Virus record (IMG/VR): IMGVR_UViG_3300033146_005641
Span: 55,352-119,351 of that record
Reading direction: 5' to 3' (one strand)
Length of the DNA stretch: 64,000 nt
Origin: a virus
The notes below the pieces were generated by a model, which ran no database searches, had not been told where the DNA came from, and saw only the letters and a list, made by a program, of their open reading frames with translations. The position numbers and the translations under genes are program-made. Shown piece after piece: positions 1 through 64,000 of this stretch. Every line of letters begins with the position of its first letter. Position 1 is the first letter of the stretch.

Positions 1-179
1 AAGAGGTTAAAAAAGAATTAAAAGAAGAAAAGGAAAAATTAGAGAAAGAAAATTTTATTCTTCTAAATACTCAAAAAACTCTTTTAGAAAACCTTAACGA
101 TTCTTTGCTTTTGTTAGAAACTTATAATATAAAACAATATAAAACAATAACTTCTAATAGCTTGGATGAATATGTATAA
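1..179 (+). CDS. C-terminal end of an unknown coiled-coil protein (partial)
   Basis: The reading frame is open from base 3 to the TAA at 177-179 and has no start inside the window, so only the last 58 residues are seen. They are rich in Lys and Glu with a heptad-like spacing of Leu, as in a coiled coil. The stop overlaps the ATG of the next, broken, small gene (ATGTATAA). I do not recognise the family. Confidence 0.6.
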   Translation, partial: EVKKELKEEKEKLEKENFILLNTQKTLLENLNDSLLLLETYNIKQYKTITSNSLDEYV

Positions 180-323
180 ATTAGAATAGAATGTATTATA
201 TTATCTTTTTTAGTAGGTTTATCGATTGAATTAATCGTTTCATCTATATTATACTCTATTAGTTTTAATAAGATGTATGAAGACTATCAAAGTAAACTGC
301 TTTGGGCGATGTCGTATCTATAG
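173..323 (+). pseudogene. Frameshifted small gene with one hydrophobic segment
   Basis: An ATG at 173 overlaps the upstream stop and gives MYKLE before a TAG. The neighbouring frame then runs open to the TAG at 321-323 and encodes a hydrophobic stretch (CIILSFLVGLSIELIVSS) followed by a polar tail ending in WAMSYL. One single-base indel near base 187 would join the two parts into a ~50-residue membrane protein. The joining is my inference. Confidence 0.4.
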
Positions 324-337
324 AAAATTAAGATGAT

Positions 338-359
338 TTTAAGTTTTTTATATTATAAT
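338..359 (+). promoter_or_regulatory. Early-type promoter (Campylobacterota sigma70-like)
   Basis: TTTAAGTTTT at 338-347 and TATAAT at 354-359, upstream of the gene at 388. Confidence 0.65.
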
Positions 360-387
360 ATATAATATATAAAATGAAGTATTGAAG

Positions 388-603
388 ATGACTGATACAA
401 AAGAATTAGCAAAGCTAATATGGCTAGAAGATGATCTAGACGCCAAAAAAGAGCTATCATATAAAATGATTGATAGTTTAGTTGCTAAAAATGAAACCAA
501 AGAAAGGTTTAGAAAAAATATTTCTAATTGTAAATCTAAAAATAAAATAGATAAGCTGGCCGCAGATATTACATTAGTCGGATATAACCTGAAGGTATTA
601 TGA
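388..603 (+). CDS. Small early protein of unknown function
   Basis: 71 residues starting MTDTKELAKLIW, charged, with no membrane segment. A TTG at 382 could add two residues, but the ATG at 388 begins a conventional start. There is no good Shine-Dalgarno sequence; the leader (ATGAAGTATTGAAG) looks like a decayed copy of the usual AGGATAGAAAG leader. Its stop overlaps the ATG of the next, broken, gene (ATGA), so the two were once translationally coupled. The family is not recognised. Confidence 0.55.
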   Translation: MTDTKELAKLIWLEDDLDAKKELSYKMIDSLVAKNETKERFRKNISNCKSKNKIDKLAADITLVGYNLKVL

Positions 604-779
604 TAGATGATTTAGATGCTAAAATTTTAGGTATAATTGAGACATTGATGATATAGCAATAGATCTTAATTCTAGTGAGAATAATCTAATTTATGATTAT
701 AAAAAAATTTAATATACCTATTTTAAAAGAATATAATGATCAGTTACTCTCTTTAAATAAATTAGAAGAGATATTATAG
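600..779 (+). pseudogene. Small gene with two frameshifts
   Basis: Starting at the ATG at 600 the frame reads MIDDLDAKILGIIET and stops soon after. A second frame continues IDDIAIDLNSSENNLIYDY, and a third carries on as NIPILKEYNDQLLSLNKL to a TAG at 777-779. Joined by two single-base shifts, the second in the A7T3 run near 703-712, they give one coherent acidic protein of about 58 residues. It lies directly before the terminator hairpin at 775-796. Confidence 0.5.
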
Positions 780-796
780 AGACTGAAGTCTCTATA
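775..796. terminator. Bidirectional hairpin terminator between convergent genes
   Basis: A near-perfect palindrome: TATAGAGAC, loop TGAA, GTCTCTATA. It is flanked by T-rich and A-rich sequence on the two sides and sits exactly where the early plus-strand unit meets the 3' end of the tail-sheath gene. Confidence 0.7.
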
Positions 797-798
797 AT

Positions 799-2904
799 TT
801 AAGCACCTATAACAGTTGCAAATGATCTAGTTCCAACATTATTAAAATTCAGCTTAATAAATTCAGCAGCATATTTAGGCTTAATGTAAATATCTACAAC
901 TAATTCGTTTCTACTAATCACATCTGGAGTATTGTTAGTTTCATCACAAACAACTAAGAAATCCTCTATACCTCTTCCTGCCTTAACAGAACTTAGGAAC
1001 GGATTAAACATTGCTAAAATGGCATTTCTTGTGAAAGAATCATTAAATTCAAAAGTTTGAGATTTTGCGGCTTTAGCCATAGCTCTTTCAAGAACATTAA
1101 ATAATCCTCTTACATTGATTCTATCAAATGAAGAAGCATAATTAATCATAGTCTTTTGACCCCAAACTAAATTACCTTCACCCGGAAAATTAACTATAGG
1201 ATTAATATTATTAGAATACAAAGAGTCTCTTTGAGGTTGATTAGGACTAAAAGAGATTCTATCAATATTTCTTAATCTACCTCTTTTAAGACCCGCCGAA
1301 GCCCACCAAGAAGCTTGATTAGTATTAGTATTAGCTCTAAGACCTGCTACATCACCCGCAATATTAATCCATCTAAATTTTTTAGCATATCCGTCATAAA
1401 TTCTAACATAATTTCCAAAGTAAGATGCAAACATAGTTCTTAGGAATGGTGGATTATTTTTAATTTTTCTAGTTATTCCCTCAACAACTACTGCAGCCTT
1501 CTTACCCACTACGTCTGAATAAGATGCTCCAATGAAAGCAATACAATCTTTTCTATTATCGGCTAGTAGTGCTGCTGAACCTCCTTCATCGTTTTCGTTA
1601 CCAATAACTATATCTATAAGATATAATTCTTTATCTTCTACGGTCATATATGCATCTTGAATAGAACCTTGATCAGTAATAATAGGTGAAACTCCGCCCC
1701 ATAAACTTAAAGGTCCTTGTACATAATTAGTATTAGGTAAAGAGGGATCATCATTTACGTCAAATCCTTGAGAATCTTTAAAGACTGCAGAATATACATA
1801 TGATTTATACGTACTTGTAGTAATTTCACCTGTAATCGGATTAGGTTTAGAGTGAACTTCTACATCAAAAGTACTTAAAGACCGATTATCTATAACGTAA
1901 ACAAGTTCAGAGTTTTCATTAATTACTGTTTCTATATATTTAGACTTTCCGTTTCCGTCCACGGCTTCAGGATTAAAAGATACTATAAAGGTTTCGTATG
2001 ATTCGTCCTTTTTAATAATAATTCCTACTTCATCTTCTTCGGTAGGAGGATAGTCGAATAAATCTAAAACAGAAACACCTTCAAAAGCCTCACTCGCTGA
2101 GCTAACATTTTCGTATCCTATAACTTGATCTACAAAGTCATAAGAATTAACTATTGCTATTTCAATTCCATTATTAACGCTACCAGCAGTTTTAGAGAAG
2201 AATCTTAATTTAACTTCATCTTCAAATCCGTAGAAGTCTTTAGAATATTCAAAATCATTAAAATTTTTAATCAATTCATATTTTTGATTAAAATCAGGTT
2301 CTTTAACCACTGCAGGATTAGTTATATCTCTATAAGCATAAACTCCTGAATTTTGATGTTGTGAATATACTATAATTTTACTTCCTGGAAGGATTTCATA
2401 TTGTAAACCTTCGTCAACCTCTGATTGAGTATTTGTATCCCATAAAATAAAAGTTAATGCGTAAGATTGTGTAGCTTCATCGAAATCTATCTTCTTTACT
2501 TTGTATTTAGATTGATTTTCTTGACCCTCAAAAGTAATAATAGAACCTCTATAGATATCTTTCACACTTGATAAACCGTTTACTAATCTATCTCCAACAG
2601 TATGATTCCCCGGTACTTCAATAGTAGTCTTATTATATACACCTGATTCTGAAAATACTCTAGAAATTACTAATTTATCTGAATAATCTAAAAATTTAGA
2701 ACATTGAAACCACTCATTGTAGTTTTTATCTGTAGGTTTTCCGAAGTAATATTCTAGCTCTTTTTTATTAGTTATTAAAAAAGGTTGTTCAATCGCACCC
2801 TTTTCAAAATTACCTGCGAAAAACGCTACCGATGTAGAAACGCTAGGTACAATCGCGGAATTGTCAATTTCGTTTATATAAACGCCCGGACTTAAATATG
2901 CCAT
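799..2904 (-). CDS. 18: Tail sheath protein (T4 gp18 family)
   Basis: 701 residues, close to the length of T4 gp18 (659). It forms the contractile sheath around the tail tube. The N-terminus MAYLSPGVYINEID is the classic sheath start. The C-terminal third has the most conserved gp18 segments, including a KKFRWINIAGDVAGLRA-type region (~505-525), SPNQPQRDSLY (~560) and NPIVNFPGEGNLVWGQKT (~580). The end (KPKYAAEFIKLNF) is the sheath handshake region. The start ATG follows AAGGAAATATA. It is downstream of the gp19 gene on the same strand, as in T4 but in reversed order, and a late box lies ~117 bases upstream. Confidence 0.97.
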   Translation of the reverse strand: MAYLSPGVYINEIDNSAIVPSVSTSVAFFAGNFEKGAIEQPFLITNKKELEYYFGKPTDKNYNEWFQCSKFLDYSDKLVISRVFSESGVYNKTTIEVPGNHTVGDRLVNGLSSVKDIYRGSIITFEGQENQSKYKVKKIDFDEATQSYALTFILWDTNTQSEVDEGLQYEILPGSKIIVYSQHQNSGVYAYRDITNPAVVKEPDFNQKYELIKNFNDFEYSKDFYGFEDEVKLRFFSKTAGSVNNGIEIAIVNSYDFVDQVIGYENVSSASEAFEGVSVLDLFDYPPTEEDEVGIIIKKDESYETFIVSFNPEAVDGNGKSKYIETVINENSELVYVIDNRSLSTFDVEVHSKPNPITGEITTSTYKSYVYSAVFKDSQGFDVNDDPSLPNTNYVQGPLSLWGGVSPIITDQGSIQDAYMTVEDKELYLIDIVIGNENDEGGSAALLADNRKDCIAFIGASYSDVVGKKAAVVVEGITRKIKNNPPFLRTMFASYFGNYVRIYDGYAKKFRWINIAGDVAGLRANTNTNQASWWASAGLKRGRLRNIDRISFSPNQPQRDSLYSNNINPIVNFPGEGNLVWGQKTMINYASSFDRINVRGLFNVLERAMAKAAKSQTFEFNDSFTRNAILAMFNPFLSSVKAGRGIEDFLVVCDETNNTPDVISRNELVVDIYIKPKYAAEFIKLNFNNVGTRSFATVIGA

Positions 2905-3020
2905 TATATTTCCTTAATTTTAGTCAATAGGAAAGTGTAATTCTTGATACTTTTTCTGAGGTTAGGGCTCTTCACCGTTAACAGCATCTCGAAGCCTATC
3001 ACTACTCACTATTGCTAAAA

Positions 3021-3028
3021 TATTTATA
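3021..3028 (-). promoter_or_regulatory. T4-type late promoter for the tail sheath gene
   Basis: TATAAATA on the minus strand, 117 bases upstream of the sheath ATG. The transcript would have a long leader (2905-3020), which has G+C-richer sequence than its surroundings and weak pairing between TAGGCTT and GAGCCCTA. Confidence 0.7.
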
Positions 3029-3035
3029 AAATATA

Positions 3036-3611
3036 TTAAAGAGCGTTTTCGTTTTCTGATGCGTTTTTAGGCTCGTAAGAAGATGATTCTTCATTACCTA
3101 TAACCCAGTCACTGTAAGCGAAGGTCATATCAAATTCAGCAATTGTATCTGAAGAGTCATCGCCATAAGAAATCTCACCGATGCTTTGAGGAAAACAATT
3201 GTGAAGTGTATAAGTAGCTACAGGTTTTCCTGCTGAATCTAATTGTTCAACTCTTAAATCAGCTAAAACCGAGCCAGGGTTTCCTGCGTGTTTATTTTCT
3301 TGAAAATTGTCGCAGGCGTCAGCCCATTTAATCATATCTAATCTGAATGAATGATTTTCTTGTAGATAGAAACTTAAACTCCAAGCATTATCGAATGTAG
3401 TATCGCCAGGTAAGATTAATTTTCTACCTTGACTCCATACTTCAATTTGTCCTACTTCTTTACCCGGTGCTGTAGCACTTTTCGCTAAAACGTCTACTTC
3501 ATTCAAAGCTGTAGCACCTGAAACTGAAGAAGGAAAAGAAAATGTTACTCTATATTTATTTGCTCTTGCTCCTGCTCCAAGTGCAGCAGAAAGTTCTTTG
3601 ATTGTAGCCAT
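3036..3611 (-). CDS. 19: Tail tube protein (T4 gp19 family)
   Basis: 191 residues, against 163 in T4 gp19. It is the hexameric inner-tube subunit that is stacked inside the sheath. Family features are the ANKYRVTFSFP N-terminal strand (~17-27), a SATAPGKEVGQIEVWSQGRK segment (~44-63) and the C-terminal strand PQSIGEISYGDDSSDTIAEF (~140-159). A Ser/Asn/Glu-rich tail of ~20 residues is extra. Three further tube-fold genes lie beside it. The ATG follows AAGGATATCCTT, weakly SD-like, and a late box sits 22 bases upstream. Confidence 0.93.
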   Translation of the reverse strand: MATIKELSAALGAGARANKYRVTFSFPSSVSGATALNEVDVLAKSATAPGKEVGQIEVWSQGRKLILPGDTTFDNAWSLSFYLQENHSFRLDMIKWADACDNFQENKHAGNPGSVLADLRVEQLDSAGKPVATYTLHNCFPQSIGEISYGDDSSDTIAEFDMTFAYSDWVIGNEESSSYEPKNASENENAL

Positions 3612-3632
3612 AAGGATATTCCTTTTTTTATT

Positions 3633-3640
3633 TATTTATA
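3633..3640 (-). promoter_or_regulatory. T4-type late promoter for the tail tube gene
   Basis: TATAAATA on the minus strand, 22 bases upstream of the tube ATG at 3611. Confidence 0.8.
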
Positions 3641-3642
3641 AA

Positions 3643-4323
3643 CTAACTTATTAAGCCGCCTAGGCGATCGCCTAGTATATTTTCAGCGGCCTGTTTCTCT
3701 ACGCTATTACCGATTATTACATCTGAAAATGCAAAAGTAATAGATGTAGAAGATATCTCTGATGTACTATCATCTAATTGTATATCTTCTACATTTATGG
3801 GAAAAGCGCCTATAATGGTAGCTTCTAATATTATGTTTTCCGAATTTCCTAACTGCTGTATTTTTATATCTTTTTGATATTCGGGTGCAACACCCGATAA
3901 TAATAGTTGTGTATGATCTTTTACTATAGCTTTTACTTCTTTTACAGCATCTTTTAAAGAGTTGATTTCGCTTAATGCTAAACCAGATAAAGTATCTAGT
4001 CCTTTAAAATATCCGCCCTGATTTTTTAGTGCTAGAGAGTGCATATCTTCCATCCATTGTGTAAAATATCTTCTCGCTACCATCTCAGAATCATTATAAA
4101 ATACTACTGTCCAGGAGCCGGATAAAGAGGTCTCACCTATTATTTGAGTTTTTTTACCCTTAATAGTTACATCTACAGGAGTTATTACTCTACCGGGAAG
4201 TGCGGCAGCATGACACATAACGTCTAAGCTTCTAGAGATTTCAATCGTAGGAACTAATAATCTATACTTATTAGACCTAGCACCACTTTTAAGAGTATTG
4301 ATTAAGTTTTTTATTTTAGACAC
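3643..4323 (-). CDS. Tail tube-like protein (gp19 paralogue)
   Basis: 226 residues. It shares the layout of the tube protein next to it: GARSNKYRLLVP (~14-25) against GARANKYRVTFSF, then AAALPGRVITPVDVTIKGKK, and a C-terminal ELxDSTSEISSTSITFAFSD strand that matches AEFDMTFAYSD of gp19. The gene overlaps the stop of the upstream gene by one base. Likely roles are tube initiator, tube terminator or a second tube component; the sequence does not say which. Confidence 0.8.
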   Translation of the reverse strand: MSKIKNLINTLKSGARSNKYRLLVPTIEISRSLDVMCHAAALPGRVITPVDVTIKGKKTQIIGETSLSGSWTVVFYNDSEMVARRYFTQWMEDMHSLALKNQGGYFKGLDTLSGLALSEINSLKDAVKEVKAIVKDHTQLLLSGVAPEYQKDIKIQQLGNSENIILEATIIGAFPINVEDIQLDDSTSEISSTSITFAFSDVIIGNSVEKQAAENILGDRLGGLIS

Positions 4324-5081
4324 TATACACCTTTATTTAATAAATTAGAAAAAGATTTTATCATTTCTTTTTTATCTTTTAATAATTCAGGAATATCTGG
4401 AAGACTATCTGAAAATATATCACCTAAAGAATTTTCAATACCTGAAGTAGCTGAACGTACTCTTTTATCTAATGCTGTTACGGCAGCCCTAACCAATCTT
4501 TGAACAGCACCTACACTCATATTTTCAAAAGACTCATCTTTAGTCATGATTAAAAAAGAGAATTCGACGTGTAGTTCTAAGAATCCTGATACACTACTTG
4601 TATCAAATTCTATATTAGATACTTTAGTAGGATATACACCCTCGAAAATATATTTAGCTACTTCGTTTTCATTCCAATCTTTTACTATTAAATTGATAGA
4701 TCCTAAAATATCTTGCTTAACTTGTCTGCTAAACATTAATTTAATGTCTTCGTTTGGTTTAATTGTATTTTTATCTAAACCTTTCTGCCAAGTAATTAGA
4801 TCTCTTAAAATTTCATGTTTTTCATCTATTATTAGAGTTACACTTAAAGATCTATTATAATCCACTCTAGTCATAATAGGAATAGTAGAACCTTTATAAT
4901 TTATTTCTACTTTTTTTGTATCAATTTCAGGAATTGATATATTTTTACATAATATATCGTACTGATGTGAAGTTTTTTGATTATTGAGATTTTTAGGAAA
5001 AGTTATTTCTACAGAAAAATTGGCAGGCCTTGATAAATTCCCACCAGCGTCAAATAATAAATTTCCTATAGAATTACTCAT
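4323..5081 (-). CDS. Tail tube-like structural protein
   Basis: 252 residues with the tube-fold plan: N-terminal strand PANFSVEITFP (~18-28), a central ISIPEIDTKKVEINYKGS segment (~48-65), RSLSVTLIIDEKHEILRDLI (~77-96) and a C-terminal sandwich strand ELHVEFSFLIM. The last ~60 residues are an added alpha-helical tail. It is first in the minus-strand operon with the gp19-like genes and is driven by the divergent late promoter at 5107-5118. A tail-tube adaptor such as gp54/gp3/gp15 is possible, but this is not proven. Confidence 0.7.
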   Translation of the reverse strand: MSNSIGNLLFDAGGNLSRPANFSVEITFPKNLNNQKTSHQYDILCKNISIPEIDTKKVEINYKGSTIPIMTRVDYNRSLSVTLIIDEKHEILRDLITWQKGLDKNTIKPNEDIKLMFSRQVKQDILGSINLIVKDWNENEVAKYIFEGVYPTKVSNIEFDTSSVSGFLELHVEFSFLIMTKDESFENMSVGAVQRLVRAAVTALDKRVRSATSGIENSLGDIFSDSLPDIPELLKDKKEMIKSFSNLLNKGV

Positions 5082-5106
5082 TTATTTTTTCCTTTTTATA
5101 TTTAAA

Positions 5107-5118
5107 TATTTATAAATA
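5107..5118. promoter_or_regulatory. Divergent late promoter pair
   Basis: The palindrome TATTTATAAATA contains TATAAATA on both strands (plus 5111-5118, minus 5107-5114). The plus-strand gene starts 18 bases away and the minus-strand gene 26 bases away, both at normal distance. Confidence 0.8.
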
Positions 5119-5136
5119 TCCTAATAAAGGAACTAA

Positions 5137-5694
5137 ATGAAAGTAGAAGATATTGTTCAAAATATTTATAATACTAATTGGGTACTATCTGATGAATTTG
5201 AAATAGAAATAGATAATCCCGGCGAAATAAAACAAGAAGTATGGAATATGTGTGTTATATCTTTTTCTATGCCTGAATTGTCGTCGGCGGCAGGTAGTTC
5301 TGTTTTAGGAGGAATTAGAAAACTTACATCACGAATGTATGATACTTTCATAATTAATATAGCTTTTAGAGATATCGGCCATACCAAACTTAGAAAATAT
5401 TTTGAAAGAAAATTTGCTTTACAACAAAAAATGTATTATGATCAAATATCTACTAAAATAGGCTTATTTCATATTGATTCTTCTGAAGGAAGTAGAAGAA
5501 AGTTATTTTCAGCAGATGCGTTAATAACCAATATATCAGGATTAACTTTCAATAATGCAGAAAGTAATATTCAGGAGTTTACGGTGAGTTTTTCGGCTAG
5601 CTCTTTCAGTACTGATGAACTATTAAATTTCGGTACTTCTGAATTCGAATCAGAGGTAATTGATAACTTAATTGCTAACTTAAAAGATGATTAA
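5137..5694 (+). CDS. Tail tube-fold structural protein, first gene of the baseplate operon
   Basis: 185 residues, preceded by AAAGGAACTAA. The pattern DEFEIEIDNPG (~19-29), SFSMPELSSAAGSSVLGGIRK (~43-63), FIINIAFRDIGHTKLRKYF and ITNISGLTFNNAESNIQEFTVSFSA (~129-153) is that of the gp19-like tube domain. It begins the plus-strand baseplate block and shares the divergent late promoter with the tube genes on the other strand. In T4, gp54 and gp48 link the tube to the baseplate, so a similar job is reasonable. Confidence 0.65.
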   Translation: MKVEDIVQNIYNTNWVLSDEFEIEIDNPGEIKQEVWNMCVISFSMPELSSAAGSSVLGGIRKLTSRMYDTFIINIAFRDIGHTKLRKYFERKFALQQKMYYDQISTKIGLFHIDSSEGSRRKLFSADALITNISGLTFNNAESNIQEFTVSFSASSFSTDELLNFGTSEFESEVIDNLIANLKDD

Positions 5695-5711
5695 GATTAT
5701 TATTATATAAT
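5690..5711 (+). promoter_or_regulatory. Possible early/middle promoter
   Basis: ATTAAGATTA at 5690-5699 and TATAAT at 5706-5711, then a good AGAGGAG ribosome binding site before the gene at 5733. It overlaps the end of the upstream gene. Confidence 0.45.
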
Positions 5712-5732
5712 AAAATATTAGAGGAGAAAAAT

Positions 5733-6476
5733 ATGGCAGTAGTAATAAATACTCAGAGTAAACAAGATAACCTAAAATCACAGACGTCAACGAATAAAAC
5801 ATCGGACTCAATGAATAAGACTTTACAATTAGGTCCTAGAAAAAGCGTTACTATTCATCCGTGGAAAGCAAAAGCTAAAAAGGATTTTATTAAGGTTTTT
5901 AAGAAAAAAGGTAAAAATGTATCGGAAAGAGATGTTTTAGACGTTTTGGTGTATCCGTATATCGAAGAAAAAATATTTTTAAATTCTGCAGAAGTTCAAT
6001 ATATTTTAACTGAATTAAGAAAGATTTCGATAAAAGATCAGAATATTGAGTTTATTCTTACTTGTGATAAGTGTACAAAAGAGTTTGATGTAGAAACTAA
6101 TATAGATAATTTAGTACACTATAAAGAAACTCTAATACCTATAAAAGACGATAATATTGAATGGAAAGAAGTTTCGTCGCTAAAGGAATTAGAAAATAAT
6201 TTAAAGAAATTTTCTGAAGAACCTCCTAGTATAATTAACATGGCTATGAATATAAAAAACTATAATGGGAATGAAATAGATTCTATTGAAAAATTTATAG
6301 AGATTTATGATGATATGAGCATGGGTGAAGTCGATATTATCGAAACTAGATGGAAGGAAGTTTCTTCAAACTTTGAAATATATCAAGAATTAGAATGTCC
6401 TCATTGTAAATATAAGACGGCATATTTATTTGATATTATACCTTCGTTTTTTGATCCTCTTTTGCCTAAAGAGTAA
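5733..6476 (+). CDS. Baseplate hub protein/assembly factor (T4 gp26/gp51-type)
   Basis: 247 residues. A Lys-rich N-terminus (~1-75) leads to a domain with two CxxC pairs, CDKC (~111-114) and CPHC (~224-227), that could bind zinc. The stretch VLVYPYIEEKIFLNSAEVQYILTELRKIS (given here only as a landmark, ~72-100) resembles the DRD/loop region of the T4 baseplate family that contains gp26 and gp51 (Pfam T4_baseplate). The next gene has the same CxxC layout, so the pair may be gp51 and gp26, or a duplicated gp26. Both precede the tape-measure gene, as gp51, gp27 and gp28 precede gp29 in T4. Confidence 0.7.
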   Translation: MAVVINTQSKQDNLKSQTSTNKTSDSMNKTLQLGPRKSVTIHPWKAKAKKDFIKVFKKKGKNVSERDVLDVLVYPYIEEKIFLNSAEVQYILTELRKISIKDQNIEFILTCDKCTKEFDVETNIDNLVHYKETLIPIKDDNIEWKEVSSLKELENNLKKFSEEPPSIINMAMNIKNYNGNEIDSIEKFIEIYDDMSMGEVDIIETRWKEVSSNFEIYQELECPHCKYKTAYLFDIIPSFFDPLLPKE

Positions 6477-6484
6477 TATTTATT

Positions 6485-7126
6485 ATGTGTTTCAGAGATA
6501 AATTAAAAAAAGTAAAAAGATATAATTCATTTCAAGAAAAAGAAGCACTATTATCTATATTAGACGAGGATAGCGTTGATATAATTAATACCTCGAAAAT
6601 TTTAGGTCTAACTCCGACTAATAAATTAGAAGCTGAAGCACTTATTATGAAGGCTAGAGAAATTTCTGTTTCAGAATCTATTGACTTAACTAGTTCTTGT
6701 CCTAATTGTGACTATATTAACATGACTAGTATTGATATACCTTCTATGTTTTTTAAGGGGGAGATTGATTCAAAAATACCCGAAGGTATTTATGAAGATT
6801 TATCAGAAGCAAATATTGAAGGCTTGGAAGATTTAGAACTAGATAAATATAATGAATTAGAAAATAAATTAGAAAGTAATAATAAAAATATTTTTGATAA
6901 TGTAGTTGAAATTAATTGTTTATCTTGTAAATATAAATATCAAACTAAAATAGAGCCACTAAAGTTTATTTCTAAATTCTCTATATCTAACCTGTATGAA
7001 CAATATTCTGATATTACTTACTATTCTCATATGAATAAGTCTGACGTAGATAATATGTATCCTTTTGAGAGAGAAATATTCATTGGATTAATACAGAAAA
7101 AAGAAGATGAAAAAGACTCTGTCTAA
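6485..7126 (+). CDS. Baseplate hub protein/assembly factor (gp26/gp51-type), second copy
   Basis: 213 residues. Like its neighbour it has two CxxC pairs, CPNC (~73-76) and CLSC (~146-149), and ends with YPFEREIFIGLI, similar to the C-terminus of gp26-type proteins. There are only eight bases between it and the upstream gene and no clear Shine-Dalgarno sequence, so translation is probably coupled. The C-terminus is followed by a late promoter for the tape-measure gene. Confidence 0.65.
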   Translation: MCFRDKLKKVKRYNSFQEKEALLSILDEDSVDIINTSKILGLTPTNKLEAEALIMKAREISVSESIDLTSSCPNCDYINMTSIDIPSMFFKGEIDSKIPEGIYEDLSEANIEGLEDLELDKYNELENKLESNNKNIFDNVVEINCLSCKYKYQTKIEPLKFISKFSISNLYEQYSDITYYSHMNKSDVDNMYPFEREIFIGLIQKKEDEKDSV

Positions 7127-7128
7127 AA

Positions 7129-7136
7129 TATAAATA
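7129..7136 (+). promoter_or_regulatory. T4-type late promoter for the tape-measure gene
   Basis: TATAAATA, 20 bases upstream of the GTG start at 7157, with AGGAG between them. Confidence 0.8.
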
Positions 7137-7156
7137 CTTAAAAACTAGGAGACTAA

Positions 7157-9244
7157 GTGATTTTAGGTATTGTTAAAGCTATCGGAAAGGTGGCTATTAA
7201 AGGCTCTATAAAATCTTTTTCTGCAATAGGTAAATCTCTTTCATCAGTAGCTAAAATATCTAAAAAAGGTGTCTCGGCGGGTATCAAAAAAGGTATTAGG
7301 GCTAAAGTTAGAGCTAGAGCTAGGTCTAAAAAAGCATCTTCTTCGAATCGAGAAAATCAAAAAACATCTTCTAATAAAACAGAATATCAAGATGAGACTG
7401 GCGAAAACACCCCATTAGATAATAGTTCTAAAAAATATAATAAACAAATATCAATAAAAGACGAAACTCTAGATAAGTTAGGAAACTTACTAACTTTAGC
7501 AGATATTAATGGAGGTACTGGTGGTACTAAAGCAGATCAGAGACAAGAATCTATAGCTAGAGCTAAATTTAGAGATAAATCTATAGATATTTTAGAAGAA
7601 ATTAAAGATGAAATTAAAGACGGGATTAATGATGATACGGACGAGAATCAATGTGTTAGTAATGGAGCCTTAAAAGATGAAAGTAAAGATGCGGGAACTT
7701 TTATATCCGACTCAATTCCGAATATAGGTAAAAAAATAAATTCTAATAAAGGCGATATGTTTGCAATCCTACTCTTAGCTGTAAGAAGCATATGGAAAAC
7801 GATTCAGAATATTTTAGGATCTATTGCAGATGCTGGAGGATTTATTCCTTGGATTAGAGATAATATAGGAACGTTTTGGAATAATTTTCAAGAGCTAATC
7901 AATGAAGAGTATGGCGGATGGGTTCAATTTATATGGGCTCAAATAAAAGAAAGCGCAGAGATGATACTTTGGATAGCGGATAAAATAGGAGAGTTTTTAT
8001 TTGGTCCTACCTGGAAAGAATCGTTAGAATGGTGGAAGTTAAATTTTGGATTATTAACTGCTTGGTGGAATAATTACGGTCAACAGCTTTCTGACTGGTG
8101 GAAATATGTTCAGGATATCGGTATTACGAAATATATATTAGAGATTATTAAGAATTCAATAAACGATGTCGCTAAAATGATTTTAGGAGATAGTGTTATC
8201 TCTGAAATGATCGACTGGTGGAATGAAGTAAATGACTCTGGTGGATTTTTAGATTATTTATCTATCAAAATTCAAAGATGGTGGGAGGATTTTATTATAA
8301 ACTCCTCAATGTATGATTGGTTAAAAAAAGCGTTACTAGGCGGAAAGTCTATAAGAGATATTCAAATAGCTAGAGCTGAACAAGATAAGATAATTTTACA
8401 GCGAAAAGAATCAAGACTGGAAAAAGAGAAAAGAGAGAAAGAATCTAAACAAAAGGCTTTAGATGACTATAATAAGAGAAGAAAAAAGACAAAAAGTCAA
8501 TATAATAGAGAAAGATCAGGAATTTATAAACAATATTATAAAAATATGTATAACATAGGACATAAACATAAAAAATATATTAATACTAGTCAGAATCTTA
8601 TTACGCCTACTAAAGAAAAAAATAGATTCGCATACGTTGGTAGTAATTCTCAATCGTGGATGAAGGCTATAACATCACAATATGGAGTATCTGAATCTGT
8701 TCGAAATGGAGAAGGACATTCAGGTGTAGATTTTAGAGCTAAAAAAGGAGATCCTATTACCTCAATTACTGAAGGTGTAGTTGATAGTATTCAACCACAC
8801 GATAAGAGAGGGGGATTAGTCCTTTCTATAAAAGGAAAAGACGGAGTTAGAACTCTATATATGCATCTTAGCAAAGTTTTAGTCAAAGTTGGCGATAAAA
8901 TTTCTAGAGGACAAGTAATAGCTAAAGCAGGAAATTCACCTGGTAGGACTCCAGACGGAAGAGTTATGTCTTCTCATGTTCATGTTTCCGTTAAAAAGAA
9001 CGGAAAAACAATAGACCCTTTAACATACTTCAATAGTCTAAACTATGAAAATGGCGAAACTTTAGTGAAAAACGAGAAGAAAACTAAAAATGTATTTATT
9101 AAAGGTGCTAAAAAAGCAAATAGTGAAATCGCTACAGATAATACTAATGTAAGTACGGCAATTCATCAACTTAATAAGAAAATAGATGAAGTTAAGTCTA
9201 GCAAAGTAACTTCAACTATACACGAATCTATAAGAGAGGCATAA
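7157..9244 (+). CDS. Tail tape-measure protein with C-terminal M23 peptidase (gp29-like position)
   Basis: 695 residues from a GTG start that follows CTAGGAGACTAA. Residues ~1-130 are basic and low in complexity. Residues ~190-400 have many Trp-rich helical repeats (FIPWIRDNIG, WWNNYGQQLSDWW, MIDWWNEV) typical of a tape measure. A charged coiled coil follows (~410-475). Residues ~505-620 are an M23 (LytM/lysostaphin) domain with GHSGVDFRA (zinc His and Asp, ~520-528), LYMHLSKVLVKVGD and SSHVHVS (~604-610). It would sit inside the tube and cut peptidoglycan cross-links at DNA injection. The spike protein of this phage has no lysozyme domain, so this may replace it. It lies before gp48/54, as gp29 does in T4. 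Confidence 0.85.
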   Translation: MILGIVKAIGKVAIKGSIKSFSAIGKSLSSVAKISKKGVSAGIKKGIRAKVRARARSKKASSSNRENQKTSSNKTEYQDETGENTPLDNSSKKYNKQISIKDETLDKLGNLLTLADINGGTGGTKADQRQESIARAKFRDKSIDILEEIKDEIKDGINDDTDENQCVSNGALKDESKDAGTFISDSIPNIGKKINSNKGDMFAILLLAVRSIWKTIQNILGSIADAGGFIPWIRDNIGTFWNNFQELINEEYGGWVQFIWAQIKESAEMILWIADKIGEFLFGPTWKESLEWWKLNFGLLTAWWNNYGQQLSDWWKYVQDIGITKYILEIIKNSINDVAKMILGDSVISEMIDWWNEVNDSGGFLDYLSIKIQRWWEDFIINSSMYDWLKKALLGGKSIRDIQIARAEQDKIILQRKESRLEKEKREKESKQKALDDYNKRRKKTKSQYNRERSGIYKQYYKNMYNIGHKHKKYINTSQNLITPTKEKNRFAYVGSNSQSWMKAITSQYGVSESVRNGEGHSGVDFRAKKGDPITSITEGVVDSIQPHDKRGGLVLSIKGKDGVRTLYMHLSKVLVKVGDKISRGQVIAKAGNSPGRTPDGRVMSSHVHVSVKKNGKTIDPLTYFNSLNYENGETLVKNEKKTKNVFIKGAKKANSEIATDNTNVSTAIHQLNKKIDEVKSSKVTSTIHESIREA

Positions 9245-9245
9245 G

Positions 9246-10190
9246 ATGACTGAAAACACAAACCCAAAACCCGAATCAGATAAAGTAGAGGTAGTAAAAT
9301 ATCCTGAAGATCTGTCTCCTAATAGATTTATAAGTTTAGAATTTTTTGATCCTGCTAATATCCAGAATATATCTAGTTTATTAGATTCTATGAAGAAAGC
9401 AGGTATAAGTCTTTTTAATACTGTAGATGGAAAAAATAAATTTAATGGTTCTGAAGTAGCAAAAGCCTTTAGTAATATGGGAAATAAAGCCTCTAAGGTT
9501 ATCAAAACTGCGGTTGATAATATTTTAAGCGAAGGTAGAAGTGCTTTTAAGAAAAAAGTCTTAAAGGGTGTTTTATACCTGCCTTTACCTAATTCTTTAA
9601 AAGATGCTTCTCAAAATAGATATCAAGAAAGTTCGGGAGCTATTTCTTCTTTGGTAAATAAAATAAATAATAATTCGATATCAAACTCATTTAATGAACT
9701 TTCTAATAGTGTAGGCGCTAAAAATATAATTTTTAATTCTGACCTAAACCAGATCTATAAAGGTTCTAGTTTAAGGACTTTAGACTTATCTTGGATGCTT
9801 ATACCTCAAAACGTTAAAGAAAGAAACAACATTATTAAGATGATTAAGATGATTAAAAAATACTCTAGTCCAGATGCTAGTATCTCTAGGCTATTTCTGA
9901 TGCAACCCTCTCTAGTTAATGTAGTTTTAAGTAATCCTACATTGAATGATATACAAAGATATCATAATATGGTTATTAACAGTGTAAGTATAGACTTTGG
10001 CTCTGGAGGAAATATGGAGATGTTTTATGATGGAATGATTAAAGAAATAACACTTAGTATTTCACTAGTAGAACTTAAAATTAATACTAAACAAGACTGG
10101 TCTGATGATAAAAAATCTCAATTAGAAAAAAGTAAATATAGAAAAAAGTCTTATAATACTCAAAAGAAACTAAAAGGACTAGGATATTAA
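9246..10190 (+). CDS. Baseplate tail-tube cap/initiator (T4 gp48/gp54 family)
   Basis: 314 residues. The C-terminal half has the gp48/gp54 pattern: FNSDLNQIYKGSSLRTLDLS (~163-182) with WMLIPQNVKERNNIIKMI, a FLMQPS-type strand, and MVINSVSIDFGSGGNMEMFY (~238-257). These proteins crown the hub and start tube polymerisation. The N-terminal ~110 residues, PEDLSPNRFISLEFFDPANI onward, are helical. It directly follows the tape-measure gene, as gp48 follows gp29 in T4. Confidence 0.8.
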   Translation: MTENTNPKPESDKVEVVKYPEDLSPNRFISLEFFDPANIQNISSLLDSMKKAGISLFNTVDGKNKFNGSEVAKAFSNMGNKASKVIKTAVDNILSEGRSAFKKKVLKGVLYLPLPNSLKDASQNRYQESSGAISSLVNKINNNSISNSFNELSNSVGAKNIIFNSDLNQIYKGSSLRTLDLSWMLIPQNVKERNNIIKMIKMIKKYSSPDASISRLFLMQPSLVNVVLSNPTLNDIQRYHNMVINSVSIDFGSGGNMEMFYDGMIKEITLSISLVELKINTKQDWSDDKKSQLEKSKYRKKSYNTQKKLKGLGY

Positions 10191-10191
10191 A

Positions 10192-10716
10192 ATGATTAAT
10201 AAGGTTTATACGTACGATACTTTTGATAGGTATGATTATAACGTGAAAGATTATACTAGTAGATACTATGGTTATCTTAGCAAATATCTTCAGCAATATC
10301 CTGAATATTTTTTCTCGTATAGCGTCGAAGATGATGAAAAAATGGAAAATATTTCATATAAATTTTATAAAAGTGTGGATTATGCTGATCTAGTTTTAGC
10401 TATAAATGAAGATGTGTTTTTATGGAATGTTCCTTATAATCAAGATGTTAATAATAATCAGGCAGAACTATTAACTAAGATACTATTAAATTCGGCCGAT
10501 TTACTAGGTATTAATACTGTAGAGAAAGAAAAAATAGAAAAACTAGCTAAAGACGGTATTGAAGAGGGTAATAGTTTAAAAAGAAATATATTATTACCTC
10601 GTCCTGAATATCTTTCTACAGTTTTATCACTGATTGAAAAATATAGAGATAAATATAATTTAAATAAAAAATTAGCTGAAGATGAAGCAAGAAAACTATC
10701 TGATGAGGTTATATAA
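10192..10716 (+). CDS. 53: Baseplate wedge protein gp53
   Basis: 174 residues, against 196 in T4 gp53. It starts with the aromatic-rich YTYDTFDRYDYNVKDYTSRY and contains a LysM-like segment, MENISYKFYKSVDYADLVLAINED (landmark, ~45-68), typical of gp53. The protein joins neighbouring wedges around the hub. The ATG follows AGGATATTAAA, and the stop overlaps the next start (TAATG). Confidence 0.8.
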   Translation: MINKVYTYDTFDRYDYNVKDYTSRYYGYLSKYLQQYPEYFFSYSVEDDEKMENISYKFYKSVDYADLVLAINEDVFLWNVPYNQDVNNNQAELLTKILLNSADLLGINTVEKEKIEKLAKDGIEEGNSLKRNILLPRPEYLSTVLSLIEKYRDKYNLNKKLAEDEARKLSDEVI

Positions 10717-11879
10717 TGTTAGACGAATTCTCAGCTAATGGGTTTGATCTTACCCCCGAAATAGATAATTTTAATGGATATGAAGAATTTAAAATCTATG
10801 TGAATGGATTAGAAATTAGAGAATTTGAAATAATAGATTTTCAGATGAACTATGGAAAAGAGGAAAGAGGATTTCTATCTTTTGCAGATAATCTAGGAAT
10901 AGTGGAATTAGCCCCTCTAACCTTTGGTGTTTTAGAAATTCTTCTTATAGATAAATTAAAATCTAAACAATCTAAAAAATATATAATAACTAAAGTAGAA
11001 ACCATTAGAGCTAAGAACAATATTATTAATATTGATTTAGAATTTGAAGAGATGGATACGTATAAATTAAAAAATTCATACGTATCTAAATCTTTTAAAA
11101 ACTCTTCTATTTTAGAAATTCTGGAAAAAATATTTCAAGAATTAGAAATAGAAGCAGAATTTAATAATAAAGACAAATCTTTAAAATATGAATATTTTGT
11201 AACTCCCGGAAATATATCGGTCTATGATTTTATATCTACTCAATCTAAGATATCTGATTTTGATTTTTTTGTAGATCGAATGGGCTGGACCTTTGCACCT
11301 AGAGATAATTTTGATTTTTCTAAAATTAAAGTATTACCAGAAGATGCTTTTAGTTTTACAAATAAAAAACCGTTCTGGAAGATTTTAGAATATAAGGGTA
11401 AAATATCTAATATCACGGAATTAAGAAAATGTGTAAATTCTTCTTTAACTAATCCAAATATTAAAGATTTAAAGTATGATTCTAATGAAATTACAATTAA
11501 AGAATTATATAGCTCTCAAAAATTAAATGGTCATTCCGGTATTTCTGAAAAAGAAATTCCAGATATATTAAATAATATAGGTAAAAAACAGATAAATCAT
11601 ACCTTCTATACACCTATATTAGGTGATGATGAAGACTTTAGAGAGCACATAAAGAAAACTCAAGATATAAGTATAGCAGTTCAAGGCGTGTTAGGTATTA
11701 GAATGTATGGTGTTATTAGATTAGATATTCCTAGGGCTAAAGTTCTAAAAGATAGCTCTTTAGATTCTGTATTTAGTGGTAAATTTGTGGTATATAAAGT
11801 TATCGATAAGATAATGTCAGGTAAATATTTTCAAATACTACATTTAAGATCTTCAGATTTTGGAGAACAAAAATTTTAA
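10716..11879 (+). CDS. 27: Baseplate central hub protein (T4 gp27-like)
   Basis: 387 residues (T4 gp27 has 391). It builds the trimeric hub that adapts the sixfold tube to the threefold spike. Seen features: an N-terminal beta-domain (EEFKIYVNGLEIREFEIIDF, ~22-41), the phrase YEYFVTPGNISVYDFI (~154-169), WTFAPRDNFDF (~190) and a C-terminal tube-like barrel. It is followed directly by the spike gene, the expected partner, after a separate late promoter. Confidence 0.8.
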   Translation: MLDEFSANGFDLTPEIDNFNGYEEFKIYVNGLEIREFEIIDFQMNYGKEERGFLSFADNLGIVELAPLTFGVLEILLIDKLKSKQSKKYIITKVETIRAKNNIINIDLEFEEMDTYKLKNSYVSKSFKNSSILEILEKIFQELEIEAEFNNKDKSLKYEYFVTPGNISVYDFISTQSKISDFDFFVDRMGWTFAPRDNFDFSKIKVLPEDAFSFTNKKPFWKILEYKGKISNITELRKCVNSSLTNPNIKDLKYDSNEITIKELYSSQKLNGHSGISEKEIPDILNNIGKKQINHTFYTPILGDDEDFREHIKKTQDISIAVQGVLGIRMYGVIRLDIPRAKVLKDSSLDSVFSGKFVVYKVIDKIMSGKYFQILHLRSSDFGEQKF

Positions 11880-11886
11880 AAATTAA

Positions 11887-11894
11887 TATAAATA
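11887..11894 (+). promoter_or_regulatory. T4-type late promoter for the spike gene
   Basis: TATAAATA, 20 bases upstream of the ATG at 11915, with AGAGGA between them. Confidence 0.8.
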
Positions 11895-11914
11895 TTGAAA
11901 AATAGAGGACGGAT

Positions 11915-12820
11915 ATGAAATTATATGAGTGTGTAGTAGAAGATAATAAAGATCCTGACTACCTCGGAAGAGTAAAGTTAAGAGTCTTAGGTGTTCATAA
12001 TCCTAAACTAAAAGATGTTAAAACCGAGGAACTACCCTGGAGTAGATGTCTTCATCCCTTAGATCAAGGAAATACTTTTGGTACTTCTACTAATATTAAA
12101 GTAGGTACTTGGGGATGGTGTTTTTCCTTAAATGAATCTGATACCGAATTTTTATTCATCGGAACATCTAAGGGTGTTTTTAATTCTGTAACTACTAAAG
12201 ATACCGATGGCGATGAAATAGGATTCAAGGATCCCTCAGGTCAGTTTCCTATTAGAAAAGGAATACCTGATAATCCTTTAATGTACGGTGAAAAGCTCAA
12301 TCCCGATATTACAAGAGACAGAGTAAAAGTAGAGTCTTTTTCAGAGCAAAAAGATACAGCCGACAAAGCTGTATATCCTAATAATAAAGTTTACGAAGAT
12401 TATGAAGGAAATATAGTAGAGATTGATGGTACTAAAGGTAATCCTAGAATCAGAATTCAACATTCATCAGGAGCCAGAGTAGAAATTTCTACTAAAGGAG
12501 ATATAACTATACAGGCTTCAGATAGAGGAAACTTATGGATAGAAACTCCTGGAATATTTGCTTTAGGTGCTGATGGTAATATAATATTTGAAGGAGACTT
12601 TAAGGTAGTAGGAAGTATTGAATGTACTGGAGATATTTCAGATAAGACAGGAACTCTTGATTCATTGAGACAACAACATGATACAAATGTATCTACTTTT
12701 AATTCACATACTCACCTATATAATCCTGGCCCGGGCAGCCCCACACCTACTGTAACACCGAATTCTCCAGAGACTCCAGATCCTAAGAATAAATTCGTGT
12801 GGTCAGGGACTCCTTTATAA
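11915..12820 (+). CDS. 5: Baseplate spike protein (gp5-like, no lysozyme domain)
   Basis: 301 residues, against 575 in T4 gp5. It has the N-terminal OB fold (KDPDYLGRVKLRVLGVHNP, ~13-31; SRCLHPLDQG; VGTWGWCFS) and then goes straight into the beta-helix needle (VEIDGTKGNPRIRIQHSSGA, ~168-187; VEISTKGDITIQAS). The lysozyme domain of T4 gp5 is absent. The C-terminus has HDTNVSTFNSHTHLYNPGPG (~252-271), whose HxH matches the metal-binding tip of spikes of the P2 gpV type. The spike may therefore carry its own tip, with no separate gp5.4 needed. Confidence 0.9.
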   Translation: MKLYECVVEDNKDPDYLGRVKLRVLGVHNPKLKDVKTEELPWSRCLHPLDQGNTFGTSTNIKVGTWGWCFSLNESDTEFLFIGTSKGVFNSVTTKDTDGDEIGFKDPSGQFPIRKGIPDNPLMYGEKLNPDITRDRVKVESFSEQKDTADKAVYPNNKVYEDYEGNIVEIDGTKGNPRIRIQHSSGARVEISTKGDITIQASDRGNLWIETPGIFALGADGNIIFEGDFKVVGSIECTGDISDKTGTLDSLRQQHDTNVSTFNSHTHLYNPGPGSPTPTVTPNSPETPDPKNKFVWSGTPL

Positions 12821-12823
12821 ATA
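12816..12823 (+). promoter_or_regulatory. T4-type late promoter for gp25
   Basis: TATAAATA overlapping the stop codon of the spike gene, 20 bases before the ATG at 12843; AAGGAG follows. Confidence 0.8.
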
Positions 12824-12842
12824 TATAAATTAAGGAGCATAA

Positions 12843-13256
12843 ATGATAAGTAATAAATATGTAGATATATCTTCTCCGAAAAACTCTTACAGCTCCGTAC
12901 ATTATGAGAAAGACTACGATATAGATGCTATCAATAATTCTATAATGAATTTATTTTCTATAGAGCTTGGAGAGGTTCCTGGAAAGCCTTGGTTAGGTAA
13001 CCCTCTTTCTTTTTACTTATTTGATAATATAGGATATTTCGAACAAAGGTCTATAGAAATCTCTATTAGAAATACTCTTAGTTTATATGAATCTAGAGTA
13101 GAAATAGACTATGTTTATGTAGAAATGGAAGACGATACTAATTCTATGGAAATTAATATCGGCTATTATACACTGTTAGGTAGTCAGGAAGTTTTTGAAG
13201 ATTTAAAGTTTAAATATTCACATAATAATATGACATCAATAGCTCAAAGAATATAA
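12843..13256 (+). CDS. 25: Baseplate wedge protein gp25
   Basis: 137 residues (T4 gp25 has 132). It shows the gp25/W-family core GKPWLGNPLSFYLFDNIGYF (~42-61) and TLSLYESRVEIDYVYVE (~75-91), the usual EPR motif being ESR here. The protein is the sheath-like anchor at the baseplate from which sheath polymerisation starts. It is placed between the spike and gp6, a normal order in contractile systems. Confidence 0.88.
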   Translation: MISNKYVDISSPKNSYSSVHYEKDYDIDAINNSIMNLFSIELGEVPGKPWLGNPLSFYLFDNIGYFEQRSIEISIRNTLSLYESRVEIDYVYVEMEDDTNSMEINIGYYTLLGSQEVFEDLKFKYSHNNMTSIAQRI

Positions 13257-13265
13257 AGGAAAAAT

Positions 13266-16200
13266 ATGGCTAACGATTTTACTAGTGATTCAGGTACTCT
13301 ACAAGAAATTATACCGTTCACTTATGATGAGATTGAACAAAAAGTAAAAGAAATTTTAATATCTAAAGGTTTTAAAGATATAAATTATCCTGGATCTAAT
13401 ATTAGTCAAATCTCTGATATTATGATATATTTAGTACACGTATTAAATACTAATACGGCTATAAATTTACAAGAAGTTTTACTACCTCTAGCCACTAAAA
13501 AATCTAATGTATTATTTTCTGCTAGACATTTAGGGTATGAAGCTAAAAGAAAAACATCTTATAGATATAACCTAAAAATTAATTTTAAAAAGAAAGAAAA
13601 TATATCCGATACTCAATCTTATAATTTTGTTTTAGATAAGTATACAAAATTTACAAGTAATGATAATGATTATTATTACCTAGGAGATCCTATTATTGTA
13701 GAAGGTATTACTAATCAAAACAGATTTGATAAGTCCTTTACAATAGAGGTAAAAGAAGGTACATTACACAAATACGAAGATGAGGAATTATTAAATATTA
13801 GAGCATATTCGGAAGCAACAGATTCTGGAGCATTTACAAAACAAAACTATATGATACCTTATAGAGATGTAGAAGAAGACGGTATTGAATTATTTTTAAC
13901 TTATATTGACGATTATGGTACTCTTATTGAAAAAGAAAAATGGAGGAGATATGATTCAATAATGATTGATAGTTCTTTCAGAGAAGTTCAAAAGAAGTTT
14001 ATTACACTAGAAAATATCTTTTTAGAGATGCCTTCTGTATTTTTTGAAATAGGAGGAATAGGTAATCCTATAAGAATTAATACTTTAATACAAGCTAACG
14101 TATTAGTTTCAAAAGGAAGTAAGGGCGAAGCAGGAGAAAATTTTGAAGCGGATGAAGCATTAAAAGATCAAATATCTGTTTATATGGAAGATATTGTACA
14201 TTACGGTACCGAGTCTGAATCTATAGAAGAAATAAAAGAAAACGCCATGATATATCACAATAGTGCTAATAGAGCAGTTACTGCGCTAGATTATAAGGCT
14301 ATTGTTAAAAATCATGAATCTGTAAGATACGGTACTGTATGGGGGTCAGAAGAAGAACGTTATGATGCTTTTCTACCCGGTAATATTTTATTTAGTTTGT
14401 TTCCTCAAAGAACTATTAGAAACTTAATTCCTACAGACGTAAATAAAGATTATAATGATATAGATGAGTATGACGCTTACAAATTTCAATTTGATCTTCA
14501 ATATATGCCTAGAAGACCTGTAATAAATTTTTTAGCAGATCCTACTACTAATCCTGTTACAAGACCTATAGATTATATTCCTAGACCTGTAGGATATATA
14601 GATAAACCTGACGGATGGGATGATTATGCTAGTGGTGGTGTCTTACCACCTCCTCCAGTTGTTAGTCCAAATCCTGGAGAGAAACCGGTGATTCAGTATC
14701 CTCAAGAAAGAGCAAATTATTTTGCAGATCCTACAGCAGGTGGAGGTGTTCAGGATCAGCTTCCGAATAACTGGATAGAAAATCCTAATATTTCAGGAAC
14801 TTTCGATGGTGTTAATCCTGAACCCGGTTTAGAATTAATACAAGATGAAACTTTTGTTAAAATATTTAATGATTATATTAAAACTATAAATTCCGCCGAC
14901 GCAGCAATTTATACTAACAATGATCAGTCTTGGTACGATGATGAAGAAACTCACGGTCTAGATGATAATGCAGCAGGTGGTTCGTTTGGAGGTAGTGCGG
15001 GTGAGGGCTCACTATATAAAGAATGGTTACAAAAACCTGAAGTTATAGAGTATATAACTTGGTTAAAAGAAGACTATCTTTATAGGACGTCTCTAGCAGA
15101 ATATACTAAATGGGAAAGTAATAGAAACGAATTTCAAGAATATTTAGAATTTTTAAATTCTGAAGACGGTATTGAATATATTACTTGGTTTAATTCATTA
15201 GATTTTAATCAACAACAAGATGTTTTAACTTATGAAGACTATCTGGACAGTGTAAATAGATATAATGAAAACAAAAAAGAACAAGACTCACTATTAGATA
15301 ACTGGTACTTAAGAGATGATGAAATTTATAAAAATCCAGATACTAAAATAGATGAGGATGACGGTTCTATATTTTCTTCTTTAGAAAAATATAGAATTAT
15401 GACTATGAATCATGTTTATAGACAACCGGTATACTGTAATTTCGATTTTAAAGTAAGAGTTATTAATTATGAATTAGGTAAAGAAATAGCAGAAACTAAT
15501 CAAGCTATTTTCGATACTATTAATAATTATTTTAAAAATTATATAGAAAAATTAGATGTAGAGTATTATTCATCTAATCTTAAAAGAAGGGTGGATGAGA
15601 TAGTAGGTGATTCTACAGGTGTAGAAATCGATTTAACAACAGATCTGAGCCTACATAAAATAATGTATGATCCGTTTACATCATTACTATATTCTCAAAA
15701 TATGAATAAAATAATAACTAAATTAGCTTTTCCTTTTGAAAATATGTTTAGTAACGGATTAGATTTTGATGGCTATAAGGTTCTACCAAATATCGATACC
15801 GATAATTTCATTTTGGGAAAAACAAAATTCATTGTTGAAGAACCTACAGAATCTGCTACTCTAGGAAGCGGTACAAGTATATCTCTTAATGTTGGTGAGG
15901 TAGTAATGGTTCAGGATGGATCTGTATATAAGTATTATAAAACTCTAAGCGACAGACCTTCTATATCTATAGATTCTGAAAATTTTGAAGATGATTCTAG
16001 GTGGATAGATTTAAATGATGAAATAGATATTATTAGAAGAGATACTGTAAAGGTTCTTAGAAAAGGTTCTTTAGATTATGAATACTTATATGTAAATGAA
16101 GATATGATTAAGGTTAATCTATATTATGTATTAGATAGTATAAATGGAGGATATGATTCTTCAAAATGGGAAACCGAATTTAGTTTTAAAGATATTAACA

Positions 16201-16598
16201 ATGATCCTATTCTATTAAAACCTTTAAATTTATATGTAAAGAAAAATGTAGATGGTGATTATGATGTGCCTAGTACTTTTAGAACAGTAGATAAGGAAAT
16301 AGAGATTCCTATTTATATAGGCGATGTAAATGATTCATTAATACCTGATATAGAGGTAGGAAAATATATTATTAGAAACGGAAGATATCAACACATAGAA
16401 GTACATCTAGAGTTCGAAGATGAGGTTTCTGAGGGTGTAATTATAGGTGATGAAAAAATTCCTGCAAATCTTACTTTTACAGATTATGGATTTGGGTATC
16501 TAAATTTAACATATCCTAATGAGGTTGAAGTTAGTTCGGATAACATGCCTTTTACTGCTAACACTATGCCTAGATTAAGACAAGTAAAATTTTTATAG
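13266..16598 (+). CDS. 6: Baseplate wedge protein gp6 (J-family)
   Basis: 1110 residues, longer than T4 gp6 (660). The N-terminus is the typical J/gp6 start: FTYDEIEQKVKEILISKGF (~18-36), NISQISDIMIYLVHVLNTNTA (landmark, ~45) and VLFSARHLGYEAKRKTSYRY (~80-99). The core NSANRAVTALDYKAIVKN (~331-348) is also conserved in gp6. A Pro- and Gly-rich insertion lies at ~420-580 (repeats of FLADPTTNP, FADPTAGGG). Near residue ~902 there is an NFEDDSRWI motif that recurs in the next protein. Heterodimers of gp6 form the iris of the baseplate. Confidence 0.9.
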   Translation: MANDFTSDSGTLQEIIPFTYDEIEQKVKEILISKGFKDINYPGSNISQISDIMIYLVHVLNTNTAINLQEVLLPLATKKSNVLFSARHLGYEAKRKTSYRYNLKINFKKKENISDTQSYNFVLDKYTKFTSNDNDYYYLGDPIIVEGITNQNRFDKSFTIEVKEGTLHKYEDEELLNIRAYSEATDSGAFTKQNYMIPYRDVEEDGIELFLTYIDDYGTLIEKEKWRRYDSIMIDSSFREVQKKFITLENIFLEMPSVFFEIGGIGNPIRINTLIQANVLVSKGSKGEAGENFEADEALKDQISVYMEDIVHYGTESESIEEIKENAMIYHNSANRAVTALDYKAIVKNHESVRYGTVWGSEEERYDAFLPGNILFSLFPQRTIRNLIPTDVNKDYNDIDEYDAYKFQFDLQYMPRRPVINFLADPTTNPVTRPIDYIPRPVGYIDKPDGWDDYASGGVLPPPPVVSPNPGEKPVIQYPQERANYFADPTAGGGVQDQLPNNWIENPNISGTFDGVNPEPGLELIQDETFVKIFNDYIKTINSADAAIYTNNDQSWYDDEETHGLDDNAAGGSFGGSAGEGSLYKEWLQKPEVIEYITWLKEDYLYRTSLAEYTKWESNRNEFQEYLEFLNSEDGIEYITWFNSLDFNQQQDVLTYEDYLDSVNRYNENKKEQDSLLDNWYLRDDEIYKNPDTKIDEDDGSIFSSLEKYRIMTMNHVYRQPVYCNFDFKVRVINYELGKEIAETNQAIFDTINNYFKNYIEKLDVEYYSSNLKRRVDEIVGDSTGVEIDLTTDLSLHKIMYDPFTSLLYSQNMNKIITKLAFPFENMFSNGLDFDGYKVLPNIDTDNFILGKTKFIVEEPTESATLGSGTSISLNVGEVVMVQDGSVYKYYKTLSDRPSISIDSENFEDDSRWIDLNDEIDIIRRDTVKVLRKGSLDYEYLYVNEDMIKVNLYYVLDSINGGYDSSKWETEFSFKDINNDPILLKPLNLYVKKNVDGDYDVPSTFRTVDKEIEIPIYIGDVNDSLIPDIEVGKYIIRNGRYQHIEVHLEFEDEVSEGVIIGDEKIPANLTFTDYGFGYLNLTYPNEVEVSSDNMPFTANTMPRLRQVKFL

Positions 16599-16607
16599 GA
16601 GATTTGA

Positions 16608-19600
16608 ATGAATGACATTGTCGGTGTATCAGGTGATTACACGCTCAATTCAATAAACATTAAAGAAGATAAGGTTTTTAGAAGTGTAGTAGAAGCTATT
16701 ACGCCTGAAAAAATATTTAAAGAAAACAAAGAATTGATTGATGCTTTTGTAGATATCCTAGTAGAAGAATCTCCTATATCTATTAATATAATGGATATAT
16801 TTAATAAAGATAAAAGCATAGAGAGTTTAGATGCTGTTCAGAAACAATTTGCAGAAGTTTATTTAAATAATTTTTATACCGTTTGGAATAAAGCCAAAAC
16901 CGACTTTAGATTAAAAAATAAAATAGATAATCTTCTTAAAGAATATTCTAATCTGGGTGTGGAAATAGATAGAAAAAAATCTTTTATAAACTTTTTCAAA
17001 AATGAAGAAGAGATGTATACTTCTGATAGATATATGATGGCTAAAACCTTTAATGAAAAAAAAGGTACTGAAGTAGCTATTGAATACGCCTATAAATTAG
17101 CGTGGTTATCAGGAATTGAAGGACCTCTTAGAGATGCTTATTTTTTCGATATACACTCTCAGTCTTGTTTAGGACTTTCTGAAGGATTTATTATCTGTGG
17201 AGATTCATTATCCGATCCTCTACCTCCAGAGCCTACACAAGAGGAGAAAGATTTATTTCCTAATATTTGGCCTCTTCCTAGTGAGATTCCTATTTTATGT
17301 AGTGATTCCTCTGCTTCTAGAATAGGTACTTTTACTATTTCTGATTCTGTATCTTATGATTCTTGTACAAAATTTACATATCAGATAGAGGGTTCGTTAT
17401 TTCCGGAATTTTTTGAAGCTTTTGTTTTACCTCTAGCACATCCTATAGGCTTTAATTATATCTATAGAAAAATAACATCTATAGCTTTCGAAGATTATTT
17501 TAATTTAGAATATATATACAGATGTGACGAAATCGGTGTTAGAAGTCTTTGTAAAGAAGGAGATTGTTCAGAGGCTCTTACAGAACCTTACGGTATAAGA
17601 GCTACATACGATGATAACGGAAATATTATTACTCGCGGAGGAGGAATTACTAACTCACAACTAAAGTATATTGAAAAAGGTATAATGGTAAGAGGAACAT
17701 ATAAGGATTGGGATTATGAAAAATATACATTCGATAATCAAAATTATTTAATTCAATATACTTATGCACCGCCGTTAGGGAAAGTTCAACAGGTAATAGA
17801 ATATTATGATATTAATTTAAATAGATCCTATAATTATGTTAAAAACTCTTCTTTCGAAGAGTGGTATGATTGGAATATACAATTACACGGAAATTGGACT
17901 ATAGGTACAGGTAAAGCCGTATTCAGTGGTAGAACAACAACTGGCGAAGATGATACGTATAAATTAACACAACCTATTTCGTTACAAAAAGATAAAAATT
18001 ATGAAATAGTAATTAAAGTAGAAAATCTCACACCGGGAGGACAAATTATATTAAGAATAAACGAAAGAAACGTTTATGACGAAAACGGGAATGTAGTAGG
18101 TGTAGATTATGACGAATGGGTTTTATCTGAAAATATTGAATATAATTTAGGATATACAGGATATGGTGGTGAAGAAATACAAGTATTCACTAATGAAGCT
18201 AACGTAGAATTTTCTATAGATTATATAAACGTATTTATTAATGAGCCTAATAAATCCTATACTAATGATAAGGATCAAAGCGATATATACATTATAAACC
18301 TTGATATTCCTATTTTAAATTTATTTACTTATGATGAAATTATAACAGATATTCAATCTGTTTTTACCGAAGATATGAATGAGTTATATTATGACTATCT
18401 AACAGATGATGATAGATATCCTATTATTGGTCAAAATATGATAATCAATGAATATAGTTTCGGAAGAGCGGATGTAGAAACTACTGGCGAAACTCAATGG
18501 GTAGACGTAAAAGAACATTTAACTGTAGAATATTTAGTTCCAACTAATGGTGAAGGTGAAGTTAGAACTCGTTATGAAGCTGTAAGAGATTTAGGATTAG
18601 TAGACATATTAAATGAAGATTTTACAGATATAAACCGTTGGAAAATATTAGTTAATAATATTAATTATAAGCTAGATATTGATGAAGATATTACTAGTGA
18701 GGGTGCTTTTAGAATTGGTGATAAATATTCTAATCCTACAGGTTTGGTTATTCCTAAGGGTTCCGATAACACTACTTATATGATAGAAGAATTAAGTATA
18801 GAAAGAGATTTTGAAGAGGAGTGGATTCAAGGATTAGACGATATTTCTTTTACTAATCCTTCTAAATGGTTTATGACATCCGATTGGAGGATAGAAGAAT
18901 TTTTCAATTCCGAATCTAACTTCGCTGAAATAAAACCAAGAAATACTATACAAACTACAGGTAATGAACAATTAATAGACGTTCAAATTGGTACGCTTAT
19001 AGAATATGTAGAGGCTGTTCAAGGACCCGATATAGATAATACTCCACCATTTGGACATAAGCATCATACATATGAGTCTTTAGAAAATAGAGGTGTTATA
19101 GATATTAACGAGGAAGATTTTATATCATCACCTAAATGGAAAAAATATAGAAGAACTGTAGACTCTTATTTATCTAGAGAAATAGATACAGATACTGTTC
19201 TTAATGATGAGATAATAAAATTAACTACATTAATAGACTTTCAGCATGAGTATAGCGATATTGATAACTGGATAGAGCTTACTATAGGACAAAAAGGTGA
19301 TGTAGTATATAGATATAAAAAAGATGAAGATTACTGGATAGAGATTAATACAGGAAATTTAGTTACTTATCAAAAATATAAAAACGGAATATTAGTATAT
19401 GAAAATCAATATGAGTCGGTTTTAGATAGAGGTGAAATTAATCTAAAAGAAGAAGATTTTACAGACTCTAATAACTGGACACTAATATCTAATACCGATA
19501 ACGTGCCGGATTATACATATAAATCCAATGATAATAATTTCGTTGTAGATATAAGTGTAGATATGACTATTGATGTTATTCAGGATAATTATTGGTCAAA

Positions 19601-19847
19601 TAGAGAAAGAAAAAGATATATTTCTAAAACCGATAGACTATCTGTGAATTTAGATTGGGAGGATTTCTCAGATGAAAATTTATGGATCGAAGAAGAGGTT
19701 AATAATCCCATAAGAGTATCTAATAGTACTCAAATAGAATGGGGAGGTAAGTATAAAGAAGATGATAAAATATACTTTACTGCTTCGCCTACCTTTAGAG
19801 GTAAAGTAACATATTTCGATACAAAAGTATTTAATAAAAAGTTATAA
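16608..19847 (+). CDS. Large baseplate wedge protein (gp7-like by position and size)
   Basis: 1079 residues; T4 gp7, which also follows gp6, has 1032. Residues ~1-170 are helical. Residues ~420-545 (NSSFEEWYDWNIQLHGNWTI, then a beta-rich part) look like a carbohydrate-binding or jelly-roll module. The C-terminal half has 5-6 diverged copies of a short motif EDFTDxxxW: at about residues 670 (NEDFTDINRW), 745, 835 (EEDFISSPKW), 877, 947 (EEDFTDSNNW) and 1014 (WEDFSDENLW). Some cysteines cluster at ~311-321. I assign gp7 by context, not by direct similarity; it may bind fibres or gp8/gp10-like partners. Confidence 0.65.
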   Translation: MNDIVGVSGDYTLNSINIKEDKVFRSVVEAITPEKIFKENKELIDAFVDILVEESPISINIMDIFNKDKSIESLDAVQKQFAEVYLNNFYTVWNKAKTDFRLKNKIDNLLKEYSNLGVEIDRKKSFINFFKNEEEMYTSDRYMMAKTFNEKKGTEVAIEYAYKLAWLSGIEGPLRDAYFFDIHSQSCLGLSEGFIICGDSLSDPLPPEPTQEEKDLFPNIWPLPSEIPILCSDSSASRIGTFTISDSVSYDSCTKFTYQIEGSLFPEFFEAFVLPLAHPIGFNYIYRKITSIAFEDYFNLEYIYRCDEIGVRSLCKEGDCSEALTEPYGIRATYDDNGNIITRGGGITNSQLKYIEKGIMVRGTYKDWDYEKYTFDNQNYLIQYTYAPPLGKVQQVIEYYDINLNRSYNYVKNSSFEEWYDWNIQLHGNWTIGTGKAVFSGRTTTGEDDTYKLTQPISLQKDKNYEIVIKVENLTPGGQIILRINERNVYDENGNVVGVDYDEWVLSENIEYNLGYTGYGGEEIQVFTNEANVEFSIDYINVFINEPNKSYTNDKDQSDIYIINLDIPILNLFTYDEIITDIQSVFTEDMNELYYDYLTDDDRYPIIGQNMIINEYSFGRADVETTGETQWVDVKEHLTVEYLVPTNGEGEVRTRYEAVRDLGLVDILNEDFTDINRWKILVNNINYKLDIDEDITSEGAFRIGDKYSNPTGLVIPKGSDNTTYMIEELSIERDFEEEWIQGLDDISFTNPSKWFMTSDWRIEEFFNSESNFAEIKPRNTIQTTGNEQLIDVQIGTLIEYVEAVQGPDIDNTPPFGHKHHTYESLENRGVIDINEEDFISSPKWKKYRRTVDSYLSREIDTDTVLNDEIIKLTTLIDFQHEYSDIDNWIELTIGQKGDVVYRYKKDEDYWIEINTGNLVTYQKYKNGILVYENQYESVLDRGEINLKEEDFTDSNNWTLISNTDNVPDYTYKSNDNNFVVDISVDMTIDVIQDNYWSNRERKRYISKTDRLSVNLDWEDFSDENLWIEEEVNNPIRVSNSTQIEWGGKYKEDDKIYFTASPTFRGKVTYFDTKVFNKKL

Positions 19848-19850
19848 ATA
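19843..19850 (+). promoter_or_regulatory. T4-type late promoter
   Basis: TATAAATA overlapping the stop of the upstream gene, 22 bases before the ATG at 19873. Confidence 0.8.
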
Positions 19851-19872
19851 ATTTAACTAAAAAAGGAAGAAA

Positions 19873-20544
19873 ATGAAAATAGAAGAGTTCGTTAATAAAC
19901 CTACCGAAGGATATTTTAAACTAGAATGTCTAAATGATAAGGGTGAGGTTATTGATGTATTTGAACAGAAAAATATGATCATGTTCAATTCTAAGCCTTC
20001 TGTAGCTAATTCAACTATAGGAGTATATCCTCCAGTAGATTATATTAATAAAATAGTCTTAGGTAGTAGAGGTCATGACGTAGGAACAGGAAATCTTTTA
20101 ATAGGTAGAGATTTTGGATATCAGCGTGAGAAACTATTCGCTGAAGAAGAATTAGGTAATACGTATGTTATAGTTTTTAATCCACTAGTAAGAGATGGAG
20201 AAGGATTTATAAGCGATATTAAATACGAAGCCTACCATGAAGGCATCTCTACTAAAACTGTAGTTACTGCTAATAAAGCTAGGATATGGGCTAAAATAAT
20301 TAATACTAGTACAATCGAATATAAGATTGAAATAGATCCCTCTAACGCTAACGGACCTGAGGGCGTTCAGGCGTGGACCGAAGCTGCTCTTTTTACAAAA
20401 AGAGGAGAGTCTACGGAATACGATTCAGGTAATGCTCCTACGGGAGCACCTAAAAATGGAAAAATATTCTCTATGAGAACATTTCCAGCAAAAATTAAAG
20501 AACCTACAACTACGTTTAGAATAACGTGGCGTATAACATTCTAA
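19873..20544 (+). CDS. Baseplate/tail structural protein (possibly gp8-like)
   Basis: 223 residues. A beta-rich protein with GYFKLECLNDKGEVIDVFEQ (~13-32) near the start and the ending KIFSMRTFPAKIKEPTTTF plus ITWRITF. This ending (FxMRxFPxxxKxP...W.I.F) is shared by many phage baseplate and fibre-attachment proteins. By position after the gp7-like gene it could do the job of gp8, which is 334 residues in T4, but similarity is weak. It follows AAAAAAGGAAGAAA. Confidence 0.6.
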   Translation: MKIEEFVNKPTEGYFKLECLNDKGEVIDVFEQKNMIMFNSKPSVANSTIGVYPPVDYINKIVLGSRGHDVGTGNLLIGRDFGYQREKLFAEEELGNTYVIVFNPLVRDGEGFISDIKYEAYHEGISTKTVVTANKARIWAKIINTSTIEYKIEIDPSNANGPEGVQAWTEAALFTKRGESTEYDSGNAPTGAPKNGKIFSMRTFPAKIKEPTTTFRITWRITF

Positions 20545-20553
20545 GGAGAATAA

Positions 20554-20946
20554 ATGGCTAGAACCACACTACAACAATTCGTTGATTATTATGAAGTAAG
20601 AAATGGATATGTGGGCTCAAAAGATGCTCTTAATAAAGCGGTCCATCAAACAAAGTTAGAGATTAACGAACTATGGAACTGGGCTTCAGGAGGACAAGAT
20701 ACTATTAATCTTCCCGATGGAGGTATAAATTCATATATCATTAATGATAATAAGTATAATGATATTGTAGGAGATCCTTCAAGATTGACTAGATCTGCTC
20801 AATGGTGTCAAGTAAATTTATTTGATACTACGGCAGAGCAGGGTAAAACAGACCAAGAACGAGGTTGGAGTTCATCAACGACTTGGAAAGTTATTACGGG
20901 TGTCTCAGATATGGGAGATACTAAATATAACGGTGGTGCTTGGTAG
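20554..20946 (+). CDS. Small virion structural protein, last gene of the baseplate operon
   Basis: 130 residues, starting MARTTLQQFVDYYEVRNGYV. It is rich in Trp, Asn and Gly towards the C-terminus (WASGGQDTINLPDGG, RGWSSSTTWKVITG), as in tail-fibre connector proteins. AAGGAGAATAA is a strong ribosome binding site nine bases after the previous gene. The terminator hairpin follows within ten bases. The family is not known to me. Confidence 0.6.
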   Translation: MARTTLQQFVDYYEVRNGYVGSKDALNKAVHQTKLEINELWNWASGGQDTINLPDGGINSYIINDNKYNDIVGDPSRLTRSAQWCQVNLFDTTAEQGKTDQERGWSSSTTWKVITGVSDMGDTKYNGGAW

Positions 20947-20951
20947 TAATT

Positions 20952-20975
20952 TTAGACGAATTCTATTTCGTCTAA
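20952..20975. terminator. Hairpin terminator of the baseplate operon
   Basis: TTAGACGAA, loop TTCTAT, TTCGTCTAA: a perfect nine-base-pair stem followed by T-rich sequence. It lies between convergent genes and can serve both. Confidence 0.8.
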
Positions 20976-21034
20976 TTCTACTACTCTATAATTTTTTATA
21001 TAGTATATTATAGATAATAAGGCCTAAAATTATA

Positions 21035-21511
21035 CTAATTTTCCATCTCCATATAATTAAACTCTAGAGATATTAGCACAGTTATAGAACTATCCTCACC
21101 ATCTCTAATATCCATTTCTATATCGCCAATAGACTGAACTCTACAATCTCTAAACCAGAACTTTTTAATTGATTTTTTATTTAAACTATCATAAACTTCT
21201 AACCATACGTCAAAAGATTTTTTATTGGAAAATTTACCCTTTTTAACGTTTATAGACTCTATAAAATTATTAAATACTTCATCATATACATTCCATTCTC
21301 TATCTATCATGATATCTAAATTTAAAGTAGAAAACTCTACAGTATCTCCTCCTAATATCTCTCTTACACCACCCCTCGAACCTAGTTGAGGATTACTAAA
21401 AGATAGTCCCGGTATATTAAACGACTGTGCTAAATAGAATACGTTTTTTAGTACATTAGAACCCCATCTAAGATCAGTTGATGTAGATAGAGAGTTATTA
21501 AATTGACTCAT
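21035..21511 (-). CDS. Tail tube-like protein
   Basis: 158 residues, the length of a T4 tube protein (163). The plan WGSNVLKNVFYLAQSFNIPG (~17-36), TVEFSTLNLDIMIDREWNVY (~58-77) and FWFRDCRVQSIGDIEMDI (~119-136) with a final SLEFNY strand fits the gp19-like tube domain. It stands alone on the minus strand with its own late box. It could be a tube terminator or tail-completion protein (gp3/gp15 type). This is inference from fold pattern. Confidence 0.6.
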   Translation of the reverse strand: MSQFNNSLSTSTDLRWGSNVLKNVFYLAQSFNIPGLSFSNPQLGSRGGVREILGGDTVEFSTLNLDIMIDREWNVYDEVFNNFIESINVKKGKFSNKKSFDVWLEVYDSLNKKSIKKFWFRDCRVQSIGDIEMDIRDGEDSSITVLISLEFNYMEMEN

Positions 21512-21528
21512 TATATACCTTTTTATAT

Positions 21529-21536
21529 TATTTATA
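21529..21536 (-). promoter_or_regulatory. T4-type late promoter
   Basis: TATAAATA on the minus strand, 18 bases upstream of the ATG at 21511, with AAAAAGG between. Confidence 0.8.
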
Positions 21537-21575
21537 TGTCTGTATTATATATTATTAAGTTTAATTTAAGGCTAA

Positions 21576-21597
21576 ATTAAGCAAATTCATATATAAT
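21576..21597 (+). promoter_or_regulatory. Probable early/middle promoter for the late sigma gene
   Basis: ATTAAG-type box at 21576 and TATAAT at 21592-21597, then ATAAGGA before the ATG at 21624. Confidence 0.5.
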
Positions 21598-21623
21598 TTG
21601 TTATATACGAAATAAGGAATATA

Positions 21624-22559
21624 ATGATAGATAAAGCGTCTATTGAGGATTTAGAAAAAGGTTTAAAAAAATATTTACCAGAACCAGTTATTAATTCTGA
21701 ATTAATACTTTTCAATAATTCTAAAATACTTAAAAATATAAAAAAATATAATATTAATAAATTAATGAAGAATACTACACCCTATGGACTAATAAATGCT
21801 TCGAAAAATGAAAAGAAGATATATTCTGATAAATTACCAAATTTATATACTAAATTCACGTTTTTAAAGTCGATTCCTAAATATAATGATAAATATATAC
21901 AAGAGATTGAGACTTTACGTGATGAGTATAGTGAATTAGAAAGGTCTATAGAAAAGGGACTACAAAAAAAGAAAAGATATATTAGAGATAGAATAAAGGA
22001 TTTAAGTTCTGCCACTTTCGTTTATAGAGATCCTAATATCTTTGGAGAAATGATTTTAATAATAATTAATAATATTCTTACCAGACCGAACTTTTCGAGA
22101 TACTCATATAAAAATGAAATGAAGTCTTTAGCTATTGAACATATATTAAAATATACTTGGAGATTTGCTCCTTATAAACAATCTAAAATTTCAGGACAAT
22201 ATGTGTCGGCTTTTACATATATTAGTACTATTTCCTTTAATGCTTTTGTAGCTACCATTAATTCTCAAAATAAAGAAGCTAAGAAATCTAAAGAGGAGTT
22301 TTTAGAAACTCAAAAATTTAAATATTCTACAATAAGGTCCTCAAATATAATTCCCGATCATTCAGAGATAGAAAAGAAAGTTAGACTAGTAAATATCGAA
22401 AACAGACTAATAGATGAAATTAAGAAAATTCCGCTAGATCAGAAAGATATATTAGTTGAATATCCTAAGAATTATAGAATAGATATGAATGAATATAAAG
22501 AACTCACCGAATTTTCTAAAGAAAATGATTTAAATTTAAGTTTAGTTAGAGAAAGATAA
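21624..22559 (+). CDS. 55: Late-transcription sigma factor (T4 gp55 family)
   Basis: 311 residues; T4 gp55 has 185, so the N-terminal ~130 residues are extra. The core aligns by eye with gp55: MILIIINNILTRPNFSRYSY (~141-160) against the T4 MLIAEGLSKRFNFSGY segment, and SAFTYISTISFNAFVATINS (~195-214) plus NKEAKK against [21 protein letters not shown]. gp55 replaces sigma70 on host RNA polymerase and reads the TATAAATA box. At least 17 such boxes lie before structural genes in this window, which strongly supports the call. It is followed after two bases by the gp33-like gene. Confidence 0.88.
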   Translation: MIDKASIEDLEKGLKKYLPEPVINSELILFNNSKILKNIKKYNINKLMKNTTPYGLINASKNEKKIYSDKLPNLYTKFTFLKSIPKYNDKYIQEIETLRDEYSELERSIEKGLQKKKRYIRDRIKDLSSATFVYRDPNIFGEMILIIINNILTRPNFSRYSYKNEMKSLAIEHILKYTWRFAPYKQSKISGQYVSAFTYISTISFNAFVATINSQNKEAKKSKEEFLETQKFKYSTIRSSNIIPDHSEIEKKVRLVNIENRLIDEIKKIPLDQKDILVEYPKNYRIDMNEYKELTEFSKENDLNLSLVRER

Positions 22560-22561
22560 TA

Positions 22562-22807
22562 ATGGAACGTAACGATTTTTTAAAGCTTTTCAATGATATT
22601 AGTAAAATGGAGGGGAATAGTCTCTTAGAAAAAATTTTAGACTATTGTGAAACTTTTAATAAAGATGTTCAAGAAATAGGTGATATATTAGAAGAAAATA
22701 AAGAGTTTAAACAACTATTATATGACGATTGTGTTAATAATAATATAATCAGTGATCCAAAATATAAAAAAACATTAAATAGAACAGAAAATATCGAGGA
22801 ATGGTAG
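22562..22807 (+). CDS. Probable late-promoter co-activator (gp33-like)
   Basis: 81 residues (T4 gp33 has 112). The segment SLLEKILDYCETFNKDVQEI (~19-38), then GDILEENKEFKQLL and NNNIIS, resembles the T4 gp33 run IIEKMVEEFGMSYLEATTAF with LEENS and IDENLL. gp33 bridges the RNA polymerase flap and the sliding clamp. The placement two bases after gp55 fits. Similarity is short and the C-terminal clamp-binding hydrophobic tail is not clear (it ends ENIEEW), so this stays tentative. Confidence 0.55.
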   Translation: MERNDFLKLFNDISKMEGNSLLEKILDYCETFNKDVQEIGDILEENKEFKQLLYDDCVNNNIISDPKYKKTLNRTENIEEW

Positions 22808-22822
22808 ACTATTTTATCTAAC

Positions 22823-22845
22823 TTTAAGTCTTATTATAATATAAT
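22823..22845 (+). promoter_or_regulatory. Early-type promoter
   Basis: TTTAAGTCTT at 22823 and TATAAT at 22840-22845, within the conserved module that ends TATATAAAGAGAAAATG. Confidence 0.75.
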
Positions 22846-22863
22846 ATATTATATAAAGAGAAA

Positions 22864-22991
22864 ATGAATTCAAAATTAGAACAATTTTTAGGTTTTTATA
22901 ATTTTAGGATTTTAGAATAATCGAATATGTAGAAATATTACATAGAAAAAGTTTGGAGATAAAAATTGATAACATGGACTCAACAATATAA
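22864..22991 (+). pseudogene. Small early gene with one frameshift
   Basis: From the ATG at 22864, directly after an early promoter leader, the frame reads MNSKLEQFLGFYNFRILE and stops at 22920. The +1 frame continues FRIIEYVEILHRKSLEIKI and stops at 22991. A missing T in the TTTT run near 22911 would join them into a ~42-residue protein. It overlaps the next start by 26 bases. Confidence 0.4.
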
Positions 22992-23451
22992 GATAATTTC
23001 TAACGTCTTTAAATCTTTTCGTGTTGGTAAAAAAGTAAATGAAGAAAAGCCTTTTACACAGAAAGAATTAGAAAGGAATAAATTATTTTTAAATCCTAAT
23101 AAGTTTCAAAACTATACTTTAGCTAACCTTAAAATTCTTATAATTTATGAGATGTGGAGAAATATGCCTTCTTCTAAAATTGCATTTCTTAAAATTTTAA
23201 ATTCTCTAAAAGAGAAGGATATTGTAGAATTTAGAGGATTTAAAAGAGATATAGAGAGCTATCACTACATATTTAAAAAAGATACAGATACTCTTAAAAC
23301 CGTAGATATAGAGCCTTATGAAGCATATAAGAAAAACCTAATTCATCCTCTTACTCTAGGATCTCTAAACATCTCTGAGGGGACAGTAGGAATAATCGGT
23401 AAAAAAGATGTATCTAGGTCTAGGGTTCTTAGATCTTTTTTTAATTTTTAA
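22966..23451 (+). CDS. Conserved-position protein between late-transcription and clamp-loader genes, unknown
   Basis: 161 residues from a TTG start that follows TTTGGAGATAAAAA. There is no other in-frame start before residue ~60, which supports TTG. It is basic, mixed alpha/beta, with LANLKILIIYEMWRNMPSSK (~52-71) and LKEKDIVEFRGFKRDIESYH. The small clamp-loader subunit gp62 is encoded beside gp44 in T4, so that role is possible, but I see no direct similarity. Confidence 0.6.
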   Translation: MITWTQQYKIISNVFKSFRVGKKVNEEKPFTQKELERNKLFLNPNKFQNYTLANLKILIIYEMWRNMPSSKIAFLKILNSLKEKDIVEFRGFKRDIESYHYIFKKDTDTLKTVDIEPYEAYKKNLIHPLTLGSLNISEGTVGIIGKKDVSRSRVLRSFFNF

Positions 23452-23472
23452 TTAAGAATCATATAATATAAT
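23451..23472 (+). promoter_or_regulatory. Possible promoter for the clamp-loader gene
   Basis: ATTAAGAATC at 23451 and two overlapping TATAAT boxes (23462 and 23467), then ACAGGAG before the ATG at 23491. Confidence 0.5.
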
Positions 23473-23490
23473 TTTAATACAGGAGAATAA

Positions 23491-24438
23491 ATGACAAAAA
23501 CACCTATTTCTAAAAACGAAAAAGAAAAAATATTTGTAGAGAGATATAGACCTAGAACTATAAAAGATATAATCCTACCTAAGGAAATGAAAGAGTCTCT
23601 TTTAGAGTGGAAAAGAGAGGGTCAAATTCCTAATCTATTATTAATTTCTAAAGCACCGGGATTAGGTAAGACCTCTCTAGCTCACGTTATAGCTAACGAA
23701 TTAGATGCTGAGATTAAGTTTATTAATGCATCTCTAGAAAGTAATATTGATTTATTGAGAGAATCTATTAAAGGATTTGTAACTACCGCAGGATGGGATA
23801 ATAGACCTAAAATTGTAGTTCTTGATGAGGCTGACGGCTTGAATGAAAGAACTACTCAACCTGCTCTAAGAGCGTTTATTGAAGAGTTTTCTAAAAGCGC
23901 TAGGTTTATTTTAACAGCTAATAATCAAAATAAAATCATAGAACCCTTACAGGATAGATTAATGGATTATGACTTTGATAAGATGTTTAATGAAAATAAG
24001 ACTCTTATCAAGGATATTTATTTAAGATGTGAGTCTATTTTAGAGGAAGAAGATATTGAGTATAATAAAGAAGACCTAAAATATCTAGTAAAACACTATT
24101 TTCCATCGCAAAGAAGTATTGTAATGAAATTACAACAATTTACTACTAATGGTGTTTTAAAAATTAACCATTCTGAAATGAATATTGATGGTGTTTTAGC
24201 TGATATTAGAAAATTAGTCGTATCGAAAGACTTTGAAAAGATTAGAGAATTAATAACTGAAATTTCAGATCCTTCACTAATATTTTCGAATTTTTATGAA
24301 CACCTAGATGAGTTTGAAAAATCTAAAAGACCGGGTGTAGTTTTAACAATAGCTAAATATCAATCATATGATAGTTTAGTAAGAGATAGAGTTATCAATG
24401 TTATGGCATGTTTAACGGAGATGATGCAATTTTTATAA
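23491..24438 (+). CDS. 44: Sliding-clamp loader large subunit (T4 gp44)
   Basis: 315 residues (T4 gp44 has 319). It is an AAA+ ATPase that opens and loads the gp45 clamp on DNA. The start FVERYRPRTIKDIILPKEMK (~10-29) is the gp44/RFC signature. Walker A is APGLGKTS (~55-62), Walker B VVLDEADG (~109-116), sensor 1 FILTANNQNKII (~146-157), and a sensor 2/SRC-like PSQRSIVMKL (~210-219). It is followed by a filament-protein gene, not by gp62 and regA as in T4. Confidence 0.93.
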   Translation: MTKTPISKNEKEKIFVERYRPRTIKDIILPKEMKESLLEWKREGQIPNLLLISKAPGLGKTSLAHVIANELDAEIKFINASLESNIDLLRESIKGFVTTAGWDNRPKIVVLDEADGLNERTTQPALRAFIEEFSKSARFILTANNQNKIIEPLQDRLMDYDFDKMFNENKTLIKDIYLRCESILEEEDIEYNKEDLKYLVKHYFPSQRSIVMKLQQFTTNGVLKINHSEMNIDGVLADIRKLVVSKDFEKIRELITEISDPSLIFSNFYEHLDEFEKSKRPGVVLTIAKYQSYDSLVRDRVINVMACLTEMMQFL

Positions 24439-24450
24439 AAGGAGAGATGA

Positions 24451-25365
24451 ATGAATTTACCGATAGGTATTGATGTAGGATATAGTTCTACAAAGGTTAG
24501 ATATAACGAAAAGAACGTGAGGTTTCCAACAGCCATTTGTTTTGCTACAGATGTAGGTACATCTTTCGGAGAAGAGGATGTTTATGAATTTGAAGGTGAT
24601 AAGTATTATGTAGGAAAGGATGCTGTAGGTCAAGAAACCTTTAGTACTACAGATTATAAATTCTTATATAAATTTGCACCTTTAATTATTTATCATATTC
24701 TCAAAAAATTTGACGAACATAATCTATCTAAACCTGTAGAAGTAGTAACAGGACTTGCTATTACTGATTGGGATAAAAGAGAGGAATTTAAAGAAAGAAT
24801 TTCTAATTTTGAGATTAATGATGAATCGGTAGAATTAAAGGTATCTCTAATTCCTCAAGGTGCGGGAGTGATTTTAGATTATGTGTATAATCAGAATGGT
24901 GGTAGTTTTCCTGAAAGAATTTCTGCTGTAGATATTGGTCATAATACTATTAATTTTTTAAGTTATAAAAATGGTAAGCCTATTAGAAATGAGATTAACG
25001 GATATCCTGGTCATGGTGTGACTAGTATTCTTAAACCATTTACAAAATTTTTAGAAAATAAGTTCTCTTTAAGTTTTTCAGAACAAGAGGCTATTGGAAT
25101 TTTCCAAAAAGGTACCTTTAGATATAATGGTGAGCTACAAGAAGATGTAAGTGAAAAAATTACAGAGATTAAATCTCAATTTATTAAAAAACTATTTAAT
25201 AGTGTTTTAGTTAATGATAAAAAGATTATGGGAATGAGTGATGTTGTTCTCCTGGCAGGCGGTGGTAGCCTTTTATTAGAAGATGTAAATTTCCCTTCGA
25301 ATGTATTTAAGGTAGAAGAACCGGTGTTTGCAAACGTTAGAGGATATATGGTAGGTAAAGAATAG
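24451..25365 (+). CDS. ParM/StbA-like actin-family ATPase
   Basis: 304 residues, a usual ParM length (~320). Actin-fold landmarks are phosphate-1 GIDVGYSSTKVRY (~6-18), phosphate-2 AVDIGHNTINFL (~160-171) and the adenosine loop LLAGGGSLLL (~267-276). ParM-type proteins form dynamic filaments that segregate plasmid DNA through a ParR adaptor. The next gene encodes a 93-residue protein that would fit as adaptor. In a lytic phage such filaments may place or move DNA in the cell. The ATG follows AAAGGAGAGATGA. Confidence 0.85.
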   Translation: MNLPIGIDVGYSSTKVRYNEKNVRFPTAICFATDVGTSFGEEDVYEFEGDKYYVGKDAVGQETFSTTDYKFLYKFAPLIIYHILKKFDEHNLSKPVEVVTGLAITDWDKREEFKERISNFEINDESVELKVSLIPQGAGVILDYVYNQNGGSFPERISAVDIGHNTINFLSYKNGKPIRNEINGYPGHGVTSILKPFTKFLENKFSLSFSEQEAIGIFQKGTFRYNGELQEDVSEKITEIKSQFIKKLFNSVLVNDKKIMGMSDVVLLAGGGSLLLEDVNFPSNVFKVEEPVFANVRGYMVGKE

Positions 25366-25477
25366 TTTATTAAAAAAATTCTCCTAATCCATATTTAAGA
25401 ATGTATTTAGAAGATGATGAGTCTTTATTTTCTATTATATATTCAGGATGGTATGAATTAACATAAAAGGAAGCAAA

Positions 25478-25759
25478 ATGGCAAAGAGTACAAACGTAGA
25501 ATTAGACGATATTAGTTTAAATATTTTAAAACAGGTTGACGGTGTTCATAGAAACTCTCTAATCAATTTAGGAATTATTGCAATTTCTAAAACAGAATAT
25601 TTTAAAAGTCTTACAGGTAATCCTTCAGAAGATATTTCTAAAATTGTAGACCTTAATGATGCAGTAAGTAATACAAATAATATAAAAGAAGAAACTACTC
25701 CGCAAAGTTCTAATAAAAGAAGTAAACCTTCAATTGATATCGGATTTGATGACTTTTAA
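25478..25759 (+). CDS. Possible ParR-like adaptor of the ParM filament
   Basis: 93 residues. The first ~50 (LDDISLNILKQVDGVHRNSL, then INLGIIAIS) could be a small helical DNA-binding domain. The rest is a disordered Ser/Asn/Glu tail ending in a short conserved-looking motif, PSIDIGFDDF. ParR proteins have this layout: N-terminal DNA-binding domain and a flexible C-terminal tail that caps the ParM filament. No obvious direct-repeat centromere is seen in the 112 bases between the two genes. The function is inferred from position and layout. Confidence 0.5.
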   Translation: MAKSTNVELDDISLNILKQVDGVHRNSLINLGIIAISKTEYFKSLTGNPSEDISKIVDLNDAVSNTNNIKEETTPQSSNKRSKPSIDIGFDDF

Positions 25760-25839
25760 ACAATCGGCCACTCTTAAAGAGTTTGGTAAAGAGCTTCGAG
25801 ATGAGGCTTGCCGAAAATATTTTTAAGGAGGTAGGTGAG

Positions 25840-26235
25840 ATGCTTACAACACAAGACTTAATGAAAGATTTGGAATGGTTGCTTGACGTTCCTGCAGGTA
25901 AGGAGCCGAGAAGATATCCTTTAACTAATATTAGTTATGATGACAATAAGGTTTTTGTAGACGTAGCTGTAGCGGGTTTTGGACCTGATGATATTGATAT
26001 TGAATTAGAGGGAGATACTCTAATCATTACAGGCGAAAAATCTGAAGAAAAGTTTGATGAGGATCGTCAATTTGTTCAAAAACATATTAGTTCAGAATCT
26101 TTCGAAAGAAAAATCAAACTTCATCCCGACTTTGTAAGTGGAGATATTTCTGCTACTTATAAAAACGGAATTTTAGGAATTTCAATTACTAAAAAAGAAA
26201 AGCCTAAAAAACTTATTTCTATAGTATCTGAATAA
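25840..26235 (+). CDS. Small heat-shock protein, Hsp20/alpha-crystallin family
   Basis: 131 residues from the ATG at 25840, which follows AAGGAGGTAGGTGAG, the strongest Shine-Dalgarno in the window. An upstream in-frame start at 25783 would add 19 residues but lacks such a site. The alpha-crystallin domain runs from ~34: VDVAVAGFGPDDIDIELEGD (~43-62), TLIITGEKS (~63-71), FERKIKLHPDF (~89-99) and the GILGISITK end (~113). Hsp20 genes are known in T4-like cyanophages, where they probably help folding of phage proteins. A UUCG terminator follows. Confidence 0.93.
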   Translation: MLTTQDLMKDLEWLLDVPAGKEPRRYPLTNISYDDNKVFVDVAVAGFGPDDIDIELEGDTLIITGEKSEEKFDEDRQFVQKHISSESFERKIKLHPDFVSGDISATYKNGILGISITKKEKPKKLISIVSE

Positions 26236-26242
26236 ATTTTAG

Positions 26243-26260
26243 AGTCCTCTTCGGAGGATT
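26243..26260 (+). terminator. Hairpin terminator with UUCG tetraloop after hsp20
   Basis: AGTCCTC, loop TTCG, GAGGATT, followed after eight bases by TTTATTTGTTTTT. C(UUCG)G is an unusually stable tetraloop. Confidence 0.85.
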
Positions 26261-26276
26261 CGTAAATTTATTTGTT

Positions 26277-26299
26277 TTTAAGTTAGCTTATACTATAAT
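26277..26299 (+). promoter_or_regulatory. Early-type promoter, full consensus
   Basis: TTTAAGTTAG at 26277, TATAAT at 26294-26299, and the full leader AAAGAGAAAAGGATAGAAAG before the ATG at 26329. Confidence 0.85.
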
Positions 26300-26328
26300 A
26301 TATTATATAAAGAGAAAAGGATAGAAAG

Positions 26329-26982
26329 ATGAAAGTTATAGAAGATATAAGTACTCTAAAAAAATGGGAAGATAGAATAGAAGAAAGTGATTCATATATT
26401 CCTATTAGAACAACGGATATTATTGAAAAGTTAGATTATGAAGTTTTAGTAATTTATTCTTTTTCAAAAACATATCACGGTGTAACACTTTATGATGATA
26501 ACGCTAATAAAATTCTAATAGAAAATAGCTATAAAAAAGAAAGAGCTTTTAGATTATCATTATATTCTAATGGTATGTTTATACCCTTAGGTCTTGAAAA
26601 AATCGTTCATAGAGGTGAGCGAGCTAAAACGTTTTCAGAAATTGATAAAGTAGCGTTGAGTGAAGCTATAATATCCCGAAAAAATACTATAGAAAAAATG
26701 AAAAAAGTTCCAATATCAGAATCGGTTGAAAAAGAAATTATGAATATTATATTCGGTAACAGAGAAATTGATTTAAAAGAAGACGAAAATAACCTCGTAA
26801 GAGATAATTTGGCCGATTTTATCGAGGATGTTTTATATATATACTTAACAGGTAGTTATCTTATCGTAAAAAAAGATAAAACTCGTAAAGGTAGAGTAAA
26901 GAAAAATATCAGATATCTTTTATCATTGTCTACTAAATTATATAAAACCGTTTATAAAAATTATCCATTTATCTTTATTTAA
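26329..26982 (+). CDS. Early protein of unknown function
   Basis: 217 residues with the standard early promoter and leader. A mixed alpha/beta N-terminal half includes YEVLVIYSFSKTYHGVTLYD (~45-64), a central helix-rich part with many Lys and Glu, and a basic C-terminus. There are no membrane segments and no motif I recognise. It is the first of a run of early genes leading to primase. Confidence 0.7.
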   Translation: MKVIEDISTLKKWEDRIEESDSYIPIRTTDIIEKLDYEVLVIYSFSKTYHGVTLYDDNANKILIENSYKKERAFRLSLYSNGMFIPLGLEKIVHRGERAKTFSEIDKVALSEAIISRKNTIEKMKKVPISESVEKEIMNIIFGNREIDLKEDENNLVRDNLADFIEDVLYIYLTGSYLIVKKDKTRKGRVKKNIRYLLSLSTKLYKTVYKNYPFIFI

Positions 26983-27017
26983 TAAATATTAAATATAATA
27001 TATTATAGGGAGAGTAA

Positions 27018-27185
27018 ATGGGTTTAAGTAGAGAAGATATTCTGAACGAGCTATCGGTTTTATATCAACTAATTTCTAAGTTTAGACTAGGAGATGAGTT
27101 TAAAAAAGATGTGGATGACATTCGAAGTCAAATCATTGAGCTACAAGAAATATTGATAGCCTTAGAAAGGAAAAAAGATGAATGA
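27018..27185 (+). CDS. Small early protein, 55 residues
   Basis: ATG at 27018 after TAGGGAGAGTAA. The protein starts MGLSREDILNELSVLYQLIS and is helical and acidic, ending LIALERKKDE. It overlaps the next gene by eight bases (ATGAATGA), a sign of coupled translation. Heptad-like Leu and Ile suggest a small coiled coil. The family is unknown. Confidence 0.65.
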   Translation: MGLSREDILNELSVLYQLISKFRLGDEFKKDVDDIRSQIIELQEILIALERKKDE

Positions 27186-27414
27186 GGATTATATGTTCGG
27201 AAACCCGGATGAATTAAGTGAGGCTATTAAAAGAAACGAGAAAATAGCATTAGAACAAGGAGTAGATATGAAGCCACCTCCTGGTTCTGTAGGGTTGAGT
27301 GATTTTACTAAAAGGATTAGTGAAAACTCAAACGTAGAGGATAGATTATGGAAAATAATTTTTGACTTAATAGAGGAGATTAAGGTTTTAAAAGGAGAAA
27401 AGAATGATCAATAA
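27178..27414 (+). CDS. Small early protein of unknown function
   Basis: 78 residues, preceded by AAGGAAAAAAG and overlapping the upstream stop. It has a Pro-rich middle (DMKPPPGSVGLSDF, ~25-38) and a helical C-terminus LIEEIKVLKGEK. It overlaps the next gene by 11 bases. No family is recognised. Confidence 0.65.
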   Translation: MNEDYMFGNPDELSEAIKRNEKIALEQGVDMKPPPGSVGLSDFTKRISENSNVEDRLWKIIFDLIEEIKVLKGEKNDQ

Positions 27415-27613
27415 AAACGATAAAGTAAAGATTTATGAGGGTAATAAAGAGACCGATGATTTAACAGGTCTTATTTTTGACGTTAATATAGATGAATTGA
27501 AAAAATTTAATCATAACTTTGAAAAGTTTTATTATGTTATAGAGGGTTTAGATATTAGAGATGAAAAACTTTTTGATAAAACTATTAAAAGGTTAAATAT
27601 GTCTAATCATTAA
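27404..27613 (+). CDS. Small early protein of unknown function
   Basis: 69 residues after AAAAGGAGAAAAGA. It starts MINKNDKVKIYEGNKETDDL and may be a small beta-barrel (KVKIYEG, LIFDVNID, FYYVIEGLD) of the SH3/KOW sort. That guess is from strand pattern only. It lies between two small genes and primase in one early unit. Confidence 0.6.
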   Translation: MINKNDKVKIYEGNKETDDLTGLIFDVNIDELKKFNHNFEKFYYVIEGLDIRDEKLFDKTIKRLNMSNH

Positions 27614-27634
27614 AGTTTTAATGGAGGAGGAAAA

Positions 27635-28636
27635 GTGGTTTTAAATGAGCTTTCTAAAAAATACTTTAAACTAGTTACTAAAAATAAGAAATCAGAATCA
27701 CCTAGTAGAATCACATGTAATTGTATAATGTGTGGTGATGAGAAAAATAGATTATCTTTAAGTGCTGTTAATGATGAGGTTGGAGTTTGTCGTTGTTTTA
27801 ATGCAGGATGTGTTCTAAACGATCACGCACTACCATTTCCTGCTTTTTTAAAATTAGCTAATGTAACGCTATATGAAAGATATAGAAGAGAAAAATTTAA
27901 TAAAAATTTAAATAGTGATAGTAATCTAAATAGTCTATTAGGTAATAAGAAAGACGAGAAGACTAAAAAATATGAACATATTAAAGAAGAAAATATAAAT
28001 CTTCCGGATGCTTTTGGTAAATTATTGTCATTGAAAGAAGCAACCAGGGCTAGAGAATATGTTGAAAATAGATGTGTTTCTGAAGAGATATATAAAAACT
28101 GGTATTTTTCTAAAGAAGCATTTATTAGAGTATTAGATAAAAAATATTTCGTTCTTAATTACTTATTCATACCTATCATACAAAATAATAAACTTTCAGG
28201 TTTTTATACTCGTTCAATAGAAGAAAAGAGATTTAGCACTATTCTTTTTCCTAATAGAGAAAAGTTCTGGAGTTCTGACTCTATACTAGCTAAAGAATAC
28301 ACCTATTATATTTTTGAAGGTATTTTTGACGCTTTAAGCTCTGGATTTGAACATGTAATAGCTATGCTATCGGCTGATCTTAGTGAAGAAGTTTTAGAAA
28401 AAATAGAAAAACCTATATTTGTATTTGATAATGATGAAACCGGTAGAAATAAATCCATTAAAGAAGCTGAAAATAATAATAAAGTTTTTATATGGCCTAA
28501 AGAATGGGATGATTTTAAAGATATGAACGAGGTATTATGTTCAGGAGTTTCTAGAAAGGATATTCAAAAGACTATCAATTCTAATATTTCTGAAGGTATG
28601 ATAGCTATTATTAAATTAAAATCTAAAAAAATTTAA
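27635..28636 (+). CDS. 61: DNA primase (T4 gp61)
   Basis: 333 residues (T4 gp61 has 342) from a GTG start after GGAGGAGGAAAA. An N-terminal zinc site is formed by Cys at ~28, 30 and 33 (CNCIMC) and ~52, 54 and 59 (CRCFNAGC). The TOPRIM core follows with FEGIFDALSSG (~227-237) and FVFDNDETGRN (~262-272), and the DMNEV acidic motif near ~293. It makes RNA primers at the fork together with the gp41 helicase, which is not in the window. Confidence 0.9.
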   Translation: MVLNELSKKYFKLVTKNKKSESPSRITCNCIMCGDEKNRLSLSAVNDEVGVCRCFNAGCVLNDHALPFPAFLKLANVTLYERYRREKFNKNLNSDSNLNSLLGNKKDEKTKKYEHIKEENINLPDAFGKLLSLKEATRAREYVENRCVSEEIYKNWYFSKEAFIRVLDKKYFVLNYLFIPIIQNNKLSGFYTRSIEEKRFSTILFPNREKFWSSDSILAKEYTYYIFEGIFDALSSGFEHVIAMLSADLSEEVLEKIEKPIFVFDNDETGRNKSIKEAENNNKVFIWPKEWDDFKDMNEVLCSGVSRKDIQKTINSNISEGMIAIIKLKSKKI

Positions 28637-28642
28637 TATATA

Positions 28643-28665
28643 TGTAAGTATTTTTATTATATAAT
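28643..28665 (+). promoter_or_regulatory. Early-type promoter
   Basis: TGTAAGTATT at 28643 and TATAAT at 28660-28665, then AATAGGAG before the ATG at 28684. Confidence 0.7.
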
Positions 28666-28683
28666 ATACTAATAGGAGAGAAA

Positions 28684-28920
28684 ATGAAAATAAAAGTAAA
28701 AGACGAGATGAATGATATTCGTATTAAAATATCTCATAAAGAACTAGTTATATTGAAAGAAGCGTTATATTCATATAATATTCTTAATGATGATATAAAA
28801 GATCTTAATGTTCAATTATTTGATAGGGATGAAATGAGAGATAGTACAGACGTTGAAAGAACCGTCCTTAAAATATATTCAAAAATCCAGAATAAATTGC
28901 TAGAAATTAACCCATTTTAA
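28684..28920 (+). CDS. Small early protein of unknown function
   Basis: 78 residues with a strong AATAGGAGAGAAA leader. Charged and helical (SHKELVILKEALYSYNILND, ~19-38). It is the first gene of an operon that leads to the Cas4-like nuclease. No family is recognised. Confidence 0.65.
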   Translation: MKIKVKDEMNDIRIKISHKELVILKEALYSYNILNDDIKDLNVQLFDRDEMRDSTDVERTVLKIYSKIQNKLLEINPF

Positions 28921-28931
28921 AAGGAGAAAAG

Positions 28932-29363
28932 GTGTTTATTAATTATGAGAATTTAACAATTAATTTAAAAAATGTTGTAAGTGTAAAGTTAGAGGATAAG
29001 AAAATTATTTTTAATTATAATTATAATATTTCTTTAGACGGAAATTCAATATCTCCGGATTATTCATATATTTATGTAAAATCATACGCAGATAGAAATG
29101 AGATTAGAAAAATCTTAGAAGAAAATAATTTTATCTCTTTCAAAGAATCTGATAATTATTTTAACTTAGTTAACTTAGATAATGTTTCTTTTATTAAAGA
29201 ATATATTAAACCTGAAAAAAATAAATATAGATTGATTTTTAATTTATGTGTAAGTAATACATTAAGAGATTCTAATACGATTACCTCTAATGCTGTGTAT
29301 TATGATTTTCCAGATGAATACAGTTTAGCAAATGCTATCGATTCTATACCAACAATATCATAA
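28932..29363 (+). CDS. Early protein with two tandem beta-rich repeats
   Basis: 143 residues from a GTG start after AAAAGGAGAAAAG. The two halves look alike: YENLTINLKNVVSVKLEDKK (~5) and NYFNLVNLDNVSFIKEYIKP (~75), each with NL..NV then a Lys-rich turn and an IFN strand (IIFNYNYN, LIFNLCVS). Both are followed by a similar tail (NEIRKILEEN, YSLANAIDSI). This suggests an internal duplication. Function is unknown. Confidence 0.6.
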   Translation: MFINYENLTINLKNVVSVKLEDKKIIFNYNYNISLDGNSISPDYSYIYVKSYADRNEIRKILEENNFISFKESDNYFNLVNLDNVSFIKEYIKPEKNKYRLIFNLCVSNTLRDSNTITSNAVYYDFPDEYSLANAIDSIPTIS

Positions 29364-29373
29364 AGGAGATAAA

Positions 29374-29826
29374 ATGGATGAACTAGACTTAGATGAATTA
29401 TTAAATGATTTAGGTGAACAAGGTGAGGCAGAGAAGTCAGAAGTAGAGAAACCTACAGTTGAAGATATTAAAGATATATTATTTAATAAAAATATCGAAG
29501 AGGCGTCAAAAGAAGCAAAAAAGGCAGAAGATCCTGACAAATATCTAGAAGAATATATAGCGGATATTCAAGACAGTGTACGAATATATTTGACAGAGAG
29601 GCACAGAATTAATGAAGAAATAAAAGCATTAAAGAGTGAGCTTAAAGATATTAAAGAAGAAATGAAAGACGAGGGTATTAAAATCACCGCGGTTGATAGA
29701 GCTTTTAAAGAAATGGTTTCGGAATTAAAAGAAGATTCTCAGGATGCTGTTTTAATAGAGAGTGTTAAAAATATGATTCAAAAAGATCCTACTCTCTATG
29801 GAATGGTAAGAGAAGAGGCTAACTAA
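29374..29826 (+). CDS. Acidic coiled-coil protein (GapR-like segment)
   Basis: 150 residues from the ATG at 29374, which follows TAAAGGAGATAAA; an earlier in-frame start at 29332 lacks such a site. The N-terminal ~40 residues are very acidic (MDELDLDELLNDLGEQGEAE). Residues ~75-115 (RHRINEEIKALKSELKDIKE, EMKDEGIKITAVDRAFKEM) resemble the coiled coil of GapR-type (DUF2312) DNA-binding proteins. That match is by eye and tentative. The stop overlaps the start of the nuclease gene, so the two are coupled. Confidence 0.6.
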   Translation: MDELDLDELLNDLGEQGEAEKSEVEKPTVEDIKDILFNKNIEEASKEAKKAEDPDKYLEEYIADIQDSVRIYLTERHRINEEIKALKSELKDIKEEMKDEGIKITAVDRAFKEMVSELKEDSQDAVLIESVKNMIQKDPTLYGMVREEAN

Positions 29827-30572
29827 TGAGTTTAAAATATGCTCCTTATTCAGCTTCTAAAATTTCTTTATGGAATTTTTGTCCTAGGAAATTTAAATAT
29901 AATTATATAGATAAAATTCCTAGAGAACCTAGAGATGATACACCTCTTAAGAAAGGATTTTGTACTCATCTTTTTTTAGAAAATCATACTGCTAATTTAG
30001 GAAAGGAAAGATTATTAAAAGAGATTTCTAGAGAAAAAATTTCTAATGAGATAGTTCAAGAATCTAAAAAAATTTATAAAAATTTTGTAGATTCTGATTT
30101 AGGTAAAAAAATATTTTCATATTTACCTTTAGGAACAGAATTAGAGATTGGTTTAAAGATTCAAGATGGTAAGATTCAGACTTGTGATTTTTTAGATCCT
30201 GACTGTTTATTCAGAGGTAAAATAGACTATATTTGTGTAGATAAAGAAAATGATAAGGTCTACGTTATAGACTGGAAGACAGGTAAAGATAAATCTGAAG
30301 GACCCTATAAACAAAAACCTGATCAATTAATTTATTATGCAGCCTGGTATTTTCATACCTTTCCGGTAGAAGAGTTAGAATTAGAATATATCTTTGTAGA
30401 ACACGGAACCTCAAGTTCTATTAGGTTAGTTAGAGATAAGTTAGACCTATATCTTAAAGTTCTTCTTAATAATATTAAGTCTATAGAAAATGATAACTCT
30501 TTTAAAAAAATTGAGGGACCTCTCTGTAGTTGGTGTGAATATAGAGATCATTGTATAGGAGATCAAAATTGA
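29826..30572 (+). CDS. Cas4-like PD-(D/E)XK nuclease with four-Cys iron-sulfur site
   Basis: 248 residues. It has the RecB/Cas4 nuclease pattern: a His in FCTHLFLENH (~46-52), the Asp of FRGKIDYICVD (~130-140), the VIDWKTGK catalytic strand (~148-155) and the QLIYYAAWYF helix (~166-175). Cysteines at 19, 234, 237 and 243 (CSWCEYRDHC) match the one-plus-three layout of Cas4/AddB iron-sulfur nucleases. Cas4-like proteins were reported in Campylobacter phages, where they were linked to uptake of host-derived spacers. No CRISPR array is present. A role in phage DNA recombination or end resection is an alternative. Confidence 0.85.
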   Translation: MSLKYAPYSASKISLWNFCPRKFKYNYIDKIPREPRDDTPLKKGFCTHLFLENHTANLGKERLLKEISREKISNEIVQESKKIYKNFVDSDLGKKIFSYLPLGTELEIGLKIQDGKIQTCDFLDPDCLFRGKIDYICVDKENDKVYVIDWKTGKDKSEGPYKQKPDQLIYYAAWYFHTFPVEELELEYIFVEHGTSSSIRLVRDKLDLYLKVLLNNIKSIENDNSFKKIEGPLCSWCEYRDHCIGDQN

Positions 30573-30868
30573 AAAATTATGAAGTTATGAGGAGAATTAG
30601 CGATATTCAAGTATTTCACGCACACATTCATAAACTATTAAAGAGGAAGACTGGTCAGAATTTTGAGGTATTTTTTACCACAGATGATTTAGATAGCGAT
30701 CCTTTTATGAAGAGTATGATAATTTACCTAAAAAGCGATAGTATATATATTAAAGAAAGTATAGATATTTCATTTTTGAGAGAATCTGATAAAATAGATA
30801 TTCACGAACATATTATAAATTTAATTATAAATACTCTAAAAGAGAAGAGACCTAATCTTTTCATATAA
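30569..30868 (+). CDS. Small protein coupled to the Cas4-like nuclease, unknown
   Basis: 99 residues from a TTG at 30569 that overlaps the upstream stop (TTGA) and follows TAGGAGATCAAAA. Another TTG at 30551 would lack a binding site. It is mixed alpha/beta, starting LKNYEVMRRISDIQVFHAHI. The tight coupling suggests a partner of the nuclease, but no family is recognised. Confidence 0.6.
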   Translation: MKNYEVMRRISDIQVFHAHIHKLLKRKTGQNFEVFFTTDDLDSDPFMKSMIIYLKSDSIYIKESIDISFLRESDKIDIHEHIINLIINTLKEKRPNLFI

Positions 30869-30877
30869 AGGAAATAG

Positions 30878-31585
30878 ATGTTCAAAGAATTATTTACTGA
30901 GGCTAATAAAATAACTGGAAAAGATTTTGAGGGAATGATGTCTCTGTTGACGGATAAAAATGATGAAAAAGGTAAAGGTGTAGCGGCCAAGATAAAAGAT
31001 AAGAATAAAGCAATCTATAGGTACGTTGCTGGAGCTATCTTAAATTTACAATCAGTTACCGGAGATTTTACATACAGTAGAAAAAAGTATAGTAGGCCTG
31101 TAGATTATTTTTATGAAAGATCTATAGAATTAGGAGCTACTGAAGAAGACTTTAAAAAGGCTTTTAATGAAGCCAGTTCTATAGCATCTAAATATATAGA
31201 AAAATATAAAGATTTAAAATCTAAGAATTTAAGTAGTTGGGTAACGGGTGCTTTTTATAAATTTTTATTAAAATTAGGATATGATTTTAAAGAAATTAAG
31301 CGTGGCAATGCTATGACTAGTGAGGGTAGATATGCTATGAGTACATCGGGTCGTAAATGGACTATAGGATATGAAATTGAAATTATATCTCCTAATGGAA
31401 CTAAAGCATCTTTAAAATTTGACGCTATTACTGATGAGGGAATAGATAATGAAACCGTTTATTATGTACTACATGATTTAGCTAATTTAAACGATGGAAG
31501 ATCAACTCCTCATTACGGAGAGAGTATGGGTATTAGAAAATGGAATAAATTTATTGAGAAAAATTTAAAGGAAATAGATGTTTAA
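30878..31585 (+). CDS. Unknown protein with a capsid-targeting-like N-terminus
   Basis: 235 residues after AAAGGAAATAG. The N-terminus MFKELFTEANKITG is like the capsid-targeting peptides of T4 internal head proteins (MK.F.E.. followed by an acidic residue), and several other proteins in this window share it. The rest is a helical domain (~20-125) and a beta-rich C-terminal part (GRKWTIGYEIEIISPNGTKA, ~157-176). It is followed by a second gene with the same leader and same kind of N-terminus. Function unknown. Confidence 0.65.
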   Translation: MFKELFTEANKITGKDFEGMMSLLTDKNDEKGKGVAAKIKDKNKAIYRYVAGAILNLQSVTGDFTYSRKKYSRPVDYFYERSIELGATEEDFKKAFNEASSIASKYIEKYKDLKSKNLSSWVTGAFYKFLLKLGYDFKEIKRGNAMTSEGRYAMSTSGRKWTIGYEIEIISPNGTKASLKFDAITDEGIDNETVYYVLHDLANLNDGRSTPHYGESMGIRKWNKFIEKNLKEIDV

Positions 31586-31832
31586 ACAATATTTTAAAGA
31601 AGAGAAAATTCAAACACCTTTACAAAAAGTAGAAGAAAAAACTGAAAAAGAGATAGATAAAACTATCTCTGAAATTAGAAAAAAACTAAAAATTAAATCT
31701 ATTGTACCTACAAAGTTTGGATTTCAGGTAGATTTTTTTAATTCTAATGATGCTAAAGAAGCAGCAAAAATAGCAGATACTTCTAAAATTTCAGGAAATA
31801 GTATTATGGTTGAAGGAATTGAAGAAATCTAA
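31578..31832 (+). CDS. Small protein with a capsid-targeting-like N-terminus
   Basis: 84 residues, starting MFKQYFKEEKIQTPLQKVEE. The eleven-base leader AAAGGAAATAG is identical to that of the upstream gene and the start overlaps it by eight bases. Charged helix (~15-40), then a small ferredoxin-like half (VPTKFGFQVDFFNSNDAKEA, ~42-61). The KFGFQVDFF / AKEAAKIA pattern resembles a small RNA-recognition-like fold, without firm support. Confidence 0.55.
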   Translation: MFKQYFKEEKIQTPLQKVEEKTEKEIDKTISEIRKKLKIKSIVPTKFGFQVDFFNSNDAKEAAKIADTSKISGNSIMVEGIEEI

Positions 31833-31836
31833 TCTC

Positions 31837-32301
31837 CTATATACCTAACTCTTTTTGACCTAGAACTACAAATTCTAGGTTGTGAAACTTACAAAACTTT
31901 CTAGCACTTTCCCATTTAGCCACGTTTATAGGATCGTTCCATTGCGACTGTGGCTTTATCTCAATTAATCTTTTTTTACCGTCTTTAAATTTTATTAAAA
32001 AATCAGGAAAATATCTATGTTTTTTATTATCTTTGGGACTTATATATTCTATAGCAAAAGGCTCGGTCGTCCAATAATCTATTTCTGAACTTAAATCACA
32101 CCATTTCATAAATTTCTTTTCCCATGAACTTCTATATTCAGGAAACTCTTGCTTATTCATATAAGTATTGAGTGGTTTTTTATATTTACCTTCATTTATA
32201 GGTTTATAAAAACCTCTCTCATAACGACTTCTACCACCCTCTTTATTAGTTCTATATCTTCTTTTTTTAGCCTGATATCTGCCTGCTCTAGAAATTGCCA
32301 T
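31837..32301 (-). CDS. 4: Head completion nuclease (T4 gp4/gp50)
   Basis: 154 residues, the same size as T4 gp4 (150). A basic N-terminus (RAGRYQAKKRRYRTNKEGGR, ~5-24) is followed by a TnsA-like nuclease core: EYRSSWEKKFMKWCD (~55-69), HRYFPDFLIKFKDGKKRLIEIKP (landmark; catalytic Asp in PDF and the EIK motif, ~97-118). gp4 trims or finishes packaged DNA before tail joining. It lies directly downstream of the gp2-like gene, the same order as gene 2 and gene 4 in T4. Confidence 0.88.
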   Translation of the reverse strand: MAISRAGRYQAKKRRYRTNKEGGRSRYERGFYKPINEGKYKKPLNTYMNKQEFPEYRSSWEKKFMKWCDLSSEIDYWTTEPFAIEYISPKDNKKHRYFPDFLIKFKDGKKRLIEIKPQSQWNDPINVAKWESARKFCKFHNLEFVVLGQKELGI

Positions 32302-32312
32302 TTACCCTCCTT

Positions 32313-32828
32313 TTATAATACTTTAGACGTTGATGACCACTCAGGAAAGCTAATACTAGCGGCAGCTAAATATTCTTCCTCATCCATCTGAATTATAGAA
32401 TTTGATATTCTTCTAATAGCATATCTTCTCAATATCGGAGAACCCTTAAATCTTTTTATAAGAGGCTTTATATCCTCATATACTAAATCTTTTTTCTTTT
32501 TTCTCATTTCTACTACTAAAGAGGCTAAAAGAACTCTCTGATTTTCAGGCATCCAATGAACATTGAGACCTAATATATGTTTGTTATTTTGTCTAGAGCG
32601 TCCTAAACATATTATAAGAGGATTTTTATCAAATTTATGCTCATCATGAATAGCATTATATCTAAAGAATAATAAATTACCCTCTCTAAAAGATTTAGGT
32701 GTTTTTTTAGTTTTATTTTCTTTTTTAAATTTTCTTAAGAACTCTTTTTTTGCTTTATTACCTAATTTTCTAAAATTCTTCTTAAAACTTTTAGCTGCGG
32801 CTGAGGCCTTTTTTAATAAACTTTTCAT
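32313..32828 (-). CDS. Probable DNA end protector/head completion protein (gp2-like)
   Basis: 171 residues. The first ~45 residues are extremely Lys-rich. Then comes GNLLFFRYNAIHDEHKFDKN (~50-69), PLIICLGRS, ILGLNVHWMPENQRVLLASL (~86-105), which matches the pattern of proteins annotated as gp2 in T4-like phages (YDP...P..D..PL...LG.N.HY.P...R). gp2 caps DNA ends in the head and blocks RecBCD. Gene order 2-4 is as in T4. The late box ends four bases before the ATG and there is no Shine-Dalgarno, so its mRNA may be leaderless. Confidence 0.55.
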   Translation of the reverse strand: MKSLLKKASAAAKSFKKNFRKLGNKAKKEFLRKFKKENKTKKTPKSFREGNLLFFRYNAIHDEHKFDKNPLIICLGRSRQNNKHILGLNVHWMPENQRVLLASLVVEMRKKKKDLVYEDIKPLIKRFKGSPILRRYAIRRISNSIIQMDEEEYLAAASISFPEWSSTSKVL

Positions 32829-32872
32829 ATATTATTTATATAATTTTAAGTAGAACTATTATATAATATATT
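32823..32872. promoter_or_regulatory. Divergent late/early promoter module, copy 1
   Basis: Minus strand: TATAAATA (32833-32840) only four bases before the ATG at 32828. Plus strand: TTTAAGTAGA (32845) and TATAAT (32862-32867), leading to the gene at 32896. A second, nearly identical module lies at 33943-33991. Confidence 0.75.
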
Positions 32873-32895
32873 AATTAAAAAGGAAATGGAAAAAT

Positions 32896-33234
32896 ATGAA
32901 GAAGGCGACAGAAGAGAAAATAAAATCTATTAAAAGAGGAGATATAGTTAGATTAGAATATACTAATAAACGTGGTTCAATATGCTATTTAACGTGTTTA
33001 ATTATAGATATAGATGTAGAACAACTATCTATAGAAATTTTAGAGTTATTCAATGACTCTAATTCTTTTATTAGTGATAATTTCATTAAACTTAATAGTA
33101 TAGGAGCTAATAGTAGTTTTTCCATAAAAAATACTGTAATTTCATCCGTCATAAGTGAAGATGAAATATTACAATATTCTTCTAAAGAATTAAAAGGTGT
33201 AGTTAATAAAAGAGTACCCTATATATTTATTTAA
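32896..33234 (+). CDS. Early protein of unknown function
   Basis: 112 residues after AAAAAGGAAATGGAAAAAT. It starts with a Lys-rich helix, then RGDIVRLEYTNKRGSICYLT (~14-33), a likely small beta-barrel (SH3-like), and a Ser/Asn-rich second half ending VNKRVPYIFI. It points away from the head genes on the other strand and its 3' end overlaps the convergent gene by four bases. The family is not recognised. Confidence 0.6.
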   Translation: MKKATEEKIKSIKRGDIVRLEYTNKRGSICYLTCLIIDIDVEQLSIEILELFNDSNSFISDNFIKLNSIGANSSFSIKNTVISSVISEDEILQYSSKELKGVVNKRVPYIFI

Positions 33235-33947
33235 ATTTTTATAGGTGAGGTTGGATTAGTTCTATTATAAACGCCGTTTAAGAAATATGGAGTTTGTGTC
33301 CATTTTATAATTTTTTCTCTATTATTTAAAATCTTATTGTTAATTTCTAGTTCTAATTCGCCTAACTTATGTTCTTTCATATCTATTAATATACTTTTAG
33401 GAAAAAGAACATTTTTTATATTAGGATCGAAGCACATAGCTAATCTATATCTATTATTAATATATTTACCTAATATATAAATTTTTCCGTAGGTTTTTGA
33501 TAAATTTAATAATTGTTCTTGATTTTTATATTGAAATATTATAGTTCTTTTAGATTTTAACGCTTCATTAAAAGCATCATTATTTATATAATCCTTAATA
33601 GATGAAAGATTTTTATTAAATCTATATAGCTTTAATATATCTCTAGGTACTAAAGGTCTTACCTTAGTTAATAAAGAATTCCATCTACTTTTAGTAACAT
33701 TTTCATAATTTAACATCGAAGGCTTGATTTTATTCTCTAATCTTAGATAAAAACTATATGGAGTTCTGAGCAGTATAAATTCTTCATATTTGACTTTATT
33801 ATTTTCTAAAGCTTGTAGAGATTCATTATAGTGGTTTACATCGTAAAAGGGATCGATAGTGAATATTTCATTGATATTCTCAATACCTATAGTATCAGAA
33901 ATTGACAATGATTCTAATACGTTTGTAGAGTTATTTTCTTCTTTCAT
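33231..33947 (-). CDS. Late protein of unknown function, probably leaderless mRNA
   Basis: 238 residues. Mixed alpha/beta, with SLSISDTIGIENINEIFTID (~13-32), YDVNHYNESLQALE, RTPYSFYLRLENKIKPSMLN (~61-80) and a C-terminal part ending in GVYNRTNPTSPI. The TATAAATA late box ends four bases before the ATG and there is no Shine-Dalgarno sequence, as for the gp2-like gene. Late expression suggests a virion or assembly protein, perhaps a missing tail-completion factor, but I see no match to gp3 or gp15. Confidence 0.6.
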   Translation of the reverse strand: MKEENNSTNVLESLSISDTIGIENINEIFTIDPFYDVNHYNESLQALENNKVKYEEFILLRTPYSFYLRLENKIKPSMLNYENVTKSRWNSLLTKVRPLVPRDILKLYRFNKNLSSIKDYINNDAFNEALKSKRTIIFQYKNQEQLLNLSKTYGKIYILGKYINNRYRLAMCFDPNIKNVLFPKSILIDMKEHKLGELELEINNKILNNREKIIKWTQTPYFLNGVYNRTNPTSPIKI

Positions 33948-33991
33948 ATATTATTTATATAATTTTAAGTATATTTATTATATAATATATT
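33943..33991. promoter_or_regulatory. Divergent late/early promoter module, copy 2
   Basis: Minus strand TATAAATA at 33952-33959, four bases before the ATG at 33947. Plus strand TTTAAGTATA (33964) and TATAAT (33981-33986), with the ATG at 33992 only five bases after the -10 box. Both transcripts should be leaderless. It is near-identical to the module at 32823-32872. Confidence 0.75.
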
Positions 33992-34549
33992 ATGAAAAAA
34001 GAAACTATAGAAAATTATTTAACAGAGGAGAGTTTAGGAATATATCTTGAAGAAATGTTCGATAACTGTAATATAATTCATAATAAGAAAGTAGAAGGAT
34101 GTAATCTCCGAAATAGACCGGATTATAGAATAGGTTACGTTATTTTTGAGTTTGATGGTTATCTACATTATACTAATCCTAAAACTATATTGAAAGATTA
34201 TAATTGTAATAAGGTGTGGAGTGAAAAATATAAAATAATTAGAATACCCTACTTTATACAAATGAAAAGAGATATTCTTAATAATATATCATTAGGTGAT
34301 GATTATTTAAAATTAGAATCTCAATTTAAATCAGGTTTTTGGAGCGATGATTGTAAATTACCTGCAGAATTTTGTGAATTAGGAATAAAAAGATTTATCA
34401 ATAATTATAATTATTATAAAAATCATCAAAAAGAAATTATTGAAAGTTTAGAAAAGAAAATAGAAAATCTTAGCGATATTTTATTGGTACTTCCCGAATC
34501 ATTATTCGAATGGTTTGAAGGAGAGAAACAAAAACTTAAAAGAACCTAA
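33992..34549 (+). CDS. Putative PD-(D/E)XK endonuclease
   Basis: 185 residues. NLRNRPDYRIGYVIFEFDGY (~40-59) followed by LHYTNPKT shows Asp, then Glu-x-Asp on the next strand, as in DUF559/Vsr-type and other PD-(D/E)XK nucleases. WSEKYKIIRIPYFIQ (~76-90) resembles the strand after the active site in such proteins. The C-terminal ~70 residues are a Lys-rich helix. It could be a free-standing homing nuclease, a repair enzyme, or a host-DNA nuclease. The start follows the -10 box so closely that the mRNA is probably leaderless. Confidence 0.6.
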   Translation: MKKETIENYLTEESLGIYLEEMFDNCNIIHNKKVEGCNLRNRPDYRIGYVIFEFDGYLHYTNPKTILKDYNCNKVWSEKYKIIRIPYFIQMKRDILNNISLGDDYLKLESQFKSGFWSDDCKLPAEFCELGIKRFINNYNYYKNHQKEIIESLEKKIENLSDILLVLPESLFEWFEGEKQKLKRT

Positions 34550-34597
34550 GAGGTGGAGGAAGACTCTTAGGCTCATTTAAGTCCTCCTAGGAGGACT
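34545..34597. terminator. Double hairpin terminator after convergent genes
   Basis: First hairpin CCTAAGAG...CTCTTAGG (34545-34571) overlaps the nuclease stop codon. Second is the perfect 18-base palindrome AGTCCTCCTAGGAGGACT (34580-34597). It separates the nuclease from the 3' end of the major capsid gene. Confidence 0.75.
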
Positions 34598-34620
34598 AAA
34601 AAGACTTACAAAGTCAGTTC

Positions 34621-36003
34621 TTATTTAAGAACTGAACTTGCGAAATCTACACCGATAGTTGAAGCATATGGAGAAGCTTCACCCATACTTACAGCGTCAT
34701 CTACCCAAGGGTTAGTAGCAAGACCATAACGAGTCATCGCGATAAGAGCAGGTTGACCAGTTGGAACGTTTGTTACTTTTTGGATTTGAATTGGAGTATA
34801 TGGAGCATAAACACCAAGCGCATCTTGATTAGAACCTTTATAGATAAGAGTTGCATAATCGTCTTTAGCATAGTTATCAACTACTACTGAGAATTTATTA
34901 TCAAATCTACCTACAACAGCAGCGTTAGCAGCTTGTGGATTAACAGTTGAATCAACATCTGATGCATAGTAACCACCAATTTGCTCTAACATTGTAAGAA
35001 CTTTTGGAGAAACAAGTAGCTTGTTAGCCGCACCACGTTTATTTAATCTGCCGATTTCACGACTCATATCGCTAAGTTTAGTAGCAAGAAGTCTATAATC
35101 CTCAATTTCCCATCTTGATCTACCAGCACCACTTACATCAACAACAAAGTCAGAGTGAACTGTAGCATTAGTATTAACAAAATCAACAACCTCACGGTCA
35201 GTTTCAGCTTTGATTTCGTAGTTCATAAGACTCATAAGTTCTTGATCTGCAAGCACACCATGCATAGCTTTAAGATCTTGATACATCTCAATTGTATATT
35301 CTGCACGTAATTTACGAGTTCTAGCCTCAACTTGCTTACGCTCAACAGCGATACCAAGTGTATTCATTTCATTACCAGTAGTTCCTCTTACTTCACCTTC
35401 AGCAGTTGTATAAGAACCAGTGTAGTTAGGAAGAATTGCTTGCCAAGAAGCTTGATTTGAATACACGGCAGTTGCTTTAGTAGGTGTAGCTTCAGTATCA
35501 ACATCTTCATCAGCGATGAATTTAACAGAACCGGCGTCTAATTCTACAAGAACACGTCCAGAGACTTTATTAGCATGACCGAAACCATGAGTAGCAGGCT
35601 CAACATAAACAACAGTACCAGTAGCACCAGATGTAGCACCTGTAAGAGCATCTCCAACAACCTTAACAGCAGAAAGATCTAAAACTTGAGCCTGGATATT
35701 AGGATCGATTTCATTAGCTGTAGAACCGTCATAACGATTAGTTAGACTATAGATAAAACCTGTTGGACCGGCCATTGGTTGAACACCAAGAAGTTCGTTA
35801 GCAACTAGCGTAGGATATAATCTACGTAACATAGGCATTAAGAAAGGAGTAAATTGAGCAATATCTGCAGAGATAGTACCCTCAGCAATCATTTGCTTAG
35901 TTTCCTTTTCAGTATTCTCCATAATAGCAGCAAGTGTGCTTTTTTCAAACTCTCCAAGCGGGGCGTACTTAGTACTTTCTAAAAGTGCTTTATAATCAGC
36001 CAT
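34621..36003 (-). CDS. 23: Major capsid protein (T4 gp23)
   Basis: 460 residues (T4 gp23 has 521 before cleavage). Conserved segments: AQFTPFLMPMLRRLYPTLVA (~48-67), NELLGVQPMAGPTGFIYSLT (~69-88), ERKQVEARTRKLRAEYTIEM (~221-240), DLKAMHGVLADQELMSLMNY (~242) and the C-terminal GLATNPWVDDAVSM. The codon use is less AT-extreme than in neighbours, as expected for the most highly made protein. Cleavage by gp21 is expected near residue ~60-70 of the T4 type, but the N-terminus here is short. Late box 27 bases upstream; two hairpins separate it from gp22. Confidence 0.96.
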   Translation of the reverse strand: MADYKALLESTKYAPLGEFEKSTLAAIMENTEKETKQMIAEGTISADIAQFTPFLMPMLRRLYPTLVANELLGVQPMAGPTGFIYSLTNRYDGSTANEIDPNIQAQVLDLSAVKVVGDALTGATSGATGTVVYVEPATHGFGHANKVSGRVLVELDAGSVKFIADEDVDTEATPTKATAVYSNQASWQAILPNYTGSYTTAEGEVRGTTGNEMNTLGIAVERKQVEARTRKLRAEYTIEMYQDLKAMHGVLADQELMSLMNYEIKAETDREVVDFVNTNATVHSDFVVDVSGAGRSRWEIEDYRLLATKLSDMSREIGRLNKRGAANKLLVSPKVLTMLEQIGGYYASDVDSTVNPQAANAAVVGRFDNKFSVVVDNYAKDDYATLIYKGSNQDALGVYAPYTPIQIQKVTNVPTGQPALIAMTRYGLATNPWVDDAVSMGEASPYASTIGVDFASSVLK

Positions 36004-36029
36004 TTTATTTCCTTTTTATATTTTAATTA

Positions 36030-36037
36030 TATTTATA
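36030..36037 (-). promoter_or_regulatory. T4-type late promoter for the major capsid gene
   Basis: TATAAATA on the minus strand, 27 bases upstream of the ATG at 36003; AAAAAGGAAATAAA follows. Confidence 0.85.
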
Positions 36038-36043
36038 TTTATT

Positions 36044-36123
36044 ATTAACTAAACTAATAGTTAATGGGTCTTGAAAAGCCGACACTATGTCGTTTCAGCT
36101 CTATTTCAATTCTGCTTTTCAAG
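36044..36123 (-). terminator. Structured intergenic RNA between gp22 and gp23
   Basis: Two structures lie upstream of the gp23 late box. One is ATTAACTA, six-base loop, TAGTTAAT (36044-36065). The other is a perfect ten-base outer stem CTTGAAAAGC/GCTTTTCAAG (36070-36079 with 36114-36123) that encloses a second hairpin CGACA-CTA-TGTCG (36080-36092). It may attenuate read-through from gp22 or be a processing site that sets the gp22:gp23 ratio. Confidence 0.65.
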
Positions 36124-36129
36124 CTTATA

Positions 36130-36861
36130 TTAAACGTATTTGCTAAAGTCGATAGCAGCAGCTACGTCTACTTCTTCAGATTTATATGCAACACCTGGTA
36201 GTTTAGCAGCTTCCGCTGATTCATTGAAGTTATCAGCTCTATTAGAGATTAAATTTTCTTTAATAGTTTCAAGAGCATTAACATATTTTTCATCTTTAGA
36301 GAATTCGATCATTTCAGCTAAAGTTTCAAATTTTTCTTTTTCTGAAATAGTTAAACCTTCAGAAATTTCAGCGATGACACCCGCTTTAAGATATTGTGTA
36401 GCTTCTTTTTTAGCTTCAATAAGTTCGTGTTCTTTTTCAGTTAGTTTATCTTCAAGTCTAGCTAATCTATTTTCTAAAGAATTTTCATCTTCCATGATTT
36501 CTTTTTCAGTTTTAGCTTCTTGAATTTCTAGCATTTCAACACCAACAACCTTAATCATACTATCAAACATTTCTAAAAGTTTTTCAGTTTTAGATTCTTC
36601 GATAATTCTTTCGTGTTTAACTTCGTTTTCAGCTACGAATTCTTCTACTACTGAAGTAAGATAGCCATCTAAAGTTTCTTCAAGATCTTCTACTTTTTCT
36701 TGATACTCTTCTTCAAGTTCGGCACGAGCTTCTTCAATCTTTTCTTGAACGTGTGACTCCATAAGCTCAACAGACTTAGCCATAACCGCTTTATCAAAAG
36801 CTTCAGTTAGTTCTGCTTTTGTTTTATCATCAATATTTAATGATTCAAATAATTCGTTCAT
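36130..36861 (-). CDS. 22: Prohead scaffold core protein (T4 gp22)
   Basis: 243 residues from the ATG at 36861, which follows AAAAAGGACAATTCG; an upstream in-frame ATG at 36900 would add 13 residues. The protein is nearly all helix and strongly acidic: MNELFESLNIDDKTKAELTE (1-20), long Glu/Lys coiled coils (~45-75, ~125-155). This composition, the length (T4 gp22 is 269) and the place between the protease and gp23 identify the scaffold. It would be degraded by gp21 during head maturation. Confidence 0.85.
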   Translation of the reverse strand: MNELFESLNIDDKTKAELTEAFDKAVMAKSVELMESHVQEKIEEARAELEEEYQEKVEDLEETLDGYLTSVVEEFVAENEVKHERIIEESKTEKLLEMFDSMIKVVGVEMLEIQEAKTEKEIMEDENSLENRLARLEDKLTEKEHELIEAKKEATQYLKAGVIAEISEGLTISEKEKFETLAEMIEFSKDEKYVNALETIKENLISNRADNFNESAEAAKLPGVAYKSEEVDVAAAIDFSKYV

Positions 36862-36950
36862 CGAATTGTCCTTTTTATTTTTAAAAATTAAGATTCTCAT
36901 TTACATGAGATTTCACTCTTTTTCATCTCTATCTTAATTTTTCTTTATTT

Positions 36951-36958
36951 TATTTATA
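36951..36958 (-). promoter_or_regulatory. T4-type late promoter for the scaffold gene
   Basis: TATAAATA on the minus strand, 90 bases upstream of the ATG at 36861. The leader between 36862 and 36950 has paired GAGATGAAAAAGAG/CTCTT-type segments but no clear terminator. Confidence 0.65.
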
Positions 36959-36997
36959 ATTTAAAATTATCTAGTCTTTCTAAGATCGTCTTAAGAT

Positions 36998-37213
36998 TTA
37001 TACTTGACTAGACTCATATTCCATATCTATTAATATGTTTTGTATTTCTTTAGCTTTTTTAATTACACTATCGACAGAAACAGCGATACCCTCATTCTTA
37101 TATATCCTTTTAATACGAGAAGCTTGTTGAAGACTATATTCTACGAGTTCTATTAGTTTCTCGACATCTTTTTCCGCTTTAATGCTCTCACTAAATTTTT
37201 CTTTAAATTTCAC
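36998..37213 (-). CDS. Small prohead-operon protein with capsid-targeting-like N-terminus
   Basis: 71 residues, starting MKFKEKFSESIKAEKDVEKL, which is close to the N-terminal pattern of several other late proteins here (MKFKEIFYESI, MKFSEYLRLDE). Helical and charged throughout. It lies between the protease and scaffold genes, where T4 has no gene, and may be an internal core protein like gp68 (which in T4 is on the other side of gp21). AAAGGATTATTGTG precedes the ATG. Confidence 0.6.
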   Translation of the reverse strand: MKFKEKFSESIKAEKDVEKLIELVEYSLQQASRIKRIYKNEGIAVSVDSVIKKAKEIQNILIDMEYESSQV

Positions 37214-37223
37214 AATAATCCTT

Positions 37224-37484
37224 TTATATATAGTTTAATTCTGATAATAAAGGTTTAGACATTTCTAATTTTTTAGCTTCTACTAAAGCAGAAGATTCTA
37301 TCATTTCTCTATATCTATCCTGATCTTCGACTAAATTATGTTCTAAATCAAAGATCTCATATTTTTCGTTAATATAACATTCGACAGTTTCAGTAAAAGG
37401 ATTAGAATAAAATATTCTATATCCGTCTACTTGAGTCTCTTGAATTGTTTTAGAAAAAATCTCTTCAAAGTTAAACATACTCAC
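37224..37484 (-). CDS. Small prohead-operon protein, unknown
   Basis: 86 residues from a GTG that overlaps the gp21 stop (TAGTG); an ATG two codons later is an alternative, but AAGGATTACTA is better spaced for the GTG. It starts MSMFNFEEIFSKTIQETQVD, again an amphipathic start like that of capsid-targeted proteins, and has a small beta part (GYRIFYSNPFTETVECYINE, ~21-40). Late head-operon position suggests an internal or core protein. Confidence 0.6.
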   Translation of the reverse strand: MSMFNFEEIFSKTIQETQVDGYRIFYSNPFTETVECYINEKYEIFDLEHNLVEDQDRYREMIESSALVEAKKLEMSKPLLSELNYI

Positions 37485-38788
37485 TAGTAATCCTTTCCAA
37501 ACTCATATTCAGAAAAAATATCTAATTCGTTCCAAGCGTTAGCTAATAATTCTTGAGCCTTTTTAAGACTTTTTAGTGAGATAGGATCTTGATAATCTTT
37601 TTTTAATCTCGTAATGTATTTAGTTAATTCTTCTAACCTATCTTCTACATTCTTTTTATATTCGACTTCAGGATATTTAATATCTTTTTTTGTCTTAATA
37701 CCTTCTTGTAAACTATATCCAAGATATTTTTTTTCTATAGATGATCTTTCGTCGGGATTAGACATACTATATCCGTATTTATCGGCTATTTCTGCAGATA
37801 TTGATTTATATTTAGAACCATATTTTTTAACTAATTCTTTATAAAATCTTTCTTCTCTCTCTTTCTTTTTTCGAACGTATTCTTTATAGTCTTCACCAAA
37901 AATTTTCTTAAAAGTTTCTATTTTAGCATCTTCTTCTATGCGTTTTAGAGTTAAATCTTTTTCACTAGCTATTTTTTCTAAAGCCTCTTTAAGCTCTTTT
38001 GCTTTTTTCTGACAAGGAGATTCTGTTTTAGATTCAGCTATAATATATCCTTTTAAACTATCTAATTCTACATCATTATCGAATTGATCTATACCAAAGA
38101 AACATCCGTCATCTTCGTGATGTAAAGAAATTAATTTACCTCTGTCGTCAGCTACCATAACTGGTTCTTTTTTCAGGCGTTTTTTAACTTCTTTAGTGAT
38201 GTCTCTAGATTCAGCTAGTGTACATCCTTCTGGAGTACATATCCATCCTCCATGACCGTTAGATTCTATATTTACACTTTCTAAGATGAGCGATTCATTA
38301 AAACCGTCTAAATTGGCATTCCAATCTGAAGGATTTTGAACTATATCATAAGTAATTAAAGTGAATTCTTCAACTATATCACCATTTAATTTACCTACAC
38401 CTCTAGAAGATACACCTATTTTTCGACCTGCATCAATACGCTCTCTAATATCTTTAGTTTCCGGCTTATTGAATATTACAGACTCACCGTAAACTCTTCC
38501 TTCGCGAATTTCTAGCTTACGAATCCTAGCAACAGCTTTTTCAGGATCTACTTCAGTTCTTGGAGGGTGTTCTTTTTCCATAAGAGTATTTTGAGTATTA
38601 TTCTCTATTTCTCTTTGATATCTAGTCACATTTTCTTCCCATATTCTCATAGGATATATACGACCGTTTCTATTTTTTAATTCCGGTGTACTAAATATAC
38701 CCTTGATAATATATGTTTTTTCACCAGTAGCTTCATTTAACTCTACTACTGTTTCTATATCTAGGCTTTCTTCTAGTATTAGCTTCAT
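37484..38788 (-). CDS. 21: Prohead core protease (T4 gp21) with a long C-terminal extension
   Basis: 434 residues, twice the T4 gp21 length (212). The protease domain is residues ~1-170: YIIKGIFSTPELKNRNGRIY (~26-45), the catalytic His in LMEKEHPPRTEVD (~69-81), the catalytic Ser in KIGVSSRGVGKL (~123-134), and DIVQNPSDWNANL (~148-160). Residues ~185-434 are added: a Cys-containing part (HGGWICTPEGCTLAES, ~177-192), an HHEDDGCFFGIDQFDNDVEL module (~223-242) and a long Lys/Glu coiled coil. The extension may act as scaffold and be removed by self-cleavage. Confidence 0.9.
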   Translation of the reverse strand: MKLILEESLDIETVVELNEATGEKTYIIKGIFSTPELKNRNGRIYPMRIWEENVTRYQREIENNTQNTLMEKEHPPRTEVDPEKAVARIRKLEIREGRVYGESVIFNKPETKDIRERIDAGRKIGVSSRGVGKLNGDIVEEFTLITYDIVQNPSDWNANLDGFNESLILESVNIESNGHGGWICTPEGCTLAESRDITKEVKKRLKKEPVMVADDRGKLISLHHEDDGCFFGIDQFDNDVELDSLKGYIIAESKTESPCQKKAKELKEALEKIASEKDLTLKRIEEDAKIETFKKIFGEDYKEYVRKKKEREERFYKELVKKYGSKYKSISAEIADKYGYSMSNPDERSSIEKKYLGYSLQEGIKTKKDIKYPEVEYKKNVEDRLEELTKYITRLKKDYQDPISLKSLKKAQELLANAWNELDIFSEYEFGKDY

Positions 38789-38822
38789 ATTTTTCCTTTA
38801 GATATAAAGATGAGATTAAATA

Positions 38823-39101
38823 CTAATCCTCATCCCCGTCTTTATCTTTATCTTTATCTTTATCCCCGTCTTTATCCCCGTCTTTATCTTTATCTTTGTC
38901 TTTATCTTCGTCCTTATCTTTATCTTTGTCTTTGTCTTTGTCTTTATCTAAAGCTTCTTTGATTTCAGATAGTTTAGACTTGAATTCTTGGATTTTTGGA
39001 TGATCATTTAACTTAGTTTTAAGACTATCTAAAGCTAATTCTTCAAACTTAACGTATTTTCTTTCTTCTGCAGACTTAATTAAATCTATAGTATTTGACA
39101 T
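38823..39101 (-). CDS. Small prohead core protein with (KD)n tail (gp67-like position)
   Basis: 92 residues. The first ~50 are a helical domain (MSNTIDLIKSAEERKYVKFE). The last ~40 are almost only Lys-Asp repeats (DKDKDKDKD, then DGDKDGDKD). It lies between the portal and the protease, exactly where T4 has gene 67, whose protein is a very acidic prohead core component. The DNA is a TTTATC/TTTGTC hexamer microsatellite, so the length is likely to vary between isolates. Confidence 0.65.
   Translation of the reverse strand: MSNTIDLIKSAEERKYVKFEELALDSLKTKLNDHPKIQEFKSKLSEIKEALDKDKDKDKDKDKDEDKDKDKDKDGDKDGDKDKDKDKDGDED
38826..38950. repeat. Hexanucleotide microsatellite inside the gp67-like gene
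   Basis: About 20 units of TTTATC with variants TTTGTC, CCCGTC and TTCGTC. On the minus strand they encode Lys-Asp or Gly-Asp pairs. Unit length is a multiple of three, so slippage keeps the frame. Confidence 0.85.
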
Positions 39102-39129
39102 TGGAGGTTCCTTTAATATCTTATTAATT

Positions 39130-39137
39130 TATTTATA
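39130..39137 (-). promoter_or_regulatory. T4-type late promoter
   Basis: TATAAATA on the minus strand, 29 bases upstream of the ATG at 39101; AAAGGAACCTCCA follows. It overlaps the last codons region of the portal gene's 3' flank. Confidence 0.8.
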
Positions 39138-39139
39138 AT

Positions 39140-40663
39140 TTAAAATTCGCTATCACTATAAAAATTATTATATAGCGGATTCGACCTTTCTTTTCTAATT
39201 CTTTCTACTTCTTCATCTATATTTTCAGAAGACCATCCTAAAGTAGTTTTAAGTGCGGTTTCTAAAGAAATTACTTTACCTATTTCTTCTTTAAGATCTT
39301 GAAAATTACCGATTCCTTTTAGAAATAGATCTCTATTCATATTTTCTAAAAATATAGATTTGCTAGAAAATTCTATTTTTATATCTTGTTCTATACTATC
39401 CCATTCTTGTTCAGACATATCTCCTGAATAGATTAATTCTCTTTTTAACATTCTTTTAAATAAAGAAGCAACAGGTTTTCTCAGTTTATCTACAAATAAA
39501 TAAAAAGACATATCTTCATTATTTATGCTGTCTGTTTCGTAACTAAAATCTGTAGAATCGTCTAAATACGGATTTCTATTAGAAGGAATTTTTAGAGAAG
39601 TGAATAATTTTTTAGAGGTATATAAAATATCCTCCATATCCATTAACCCGCCTTTTTCATCCATAGTTTCTACTGTAGTTCCTCTTCCCCCATTTCTATT
39701 AGATAGCCAATAATCTTCTACAAGAGGTTGAGTAGAATTTAAATTCTTAATAAAACCCTTTTCTACATCATAAGTTTTCTTATATTTAAATTCATTACGA
39801 ATTTGATTCATAAGCTCTTTTGCTTTTTTAGGAGGTAGTTCAGCAACATCAATATTAAATAATCTACGTGAAACCGATCTTGAGTATCTTAGAGGAACCA
39901 GTAAATTTTCTAGTGTTGATAGTTGATTTACGTATTTTGAAGCTTTTTCTAAATATCCTAGATTTACTTTAGTACTAGCTTCTTCATCTAAAATAACGTT
40001 TTTATATAGTTTAAAATCTATATGAATTAGTTCGTCGTTAGTATATTCCTCGTCAAAATCTTCTTTATTATAGTCGTATAATCCGACACCGCCCTGCTCA
40101 TCTTTTACGAACCGCCACGTCTTAGAATCTTTATTATAGTATAAATTAAAAGGTTCTAAAATATTAACTTTTTTAATTCCTTCTCTTAATTGACCTTTAT
40201 CATATATTAAAGACACGTTTAACTGTCCGTCAACGTATAGTTGTCTACAAATAATATCCATATTTTCGTTAACATTTACTATTGAACATAATTTGTTAAA
40301 TTTTTCTGTTACTTTATCTTTAAATTTCTTACTTTTATTTTCTATATTGATTTTAAGAATATCATCATTTAGAGAGAATATCATTTCGTTTACTAAAAGA
40401 TCAATAGCATAGTCTACGTCAGCGTTTTCAGATAGATTTCTATATTTTCTAATTATTTGATTTTGATAGTGTGTTGGTGAAGTTTTATCACCAAAACCGC
40501 CAAAAGAGTCAATTTCATTATTCATATTACTAAAAGCAACGACACCTAGATATTCATCAGATAATTCTGAAGATACGTTTATAGGATTAGTATTGCTTGA
40601 AGGAGATTTAATGACGTCTTCGTCTTTTATAAAAGGTTTTTTTAGAGCCTCCAATAGATTCAT
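39140..40663 (-). CDS. 20: Portal vertex protein (T4 gp20)
   Basis: 507 residues (T4 gp20 has 524). Strong gp20 landmarks: RKYRNLSENADVDYAIDLLV (~72-91), RQLYVDGQLNVSLIYDKG (~140), YSRSVSRRLFNIDVAELPPK (~258-277), KKAKELMNQIRNEFKYKKTY, and EDYWLSNRNGGRGTTVETMD (~317-336). It forms the dodecameric portal through which DNA is packaged. It heads the minus-strand head operon, from the divergent late promoter at 40688-40699. Confidence 0.97.
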   Translation of the reverse strand: MNLLEALKKPFIKDEDVIKSPSSNTNPINVSSELSDEYLGVVAFSNMNNEIDSFGGFGDKTSPTHYQNQIIRKYRNLSENADVDYAIDLLVNEMIFSLNDDILKINIENKSKKFKDKVTEKFNKLCSIVNVNENMDIICRQLYVDGQLNVSLIYDKGQLREGIKKVNILEPFNLYYNKDSKTWRFVKDEQGGVGLYDYNKEDFDEEYTNDELIHIDFKLYKNVILDEEASTKVNLGYLEKASKYVNQLSTLENLLVPLRYSRSVSRRLFNIDVAELPPKKAKELMNQIRNEFKYKKTYDVEKGFIKNLNSTQPLVEDYWLSNRNGGRGTTVETMDEKGGLMDMEDILYTSKKLFTSLKIPSNRNPYLDDSTDFSYETDSINNEDMSFYLFVDKLRKPVASLFKRMLKRELIYSGDMSEQEWDSIEQDIKIEFSSKSIFLENMNRDLFLKGIGNFQDLKEEIGKVISLETALKTTLGWSSENIDEEVERIRKERSNPLYNNFYSDSEF

Positions 40664-40687
40664 AATAACTCCATGTTTATTTTAACT

Positions 40688-40699
40688 TATTTATAAATA
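40688..40699. promoter_or_regulatory. Divergent late promoter pair for head and neck/lysis operons
   Basis: TATTTATAAATA: TATAAATA on the plus strand (40692-40699) towards gp13 and on the minus strand (40688-40695) towards the portal gene. It is the same palindrome as at 5107-5118. Confidence 0.85.
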
Positions 40700-40725
40700 T
40701 TTTAATAAAAGAATAAGGTTTATAT

Positions 40726-41613
40726 ATGGGTATAGATAATCAACAGGGAATAACTCCTACAGATATCGTTAATACTAAACAGAGAAGTAGAAGAATAGAT
40801 AGTGAGGAAAAACTAATTAGATTTATTAGAACTCGCTTAGGAGAGCCTATGATTACTGTTGATGTATCTGACGATCAAATATCCCTAATAATAGATGAAA
40901 CTATACGAAAATTCTCTGATTATGCTTATGGAGGAGAACAAACTGCTTCGTTTATAGTATCGGGTGAAAAAGGCGTACAAGATTATTTAATGGATTATAA
41001 AGTACAATCTATTCAATCTATTTCATTCGGTAATAGTCTAGGCTCGGTCAATCAGACAGGTTCGGGAGGAATTAATCTAGGTCCAGGATGGGGTACAATA
41101 GGTATAGGATATGTTCCACATATTACTATGCAAGGCGAGGTTTCTAGTCTAGAGACTTCAGGCAGAACTACAACACTCGGAGGAGGAATTGCAGGAGGTG
41201 CCAGTTCAGGAGGAATGTTAGATGCCTCAACAAACGCTTATGTAACCTTATCACAAAGAGATACTCTTCAATCTTTATTCGGGGTGGGTGTGAATTTTGA
41301 ATTCAATAGTAATTCTAAAATTTTGAGAATATTCGAAGAAGTAACAGGACCTTTCTTAGTTGAGGCTTCAATAGAGTATATACCTAATCCAGAATACGAT
41401 GAAATATATAATCATCCGTGGATTAAAGGTTATGCTCTTAATCAAGTAAAGTTTTTATGGGGTTCTATAACTGGTAAGTATTCGCAGCCACTTGTAGGTG
41501 GAGCTGAAATAAATTACGCTGATATGAAGTCGGAAGCCAAAGAAGAACTGGATACTTTAGAAGAGGATTTACTTAATAAATATTCTGAAGCTCTAGGTAT
41601 GTTTAGTGGATAA
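40726..41613 (+). CDS. 13: Neck protein gp13
   Basis: 295 residues (T4 gp13 has 309). It forms the ring between portal and tail. Family features: LIRFIRTRLGEPMITVDVSD (~30-49), QISLIIDETIRKFSDYAYGG (~51-70) and the C-terminal WIKGYALNQVKFLWGSITGK (~228-247), then GGAEINYADMKSEAKEELDT. A Gly-rich loop (~105-170) is specific to this phage. The partner gp14 is not next to it, as in T4, but 17 kb away at 58073. Confidence 0.88.
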   Translation: MGIDNQQGITPTDIVNTKQRSRRIDSEEKLIRFIRTRLGEPMITVDVSDDQISLIIDETIRKFSDYAYGGEQTASFIVSGEKGVQDYLMDYKVQSIQSISFGNSLGSVNQTGSGGINLGPGWGTIGIGYVPHITMQGEVSSLETSGRTTTLGGGIAGGASSGGMLDASTNAYVTLSQRDTLQSLFGVGVNFEFNSNSKILRIFEEVTGPFLVEASIEYIPNPEYDEIYNHPWIKGYALNQVKFLWGSITGKYSQPLVGGAEINYADMKSEAKEELDTLEEDLLNKYSEALGMFSG

Positions 41614-41631
41614 AAATATTAAGGAAAAGTG

Positions 41632-42048
41632 ATGAAAAGTAAACATTTTATATTACAAGAATTTGTACCTGAAGAACTATATGTAAAATATGGAAATAAG
41701 TGTTGGGAGTTTTTAGATCCTGATTTAATAAAAGTTGTAGATATTCTTAAAGAAGAGTTTCCTGAAGGAACTTGTACTATTAACAATTGGAAATGGGGTG
41801 GAGATAGAAGCTGGAGCGGAATTAGAACTCCGGATAGTCCTTATTATTCTTATAGTAGTATGCATGCTTGGGGTAAAGCGGTAGATATGGTTTTTAGTAA
41901 ATATTCTGCAGATGAGGTGAGAAAATTTATTATAGATAATCCTAAAAATTATAAAGAGTTTGAGTGTATTAGGGGTATAGAAACAGATATCTCTTGGGTA
42001 CATATCGATACTAGGAATAGAGACTCCAGAATAATTTTTAAGCCGTAA
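41632..42048 (+). CDS. Endolysin, peptidase M15 (D-Ala-D-Ala carboxypeptidase-like)
   Basis: 138 residues from the ATG at 41632 (a GTG directly before it is an alternative); AAGGAAAAG precedes. The zinc-binding pattern of M15_3 peptidases is clear: SMHAWGKAVDMVFS (~75-88; His and Asp ligands) and WVHIDTRN (~121-128; Trp-Val-His). There is no signal peptide, so it needs a holin, and one is encoded three genes on. First gene of the lysis cassette, read from the gp13 late promoter. Confidence 0.85.
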   Translation: MKSKHFILQEFVPEELYVKYGNKCWEFLDPDLIKVVDILKEEFPEGTCTINNWKWGGDRSWSGIRTPDSPYYSYSSMHAWGKAVDMVFSKYSADEVRKFIIDNPKNYKEFECIRGIETDISWVHIDTRNRDSRIIFKP

Positions 42049-42058
42049 AGGATATAGG

Positions 42059-42532
42059 ATGGGAATATTTTCAATATTTAATATATTAGGTCTTTTTAAA
42101 AATTTTAATTTTTCTAAATTTTTTAATTTAAGAAATATCTTAATCATATTATTGGTCCTTATATTATCTTACGGATATGCTAGAATTGATAGTCTTAAAG
42201 AAGATGTAGAAAGATTAGAACATAAAATAGAAGTAATTACTATAGATAGAGATAGCTGTAAGGAAGCTAACGAGGAAAATATAAACGAGTTAAATAAAAT
42301 AAAATCTAGGTATGAACTTAACGAAAAAAAATATATTAAAAGAGTAGAGAATAGAGATAAAATTATAATAACCTTAAGAAAAGATCTTCAAAATTTGAAA
42401 AAGAAACTAGATCAGGAGCCGTCTGAGGTTATCGTAGTTAGGGACGGTAAAATACCTATCATAAAAGGAAAGGATATTAAAGATGAAGAATTTAAAGAAT
42501 TATATAATTCTATCTCTACTGTTGGTAAGTAG
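42059..42532 (+). CDS. Inner-membrane spanin (Rz-like)
   Basis: 157 residues. One transmembrane segment near the N-terminus (NILIILLVLILSYGYARI, ~26-43) is followed by a periplasmic coiled coil (DSLKEDVERLEHKIEVITID, ~44-63; KKYIKRVENRDKIIITLRKD, ~90-109). This is the i-spanin plan. The 3' end overlaps the next gene, which encodes a small lipoprotein in another frame, as in the Rz/Rz1 pairs. The N-terminal ~24 residues are amphipathic and in the cytoplasm. Confidence 0.8.
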   Translation: MGIFSIFNILGLFKNFNFSKFFNLRNILIILLVLILSYGYARIDSLKEDVERLEHKIEVITIDRDSCKEANEENINELNKIKSRYELNEKKYIKRVENRDKIIITLRKDLQNLKKKLDQEPSEVIVVRDGKIPIIKGKDIKDEEFKELYNSISTVGK

Positions 42533-42770
42533 TTTATTTCAGGGATGTTGTTTTCCTGAAAAAGTCTGTAAACCTACTACAAAAATTAAATATGTAGAGA
42601 TACCTTGTCCTAAGCCTACAGGAAGACCAAAATTTGTTAAATATAATATATATTTTACAAATATAAATAAAGAGAACTATATATTAATTCCGAAGAATGA
42701 TGCTATCATTATGAAGAATAACTGGTTATTATATAAAAATTGGTGTGAAGAGAATATAAATGGAAAATAA
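42483..42770 (+). CDS. Outer-membrane spanin lipoprotein (Rz1-like)
   Basis: 95 residues. Signal peptide with lipobox LFQGC, so Cys22 would carry the lipid; a second Cys follows at once. The mature part contains the Pro-containing EIPCPKPTGRPKFVKYNIYF (~39-58), in line with the Pro-rich nature of o-spanins. It starts inside the i-spanin gene in a different frame (50-base overlap). Together they would fuse inner and outer membrane at lysis. Two more Cys (28, 42) could form disulfides. Confidence 0.8.
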   Translation: MKNLKNYIILSLLLVSSLFQGCCFPEKVCKPTTKIKYVEIPCPKPTGRPKFVKYNIYFTNINKENYILIPKNDAIIMKNNWLLYKNWCEENINGK

Positions 42771-42993
42771 CGAACAAAACCCCGTAGATATATTAGATAA
42801 ACATAGAGTACTTACTAGGTTTTTATCTTTAATTATAGCAGGAGTTTTTATATATTCTTTTATACTGCCTTTAGATGTAGCTTACGCTGAAATAGCAACA
42901 TATGCTATAGTAGTAGTATTATTAATAATCACGTTTGGTATAAATTCGTTAGATAAAATTGCTGAAATTTTAAAAGCATTTAAAGGCAAATAG
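42760..42993 (+). CDS. Probable holin
   Basis: 77 residues with two transmembrane segments, RFLSLIIAGVFIYSFILPLD (~19-38) and IATYAIVVVLLIITFGINSL (~45-64), a charged N-terminus (MENNEQNPVDILDKHR) and a Lys-containing C-terminus (AFKGK). This is the layout of small class II-type holins. It overlaps the spanin gene and the next gene, so it is part of the lysis cassette. It does not resemble T4 holin gpT, which has one membrane segment. Confidence 0.75.
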   Translation: MENNEQNPVDILDKHRVLTRFLSLIIAGVFIYSFILPLDVAYAEIATYAIVVVLLIITFGINSLDKIAEILKAFKGK

Positions 42994-43373
42994 TGGAAAT
43001 AATTTTAAGTTCTGTATTCACATTTTTAAAAGTTCATTATGGTGACGTTTCTATTTCTATATTAACTCTATCAGTTATTACTTTTTATTATAGGAGAGTT
43101 AAACCCTTTTTAGATTCTCTTCCTGACTTGGAAACTATAGAAGATAATAAAACTCATATGGATGTGAGGTCTAAAGAAATAATAGAAAATATATCATCTA
43201 TAAAAAAATTAGTAGAAGATTTAAGGAGAGATATAGAATCTATAGAAAATAATGCATCACAAGGAGAAAGAGAATTTCATAATAGGATGGACGGACTAAT
43301 GAAAGACCTAAATCAGATTTCTTCTAAAATTGAAACTATGATGTTTTTAAGCATCAAGGGAGAAATAAAATGA
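42993..43373 (+). CDS. Membrane-anchored coiled-coil protein of the lysis cassette
   Basis: 126 residues from a GTG that overlaps the holin stop (TAGTG). One membrane segment (YGDVSISILTLSVITFYYRR, ~16-35), then a long coiled coil (IIENISSIKKLVEDLRRDIE, ~62-81). It could be an antiholin-like regulator or a second spanin-like protein. The tail KGEIK is followed by the overlapping start of the next gene. Confidence 0.65.
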   Translation: MEIILSSVFTFLKVHYGDVSISILTLSVITFYYRRVKPFLDSLPDLETIEDNKTHMDVRSKEIIENISSIKKLVEDLRRDIESIENNASQGEREFHNRMDGLMKDLNQISSKIETMMFLSIKGEIK

Positions 43374-44110
43374 GACAGTCTAATAGATATTTTCATCCTA
43401 GAAAATTTATCCATAATAATATAAATTTTCGAATTAAAACTAGCGAAGCTATGAATTTATTTAAAGCGAACCAAACGTTCGTTTTAAAACAAATGACGTA
43501 TAACTCTAAATTTGAGTTTTCAATGGTATCTAAAGATATTATGTTATTAAAATACGATGTATGGTATGATTGGTTAAATGAGGTAGAGCAATTGTTGCTA
43601 GGTAGTGATATATCTAGAGAAGATAATAAAAGAGATATATTAGAGCTTGCTTCAGAAAGAAAAAAATATTATGAAGATACACTTAGAGAAAATTTTGCAG
43701 GCGATGATTTAAAATTTGTAAATTTTTGGATAGAAATTCACGAAAAATTATGTTCTTTATTAAAGGATAAAATCAAAAATATTAGCTCTTTATTAAAGAA
43801 AGAGGATTTTTTCTTCGAAATCACTAGAATAACGTCTAACGTTATGAGGAGAACACTATATGAGCTTCAAGAATTAGAAACTATCTTTTTTGATAGTGGT
43901 GAAGTTAATATTTGTATAGATAATATATGTATAGAAATTTCTAAAAAAGATGTAAATTTCTTTAAAGATAAAATTAATAAATATCAAAATATTAAAAAAT
44001 TTAAGCGTGTAGTTATTAAGAATTATTCAGATATTGATGACTTGGAAATAATTTATGAAAATGCGTTAGATTATTTAAAAGAACAAAATATATCTTATTA
44101 CATCATATAA
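43370..44110 (+). CDS. Unknown protein after the lysis cassette
   Basis: 246 residues; the ATG overlaps the upstream stop (ATGA) after AAGGGAGAAATAA. Basic N-terminus (MRQSNRYFHPRKFIHNNINF), then an almost fully helical domain (~25-170) and a small alpha/beta C-terminus (INICIDNICIEISKKDV region, ~183-200). No membrane segment. Not recognised. Confidence 0.65.
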   Translation: MRQSNRYFHPRKFIHNNINFRIKTSEAMNLFKANQTFVLKQMTYNSKFEFSMVSKDIMLLKYDVWYDWLNEVEQLLLGSDISREDNKRDILELASERKKYYEDTLRENFAGDDLKFVNFWIEIHEKLCSLLKDKIKNISSLLKKEDFFFEITRITSNVMRRTLYELQELETIFFDSGEVNICIDNICIEISKKDVNFFKDKINKYQNIKKFKRVVIKNYSDIDDLEIIYENALDYLKEQNISYYII

Positions 44111-44119
44111 GGAGATGAT

Positions 44120-44443
44120 ATGCAAGGGTTTAAATCAGTTTTAAAAGAAAACAAAAGAAAAAAACAATTAGATAAAATATTAAAATCTATATTAAAAGAA
44201 AATATTGTAGATTTAACTGAAGGTAGTTGTTTTAGTGCATTAAAGTCGGCGATAGTAGAATTTATAGAAATTAAAGAATTCAAACCGCTTATAGATCCTC
44301 GTAAAAAAGGCATAACTATTAATGGAGAATTTAGAGGTGGAGAAAGCGGTTCAAAACACGTTATAATGAATTGTTCGTTTAAACTAGATAGAGTAATAGA
44401 AGACCTAAACAAAAATATAAAAACTATTAACGATTCTCTTTAA
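44120..44443 (+). CDS. Small protein with a basic helical N-terminus, unknown
   Basis: 107 residues after AAGGAGATGAT. It starts MQGFKSVLKENKRKKQLDKI, an amphipathic and basic helix, followed by a compact part with a Gly-rich turn (GEFRGGESGSKHVIMNC, ~72-88). It is the last gene of the unit that starts at gp13. No family recognised. Confidence 0.6.
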   Translation: MQGFKSVLKENKRKKQLDKILKSILKENIVDLTEGSCFSALKSAIVEFIEIKEFKPLIDPRKKGITINGEFRGGESGSKHVIMNCSFKLDRVIEDLNKNIKTINDSL

Positions 44444-44449
44444 TCTAGC

Positions 44450-44472
44450 CTTAAGTCTCTTTATAATATAAT
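44450..44472 (+). promoter_or_regulatory. Early-type promoter before a broken gene
   Basis: CTTAAGTCTC at 44450 and TATAAT at 44467-44472, with leader AAAAAGAAAAGAAGATTAAAG. Confidence 0.7.
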
Positions 44473-44497
44473 ATATAAAAAGAAAAGAAGATTAAAG

Positions 44498-44748
44498 ATG
44501 AGGTTATATAGACGACACTAGAAATCCTAGACAAAGATTCGATCATATTTCTAAAACTAGTAGGGACGCTATACAATGGATGCAGAAATATGGATGTCCT
44601 AACTATATTTCTTTTGATCACAATCTTGGGGTATGATACTTCTATGGCTATAATTAAATGGATATCTGAAACAGATTTAGATTCAATAGGTAGAGCTAAT
44701 ATAGAAGGATACTTAAAATACTACCTAAAATCTAAAAAACTAATATAG
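44498..44748 (+). pseudogene. Broken cREC-like (cyclic-phosphate-processing receiver domain) gene
   Basis: The ATG at 44498 follows a normal early promoter and reads MRLYRRH, then stops. The next frame gives DDTRNPRQRFDHISKTSRDA with IQWMQKYGCPNYISFDHNLG, and a third gives DTSMAIIKWISETDLDSIGR up to KSKKLI and TAG at 44746-44748. Joined, they form MRLYxDDTRNP...ISFDHNLGYD, the pattern of small phage receiver-like proteins (Pfam cREC). The first break looks like loss of one TA unit in TATATA, the second like one extra G in a GGGG run (44631-44634 region). Confidence 0.6.
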
Positions 44749-44749
44749 T

Positions 44750-44772
44750 TTTAAGCTAAATTACTATATAAT
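44750..44772 (+). promoter_or_regulatory. Early-type promoter
   Basis: TTTAAGCTAA at 44750 and TATAAT at 44767-44772, then AAAAAGAAAAGGATTGAAAG before the ATG at 44802. Confidence 0.8.
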
Positions 44773-44801
44773 ATAATATATAAAAAGAAAAGGATTGAAA
44801 G

Positions 44802-45089
44802 ATGGAGAATCAAAAAACAGTAAATAAGAAAAAGATGCAAAAGCATATTAAAATTAATCATAGTATTGACGCTATCGGTAATAGTAGAGTATATACACTA
44901 CAAAAAAGAACAGTGGCTCTTCACGAGTATTTCGGTACTAATAAAAATGAACGAAAAGAAAAAGTAGAAAAAGTTAGAAATTTTATATTCAGCGGTGCTG
45001 TAGAAAGCGGCCTCGAAGAAATATCTGTAGAGTTTAATAAAGCAGAAAACGAGATTAACAAAAGACTAGATCATCTTATTAATCAATGA
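44802..45089 (+). CDS. Early protein of unknown function
   Basis: 95 residues. Lys-rich start (MENQKTVNKKKMQKHIKINH) and helical C-terminal half (EISVEFNKAENEINKRLDHL). The middle (SRVYTLQKRTVALHEYFG, ~28-45) may be a short DNA-binding segment, but this is only an impression. It overlaps the P-loop kinase gene by four bases (ATGA). Confidence 0.6.
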   Translation: MENQKTVNKKKMQKHIKINHSIDAIGNSRVYTLQKRTVALHEYFGTNKNERKEKVEKVRNFIFSGAVESGLEEISVEFNKAENEINKRLDHLINQ

Positions 45090-45580
45090 AAGTTATTAAT
45101 TTATATGGAGGACCCGGTGTAGGAAAATCTACTATAGCTGCAGGCCTTTTCTATGAAATGAAAAAGCTAGGCTATAAAGCAGAATTAATAACAGAATTCG
45201 CTAAAGATCTAGTGTATTCTGAAGATAGTACCAGACTATCGGATCAGCTTTTAGTATTTGCTGAACAACATCATAAAATATTTAGACTAAAAGATAAAGT
45301 AGACTATATTATAACCGATAGTCCTCTAAATCTTTCTATCATTTATAATCATTCTACAGATAAAGAAATATATAAAGAAATATTTAATACTGTTTTTAAT
45401 AGCTATGAGAATATTAATTTTTTTATAGAAAGAAATGATAGTTTTTTTCAGGAATACGGAAGAATACATAGTTTAGAGCAATCTAAATCGTTAGATAAAG
45501 AGATTCGTCAAATATTAGATAATTACTATTCTATTAATTTAGAAAGTGAGCCTATTAAAAAGATATTAGGATTAATTTGA
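45086..45580 (+). CDS. P-loop ATPase/nucleoside or nucleotide kinase-like protein (AAA_28 type)
   Basis: 164 residues. Walker A GGPGVGKSTIA (~8-18) near the N-terminus, EFAKDLVYSEDST (~37-49), DQLLVFAEQHHKIFRLKD (~53-70), YIITDSPLNLSIIYNH (~73-88, Walker B-like) and IERNDSFFQEYGRIHSLEQS (~112-131, lid). This is the pattern of the AAA_28/NadR-like kinase family that is frequent in T4-like phages. Substrate unknown: ribosylnicotinamide or a nucleoside are possible. Confidence 0.75.
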   Translation: MKVINLYGGPGVGKSTIAAGLFYEMKKLGYKAELITEFAKDLVYSEDSTRLSDQLLVFAEQHHKIFRLKDKVDYIITDSPLNLSIIYNHSTDKEIYKEIFNTVFNSYENINFFIERNDSFFQEYGRIHSLEQSKSLDKEIRQILDNYYSINLESEPIKKILGLI

Positions 45581-45581
45581 T

Positions 45582-45604
45582 TTTAAGCCTTTTTATACTA
45601 TAAT
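45582..45604 (+). promoter_or_regulatory. Early-type promoter
   Basis: TTTAAGCCTT at 45582 and TATAAT at 45599-45604; the leader is altered (AAACTGAAGAAATGATATAG) and 55 bases separate it from the ATG at 45659. Confidence 0.7.
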
Positions 45605-45658
45605 TTATTATATAAACTGAAGAAATGATATAGATGTTTCTAATATGAAAGATATTTA

Positions 45659-45874
45659 ATGAAAAATGCAGAATACTTATATGGTAGAAAAAGTTTAAAA
45701 GGTCTAGCAAATATGTCCTATAAAGAAGCTTTAGAGACTAAAATAAGCTTGGCTGAATCTTTAGTTAATACTTTATTACAGGTTCACTATATGGATAGAG
45801 ATAGCGGAAGAATAAATGATTGTAAAAGGGCTATTGGATTTAATGAGACGCTGATAAAGGAGATAGAAGAATGA
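45659..45874 (+). CDS. Small early protein, unknown
   Basis: 71 residues. No clear Shine-Dalgarno (GAAAGATATTTA precedes the ATG). Helical, starting MKNAEYLYGRKSLKGLANMS. The gene overlaps the next start by four bases (ATGA). It may be the companion of the hydrolase that follows. Confidence 0.5.
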   Translation: MKNAEYLYGRKSLKGLANMSYKEALETKISLAESLVNTLLQVHYMDRDSGRINDCKRAIGFNETLIKEIEE

Positions 45875-46578
45875 AGATTAAGCAGTTAGGAAACGGAGGA
45901 GGGTTTGATTTTGATCAGACGAACTCTTCGTTTTTGATATCTAATGACGATGAAACAGACTATACATTATTCGATTGTGGATATAACATAATGTCCAGGC
46001 TTTTAGATGAGAAAGATCTCATAGATATTGAAAAAATTAATAATGTAATTATTAGTCATATGGATGAGGATCATATAGGCAATCTAAAAATGCTTATATA
46101 TTGGAGATATTTTAATTATAATAAAACTACTAATATTGTATGTGGTCCTAGAGTAGAAGAGGATTTAAGAAAATATTTAAATAAGATAGAGTATGAATTA
46201 ATAGGAGGATTACCTACTAATACTACTATGTATTATTTTGATAATAGAGCTACATATTATAATATGAAATTTATAGAGGAATATCACGGAGTTATACCTT
46301 CTTATGGTGTTCTTTTTTATAAGAAAGAGGGGTTTTATGATGGAATTTTTATATCAGGCGATACTAAAGCAAACTATAATATAGAAAAGAAATTGAAAAA
46401 CCCCATATCTCTAAAAAATATAAAATACATTTTTCACGACTATAGTCATTGGGATAATGTAACAAGAAATGTTCACGCATGTAAAACAGATTTCGATTTA
46501 GAGTATTCTGAAGAATTTAGAAATAAAACTATTAAATATCATACAGGAGATTCATTTAATTCTGATTGGTTAATGTAG
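45871..46578 (+). CDS. Metallo-beta-lactamase-fold hydrolase
   Basis: 235 residues. The N-terminal strand GGGFDFDQTNSSFLIS and FDCG (~33-36) precede the metal-binding motif ISHMDEDHIGNL (~62-73), i.e. HxDxDH, with Asp in place of the usual second His. Later ligands are GDTKANY (~165) and FHDYSHWD (~190). Such enzymes may act on nucleotides, RNA or cyclic nucleotides. A role against cyclic-oligonucleotide defence signals is imaginable, but nothing in the sequence proves it. Confidence 0.8.
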   Translation: MKIKQLGNGGGFDFDQTNSSFLISNDDETDYTLFDCGYNIMSRLLDEKDLIDIEKINNVIISHMDEDHIGNLKMLIYWRYFNYNKTTNIVCGPRVEEDLRKYLNKIEYELIGGLPTNTTMYYFDNRATYYNMKFIEEYHGVIPSYGVLFYKKEGFYDGIFISGDTKANYNIEKKLKNPISLKNIKYIFHDYSHWDNVTRNVHACKTDFDLEYSEEFRNKTIKYHTGDSFNSDWLM

Positions 46579-46579
46579 T

Positions 46580-46602
46580 TTTAAGTTAAATTATACTATA
46601 AT
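46580..46602 (+). promoter_or_regulatory. Early-type promoter
   Basis: TTTAAGTTAA at 46580 and TATAAT at 46597-46602, then the leader AAAGAGATAGAAGGATAGAAAG before the ATG at 46634. Confidence 0.8.
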
Positions 46603-46633
46603 ATACTATATAAAGAGATAGAAGGATAGAAAG

Positions 46634-46759
46634 ATGAGATTAGAAGAGTTACACAATACAGATCATACCCATTCATTAAGGTATATTATGAGTAAAATTA
46701 AACAATTTTTTATTGATTTAGAAGAAAAATTTGGCGATTTAGCTGAAAAAATATTTTAG
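46634..46759 (+). CDS. Small early protein, 41 residues
   Basis: The ATG at 46634 sits exactly after the conserved AAGGATAGAAAG leader. MRLEELHNTDHTHSLRYIMS is followed by an amphipathic helix (KIKQFFIDLEEKFGDLAEKI). It precedes the phosphoesterase gene by eight bases. Unknown function. Confidence 0.55.
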   Translation: MRLEELHNTDHTHSLRYIMSKIKQFFIDLEEKFGDLAEKIF

Positions 46760-46767
46760 GAAATATT

Positions 46768-47619
46768 ATGAAAATAGGATTTGTGAGTGATACTCATTTG
46801 GATTTTTACATAAATAATAAAGCTAATAAAACTAAAAATTATATCAGAGACGTTTTAAAACCTGAGAGTGGCGATGTTGTTATTATAGCCGGAGATATAT
46901 CTCATTATAATCATCAAACTAAAGAGCTTTTAGAAAATTTAACAGATTATTATAATGATGTATTATTTACTATAGGAAATCATGATTTATACCTAGTTTC
47001 AAAAAGTCAACAATCTAAATACAATTTAAACTCTTTTAAAAGAGAAAGTGAACTAGAAGAATGGGCGAATAATAAAAGAAATATACATTTTTTAAATGGA
47101 AATTCTATAAGTATTAACGGACTTGTTTTTGGAGGATTACCTAATTGGTATGATTTACCTACAGCAAGACATATTATAGAATGGAATTCTTCTATGAATG
47201 ATTCTAATCTCATATTTGAAGATGGTAAAAATCATAGTTATGTTAATTATGGATACTATCGTGAAAAAATATCTACATTTGATACTCAAACCTTTAGAAA
47301 AATTCAAGAAGAAAAATTTGAAAATCTAAAAAATATCGATATACTAGTCACTCATATGTGTCCTTGTATAATAGATGAAAAATATTCTCATCAAGGTAAT
47401 CACGTAAAAAAATCTATGGATATTTTCTATATGACCGACGATATTAAAAGAGTAAAAAAGACAGGAACAAAATATGTAATTTATGGGCATAATCATACAA
47501 AAACAAGATGGAGAAAGAGCGGAATCCAGTTCTTGACTAATTCTATAGGATATCCTTCTGAATGGATAAACAATAATATAGATCATATAATTATTAACAA
47601 GGAAAATAATGAAAAATAA
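46768..47619 (+). CDS. Calcineurin-like metallophosphoesterase
   Basis: 283 residues. All metal-binding motifs are seen in order: DTH (8-10), IIAGDISHY (~39-47), TIGNHDLY (~68-75), VTHMCPC (~192) and YGHNHTKTRW (~240). An insertion at ~75-130 with LVFGGLPNWY is specific to a subset of phage and bacterial enzymes. Likely substrates are phosphodiesters (cyclic nucleotide, DNA end or nucleotide). It overlaps the next gene by 11 bases. Confidence 0.88.
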   Translation: MKIGFVSDTHLDFYINNKANKTKNYIRDVLKPESGDVVIIAGDISHYNHQTKELLENLTDYYNDVLFTIGNHDLYLVSKSQQSKYNLNSFKRESELEEWANNKRNIHFLNGNSISINGLVFGGLPNWYDLPTARHIIEWNSSMNDSNLIFEDGKNHSYVNYGYYREKISTFDTQTFRKIQEEKFENLKNIDILVTHMCPCIIDEKYSHQGNHVKKSMDIFYMTDDIKRVKKTGTKYVIYGHNHTKTRWRKSGIQFLTNSIGYPSEWINNNIDHIIINKENNEK

Positions 47620-48379
47620 ACAACAAGAAATTAAAACTCCATTAATACATTCCGATAATGTTATCGAGTCTGATCATCATAGTCTTTTTATTAAGAATAT
47701 ACCCGAAGAATTTATTCCTGTATTGTCTGAAGACGACGAGACTATTGAAGGTATTTATCAACACACATCGCCCTATAATTTATATTCTATCTTTTTAGAC
47801 GAATTTAGGGATAATACTAAACACGGGCTTCATAAAATTATTAACGCTTTACAAGAAGGTAGTGAAAACGATTATGTAGAACTACACATCTCTTCACCGG
47901 GTGGATATGTAGATGAGGGTATGGCTTTATTTAACGTTTTAAACGCTATGTATAACGGCAGAGTTACTACATATATTAACTATGGACATTCAATGGGGGC
48001 TTTAGCATTTCTTTATGGAGATGAAAGAATAGTGTATGAAAGCTCTTCTCTCATGATTCATAATTGGTCTGGAGGACTTTACGGAAAATCGCCAGATATG
48101 GAAGCATATTTAGAACATTCTAATTCAAACCTATGGAAATTCTTTTCTAAAATTATTAAACCATATCTTACTAAAAAAGAAATGAAAAGAGTTAAAAGAG
48201 GTGAAGAACTTTGGTTTGAAGCTTACGATATGTTAGACAGAGGTATGGCAACTTCTATTATTATGGAGGGGGAGGTTTTAACGAGAGATGAGTATTTAGA
48301 GAAATATAATAAGAAGGGTAATATTAGAAAGAAATGGATTAAAAAACAACAGAAAGAAGATATTCAACTAGAACCTTAA
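47609..48379 (+). CDS. ClpP-like serine protease
   Basis: 256 residues. ClpP fold: VELHISSPGGYVDEGMALFN (~91-110; oxyanion hole), NYGHSMGALAFLYG (~124-137; nucleophile Ser128), LMIHNWSGGLYGK (~149-161; catalytic His), and EELWFEAYDMLDRGMAT (~196). In T4-like phages head maturation uses gp21, which is also present, so this is more likely a ClpP mimic for protein turnover than a prohead protease. N-terminal ~65 residues and a basic C-terminal tail are added. Confidence 0.88.
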   Translation: MKNKQQEIKTPLIHSDNVIESDHHSLFIKNIPEEFIPVLSEDDETIEGIYQHTSPYNLYSIFLDEFRDNTKHGLHKIINALQEGSENDYVELHISSPGGYVDEGMALFNVLNAMYNGRVTTYINYGHSMGALAFLYGDERIVYESSSLMIHNWSGGLYGKSPDMEAYLEHSNSNLWKFFSKIIKPYLTKKEMKRVKRGEELWFEAYDMLDRGMATSIIMEGEVLTRDEYLEKYNKKGNIRKKWIKKQQKEDIQLEP

Positions 48380-48390
48380 AAGGCCTAGTT
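48366..48390. terminator. Hairpin terminator between convergent genes
   Basis: AACTAG..CCTTAAAAGG.CTAGTT, an outer six-base and inner stem, overlapping both stop codons; TTTTTTA follows on the plus strand. Confidence 0.6.
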
Positions 48391-48735
48391 GATAAATTTT
48401 TTAATAGAATCTATTAAAGTTTTAGTTTCTTTAGTTTCTTTAGTTTCTTTAGCTTTAGACTTAAGATTTTCTTTAGTTTTAGGCTTAAGATTTTCTTTAG
48501 TTTCTTTAGTTTCTTTAGTTTCTTTAGATTTAGGCTTAAGAGTTTTTAGTTTCTCTTCTAGTTCTTTAGTTTTATCTTCAAAATAAGATTTTAATCCTTC
48601 GTTTGGTTTTAAAGACTTAACTAATTTAACTATTTCGAATTTAATTTTTTTAATTTCATCTTCGATTTGTTCTATAAGATCTTTTTTAAAACCTTCAGTC
48701 ATATTTTTAGGTATTTTGAATTGTTTGATTTCCAT
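48385..48735 (-). CDS. Late protein with (KET)n repeats, unknown
   Basis: 116 residues. A helical first half (MEIKQFKIPKNMTEGFKKDL) leads to a low-complexity tail of KETKETKE and ENLKPKTKE units, made from a nine-base repeat. It has a late box 31 bases upstream and AAAAGGAATCCTAA before the ATG. Like the (KD)n protein of the head operon it is late and highly charged, so it may be an internal head protein packed with the DNA. The reverse strand is also open in part but lacks a start signal. Confidence 0.6.
   Translation of the reverse strand: MEIKQFKIPKNMTEGFKKDLIEQIEDEIKKIKFEIVKLVKSLKPNEGLKSYFEDKTKELEEKLKTLKPKSKETKETKETKENLKPKTKENLKSKAKETKETKETKTLIDSIKKFIN
48415..48535. repeat. Short tandem repeats (TTTAGTTTC and variants)
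   Basis: Nine-base units coding for Lys-Glu-Thr on the minus strand, in two runs separated by a longer unit. Length variation between isolates is likely. Confidence 0.75.
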
Positions 48736-48765
48736 TTAGGATTCCTTTTATTTGCATTTATATAA

Positions 48766-48773
48766 TATTTATA
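48766..48773 (-). promoter_or_regulatory. T4-type late promoter
   Basis: TATAAATA on the minus strand, 31 bases upstream of the ATG at 48735. Confidence 0.75.
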
Positions 48774-48784
48774 TAGGAGTAATA

Positions 48785-49084
48785 ATGCACCAACTAGTTA
48801 AAGATACTGAGATGTTATCTAAAGAAATGTTATGTGATAAACACAATATTCAAGAGATGATAGACATGTTAAAAGATGTAGAGTCTAAAGGAGAATATAG
48901 ATCTATCGCCTCTTGCATTAAAAAATTTGTAAAGTATGTGGATGAAGAGAAGGATCAATTAACCGATAAAGTTTGGAGAGAAAAAGAGAGAAATGATCCT
49001 AAACTTTTTGAAGTAGAGCCTACGGAAATAGATCATAAAGAACACCTATTAAGTATTAATAGTTATTTTGGAGCGTTAGATTAA
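48785..49084 (+). CDS. Small protein of unknown function
   Basis: 99 residues from the ATG at 48785 after ATAGGAGTAATA; an earlier in-frame start at 48752 lies inside the late promoter. Helical, charged (MHQLVKDTEMLSKEMLCDKH), ending ELLSINSYFGALD-like. The stop overlaps the next ATG (TAATG), so the two are coupled. Confidence 0.6.
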   Translation: MHQLVKDTEMLSKEMLCDKHNIQEMIDMLKDVESKGEYRSIASCIKKFVKYVDEEKDQLTDKVWREKERNDPKLFEVEPTEIDHKEHLLSINSYFGALD

Positions 49085-49440
49085 TGTACTCAAACATATA
49101 TTTAGTTAATTTTGAACATAAGCAGACAGGTAAGAATTTTCAGAAATTCGGTATCACTAAAAGTATTAATGTTATGGATAGATTTATACCCGAGAGATAT
49201 AAGGAAAGAGAAAAATATAGAGATTTTAATATAACTCTACTATATTCTAAAAGAGTTAAAACGTATTATGCCGAGAGAGAAGAAAAATATTTGATAAATA
49301 AATATAGAGATAATTTTTATCTTGAAGCTTTTTTAGGCGTGCCTCGCGATACTTATAAAGGTATGACAGGTATTACGGAACTTGTAGATATTAATGACAA
49401 AATAGAAAAAGTTATTAACGAAATGAAATCTGTTTTATAG
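49084..49440 (+). CDS. GIY-YIG-like/T5orf172-type protein
   Basis: 118 residues. NIYLVNFEHKQTGKNFQKFG (~4-23) followed by ITKSINVMDRFI has the pattern of the GIY-YIG-related T5orf172/Bro-associated domain (YLV......KIGIT.....R). The rest, with AEREEKYLINKYRDNFYLEA (~72-91), fits its second half. Such domains cut or bind DNA in phages, and some are homing nucleases. Substrate unknown. Confidence 0.6.
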   Translation: MYSNIYLVNFEHKQTGKNFQKFGITKSINVMDRFIPERYKEREKYRDFNITLLYSKRVKTYYAEREEKYLINKYRDNFYLEAFLGVPRDTYKGMTGITELVDINDKIEKVINEMKSVL

Positions 49441-49443
49441 TCT

Positions 49444-49465
49444 TTTAAGTCTTTTATTATATAAT
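49444..49465 (+). promoter_or_regulatory. Early-type promoter, probably leaderless
   Basis: TTTAAGTCTT at 49444 and TATAAT at 49460-49465. The ATG at 49473 is only seven bases after the -10 box. Confidence 0.7.
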
Positions 49466-49472
49466 ATATTAT

Positions 49473-49640
49473 ATGAATAGAGAGAATGGAATAGAAATAG
49501 AGGAATTTTATGCTGATGACTATTATTTCAATATATATTTCTATAGAAAACGTATACTAAAAAAAGGTAAGGTAGATATGATTATTTTGGTAAAAGATAT
49601 ATCCCAACCTATACATATAAAGGAGAAACCATGGTCTTAG
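49473..49640 (+). CDS. Small early protein, 55 residues
   Basis: Starts MNRENGIEIEEFYADDYYFN and ends with VKDISQPIHIKEKPWS. There is no Shine-Dalgarno; the start falls where transcription should begin, so a leaderless mRNA is likely. It overlaps the next gene by ten bases. Beta-rich by residue pattern. Unknown function. Confidence 0.55.
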   Translation: MNRENGIEIEEFYADDYYFNIYFYRKRILKKGKVDMIILVKDISQPIHIKEKPWS

Positions 49641-49864
49641 AAGAAATGATAGAATACACTAATAAAAGCCTATCGAGAGATAGACTAGGATTATCAAAAA
49701 TTGGTGAAGGTGCTATCCGAGATAGATGGAAGAAGAAAGAGGATCAGGGTGGCTTTTCTAATTATTGGAAGGAAGTCTCTCTAGAGGATGCTTTAAAAAG
49801 GAGAAAAATGATATCTAATGAAATAAAAAAATATAAAAAAGATAATCCACAAAAATTTACTTAA
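49631..49864 (+). CDS. Small early protein, unknown
   Basis: 77 residues after AAAGGAGAAACC. MVLEEMIEYTNKSLSRDRLG, then charged helices rich in Lys. Overlaps the upstream gene. The phrase EVSLEDALKRRKMISNEIKK (~46-65) is helical. No family recognised. Confidence 0.6.
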   Translation: MVLEEMIEYTNKSLSRDRLGLSKIGEGAIRDRWKKKEDQGGFSNYWKEVSLEDALKRRKMISNEIKKYKKDNPQKFT

Positions 49865-49871
49865 ATTTAAA

Positions 49872-49892
49872 TTTAGATTTTTAATATATAAT
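49872..49892 (+). promoter_or_regulatory. Promoter of the folE-queD cluster
   Basis: TTTAGATTTT at 49872 and TATAAT at 49887-49892, then ATAAAGGAAGAAA before the ATG at 49911. It is weaker than the other early promoters. Confidence 0.55.
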
Positions 49893-49910
49893 AATATATA
49901 AAGGAAGAAA

Positions 49911-50666
49911 ATGAATATTAAACAATTTGTAAAAGAAAGATATCTTAAACAAGGCTTTAAAAATTTTAATAAATCTTGGAAAGAATATGAAGAAATTCGT
50001 AATTTCGCTCCAAACGGTAACGTTTTTGAAGGTGATAAGGGTGTTTCAGACGAGGCTCATTTTATTATGAGAATGTGTACTCAATACTATTTAACTAAAG
50101 CCTTCGAAGCTATGAAGATCGACCTATCTGATGATAATGTATCTGAAAACCTTGACGAGGGAAATATTGGAACACCAGGAAGAATTGCAAAAGTTTGGAC
50201 AGGATTTGACACACACGACGATATGGAATTAGGAGGAGGTAGATGGAATAGAAAACCAAGATTAGCAAGTTTTCCAAATACAGGGAATTCTAATATTCCT
50301 ATTACCAAAAGAGTAGATATTGTTTCTAACTGTTCTCATCATTTCATTCCGTTTCACACGTTAGCAAGGCCCGATTCTTACGCTATTATTAGTTATATTC
50401 CCGATAAAAAAGTTTTAGGAATTTCTAAGCTTCAGAGGGTTGCTAATTGGGTTTCTCAAAGATTTTGGCTTCAAGAAGATTTAACTAAAGCTCTATACGA
50501 GGAAATAGCTGAAGTAGCAGAAACGAATAGTGTTTATGTAGGTTTGTATAACGTAGTTCACGGTTGTGAAAGTCTTAGAGGTGCTAAAAGTAACGACGGA
50601 GCGTTTACGAGTGAATATTATGGTGGAGCTTTTGAAGATCCTGAATTGAGGAGACAAATTGTATGA
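49911..50666 (+). CDS. folE: GTP cyclohydrolase I (FolE)
   Basis: 251 residues. It turns GTP into 7,8-dihydroneopterin triphosphate, the first step for folate and for 7-deazaguanines. Features: TPGRIAKVWTGF (~88-99), the zinc site NCSHHFIPFHTLARPDSYAI (~140-159; Cys141, His144), YIPDKKVLGISKLQRVANWV (~163-182) and NVVHGCESLRGAKSND (~213-228; His217 and Cys219). It heads a cluster with queD, so a role in DNA base modification is more likely than folate supply. A 28-residue gene overlaps its end. Confidence 0.93.
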   Translation: MNIKQFVKERYLKQGFKNFNKSWKEYEEIRNFAPNGNVFEGDKGVSDEAHFIMRMCTQYYLTKAFEAMKIDLSDDNVSENLDEGNIGTPGRIAKVWTGFDTHDDMELGGGRWNRKPRLASFPNTGNSNIPITKRVDIVSNCSHHFIPFHTLARPDSYAIISYIPDKKVLGISKLQRVANWVSQRFWLQEDLTKALYEEIAEVAETNSVYVGLYNVVHGCESLRGAKSNDGAFTSEYYGGAFEDPELRRQIV

Positions 50667-50749
50667 AAATAGATGGAAATAATCTATCTGAAATTGCATG
50701 TAATATAGTAGACGATTTTACACCATTTAAACTAAATAAAGGAAAATAA
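50663..50749 (+). CDS. 28-residue protein between folE and queD
   Basis: ATG at 50663 overlaps the folE stop (ATGA) after GAGGAGACAAATTGT, and the stop at 50747-50749 abuts the queD ATG. MKIDGNNLSEIACNIVDDFT and then PFKLNKGK. It may simply couple translation of the two enzymes. No match known. Confidence 0.5.
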   Translation: MKIDGNNLSEIACNIVDDFTPFKLNKGK

Positions 50750-51352
50750 ATGAAATATATTATCGATAAATCGTTTTCGTTCTGTTATGGACATAGAGTT
50801 CATAACCAGCGTTTAGATACAAAGTTTACAGAAAGTGGAGATGCCTGCCTAGCCTGTCGTCACTTACACGGACATGAAGGTTTAGTAAAGATCTTTTTAG
50901 AAGAAGATAAAAATAGTACGAATATTAAAGATACAGGAATGGTAACAGACTTTAAACATCTCGGATGGTTTAAGAATTTTCTAGATGATGTGTTAGATCA
51001 TAAATTTATTATGGATTTAGAAGATCCGCTATTTCAAAATGAATTTACCTTATGTCAAAATAAATCAAATATGATTAAGATGAAAGAAGAGTTTTTCATT
51101 CCGGATTTGACATATATTAGAAACCATATTCAACAAGAACTAGAAAATGATCGCATTAATGAGAACGAAGCATCAGCAATTTTTGAAAAATACGAAGGTG
51201 CTATTTTTGTAGATTTTGTTCCTACATCAGAAAACCTATCAGGATGGTTACTTTCAATAGTTCAAGAAAAAATGAAAGATCTACCAGGAATTAGAGTAAA
51301 AGCAATTGAATATTGGGAAACCCCAAAATCGCATTGTAGAGTAGAGGCATAG
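50750..51352 (+). CDS. queD: 6-carboxytetrahydropterin synthase (QueD)
   Basis: 200 residues, longer than a typical QueD (~120) because of an insertion. Zinc and catalytic features: FCYGHRVHNQRL (~11-22; first His), CLACRHLHGHEGLVKI (~38-53; catalytic Cys and two His), TDFKHLGWFKNFLDDVLDHK (~67-86) and FVPTSENLSGWLLSIVQEKM (~156-175; PTxEN motif) with EYWETPKSHCRVEA at the end. It makes CPH4, the second step towards preQ0. The ~40-residue insertion (~95-140) is not typical. Confidence 0.92.
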   Translation: MKYIIDKSFSFCYGHRVHNQRLDTKFTESGDACLACRHLHGHEGLVKIFLEEDKNSTNIKDTGMVTDFKHLGWFKNFLDDVLDHKFIMDLEDPLFQNEFTLCQNKSNMIKMKEEFFIPDLTYIRNHIQQELENDRINENEASAIFEKYEGAIFVDFVPTSENLSGWLLSIVQEKMKDLPGIRVKAIEYWETPKSHCRVEA

Positions 51353-51353
51353 A

Positions 51354-51743
51354 ATGTCTCTGTACGGTGCTGATAGTGAGCCTAATATTTCTAATACTAA
51401 AAACGGTTGGAGAAATTGTAAAACAACAGGACCTATAGAAACTATATCTGTTAGAATGAACGTTTCTGATTTTGAACATACTCATGGATTCGACCACGAG
51501 AGACTAAAGATCGAGTTTGCTAATCAGATTTCAAGAGAAATTGTTAATTCAATAAACTTTAAAATGCGTAAAGAAAATTTTACAAAAACGACAATATATG
51601 AGGCTGATCTACACATAGTTAAAGAACCGAAATCTAAAAACTATATAATGGATAAAGAACACTTCGTATGGGAGGGTAAAACGTGGAATCAGGATGAAAT
51701 CATTGAAGCTTTAAAAATAGCATATCCTCATTACACTATTTAA
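51354..51743 (+). CDS. Unknown protein of the folE-queD cluster
   Basis: 129 residues, one base after queD. It starts MSLYGADSEPNISNTKNGWR. A beta/alpha core follows: ETISVRMNVSDFEHTHGFDH (~29-48), then EFANQISREIVNSINFKM. The remaining residues hold acidic and aromatic groups (DKEHFVWEGKTWNQDEIIEA). It is not QueE (no CxxxCxxC) or QueC. Its place suggests a part in the same modification pathway or its regulation. Confidence 0.65.
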   Translation: MSLYGADSEPNISNTKNGWRNCKTTGPIETISVRMNVSDFEHTHGFDHERLKIEFANQISREIVNSINFKMRKENFTKTTIYEADLHIVKEPKSKNYIMDKEHFVWEGKTWNQDEIIEALKIAYPHYTI

Positions 51744-51749
51744 TCTAGA

Positions 51750-51772
51750 TTTAAGTTAGCTTATTATATAAT
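51750..51772 (+). promoter_or_regulatory. Early-type promoter
   Basis: TTTAAGTTAG at 51750 and TATAAT at 51767-51772, then AGAAGGAGAAAAAC before the ATG at 51794. Confidence 0.8.
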
Positions 51773-51793
51773 ATAAAGTAGAAGGAGAAAAAC

Positions 51794-52297
51794 ATGAAAG
51801 TAGTTTATATTAACGGTTTTAATGGACATAATAGCAATAAACCAAAAAGACTATCAGAAATTTTAAATATAGACATAGAACACATAAAACTATATATAAA
51901 TGAAGATGGTAGCATTAACTATGAGGATATTAAAGAGAAATCAAAAAACGCAGATTTGATTATAGCTTCTAGTACAGGAGCATACATAGCTCAAAAAATA
52001 TGTTATGAATATAATATTCCTCTAGTCTCATTGAATGGTATTCTAACACATGATGAACTAGAAAAAGTCTTTAAAAAACTCAACCATAAAATAAAATTTG
52101 AAGATTATGGAAGAGTCAGTATAGAGAGACTAATATTAATTAATGAAGATGATGATTTAGTAGATCCGAATCATTCTTTAGATCTCGAAGGAATCGGAGT
52201 GCTTTTTAAAAAAGGCGGACATAGGTTTGAAAATCTTGACGAAGCTAAAATTTTTATTTTAGATTTTATTAATCATATACAACTTATGCGTTCTTAA
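51794..52297 (+). CDS. Alpha/beta-hydrolase of the YqiA/UPF0227 esterase type
   Basis: 167 residues. VVYINGFNGHNSNKPKRLSE (~3-22; oxyanion region), LIIASSTGAYIAQKICYEYN (~55-74; nucleophile Ser60 in SSTGAY), LILINEDDDLVDPNHSLDLE (~113-132; acid) and KKGGHRFENLDEA (~139-151; His) form the whole catalytic triad. Bacterial YqiA is a small esterase. Its 3' end overlaps the convergent late gene by 14 bases. A phage role is not known to me. Confidence 0.75.
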   Translation: MKVVYINGFNGHNSNKPKRLSEILNIDIEHIKLYINEDGSINYEDIKEKSKNADLIIASSTGAYIAQKICYEYNIPLVSLNGILTHDELEKVFKKLNHKIKFEDYGRVSIERLILINEDDDLVDPNHSLDLEGIGVLFKKGGHRFENLDEAKIFILDFINHIQLMRS

Positions 52298-52820
52298 ATT
52301 TTTTACCCGTACCTAACATCATTTTGATAATTTTAGTTCCATTAATATCTCTCTCATAATGAGTGTCGTCTATAGGTTTAATTTCTTTTTGTAAAATCTC
52401 TCCTGCCTCATCTGTAGTCTTAACATATTTCTTAACTAGAGAAGGCATTTTTTTCTCCATAAACTTCATAAGACTATGAGAAGCTTCTATAAGAGATCTA
52501 TCTAAATCATCTTTTAATAATTTTTCTAACTCTCTCTTACCTTCCTTAGAACCGTCGGTAAAAACAGCAACAGTCTTTCTAAGATCTTGTTTATCTTTAT
52601 ATAATAAACCTGCTAAAATTTTATTATTTTTTTTAACTATCTTCCATAATTTAATTTTATCAATCATATCGTTTTTGTTTTGAAACCCACTACCTTTTAT
52701 ACCACCAATACTCTTATAAGACTCCTGTAATAGGTCCCATATTTCGTCTACATATTGTGATTTTTCCTCCTTCGTAAAAAGATTGATAATAGATTCATAA
52801 AATATCTCTTTAAACTTCAT
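52284..52820 (-). CDS. Late protein with capsid-targeting-like N-terminus (GNAT-like middle)
   Basis: 178 residues after AAGGAGTTCTC. Starts MKFKEIFYESIINLFTKEEK, the N-terminal pattern shared with other late proteins here. The middle, GIKGSGFQNKNDMIDKIKLW (~39-58), KIVKKNNKILAGLLYKDKQD, RKTVAVFTDGSKEGKRELEK (~80-99), looks like a degenerate GNAT fold seen in phage proteins. It is expressed from a late box and may be packaged in the head. Confidence 0.6.
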   Translation of the reverse strand: MKFKEIFYESIINLFTKEEKSQYVDEIWDLLQESYKSIGGIKGSGFQNKNDMIDKIKLWKIVKKNNKILAGLLYKDKQDLRKTVAVFTDGSKEGKRELEKLLKDDLDRSLIEASHSLMKFMEKKMPSLVKKYVKTTDEAGEILQKEIKPIDDTHYERDINGTKIIKMMLGTGKKFKNA

Positions 52821-52846
52821 GAGAACTCCTTAAGTTTTTTCTAATT

Positions 52847-52854
52847 TATTTATA
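52847..52854 (-). promoter_or_regulatory. T4-type late promoter
   Basis: TATAAATA on the minus strand, 27 bases upstream of the ATG at 52820. Confidence 0.8.
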
Positions 52855-52879
52855 TTATAATTAAAAATAAGGAAAAATA

Positions 52880-53329
52880 ATGAGAGAAGATAAAACATAT
52901 ATTTATTATGAACATAACGACTATCTAGAAGATATCGAAAAATTTAAAAAATATTTAGATATTCATTCAGGTGATAAAAATATTCATATTATAGTTCCTA
53001 TGTTCGGAGCTCTACCCTTGGCGACTAAATTAAAAAATGTGTTAAAATGTAAGGTTAGTATAGTTAAAATGTCTAGGTATGGAGGTAATGATAAAAAAGC
53101 TTCTTGGATATATTTAGATGATGTTAGAGAAAACGATATTTTATATATTATAGATGATTTATATGATAAGGGTGTAACTATTAAACAAGTAAAAGACCTA
53201 GTACAAAAATCTTTTCCTAATAATGATATAAAAGCTATTACTATTTTTGGAAGGAAGAACTCACCAGATTATGTAAAATATTTTAGAGAGCATCCTGGAA
53301 AGTGGATAAAATTTGAAGATTGGGAATAG
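52880..53329 (+). CDS. Phosphoribosyltransferase
   Basis: 149 residues after AATAAGGAAAAATA. The PRPP-binding loop ILYIIDDLYDKGVTIKQVKD (~86-105) is clear, and IIVPMFGALPLATKLKNVLK (~37-56) gives the N-terminal strand-loop. It is close to the xanthine/hypoxanthine-guanine type. In a phage that may make 7-deazaguanine it could feed purine salvage, but the substrate cannot be read from sequence. Confidence 0.8.
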   Translation: MREDKTYIYYEHNDYLEDIEKFKKYLDIHSGDKNIHIIVPMFGALPLATKLKNVLKCKVSIVKMSRYGGNDKKASWIYLDDVRENDILYIIDDLYDKGVTIKQVKDLVQKSFPNNDIKAITIFGRKNSPDYVKYFREHPGKWIKFEDWE

Positions 53330-53332
53330 TCC

Positions 53333-54256
53333 CTAATCTTCTTTTTCTAGTTCCTCGAATTCTTTTAAAAACTCTTTTAATTTTCTATACTCCCAAGAAT
53401 CATCACCTCTATAATCTTTAATTCCACCATCTTTAACAATATTTTCTATATAATATCCTAAAGCCTCTGCCTTCTGAAGAGATCTTCTCAAGTCGTTTAC
53501 GATACTTTCTAAATTTATTGCTTCGCTTTTCGACTTCCCTTCAGTAGCTCTACTTATAGTTTCTTCGACATATTTATTAATCATATCTATATCTTTTTGA
53601 GATTCTTCTTTAGCTATTTTAATAATTTTAGAAGTCTTTTTCTGAAGAAATTTAATAAGAGCTTTTCTTTTCTCAGGAGAAACGTTATTTAATTCTGCTC
53701 TTTCTTTTTCTCTTTTTTCTCTACTTAATACTCTATTAGGATCTACAGTTACTAAGTAAATATCTACATTTTGTGAGAAATCAATAATATCCTTAATTTC
53801 AGAAGCTTTAAGATATTTTCTAGTTCTATCATAAGACCTTCCTTTTTTATACTCTCTTTCCTTTTTAGTCACTACACCTTCGTTAGAAATTAACATAAAT
53901 TTAGCAGCGCCGTCACCATACTCATCAAAAGATGCTAGATAAGCCCATTCTCCGTTAATCTTAATAGCTACTGCAGCATAAGATTTTTTAGCTTCTTTAG
54001 CCTCTAGCTCTTTTTTAGAGTAGCGTCTCTCTAATCTATCTTTTGGAGGAACGTATCCTCTTATCTTCTTAGCAATCGCTGTAAGGTCTGTTGGCTTAGC
54101 GTTTTTCTTATATATTTCTATTTTAGAATTTTCTCCACCCTGACCATTAAAGTCTATATATCCTTTACGTCCTACTATTACATCTATAAATTCCTTAGGT
54201 AGTCCTTTTAAATTACCTAAACCCTCGTCTAGCCGTAAATACTCTGAAAATTTCAT
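53333..54256 (-). CDS. Late protein with capsid-targeting-like N-terminus, unknown
   Basis: 307 residues from the ATG at 54256, seven bases after AGGA; a GTG two codons earlier is too close to that site. Starts MKFSEYLRLDEGLGNLKGLP. A globular part (~15-150) contains YAAVAIKINGEWAYLASFDE (~92-111) and FMLISNEGVVTKKEREYKKG. The rest is Lys/Glu-rich coiled coil. Late expression and the start sequence suggest an internal head protein, possibly injected with DNA. Confidence 0.6.
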   Translation of the reverse strand: MKFSEYLRLDEGLGNLKGLPKEFIDVIVGRKGYIDFNGQGGENSKIEIYKKNAKPTDLTAIAKKIRGYVPPKDRLERRYSKKELEAKEAKKSYAAVAIKINGEWAYLASFDEYGDGAAKFMLISNEGVVTKKEREYKKGRSYDRTRKYLKASEIKDIIDFSQNVDIYLVTVDPNRVLSREKREKERAELNNVSPEKRKALIKFLQKKTSKIIKIAKEESQKDIDMINKYVEETISRATEGKSKSEAINLESIVNDLRRSLQKAEALGYYIENIVKDGGIKDYRGDDSWEYRKLKEFLKEFEELEKED

Positions 54257-54283
54257 TATCACATCCTGATTATTTTATTATTT

Positions 54284-54295
54284 TATTTATAAATA
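54284..54295. promoter_or_regulatory. Divergent late promoter pair
   Basis: TATTTATAAATA with TATAAATA on plus (54288-54295) and minus (54284-54291). The plus arm leads to the 50-residue NrdD-like gene, the minus arm to the gene at 54256. Confidence 0.8.
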
Positions 54296-54322
54296 CTATA
54301 AATTAAAAGAGGAGAAAACATC

Positions 54323-54475
54323 ATGAGTAAAGATGAAATTTTAACACTAAAAAAAGACAAAAGACAAAAATGTATAGTTTATACAAGGGTTATGGGTTAT
54401 CACAGACCTGTTGAGAGTTTTAATATAGGTAAATCAGGTGAGCATAAGGAAAGAAAACTTTTTACCCAACACTAA
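54323..54475 (+). CDS. NrdD-like mini-protein, 50 residues
   Basis: ATG at 54323 after AAAAGAGGAGAAAACATC. The segment CIVYTRVMGYHRPVESFNIG (~17-36) followed by KSGEHKERKLF matches the extreme C-terminal part of anaerobic ribonucleotide reductases and the small stand-alone proteins of this type that I recall from Campylobacterota genomes. The glycyl-radical loop and its CxxC-CxxC zinc site are absent. Function unknown. It is likely host-derived, and it has a late promoter. Confidence 0.65.
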   Translation: MSKDEILTLKKDKRQKCIVYTRVMGYHRPVESFNIGKSGEHKERKLFTQH

Positions 54476-54534
54476 AAATATATATGATATAACAAGATTT
54501 ACACATCTTGATTATTCAACTCATTTTATCTGAT

Positions 54535-54557
54535 TTTAAGTCTCTTTATACTATAAT
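54535..54557 (+). promoter_or_regulatory. Early-type promoter, full consensus
   Basis: TTTAAGTCTC at 54535 and TATAAT at 54552-54557, then AAAGAGGGATAGAAGG before the ATG at 54583. Confidence 0.85.
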
Positions 54558-54582
54558 ATATTATATAAAGAGGGATAGAAGG

Positions 54583-55146
54583 ATGAAATTCAAGGATACT
54601 AAATATGGTGATTTAACGGGACAAACCTATAAAGGCGATATTAATGCAGAAGATTTAGGTCTAACTTCTCTAGAGGGGTCTCCGAAGGTTGTAGAAGGAA
54701 GTTTTTATTGCTTTAATAATCAACTAACCTCTTTAGAAGGTGCTCCAGAGGTAGTTAGAGGATATTTTGATTGTTCAAACAATCAACTAACTTCTCTAGA
54801 GGGAGGTCCCGGAGTGGTCGATGGTATTTTTTACTGTCATAGTAATCGATTATCTTCTCTAGAGGGGTCTCCAGAGGCAGTTAGAGGAGATTTTAGTTGC
54901 TCAGATAACAATTTAGCTTCTCTAGAAGGAGCTCCTAAGACAGTTAAAGGAGATTTTTATTGCTCTTACAACGAACTAACTTCTCTAGAGGGGGCTCCTG
55001 AGGTAGTTAGAGGTACGTTTTATTGTCATGAAAACAATCTAACTTCTCTAGAGGGAATACCTTATTATAAAAGAATAATAGCTGATTTTAGTAAACTAGA
55101 AGTTGATGATTATATGAAAGATAGGTTTCCTTATCATTTTATATGA
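54583..55146 (+). CDS. LRR-like repeat protein
   Basis: 187 residues from the ATG at 54583, just after the early leader. A 25-residue head (MKFKDTKYGDLTGQTYKGDI) is followed by six tandem 21-residue repeats of the form LTSLEGAPEVVRGxFxCxxNx (~27-152) and a seventh short one, then a C-terminal cap FSKLEVDDYMKDRFPYHFI. Regular Leu spacing indicates a leucine-rich-repeat-like or pentapeptide-like solenoid for protein binding. A shortened paralogue lies at 57006. Confidence 0.75.
   Translation: MKFKDTKYGDLTGQTYKGDINAEDLGLTSLEGSPKVVEGSFYCFNNQLTSLEGAPEVVRGYFDCSNNQLTSLEGGPGVVDGIFYCHSNRLSSLEGSPEAVRGDFSCSDNNLASLEGAPKTVKGDFYCSYNELTSLEGAPEVVRGTFYCHENNLTSLEGIPYYKRIIADFSKLEVDDYMKDRFPYHFI
54661..55038 (+). 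repeat. Six tandem 63-base repeats within the LRR-like gene
   Basis: Units start CTAACTTCTCTAGAGG or close variants every 63 bases. They are diverged but still alike enough for recombination. Confidence 0.85.
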
Positions 55147-55147
55147 T

Positions 55148-55170
55148 TTTAAGTCTCTTTATACTATAAT
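55148..55170 (+). promoter_or_regulatory. Early-type promoter, full consensus
   Basis: TTTAAGTCTC at 55148 and TATAAT at 55165-55170, with leader AAAGAGAAAAGGATAGAG before the ATG at 55199. Confidence 0.85.
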
Positions 55171-55198
55171 ATATTATATAAAGAGAAAAGGATAGAGA

Positions 55199-55555
55199 AT
55201 GTTAAAAAGACTAACAGAATTCAAATGTCTTCAAGAAGCAGCCAAATTATATACTGGCCGCCTAACATTACAGAAGGCAATAGATTTTCTAAAATTTGAA
55301 AATGACTGGGATATTGAAATTATAGAAGATGATTATAAAAACATAAATGTAGGATTTTGTGAAGAAAACGATATTAATGTTGAACATATGGTTTTTATGA
55401 AAAAACTTCAAGAATCTGGCGAAATTAATATGATTACAGAATCTATCCCTGTTATTATGAAAATATTATTATTAGATAAGAAAGAGGCAAGAAGAGTATT
55501 AAGTGATTATATAGCATATTATGATGAAGTTTATAATCCTCAAAAATGTATATAG
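55199..55555 (+). CDS. Early protein of unknown function
   Basis: 118 residues directly after the early leader. MLKRLTEFKCLQEAAKLYTG, then two helical segments and a mixed middle (WDIEIIEDDYKNINVGFCEE, ~37-56). It precedes the HD-Pnk gene by nine bases and shares its transcript. No family recognised. Confidence 0.65.
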   Translation: MLKRLTEFKCLQEAAKLYTGRLTLQKAIDFLKFENDWDIEIIEDDYKNINVGFCEENDINVEHMVFMKKLQESGEINMITESIPVIMKILLLDKKEARRVLSDYIAYYDEVYNPQKCI

Positions 55556-55563
55556 GAGAGAAA

Positions 55564-56655
55564 ATGAAAAAGAATCTAAAGGAAAATCTAGTCAAATGGT
55601 TCCTAGAAAATTATTATGATTTATTTTTTAAAATGGAGGAGTGTCAACACGGATATTTAGGTATTAATCCTAATACATATCATCTAGAAGGTAATATCTG
55701 GAAACATACTAAAATGGTATTAGATGAGGTAGATAATTTAGATAATCATTCATCTATAGAACTATACTTAATAGCACTACTTCACGATATAGGTAAACCT
55801 TTTACATATTTTGATAATCACGAATCTAAAAGAAGAAGATTTATTAATCACGAAGCATATAGTACATTTCTTGCTAAGCCAATTTTAGACAGGTTTGAAA
55901 AAAACGTAACTAAAATTGATAAGGAAATGATTCTTAAAACTATTGCTAATCACGGTAGATTTTATAACTATATGGACGATAAAGGTATTACTGAGAAGGG
56001 TCAGAATATTATTTTTGAAATGTATAAAAAAGATTTAAGAGCTTTTGATTATATGAGAAACTTTTTCAAATGTGATCATTTAGGAAGAATTACAGATGAA
56101 CCAAGATCTGATAAAAAGATATTAGATGATTTAAGACCTATTAGATCTAAAATCGAAAATTATTCTTATATTAATACTCAAGAAGTTAAGCCTACTTTAA
56201 GAATCTTAGTAGGTCCTCCTAGAGTAGGAAAGTCTACGTGTACTTCAAAATTAAAAAATGAAAATATCATATCTAGAGACGCACTGGTAGAAAAATACGG
56301 TACTGGGAGTAATTATAATGAAAAATGGAAATCACTAAAAGATGAAGATCATTTTACTATTGATCAGGAACTTCAATCTAATTTTAAAAAATTAGTTAAT
56401 GAAGGAAAAAATATTGTAGTAGATATGACGAATATGTCTTCTAAGTCCAGAAGAAAATGGCTAAAAAGCGTAAAAGGTATTGATAAATATTATAAAATTT
56501 CTAACGTATTTATCGAAGATTTAGAAACTTTAAAATTTAGAAACTCTAGTGAAAAGAATATAGATGAAAATATTATTAAAAATATGATTCTAAGATTTAG
56601 GTGGCCTATGTACGATGAGTTTGATAAAGTCATTTATGAGTGTGATAAAGTATAA
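55564..56655 (+). CDS. HD-Pnk-like RNA/DNA end-healing enzyme (HD phosphoesterase + 5'-OH kinase)
   Basis: 363 residues from the ATG at 55564 after TATAGGAGAGAAA. The N-terminal HD domain has His48 (WKHT), ALLHDIGKPFTYFD (~71-84; HD pair) and INHEAYS (~98). The C-terminal kinase has RILVGPPRVGKSTCTSKL (~212-229; P-loop), SRDALVEKYG (~236) and NIVVDMTNMSSKSRRKWLKS (~281-300). This order is that of bacterial HD-Pnk enzymes (e.g. Runella), which heal 2',3'-phosphate and 5'-OH ends. It would replace T4 PseT (kinase + HAD phosphatase) to repair tRNA cut by host anticodon nucleases. No ligase is in the window. Confidence 0.85.
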   Translation: MKKNLKENLVKWFLENYYDLFFKMEECQHGYLGINPNTYHLEGNIWKHTKMVLDEVDNLDNHSSIELYLIALLHDIGKPFTYFDNHESKRRRFINHEAYSTFLAKPILDRFEKNVTKIDKEMILKTIANHGRFYNYMDDKGITEKGQNIIFEMYKKDLRAFDYMRNFFKCDHLGRITDEPRSDKKILDDLRPIRSKIENYSYINTQEVKPTLRILVGPPRVGKSTCTSKLKNENIISRDALVEKYGTGSNYNEKWKSLKDEDHFTIDQELQSNFKKLVNEGKNIVVDMTNMSSKSRRKWLKSVKGIDKYYKISNVFIEDLETLKFRNSSEKNIDENIIKNMILRFRWPMYDEFDKVIYECDKV

Positions 56656-56787
56656 GAATGAATCTATACAATAATAATATTATTTGTTATTGATTTGACG
56701 ATCATACATATTTTATTTATTCTCATCCGTGAGATATATAATATTTATATTATAAATAAGAAAATTTTAAGCTTATATTTATCTGAT
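56656..56787. other. Non-coding gap after the HD-Pnk gene
   Basis: It holds an AATAATATTATT palindrome, a short hairpin TCTCA-TCCG-TGAGA (56721-56734), and late-box-like octamers on both strands (TATAAATA on minus at 56742-56749 and plus at 56751-56758) with no gene at the right distance. No open frame of note. Confidence 0.5.
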
Positions 56788-56810
56788 TTTAAGTTTTATT
56801 ACACTATAAT
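56788..56810 (+). promoter_or_regulatory. Early-type promoter, full consensus, before a broken gene
   Basis: TTTAAGTTTT at 56788 and TATAAT at 56805-56810, then AAAGAGAAAAGGATAGAAAG before the ATG at 56840. Confidence 0.85.
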
Positions 56811-56839
56811 ATATTATATAAAGAGAAAAGGATAGAAAG

Positions 56840-56990
56840 ATGAAAACGAGATTTAACAATGCTGAATATTATGATTTTATATATGGTGAAGATATTGTTC
56901 ATTAGAAGGATATCCATATTCTGAAGATATTAATTCAGATTTCAACGAGAGCAATTAATATCTTAAATCTAAAATTAATCAATATTTTAT
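56840..56990 (+). pseudogene. Broken small early gene
   Basis: The ATG after the full early leader reads MKTRFNNAEYYDFIYGEDIV and stops at 56903-56905. A shifted frame continues LEGYPYSEDINSDFNESN before another stop, then YLKSKINQYFI. One indel near 56903, and possibly a point mutation in the second stop, broke a gene of ~50 residues. Confidence 0.5.
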
Positions 56991-57005
56991 TTGATTTATA
57001 GAAAG

Positions 57006-57203
57006 ATGAAGTTCAGAGACACTAAATATGGTGATTTAACAGGACAGACCTATGAAGGTAATATTAATGCAAGTGATTTAGGTCTAACCTCTCTAGAAGG
57101 AATATCTTATTTTAAAAGAATAATATCTGATTTTAGTAAACTAGAAGTTGATGATTATATGAAGGAGGTGTTTTATCTGATTTTAAGTTTTATTACAATA
57201 TAA
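57006..57203 (+). CDS. Shortened LRR-like paralogue, repeats lost
   Basis: 65 residues. The head (MKFRDTKYGDLTGQTYEGNI, then NASDLGLTSLEG) and the tail (FKRIISDFSKLEVDDYMK) match the gene at 54583, but all six middle repeats are missing: the first LTSLEG is joined to the last. The end is also changed; after MKEV it reads through into the next promoter (FYLILSFITI). It sits after the broken gene and has only a partial leader (TTATAGAAAG). Probably a decaying copy. Confidence 0.65.
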   Translation: MKFRDTKYGDLTGQTYEGNINASDLGLTSLEGISYFKRIISDFSKLEVDDYMKEVFYLILSFITI

Positions 57204-57204
57204 T
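57182..57204 (+). promoter_or_regulatory. Early-type promoter, full consensus
   Basis: TTTAAGTTTT at 57182 and TATAAT at 57199-57204, overlapping the end of the LRR paralogue; leader AAAGAGAAAAGGATAGAAAG before the ATG at 57234. Confidence 0.85.
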
Positions 57205-57233
57205 ATATTATATAAAGAGAAAAGGATAGAAAG

Positions 57234-57401
57234 ATGGAAGATATTATAATATATTTTTTTGTGATTTTAGGTGTTTTATTATTATGTTGGACATTATTAT
57301 TAATATTTACTTATAATCCGTTAGCGATGTTTATATTGATAATGGTAGGATATGGAGCAATAGAATATAGTTTATATAAAGGAAAAAGAAATGACTTTTA
57401 A
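57234..57401 (+). CDS. Small membrane protein with two membrane segments
   Basis: 55 residues, start exactly after the early leader. Two hydrophobic segments, IIIYFFVILGVLLLCWTLLL (~4-23) and PLAMFILIMVGYGAIEYSLY (~29-48), and a basic tail (KGKRNDF). It overlaps the next gene by 11 bases. Early small membrane proteins often do superinfection exclusion or lysis control, but there is no direct evidence here. Confidence 0.7.
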   Translation: MEDIIIYFFVILGVLLLCWTLLLIFTYNPLAMFILIMVGYGAIEYSLYKGKRNDF

Positions 57402-57903
57402 AGAAGCGTTAAAAATTAAAAAATTAAATTTACCTAATTCTACACAAAAAGGAATTCCCTTAGAGTGGAATGATAAGCATAATAATAAACATAATTTTTT
57501 CGATAGAGTAAAAAGAGCAGATCTCAATAGGAATGAAGTCATTCCTAAAATAGTAAAATCTTTAGATGACTTATCTGATAGACTATCTTACGGTGGACCT
57601 TTTATTATTAATTTCACTAAAAGCAGGTTTTATCTATCCGTATTCGTAGAAACTAAAAACAGAATTCCTAATGAAAAAATTAATAAAATCACTATTAAAA
57701 CTATTTTAACTTGGAATATGAAACTTAGAGATAAAGATAAAATATTAGATATTAATGAAGTTGAAGAACTATATGATTTCGATTTAAGTGAATTTTATAA
57801 AAACGGATTTGTTAGTAGTTATTATGGTAACTTATTGATTGAAGAGAGTATAGATAGAAAATCTTTAGAGGTATTCCCTGATATTATAGAGGTAGAATTA
57901 TGA
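57391..57903 (+). CDS. Unknown protein with an MTFKEAL start
   Basis: 170 residues after AAAGGAAAAAGA. N-terminus MTFKEALKIKKLNLPNSTQK resembles the amphipathic start of capsid-targeted proteins, though the gene is under an early promoter. Mixed alpha/beta: GGPFIINFTKSRFYLSVFVE (~68-87). It overlaps the ATG of the next broken gene (TTATGA). No family recognised. Confidence 0.6.
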   Translation: MTFKEALKIKKLNLPNSTQKGIPLEWNDKHNNKHNFFDRVKRADLNRNEVIPKIVKSLDDLSDRLSYGGPFIINFTKSRFYLSVFVETKNRIPNEKINKITIKTILTWNMKLRDKDKILDINEVEELYDFDLSEFYKNGFVSSYYGNLLIEESIDRKSLEVFPDIIEVEL

Positions 57904-58056
57904 TTTTCTCATTTAATGGACTGATAACAGGGTTGTTAGTCTATCTTTAAATCCAGAATCTATAGGTTTATTTCTTTAAGATCTACACCTCTTATATATA
58001 GAAAAGGTTCTATTAAAAACTTCAAAGAATATGTTCCCATCTTTTCATATAAATAA
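57900..58056 (+). pseudogene. Broken small gene with two frameshifts
   Basis: The ATG overlaps the upstream stop and reads MIFSFNGLITGLLV. Two other frames continue it as SLSLNPESIGLF and then SLRSTPLIYRKGSIKNFKEY with VPIFSYK and a TAA at 58054-58056. Joined by two single-base shifts the protein would have ~50 residues. The 3' end overlaps the gp14 late promoter. Confidence 0.5.
58048..58055 (+). promoter_or_regulatory. T4-type late promoter for gp14
   Basis: TATAAATA, 17 bases upstream of the ATG at 58073. Confidence 0.8.
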
Positions 58057-58072
58057 AATAAAAAGAGAATAT

Positions 58073-58810
58073 ATGGCTTTTAATCTTAATAGACACAATC
58101 ACCCAGACTATCAATTAAAAAATAATCAAATAAACGAACTCATTTCAATGTATGGAGTGGAGTGTGATTTTCTATATGTTGAGAAGGTTAATAAAGATAG
58201 TGTGTTTAAAGATTTTTCACATCTAAAATTTAAAGAAGGGAATTCTAAAAAAGTTGTTTTACTTCCCGAAAATCCTGATGGATTTGACGGTTCTTATAAC
58301 TGGAATCTTTTTGGACTTCAGAACAACCTAGTGGTTAATTTCTTTATTTCTCATCAATCTGTTTTGGATGTTTTATCTCAAAAAGAAAAAGAAGTAAAAG
58401 AGGTATATTCTTTTTTTACTAATAAGCTTTTGGTTTTACCAAATGGCATAATTTTAGAAATTACGGACGTATCTTCAATTATAGAGGGTGTTAATAATTT
58501 ATTTCTATATAATGATATAAAGTCAGCATATAAATTATCTACTAGAGTTTATTATAATTCTAAGCAAAATGAAATGGAATATGATTCTAATAAAAAAGAT
58601 AATCCTGAAGAACTAAAGCAAAATCAACCTCAAGATGAATCTGAAGCACCGAAAATAAATTATCAAGAAGAATCGCCTACAGATAATTATGAACAAAGCT
58701 TTGAAGATTTAGATGAATATTTTAAAAGTTTAGATGAAGAGAATGAATATATTCAAGAAGAGAATAGAATCTCTTCTGGAATTGATAATGTATTCGGGAA
58801 ATTAGGTTAA
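58073..58810 (+). CDS. 14: Neck protein gp14
   Basis: 245 residues (T4 gp14 has 256) from the ATG after AAAAAGAGAATAT. Matches by eye to T4 gp14: LISMYGVECDFLYVEKVNKD (~23-42) with the MRGVECYYVPREFVN segment, WNLFGLQNNLVVNFFISHQS (~77-96) with FGFQVQDEVTLTINPG, and LLVLPNGIILEITDV (~122-136) with LIYFPMDNSLFEI. The last ~80 residues are acidic and disordered, ending ISSGIDNVFGKLG. With gp13 it forms the neck. It is transcribed convergently with the gp16-like gene. Confidence 0.8.
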   Translation: MAFNLNRHNHPDYQLKNNQINELISMYGVECDFLYVEKVNKDSVFKDFSHLKFKEGNSKKVVLLPENPDGFDGSYNWNLFGLQNNLVVNFFISHQSVLDVLSQKEKEVKEVYSFFTNKLLVLPNGIILEITDVSSIIEGVNNLFLYNDIKSAYKLSTRVYYNSKQNEMEYDSNKKDNPEELKQNQPQDESEAPKINYQEESPTDNYEQSFEDLDEYFKSLDEENEYIQEENRISSGIDNVFGKLG

Positions 58811-58843
58811 CGTTCTGTTGAAAAACCAAAATAATCAAATCTG

Positions 58844-58978
58844 CTAACCTGATTTATTAGTAAAAGGTATTTTAGTAGTGTTTTCGTAAATAAAAGAAAA
58901 AGGTAATTTTATATTATTATAATTATATTTAAATTCTTTTTTATTCTGAAGTGGTAAAGGGATATTACATTGTCTCAT
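58844..58978 (-). CDS. Small protein downstream of the gp16-like gene, 44 residues
   Basis: The ATG at 58978 lies one base after the upstream stop and follows AAGGATTAAA. MRQCNIPLPLQNKKEFKYNY, then NNIKLPFSFIYENTTKIPFT. It is not hydrophobic. It could be a remnant or a true small late protein. Confidence 0.5.
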   Translation of the reverse strand: MRQCNIPLPLQNKKEFKYNYNNIKLPFSFIYENTTKIPFTNKSG

Positions 58979-58979
58979 T

Positions 58980-59282
58980 TTAATCCTTCATTAAATCTTC
59001 TAATAGATTTTTAGATTTATTTTCTTTTTTATCTTGTTTAATTTTAGATATGGTTTCTAGAGAATTGGGAATATTTTTATATAGTTCGTTAAAACTCTTA
59101 ACCCCATCCATAATAAGTTTAGATATTTCTATGTGTTCTTCTAGCCGAGAATAGTCTCCTGTAATTAGTTCTTCTACTAATTCTTTATCTAAAACTCTAT
59201 TGTGATCTATTATTTCTGTAATAGCACCTCTAGTTTTATCAAAGTCTTTTGAAAGACTTTTTAATAGTTCTTCTTTATTCAT
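58980..59282 (-). CDS. Probable terminase small subunit (gp16-like)
   Basis: 100 residues from the ATG at 59282 (AGGGG five bases upstream); a GTG two codons earlier is possible. DFDKTRGAITEIIDHNRVLD (~14-33), ELVEELITGDYSRLEEHIEI (~35-54), KLIMDGVKSFNELYKN. This fits the central coiled-coil pattern of gp16 (D...R.....II..N..L..L......D..R..E....L...M...N..L..L). It lacks the N- and C-terminal parts of T4 gp16 (164). The large subunit gp17 is outside the window. Confidence 0.6.
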   Translation of the reverse strand: MNKEELLKSLSKDFDKTRGAITEIIDHNRVLDKELVEELITGDYSRLEEHIEISKLIMDGVKSFNELYKNIPNSLETISKIKQDKKENKSKNLLEDLMKD

Positions 59283-59290
59283 ATACACCC

Positions 59291-61207
59291 CTATCTTCTA
59301 ATAAAACTTGTCATATTTCCGTTTCCGTCGTAATAAATATCTATTGTTAATTTAGTAACACCTTCACCATCTCTATAAACTATAAGTGAAACCCTGTTAT
59401 TAATATACGAGAACGTCGAATTATAGCCTGCAGGAATATCGGCAAAAGCTCCATATACTGCAGTTAAAATATTACCATCAATATCATAAGTAGCTGAAGT
59501 TATATCAGCATTTTCTAAAATTTTATCTAGTGGAGTCTCATCAATTCTTTCGATGTTTAGAGACTTCCATGTTCCATCAGGTAATTTTGTGTATTCTTGA
59601 TAGGGTCTAATAACTATAGATAATTCTGAATGAAAATTAACGGTAGTACCGTTAGATTGAAGATTAGTATATAAAGATTGCGCTGCGCTATTTTGCCATT
59701 CTATTTTATTGCCTAGAACGACCCCTTCAGAAAATAACAAATCAATACCATTAATAGTTATTACACTATTATCGTTTATAGAACTCATATCTTTAGGCCA
59801 TACAGAAGTAGAATACTCACGAACCTCTATTTTAGATATATCTGGAGTTCCTGATAAAACTATACCAGACTCGCCTTCTCCATCGCTTCCATCACTGTAT
59901 GTATATGAGACATCTTCCCCGCCGGTATAATCTGCTATATCTATTATATAATCAACTCCTGTACTTTGATAGGATTCTCTTAAATACTTATCACCCTCTC
60001 TTCCAAGATCAGATATATTATTAGGATTTTCTGTTCCTTTCCATACTATTTGTTGAATTGCTAGAGGAGTCCAAGAACTATTTTTTCTTACATATGATAT
60101 ATTATCTATAGGGGCGTCGTCTACTCCTCCTCCGAAATCCATTTCTACCCAATAGTTATCTCTCGCAGGCGTCTCTAGGCTTCCATCTCTAAGAATCCAT
60201 ATTTTTTCTCCACCACCTGTAGTAGTGTTACCATCATATAGTCCTACACTACCATCAACATTGTTTATATTACCATCAGTAACAAACATAGGTAGATTAT
60301 ATTGAAGATATACATCACCAGGTTCAAAATATCTTCCGGGAATACCGGGAATAGCAAAATCTGTCGGAGGAGGTAGAGTACCTTTATATAAAACTTGAAC
60401 TGCAGCTAGTTCAGCTACTCTAGCCCACCCTTTATTTTTTCTACCATAAACAAATCCATCTACAGGAGCGTCGTCAAAAGCATTATTATATTTATTTTCA
60501 AAATATTCCTTAGTTATTAATACTTTACCTGTTATATCAGCATCAATAACACTTTGTTGAAGATAGGGTGCTTTAATAGAGCCGTATTCCGCTCCACCTC
60601 CATCATAAACCTCAAAAGCATTTCTTCTATCAGAATCAGATGTTCCAATACCTACGGTAAATATTTTATATAATCCTGAATTATCACTACCATCATTAAG
60701 ATTAAATCTTCCGAAAGAAATAGTGTTTGGATTATCTATAACTATACTATCTCCGAAAGCAAATGAATTAGAGCCTGTTTTAAAAGTTCCGGTATTTTCT
60801 ACCCGGGAATTGCTACCACCTACAAATGAAGAAACACCACTAGAAATATTTTGAGTTCCTACTACGAATGAGTCAGGAGCCCCCGCTATATTGCTTTCTC
60901 CTGCTACGAAAGAATAATCACCACTAGAAGTATTTTCACTACCAAAGGCTACTGACGCTATTCCCGACGCCTTAGTATTATTACCACTCGATACTGTATA
61001 GTTTCCTGAGGCTATAGTATTCATACCGAAAGATACTGAATAAGATCCTATAGCCCCTTTAGCTTCTACTGCATCTGAAACATTGCTTGTAGAAAAATCT
61101 ATAGACTTCTGACCTATATCTCCGTATAAAGACGGATCTTTTCCTATTAGTCTCCATCCAAGATTTCCACCTTCAGATATTAATTCTAAACCTGTTGGTT
61201 CTGCCAT
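59291..61207 (-). CDS. Tail fibre/adhesin with YadA-like head repeats
   Basis: 638 residues. Residues ~50-145 are 14-residue repeats of the trimeric-autotransporter head type (SVSFGMNTIASG, TVSSGNNTKASG, SVAFGSENTSSG, SFVAGESNIAGA). A collar/stalk-like part follows (~170-240) and then two parallel modules (DDAPVDGFVYGRKNKGW / DDAPIDNISYVRKNSSW; ~244 and ~362), each followed by a Val-x-Trp/Tyr-Lys-Gly-Thr strand. It ends in a beta-rich C-terminal domain. It should be a trimeric fibre that touches the host surface. It is the longest late gene in this part and has its own late box. Confidence 0.85.
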   Translation of the reverse strand: MAEPTGLELISEGGNLGWRLIGKDPSLYGDIGQKSIDFSTSNVSDAVEAKGAIGSYSVSFGMNTIASGNYTVSSGNNTKASGIASVAFGSENTSSGDYSFVAGESNIAGAPDSFVVGTQNISSGVSSFVGGSNSRVENTGTFKTGSNSFAFGDSIVIDNPNTISFGRFNLNDGSDNSGLYKIFTVGIGTSDSDRRNAFEVYDGGGAEYGSIKAPYLQQSVIDADITGKVLITKEYFENKYNNAFDDAPVDGFVYGRKNKGWARVAELAAVQVLYKGTLPPPTDFAIPGIPGRYFEPGDVYLQYNLPMFVTDGNINNVDGSVGLYDGNTTTGGGEKIWILRDGSLETPARDNYWVEMDFGGGVDDAPIDNISYVRKNSSWTPLAIQQIVWKGTENPNNISDLGREGDKYLRESYQSTGVDYIIDIADYTGGEDVSYTYSDGSDGEGESGIVLSGTPDISKIEVREYSTSVWPKDMSSINDNSVITINGIDLLFSEGVVLGNKIEWQNSAAQSLYTNLQSNGTTVNFHSELSIVIRPYQEYTKLPDGTWKSLNIERIDETPLDKILENADITSATYDIDGNILTAVYGAFADIPAGYNSTFSYINNRVSLIVYRDGEGVTKLTIDIYYDGNGNMTSFIRR

Positions 61208-61254
61208 TTTAATTCCTTTAATTCCTTTGATTTTTTAAGGAATAGTTATTAAAG

Positions 61255-61262
61255 TATTTATA
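61255..61262 (-). promoter_or_regulatory. T4-type late promoter for the fibre gene
   Basis: TATAAATA on the minus strand, 48 bases upstream of the ATG at 61207. AAAGGAATTAAAGGAATT follows. The early promoter on the other strand begins five bases away. Confidence 0.75.
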
Positions 61263-61266
61263 TTAT

Positions 61267-61289
61267 TTTAAGTCAAATTATACTATAAT
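61267..61289 (+). promoter_or_regulatory. Early-type promoter, full consensus
   Basis: TTTAAGTCAA at 61267 and TATAAT at 61284-61289, then AAAGAGAAAAGGATAGAAAG before the ATG at 61319. Confidence 0.85.
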
Positions 61290-61318
61290 ATACTATATAA
61301 AGAGAAAAGGATAGAAAG

Positions 61319-61609
61319 ATGAAAAATTTAAGACATAATCAGAACGTAATTATAGAAGGAGAGGATTTTACTATAGTCGATCTTTTACAAGAAAAAGGTT
61401 ATGAATTTATTAAGGAGTGGTCGAATGATAGAATTTTTGGTAGAAAAAGAACCTTAATAATTTCTAAAGAGAAAAATCAAGATTTAGATGATTGGAAAGG
61501 TGTAGTTCAATTAGAAAATTTAGAAAAAGTTTTTATTAATGGTAGTAGATATATGGTAGTTGTAAAAGATATAAATGCTTGTGAGGGTGTAGCTTTTATT
61601 AAAATTTAA
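61319..61609 (+). CDS. Early protein of unknown function
   Basis: 96 residues right after the early leader. MKNLRHNQNVIIEGEDFTIV, then DRIFGRKRTLIISKEKNQDL (~40-59), a small beta-rich protein. It is the first gene of the unit with the kinase-nucleotidyltransferase fusion. Not recognised. Confidence 0.65.
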   Translation: MKNLRHNQNVIIEGEDFTIVDLLQEKGYEFIKEWSNDRIFGRKRTLIISKEKNQDLDDWKGVVQLENLEKVFINGSRYMVVVKDINACEGVAFIKI

Positions 61610-61653
61610 GAGTTTTATTATATAATATCTTAAAACAACAACTAGGATATTAT

Positions 61654-62484
61654 ATGATAGTAATGCTTTTAGGAAAAGCGGGAGCAGGTAAAACTACTAT
61701 TGCTAAAGAAATGGAGAAATACATTAAAGATTCCTTCGTAATAGACGGGGATGAATTAAGAGCAGAAACTAAAAATATTGATATTTCTCTTCAGGGTAGA
61801 GAGGCAAATATGCATCTAGGTTTAGGTCGAGCCAGAAGATTAGCTGATCTAGGATTTATAGTATTTGTATCTATGCAAGCACCTATTAAGGAAATTCGTG
61901 AACAATATTTAGGCGAAAACGATATTCAAATACTAATAGAAAACTTTGGCGAAAATCCTAAAGATGAGGCGGGATATAATAAAAATTTTTCTCCAGATTA
62001 TTCGGATGTGTATTTAAAGCAATCTCTTCAAGATTTTAATCCTGAAGATTTCTATAATAAAATATTTAAAAAAGTATTAGTACCTGCTAGATTTCAGGGT
62101 TTTCATAAAGGACATAAAGTAGTTTTAGAAGAGGCTAGGAGATTAAGTCCAAATATTACTGTAGCTTTAAGGGTTGATGAGAATGATATTATTGATCTAG
62201 AAAAAAATGTTAAATTATTAGAATCTAGAGGATATAGAGTCGTATTATCTCCTGATATTGATGATGATTGGACAAAATTTGCTAATAATTATGACATCTA
62301 TGTTCAAGGCAATCCTGTAGTTATTGAAAAATTTAAAAATTCGAAATGTAAATTGCATTTTGTACCTAGGTATGGAGATGTATCTGGAACTAATATTAGA
62401 AATAATATAAAATCAGGTAAAATACCTTTACATAATGTAGATGAAGATGTAGCTGAACTTATAAAAGAGGAAATTAATTGTTAA
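61654..62484 (+). CDS. Fusion of an APS-kinase-like domain and a HxGH nucleotidyltransferase
   Basis: 276 residues. N-terminal domain (~1-115): P-loop GKAGAGKTTIA (~7-17), FVIDGDELRAETKN (~28-41), GREANMHLGLGRARRLADLG (~48-67) and VFVSMQAPIKEIRE (~70-83), the pattern of adenylylsulfate kinase (CysC). C-terminal domain (~140-265): VPARFQGFHKGHKVVL (~143-158; HxGH) and GDVSGTNIRNNIKSGK (~245-260; SGTxIR), the pattern of NMN/APS-type adenylyltransferases. Kinase-first order recalls animal PAPS synthase, but the second domain is much smaller than ATP sulfurylase. A NAD-related NMNAT role is the main alternative. Confidence 0.8.
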   Translation: MIVMLLGKAGAGKTTIAKEMEKYIKDSFVIDGDELRAETKNIDISLQGREANMHLGLGRARRLADLGFIVFVSMQAPIKEIREQYLGENDIQILIENFGENPKDEAGYNKNFSPDYSDVYLKQSLQDFNPEDFYNKIFKKVLVPARFQGFHKGHKVVLEEARRLSPNITVALRVDENDIIDLEKNVKLLESRGYRVVLSPDIDDDWTKFANNYDIYVQGNPVVIEKFKNSKCKLHFVPRYGDVSGTNIRNNIKSGKIPLHNVDEDVAELIKEEINC

Positions 62485-62711
62485 TATTAAAATCTATAAT
62501 ATATAGAGTTCTTAGAATACTCTTACTTTTAATAGTTAGTTTTATTATTTTAGGAAATATTAATACGGCTTTAAGCATCTCACTTTTAGATGCTTTAATA
62601 GCTACAATATATTATTATTATTTTGATATAGTTTGGGAGAAGATAACACCCTCAATTAAAGAGTTAGGGATTAGGATAAAATATAGGAAATTTAATGAGC
62701 GAAAATTATGA
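62478..62711 (+). CDS. DUF2061-like small membrane protein
   Basis: 77 residues from a TTG that overlaps the upstream stop; GAGGAAATTAA precedes. Two hydrophobic stretches (VLRILLLLIVSFIILGNINT, ~11-30; LDALIATIYYYYFDIVWEKI, ~37-56) with R at the front and YxFxxVWE in the second match the DUF2061 pattern (R...WR......A....D......YY.HE..W). I recall DUF2061 proteins beside or fused to CysC in bacteria, which supports sulfate-related function of the cassette. Confidence 0.65.
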   Translation: MLILKSIIYRVLRILLLLIVSFIILGNINTALSISLLDALIATIYYYYFDIVWEKITPSIKELGIRIKYRKFNERKL

Positions 62712-62803
62712 ATAGAAGATGCTTAACACTAGTGAAGAAGTATATTTTTATAAACCTATTTTAATGGATTTTTAAGACGGAATTTTAATATATAAGGATT
62801 TAA

Positions 62804-63490
62804 ATGTATGTTATAAAACATAATGATGAATACAAAACCTTTTTACATATGGTAAAAACTGCAGGAATAAGTGTATCTAATGCTCTATACGATGCAGGAT
62901 ATCAGAAGTATGTAAATTTGAGACACATAGACATAAAATACCTACCAGATGAGTTTAAAAATTCTAAAAAATATATTATATTAAGAGAGCCACATGATTG
63001 GTATAAGAGTTTCTATAATTTTTTTATTAATGTAGAAGGATATTTATCTTTTATGTTAAATGATCCTAAAGATGATGGTTATATTTATCCTATCGGTTTA
63101 AATGAATTTATAAGAAGAAGTATTAATTTTAAAGATACTTTAGAAAAATTTCCTAATAAGGCTAGAGTATTTAATAATATATTACAAACTCAAGGTAATA
63201 TTCATTTTATTACCACATATTTCGATGAGCCTGTAAATTATAAAGATCCTAAAACTTTAGAACAATTTGATATGAGTCTTTTTGAGTGGTTTTGGAAACA
63301 CACAGGAGGTGATGAGGCTGATACTATTATACCTATGAATAAATTATATAAATTAGAGGATGAATTAGGTATTAAAATGCCACATCGTAATAAAACAAAA
63401 AATAAAACTGAAGAAGAAATCGATCCAGACGTTTTAAAACTAATTAAGAAAACACATAATAGATTTTATGATCTCTATGAAGAGAATTAA
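62804..63490 (+). CDS. Sulfotransferase-like protein
   Basis: 228 residues after ATAAGGATTTAA. FLHMVKTAGISVSNALYDAG (~13-32) matches the 5'-phosphosulfate-binding loop (KTAGTS) and KKYIILREPHDWYKSFYNFF (~55-74) the 3'-phosphate-binding motif (RdPv.w.yS.yn.f) of PAPS-dependent sulfotransferases. Length is normal for the family. Together with the APS-kinase-like fusion it would let the phage make PAPS and use it. The acceptor could be a surface glycan or a phage product. It lies directly beside fibre genes. Confidence 0.75.
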   Translation: MYVIKHNDEYKTFLHMVKTAGISVSNALYDAGYQKYVNLRHIDIKYLPDEFKNSKKYIILREPHDWYKSFYNFFINVEGYLSFMLNDPKDDGYIYPIGLNEFIRRSINFKDTLEKFPNKARVFNNILQTQGNIHFITTYFDEPVNYKDPKTLEQFDMSLFEWFWKHTGGDEADTIIPMNKLYKLEDELGIKMPHRNKTKNKTEEEIDPDVLKLIKKTHNRFYDLYEEN

Positions 63491-63495
63491 TTATT

Positions 63496-63681
63496 TTAGA
63501 AAAATTTTTTTGTTGTTTCTCTTCTTTTTCGACTGAAATCATCGTATTTTAAGTAAAAACCATTTCTATCTTTTTTCAAAACTTTTATGGTTGTAAAAAG
63601 ATAGAATGGACTCTTCTCGATAAATCTTTCCTCTATCATCAACTCTATAGGTATTATATATTTATTTTTAACACTTGACAT
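63496..63681 (-). CDS. Possible small protein downstream of a fibre gene
   Basis: 61 residues, MSSVKNKYIIPIELMIEERF at the start, basic at the end (SRKRRETTKKFF). It lies 31 bases after the fibre stop on the same strand, but its ribosome binding site is poor. Could be a fibre-assembly helper or no gene at all. Confidence 0.35.
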   Translation of the reverse strand: MSSVKNKYIIPIELMIEERFIEKSPFYLFTTIKVLKKDRNGFYLKYDDFSRKRRETTKKFF

Positions 63682-63712
63682 ACCAGAGTTGATGAATAGT
63701 TTTAATCATCTA

Positions 63713-64000
63713 TTATACTGTAGTTCCTGTAGCATCTACCCACTGTGATCCATCCCACCAGATAGGTTTAGTTAAGTCTGTATCAAAATAGCTTTGACCT
63801 ACTATAGTTGTAGATGGTCTACTAGCTGTATCTCCTGAATTATTTACAGTAGATACTGTAGCTTCATCAGCAATAGGATAGCTTCTATTTTCTGTCCAAG
63901 CACTCCACGAAGAATCATATATCCTCATAAAAATAGAACCATCATTAAAAGTAGCAACCTGCATTACTCTCGAACCATCATTAAATACTTCTAAATAGAA
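63713..64000 (-). CDS. C-terminal part of a second tail fibre protein (partial)
   Basis: The frame is open from the window edge (96 residues seen). FYLEVFNDGSRVMQVATFND and FMRIYDSSWSAWTENRSYPI show the knob-like pattern with repeated FNDG and W.AW, as in fibre C-termini of many phages. The end, FDTDLTKPIWWDGSQWVDAT, is typical of phage fibre tips. The main part of the gene is to the right of the window. Confidence 0.75.
   Translation of the reverse strand, partial: FYLEVFNDGSRVMQVATFNDGSIFMRIYDSSWSAWTENRSYPIADEATVSTVNNSGDTASRPSTTIVGQSYFDTDLTKPIWWDGSQWVDATGTTV

What the first reader, a model, noticed from the sequence alone, without database searches (positions are those of the whole stretch)
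49911..51743. FolE-QueD cluster points to 7-deazaguanine DNA modification
folE, a 28-residue coupling gene, queD and an unknown 129-residue gene are packed with almost no spacing. FolE and QueD are the first two steps to preQ0. Campylobacter phages of the CP220 type are known to replace dG by a 7-deazaguanine derivative. The unknown fourth gene could be a new member of the pathway.
Basis: partly seen in the sequence, partly recalled or inferred. Interest (0 to 1): 0.7.

Follow-up and report, generated by a model that had tools for sequence, protein, structure and literature searches.

The report
Phage gene set replacing DNA guanine

Summary
The gene layout is exactly as described; FolE and QueD are real and intact. 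It occurs in 15 CP220-type Campylobacter records and at least 341 virus contigs; of 45 long loci, 41 carry folE and 40 each queD and queE. It is very probably the inserting enzyme that 2019 papers could not find in these phages. From memory (paper not held), Cui et al. 2023 named a 'DpdA3' subfamily for complete guanine replacement; this is probably it, so the system is a new member of a known kind. The fourth gene is a real gene, but a Vibrio phage without FolE or QueD shares it: probably not a pathway gene. Open: which base is made, and why a kinase accompanies the transglycosylase.

The parts
49911..50666 (+). folE, GTP cyclohydrolase I
   Evidence: PF01227 8.5e-27, phrog_2197 2e-38; dN/dS about 0.04 against L020
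50663..50749 (+). 28-aa ORF / conserved leader of queD (probably translational coupling or leader, not an enzyme)
   Evidence: overlaps folE stop; about 66 nt nearly identical in L020, where a 176-aa ORF intervenes
50750..51352 (+). queD, 6-carboxytetrahydropterin synthase (CxxxHGH motif)
   Evidence: PF01242 3.6e-23, phrog_2389 9.9e-29; TIGR03367 44 bits, below its 89-bit cut-off
51354..51743 (+). 129-aa gene of unknown function; probably not part of the pathway
   Evidence: 84% identical in L020; weak homologues in Vibrio phages, of which phiKT1024 lacks FolE and QueD; AF2 model uninformative, pLDDT 40.8
52880..53329 (+). phosphoribosyltransferase-like gene; possible neighbour of the pathway (uncertain)
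   Evidence: PF00156 7e-9; a PRTase gene is also in the Flavobacterium immuto cluster and near the TGT-like gene in 24 of 45 long loci by a two-sequence profile, 8 of 43 by clustering

Best explanation
The phage encodes a complete or near-complete pathway that makes a 7-deazaguanine base (FolE, QueD, QueE, QueC-like) and replaces guanine in its own DNA with it, by a small TGT-fold transglycosylase encoded in a second operon just upstream of the DNA polymerase. Most likely the enzyme works like TGT/DpdA: an Asp nucleophile displaces guanine and the 7-deazaguanine base is put in its place, on DNA after synthesis, giving a G-modified genome that resists host restriction. Shown here: the genes, the intact FolE and QueD motifs, the TGT fold of the family, its conserved linkage to que genes, and its presence in phages whose DNA is measured by others to be 100% dADG. 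Inferred: DNA as the substrate, the base inserted in this particular phage, the protective role.
For: FolE and QueD in the window. Second operon L012:4376-8782 = G000 24376-28782: HAD/NT5C nucleotidase, QueC-like (PF06508, 45.7 bits against a cut-off of 22), AAA_28 kinase, TGT-like 249 aa, QueE (phrog_2076 1.2e-56), dUTPase, then DNA polymerase B. TGT-like family: AF2 pLDDT 93.6 and pTM 0.91 on a 36-sequence alignment; leading Foldseek PDB matches all TGT or DpdA, DpdA 7ui4 at E 8.6e-7; VIA Z 18.0 (1iq8 arcTGT) and 17.5 (7ui4 DpdA). Invariant D52, D83, D206 (representative numbering; D51, D85, D196 in G000) in LDNS, PD and xDTS motifs; the DTS segment aligns with SIDSTTP of 7ui4, at a non-significant E of 1. 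G000's own member fits the profile at 2.9e-62, CP220's at 3.2e-83. Homologues in 15 Campylobacter phage records, Flavobacterium immuto (deposited as DpdA) and Cellulophaga phiST downstream of queD-queE-folE. 341 relatives in IMG/VR; of 45 loci of 15 kb or more, FolE 41, QueD 40, QueE 40, QueC 34. CP220/CPt10 DNA is 100% dADG (PMC8306585) although no DpdA was known there in 2019 (PMC6884629).
Against: No chemistry for this phage. G000's QueC-like protein misses the GQxxxxE, YPDC/YWDC and last zinc-Cys motifs and scores 23 bits against the 150-bit QueC equivalog cut-off, so the final base is uncertain and host QueC may be needed. The structural model is of a relative about 41% identical (L024), not G000's own protein. 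The family does not match 9g DpdA or nt-1 DpdA2 by sequence. The conserved kinase is unexplained by a DNA-level reaction.
Confidence: 0.82

Rival explanations
1. Nucleotide-level route: the small TGT-like enzyme exchanges guanine on free dGMP or another deoxynucleotide, the nearby AAA kinase phosphorylates the product and the phage polymerase incorporates it; HAD/NT5C or MazG proteins remove normal dG nucleotides.
For: Kinase family near the TGT-like gene in 32 of 43 non-redundant loci and still its direct neighbour in CP220, where the que genes are scattered, in CC_R7 (QueC, TGT-like, kinase, DNA polymerase) and in G000. The clusters of known DpdA/DpdA2 in 9g, nt-1 and CRB2 show no annotated kinase of this sort. 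The barrel is small (about 250-280 aa). 100% replacement would be natural for this route.
Against: From memory of the abstract of Crippen et al. 2019 (paper not held): no dADG phosphate was seen in infected cells. Similar kinases occur in Streptomyces phages that gave no TGT-like match, so the kinase may be a general one. Several loci, and phiST, have no such kinase nearby.
Confidence: 0.13
2. The genes only boost queuosine for host tRNA during infection.
For: FolE/QueD/QueE/QueC are the queuosine precursor enzymes; proposed in 2019 for phages lacking DpdA (PMC6884629). The fold also matches tRNA enzymes.
Against: Phages with the same TGT-like gene have fully modified DNA; the protein is much shorter than tRNA TGT; the gene lies close to DNA polymerase in G000 and CC_R7.
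Confidence: 0.04
3. The fourth gene (129 aa) is a new enzyme of the pathway.
For: Tight spacing behind queD, purifying selection, kept in the same place in L020.
Against: Absent from the other clusters searched (0 of 80 loci); a homologue in phiKT1024, which has no FolE, QueD or TGT-like gene; no domain match.
Confidence: 0.05

Closest known systems
Campylobacter Firehammerviruses CP220/CPt10 (100% dADG)
   Same: FolE, QueD, QueE, QueC family, TGT-like gp056 with adjacent kinase gp057; related T4-type capsid
   Different: Distant (FolE DNA about 67%, capsid 44% aa); CP220 scatters the genes and has a more typical QueC
DpdA family of DNA-guanine transglycosylases (7ui4 bacterial; 9g DpdA; nt-1 DpdA2)
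   Same: TGT fold, conserved Asp motifs, que-gene neighbourhood
   Different: No significant sequence match; about 250-280 aa against 317-464 aa; kinase neighbour
DpdA3 subfamily (Cui et al. 2023, recalled from memory, paper not held)
   Same: Recalled as the subfamily allowing complete guanine replacement, found in phages that had lacked a DpdA
   Different: Identity of the two families could not be checked here
Flavobacterium phage immuto and Cellulophaga phiST clusters
   Same: queD, queE, folE upstream of the same TGT-like family
   Different: Immuto adds QueF and a formyltransferase-like gene, absent from G000's operon
Stenotrophomonas phage Moby (QueC-like, TGT, QueE)
   Same: Among the closest annotated relatives of G000's divergent QueC-like protein, also beside a transglycosylase and QueE
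   Different: Its transglycosylase is a longer queuine tRNA-ribosyltransferase-type protein that the family profile does not hit

Membership tests
Phage 7-deazaguanine DNA modification system | FolE | tested here: met
   PF01227 8.5e-27, over cut-off
Phage 7-deazaguanine DNA modification system | QueD | tested here: met
   PF01242 3.6e-23, over cut-off; CxxxHGH
Phage 7-deazaguanine DNA modification system | QueE | tested here: met
   phrog_2076 1.2e-56 at G000 27323-28099; NCBIfam QueE models match below cut-off
Phage 7-deazaguanine DNA modification system | functional QueC | tested here: inconclusive
   PF06508 over cut-off, but QueC equivalog TIGR00364 not reached and motifs altered; the related contig L020 has a regular QueC
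Phage 7-deazaguanine DNA modification system | transglycosylase that inserts the base | tested here: met
   TGT-fold family member in the genome, profile E 2.9e-62; presence only, activity not tested
Phage 7-deazaguanine DNA modification system | 7-deazaguanine in virion DNA | not testable with these tools
   metagenomic virus; measured only in CP220/CPt10 (PMC8306585)
DpdA (DNA-guanine transglycosylase, TGT superfamily) | TGT fold | tested here: met
   Z 17.5 to DpdA 7ui4 over 230 residues, rmsd 3.1, for a family representative
DpdA (DNA-guanine transglycosylase, TGT superfamily) | catalytic Asp pair | tested here: inconclusive
   three invariant Asp at motif positions that fit; residue-level superposition not available
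DpdA1 (9g) or DpdA2 (nt-1) subfamilies | sequence homology to the subfamily | tested here: not met
   no match of the family profile in the 9g and nt-1 genomes; profile comparison insignificant
DpdA3 subfamily | membership in the published DpdA3 set | not testable with these tools
   Cui et al. 2023 not held
Genus Firehammervirus | genus-level nucleotide similarity | tested here: not met
   in the 6 kb tested, only short pieces of 66-77% identity, at most 7% coverage

The most novel reading that the evidence does not exclude
The transglycosylase of this family works on free deoxynucleotides and, with its conserved kinase neighbour, supplies a 7-deaza-dGTP to the phage polymerase; complete guanine replacement would then be a pre-replicative process, unlike every known DpdA. 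In G000 the divergent QueC-like protein could in addition give a base other than ADG or preQ0.
Probability: 0.14. Interest if true: 0.75.

Novelty: new member of a known kind. Interest (0 to 1): 0.4.

Why it matters
Campylobacter phages of the CP220 type have every G replaced, which makes their DNA hard to cut and handle, and the 2019 reports found no inserting enzyme. The candidate is pinned here to one hypothetical protein (CP220 gp056, phrog_19058) that can be removed or assayed, and the phage in this window extends the system beyond the cultured Campylobacter phages, with a divergent QueC-like protein.

Tried and rejected
A PF01702 (TGT) search of the genome found nothing; only the operon context and the structural model revealed the transglycosylase. 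The NDT-like 137-aa protein at the head of the operon looked like a possible deoxyribosyltransferase, but PF05014 is only 0.032, its one near relative (L113) does not sit beside que genes, and the PDB search gives only chance-level glutathione peroxidase hits: not claimed. The idea that altered QueC motifs mark ADG-only enzymes was dropped because nt-1 (preQ0/G+) also has YWDC instead of YPDC. Folding the 129-aa gene gave pLDDT 40.8, no use. A second scan for its relatives found the same contig again. Profile comparison with 9g DpdA and nt-1 DpdA2 was insignificant.

Full report
Observation. FolE and QueD are confirmed by Pfam and PHROGs. Compared with the related contig L020, folE, queD and the 129-aa gene change mostly at third codon positions, with dN/dS well below 1. 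The 28-aa ORF is best seen as a conserved leader of queD: L020 has nearly the same 66 nt before queD, but with a 176-aa ORF between it and folE.

The genome. The window is bases 55352-119351 of a 183,351-bp virus record. Its DNA near the finding matches only Campylobacter phages, and distantly; its capsid protein is about 45% identical to Vibrio phages phiKT1024/pv27/Va1 and 44% to CP220. It is a remote relative of the Firehammerviruses, not a member in the stretch tested.

Rest of the pathway. A PF06508 protein lies at G000 25488-25853 and a QueE-like protein at 27320-28096. They are in one operon: NDT-like?, HAD/NT5C, QueC-like, AAA_28 kinase, 249-aa protein, QueE, small ORF, dUTPase, then DNA polymerase B. 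PF01702 gave no TGT.

The transglycosylase. The 249-aa protein has homologues in 15 Campylobacter phage records, never annotated beyond 'hypothetical', in Flavobacterium immuto (deposited as DpdA) and in Cellulophaga phiST. PHROGs calls the family unknown; one of 36 members also hits 'queuine tRNA-ribosyltransferase' at 3.7e-4. IMG/VR holds at least 341 relatives. An AlphaFold model of a representative (L024, 36-sequence alignment) has pLDDT 93.6; the leading PDB matches are TGT, with DpdA 7ui4 among them, and structural Z is 18.0 to arcTGT and 17.5 to DpdA. Three Asp are invariant in motifs that fit the TGT scheme, one aligning with the corresponding stretch of 7ui4 (not significant by itself). 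Linkage to the pathway is strong: of 45 loci of at least 15 kb, FolE 41, QueD 40, QueE 40, QueC 34; in a stricter set of 19 non-redundant loci with 4 kb on both sides, 16 have two or more of the four genes.

Meaning for CP220. Literature held here says CP220 and CPt10 DNA has 100% dADG (PMC8306585) and that such phages had no known DpdA in 2019, with dGTP-level or undetected deoxyribosyltransferase routes left open (PMC6884629). gp056 of CP220, with the kinase gp057 beside it, fits as the missing enzyme. I recall from the abstract of Cui et al. 2023 (NAR 51:9214) that a DpdA3 subfamily permits complete guanine replacement and that transglycosylases were then found in all such phages; the paper is cited by papers held here but is not itself held, so the identity with this family is unverified. 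On that recollection I rate the finding as a new member of a known kind.

What is left open. The kinase family is the commonest neighbour of the TGT-like gene (32 of 43 non-redundant loci; formyltransferase-like 30, QueF 29; Pfam identities), which a purely DNA-level exchange does not explain. Similar kinases also occur in phages that gave no TGT-like match. G000's QueC-like protein is divergent; relatives of it sit next to a transglycosylase and QueE in Stenotrophomonas phage Moby, so it may well belong to the pathway, with an uncertain product.

Fourth gene. One contig relative at 84% and weak hits in six Vibrio phages, the very phages whose capsid is closest. phiKT1024 has neither QueD nor FolE nor a TGT-like gene. 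The simplest reading is an inherited phage gene that happens to follow queD.

Noticed in passing
G000 131303-166630 (L004-L011): Eight strong radical SAM genes besides QueE in one phage genome; CP220 also has several. Function unknown.
   Followed up: no
L094:10798-11340 and neighbours: In 30 of 43 non-redundant loci a formyltransferase-like gene (PF00551) lies just downstream of the TGT-like gene, usually with QueF: points to formylated preQ1-type bases in those phages.
   Followed up: partly
L036:6572-8231, L038:8765-10424: Two TGT-like paralogues in tandem.
   Followed up: no
window 45086-45580: A second AAA kinase-like gene, 4.3 kb upstream of folE; in L020 its counterpart follows queC-queE.
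   Followed up: partly
window 50680-50749 and L020 9315-9396: About 66 nt before queD nearly identical between contigs whose QueD differs at 19% of residues: a possible regulatory or peptide leader.
   Followed up: partly
phages collection: OM293949, MH707430 and relatives, PV245944, MT161459: Weak homologues of the TGT-like family in Weizmannia, Bacillus, Chryseobacterium and Aeromonas phages, candidates for unrecognised guanine-modified DNA.
   Followed up: no
window 54508-55146: Leucine-rich-repeat-like protein with repeated NQLTSLEGAP units.
   Followed up: no

Follow-up and report, generated by a model that had tools for sequence, protein, structure and literature searches.

A recurrent three-gene cassette of T4-like and other uncultured phages with a predicted role in sulfation

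The window, i.e. the whole stretch of 64,000 nucleotides analyzed here, is part of a 183,351-base IMG/VR record of a distant T4-like myovirus with a G+C content of 29%. T4-type families are matched in this record by the portal, the major head protein, the head protease, and proteins of the tail sheath and the baseplate. For the portal, identity amounts to 41% with Vibrio phages and to about 35% with Campylobacter phages. No tRNAs were found in the 64-kb window, and a promoter scan revealed no signal exceeding that of shuffled sequences. The cassette under study consists of three co-oriented genes on the plus strand, flanked by two fiber-like genes on the minus strand. All open reading frames named in a preliminary description of this DNA are present, with the three genes adjacent and placed between the two fiber genes as described there:

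59291..61207, minus strand: upstream fiber-like gene with weak Pfam matches to YadA-head/LbR-like repeats and a Fibritin_C-like match (context only)
61654-62484, plus strand: fusion gene, 276 aa, APS-kinase-like domain followed by a HIGH-type nucleotidyltransferase
61654..62064, plus strand: APS-kinase-like domain of the fusion (aa 1-137) with GKAGAGKT, DGDELR (D33, R36), R49, N52, and F112
62065..62484, plus strand: HIGH-type nucleotidyltransferase domain of the fusion (aa 138-276) with ARFQGFHKGH, QGNP, and SGTNIR; its proposed product is APS or a comparable nucleotide anhydride
62478-62711, plus strand: small membrane protein of the DUF2061 family (PF09834), 77 aa
62804-63490, plus strand: predicted sulfotransferase, 228 aa, with KTAGIS (aa 18) and REPHDWYKS (aa 61)
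63713..64000, minus strand: C-terminal end of the downstream fiber-like gene, matching the virion structural protein family phrog_20787 with E 9.6e-15 (context only)

The DUF2061 gene overlaps the fusion gene; its TTG start codon, preceded by AGAGGA, is located within the fusion gene at its 3' end. The sulfotransferase gene begins 92 bases past the DUF2061 gene and has an AAGGA of its own. Among relatives of the cassette, substitutions are found mostly at third codon positions, a bias which suggests purifying selection. The right-hand fiber gene crosses the edge of the window and encodes 730 aa in full; more virion-like genes follow beyond it. Just right of the window and downstream of the fiber cluster (L045:11934-13545), an adjacent pair of proteins of about 270 aa was observed, MKEKSRNISIYYYF... 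and MIINDDSDILLTFSW..., which look related to each other.

The N-terminal half of the fusion matched PF01583 with 38.0 bits (cutoff 21.1), and APS-kinase models headed the matches of this domain in Pfam, NCBIfam, and PDB. With the APS-kinase equivalog of NCBIfam the fusion scored 32, which is below the cutoff of 138.7. Both PF01583 and TIGR00455 were matched by all nine fusion relatives. An AlphaFold model computed from nine sequences reached a pLDDT of 86 and a pTM of 0.80; in a Foldseek search of PDB with the predicted fusion model, APS kinases came first, led by the kinase of human PAPSS1 (E 2.3e-7), and an archaeal APS kinase gave a target TM of up to 0.66. A better match to nucleoside kinases had been named beforehand as the result that would speak against a CysC-like kinase; APS kinases proved to be the better match, both by sequence and by fold. 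Identity as a nucleoside or polynucleotide kinase was rejected, polynucleotide kinases ranking below APS kinases among the fold matches.

The sulfur-activation motifs claimed in the preliminary description were recovered in the fusion and in the transferase and are conserved in the relatives; the motifs seen in the fusion are GKAGAGKT, DGDELR, GREAN, KD..GY..NF, HKGH, and SGT..R. In CysC of M. tuberculosis, the side chains contacting APS are K456, D480, R483, R497, and F576 (PMC4373884). Their counterparts K13, D33, R36, R49, and F112 are invariant in nine relatives, so that the pair of arginines binding the phosphosulfate (R36 and R49), the aspartate D33, and the P-loop lysine K13 are all kept. 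K103 may correspond to Lys562 of the M. tuberculosis enzyme, the alignment of the lid being ambiguous at this point. Of the two phenylalanines that sandwich the adenine, F112 is retained and position 44, the equivalent of F492, is occupied by Ile or Val; furthermore, the ATP lid is shortened. Because of these two deviations we name the domain APS-kinase-like and not CysC. Judged from its residues and its predicted fold, this half has APS as its likeliest substrate.

The C-terminal half matched TIGR00125 with 32.2 bits (cutoff 27.7) and, marginally, PF01467 with 21.9 (cutoff 21). Its HxGH and SGTxxR motifs are intact, with H151, H154, S244, and R249 invariant, and ARFQG[FMI]H[KR]GH is common to all nine intact fusion members. 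Profile searches gave near-equal matches to glycerol-3-phosphate cytidylyltransferase (1coz, 30.6 bits) and archaeal NMNAT (1f9a, 30.3 bits), and ATP sulfurylase is absent from the profile matches listed for this domain. PRK01153 was matched by 9/9 fusion relatives; the score with TIGR01527, the archaeal-type NMN adenylyltransferase, was 26.5 and thus well under the cutoff of 181.2. Sat-type ATP sulfurylase (PF01747) had no match in the fusion or across 12 records, and the family of CysD and of the PAPS reductase CysH had none in 11 records; we take CysD-type ATP sulfurylase to fall within PF01507. Therefore, APS should come either from the HIGH domain or from the host. Since the kinase half is of the APS type and a sulfotransferase gene comes next, APS would be the most economical product of the HIGH domain. 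Sulfate assimilation was considered as the purpose of the cassette and dismissed on account of the absent PAPS reductase; with Sat, CysD, and PAPS reductase all missing from the records, such a role is unlikely.

The small membrane protein matched PF09834 with 41.5 bits (cutoff 23.1). The preliminary description had placed proteins of this kind beside CysC, which could not be confirmed in cells; in the papers found, cellular DUF2061 genes are catalogued among iron-responsive or SsoR-linked genes (PMC3751524, PMC12442407). Pattern searches across 84,980 prokaryote genomes revealed no cellular relatives of the fusion or of the phage-type DUF2061 protein. DUF2061 genes on haloarchaeal plasmids show only weak similarity, and no sulfur genes lie close to the one that was inspected. 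Perhaps the protein serves in sulfate supply, which is a guess, or in membrane tethering.

For the transferase, the preliminary description had pointed to a sulfotransferase signature. The 5'-PSB motif KTAGIS (18) and the 3'-PB motif REPHDWYKS (61) are both kept, and equivalents, with variations, occur in all nine aligned transferases. The transferase of the window had no Pfam match; Sulfotransfer_1 (PF00685) was matched by four of eight aligned linked relatives (best E 4e-5), one transferase in record G005 exceeded the curated Pfam cutoff, and the window protein itself matched PHROG 3347 with E 1.3e-3. Its AlphaFold model reached a pLDDT of 85.5 and a pTM of 0.86. All 50 PDB fold matches listed are enzymes of the sulfotransferase fold, each of them weak (best E 0.019, TM about 0.3-0.4), and consist mainly of cytosolic SULTs together with heparan sulfate 6-O-, 2-O-, and 3-O-sulfotransferases. 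A transferase lacking the PAPS-binding residues would have spoken against the preliminary description; both PAPS-binding motifs are kept, and the fold matches point to sulfotransferases, weak as they are. A match to the phage sulfotransferase profile (E 4e-13) was also observed for gp173 of Vibrio phage Bakedbeans (L048:6001-6672), which is annotated as hypothetical.

Relatives of the fusion were found at eleven loci in viral contigs. Linkage was analyzed in those eight records where the fusion is intact and its neighbors can be read, namely the window's own, G001, and G003-G008. A DUF2061 gene is present in all eight, as one copy per record, within 2.8 kb of the fusion and on the same strand. 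A sulfotransferase gene lies within about 2 kb on the same strand in seven of the eight; in the remaining record, G006, fusion and DUF2061 are present and a sulfotransferase was not detectable. Combined Fisher P-values under random placement were 1.5e-7 for DUF2061 and 1.3e-4 for the sulfotransferase, both overstating the significance because accessory genes cluster near fibers and because the records are related and were found by similarity search. A scan starting from DUF2061 yielded eight loci, comprising seven of the same eight records and L037, where the HIGH half at the contig end is followed by DUF2061 and then by the transferase. A search of viral contigs with the transferases alone returned mainly the same records. 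Hence, the linkage of the cassette genes in related phages, which the preliminary description had left to be checked, recurs in searches starting from the fusion and from DUF2061, and it constitutes the strongest evidence for a module. In L037, an intein-like or homing-endonuclease-like insertion (CFDGDTVINTSEGYKNI...VHNSG; L037:587-2950) was noticed which appears to split the gene of a P-loop protein.

Across the relatives, identity to the window amounts to 61-77% for the fusion and to 24-57% for the sulfotransferases. The fusion closest to that of the window is found in L005 (77%), where the transferases are at most 30% identical; the closest transferase is found in L007 (57%), where the fusion is 61% identical. 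Conservation of the fusion together with divergence of the transferases suggests, therefore, that the donor enzyme stays and transferases are exchanged; in terms of function, the supply of the donor would be constant and the acceptor variable from cassette to cassette. In L001 and L005, the module is surrounded by genes for glycosyltransferases, by SDR genes, and by Stealth_CR2-like genes, and a radical-SAM gene lies near it in L003; in the window, L004, and L006-L008 no glycan-building genes are found near the cassette. The 140-kb record of L005 additionally contains a gene of the NAPRTase/NAMPT family (G005:C1:19156-19809, E 2.2e-37), which suggests NAD salvage.

Broken copies of the cassette exist as well. 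The transferase is broken in L004, and L009 and L010 are devoid of most of the HIGH domain. In L011 (6001-6743 of a 235-kb record), the cassette is reduced to the start of the kinase and the end of the transferase; this appears to be a sister phage which has lost the middle of the cassette, because it shares the equivalent of the window gene 58980-59288. Broken copies are as expected for an accessory module under changing selection.

Taken together, we consider it probable that these genes together constitute a sulfation module carried by the phage, in which the fusion acts as a compact PAPS synthetase, with a sugar as the likely acceptor. The HIGH half would convert ATP and sulfate to APS, which is the weakest step of the scheme and could be bypassed if the host supplies APS; the kinase half would phosphorylate the 3'-OH of APS to give PAPS; and the sulfotransferase would pass the sulfo group from PAPS on to the acceptor, most likely a sugar of the host surface or of the virion. 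The computations back the APS-kinase-like fold and residues, the sulfotransferase-like fold and motifs, and the recurrent co-inheritance. How APS is formed, which acceptor is used, what DUF2061 contributes, and how the phage benefits we infer from these. The preliminary description had the genes jointly making PAPS and transferring sulfate; its kinase and transferase classes are supported, and APS formation by the second domain is not supported by the matches found, this domain resembling NMNAT and cytidylyltransferases and not ATP sulfurylase. The acceptor is probably a glycan, because PAPS genes beside sulfotransferases mark clusters for sulfated polysaccharides in bacteria, as in the capsule cluster of Vibrio sp. 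KMM 8419 (PMC11641403). The position beside fiber genes is compatible with modification of a receptor or of fibers, which, as the preliminary description had suggested, might for example serve to block superinfection. As the same set of genes recurs in further uncultured phages, these viruses seem to bring their own sulfation machinery, directed at surface sugars or at their own fibers.

The HIGH domain might, as a tentative proposal, represent a third and independent kind of ATP sulfurylase derived from an NMNAT/cytidylyltransferase-like domain, which would make the fusion a compact and self-sufficient viral PAPS synthetase. Alternatively, the kinase half could convert APS of the host to PAPS, and the HIGH half could do something else, for example supply the same glycan with an activated CDP- or ADP-derivative of a phosphate, be it that of a sugar, of an alditol, or another one. 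Many bacteria make APS themselves, the HIGH profile fits cytidylyltransferase and NMNAT equally well and not ATP sulfurylase, and glycan-building genes adjoin the cassette in L001 and L005; this division of labor, however, leaves unexplained why HIGH domain and kinase are fused in every intact copy, even where no such genes are near, and we regard it as rather unlikely. A different donor altogether is suggested by Campylobacter jejuni, whose cytidine diphosphoramidate kinase is an APS-kinase homologue and whose pathway for this compound includes a gene of the glutamine-amidotransferase family. By analogy with this capsule, the fusion could make a 3'-phospho-nucleotide anhydride other than PAPS, the activated group of which would be transferred by the sulfotransferase-like enzyme. 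A precedent exists in the C. jejuni capsule pathway, where cytidine diphosphoramidate is phosphorylated by a kinase (Taylor and Raushel 2018, as cited in PMC6429109); the likeness of the HIGH domain to cytidylyltransferase and the Ile/Val in place of Phe at the adenine-stacking position fit as well. However, a glutamine-amidotransferase-family gene is absent from the eight records, the transferase resembles PAPS sulfotransferases, and both arginines that hold the phosphosulfate are retained, which makes another activated group very unlikely.

A HIGH adenylyltransferase and a P-loop 3'-kinase are combined in the known bifunctional enzymes CoA synthase, which yields CoA, and PAPS synthetase, which yields PAPS. 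The fusion could also belong to NAD or CoA metabolism; it would then link a kinase to an adenylyltransferase for NMN or phosphopantetheine, on the pattern of NadR or CoA synthase, and its neighbors would be there by chance or through clustering of accessory genes. The archaeal NMNAT match indeed spans nearly the whole HIGH domain, the PRK01153 matches extend to every relative, and one record, G005, carries the NAPRTase/NAMPT-family gene. Yet this gene is confined to one of eight records and lies about 88 kb away from the fusion, the NMNAT family score is far under its cutoff, the kinase half matches APS kinases and its listed Pfam and NCBIfam matches include neither a dephospho-CoA kinase nor a ribosylnicotinamide kinase model, and the fusion is repeatedly co-oriented with sulfotransferase and DUF2061 genes; a role in NAD or CoA metabolism is therefore highly improbable. 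Finally, the broken cassettes in L011, L004, L009, and L010 could indicate chance neighbors or decaying genes without any shared function. With linkage recurring from both search directions, active-site motifs intact, and substitutions biased to the third codon position, we give this hardly any credence. A sulfation module with the fusion as PAPS synthetase is the reading we retain.

Viral cysC genes (PMC9529941) and phage sulfotransferases (PHROG 3347) are each known already. No description of a phage cassette of this make-up was found in the open-access literature searched. The module is real and recurrent and potentially holds one new enzyme activity. Should the proposed function prove true, phages possess in mobile form the complete set of genes for sulfation, the donor enzyme being constant and the sulfotransferases exchangeable; this would offer them a route to alter the charge of host glycans or of their own fibers. 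The fusion would possibly represent a new class of sulfate-activating enzyme, and such a viral PAPS synthetase would permit sulfation of glycans of host or virion whatever the sulfur metabolism of the host. Furthermore, some viral cysC-like genes hitherto read as assimilation helpers may serve surface chemistry.

Among known phage systems, APS kinases are encoded by Challenger Deep viruses, where cysC was interpreted as serving sulfate assimilation (PMC9529941), by Ralstonia phage phiRSL1, and by the jumbo phage LR756500, and the cassette shares with them a phage-borne enzyme of this type. The LR756500 gene, the one such locus read, differs in being a canonical stand-alone CysC with no sulfotransferase or DUF2061 gene within 8 kb. 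The domain order of the fusion is also found in Stenotrophomonas phage DLP6 and in Casjensviridae (Suzuki, Clavibacter phage 33; PHROG 10255). The DLP6 protein is 24-26% identical to the window fusion, has a canonical GRYQPFHDGH motif, and is missing the Asn at the position of N52; neither sulfotransferase nor DUF2061 genes are nearby. With the cassette neighbors and some of the motifs missing, DLP6-type fusions were not adopted as the same system. A kinase-nucleotidyltransferase fusion distinct from that of the cassette, annotated only as kinase or hypothetical, was observed in phages of Stenotrophomonas, Xanthomonas, and Clavibacter (L013:5001-5732, L033:4992-5729, L049:3992-4729), with no sulfotransferase neighbors at these three loci.

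Bacterial glycan-sulfation clusters resemble the phage module in that PAPS-making genes adjoin a sulfotransferase and a membrane protein, and in some of the phages glycosyltransferases (L001, L005) or a radical-SAM gene (L003) are likewise nearby. Cluster VI of Campylobacter jejuni HS:19 has the order cysD, cysN, sulfate permease, cysC, sulfotransferase, glycosyltransferase, and radical-SAM sulfatase-maturating enzyme (PMC8743553). In contrast, the phage module is without CysDN, has DUF2061 in the place of the sulfate permease as its membrane protein, and is proposed to combine the activation and kinase activities in one fusion. In this last respect it resembles human PAPSS1, whose kinase was the best fold match, and PAPSS2: in both, an N-terminal APS kinase domain, APS-kinase-like in the phage, precedes a nucleotidyltransferase of the HIGH superfamily. 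The C-terminal domain is an ATP sulfurylase of the Sat family in PAPSS1/PAPSS2, whereas a compact NMNAT/cytidylyltransferase-like domain of about 139 aa is found in the phage protein.
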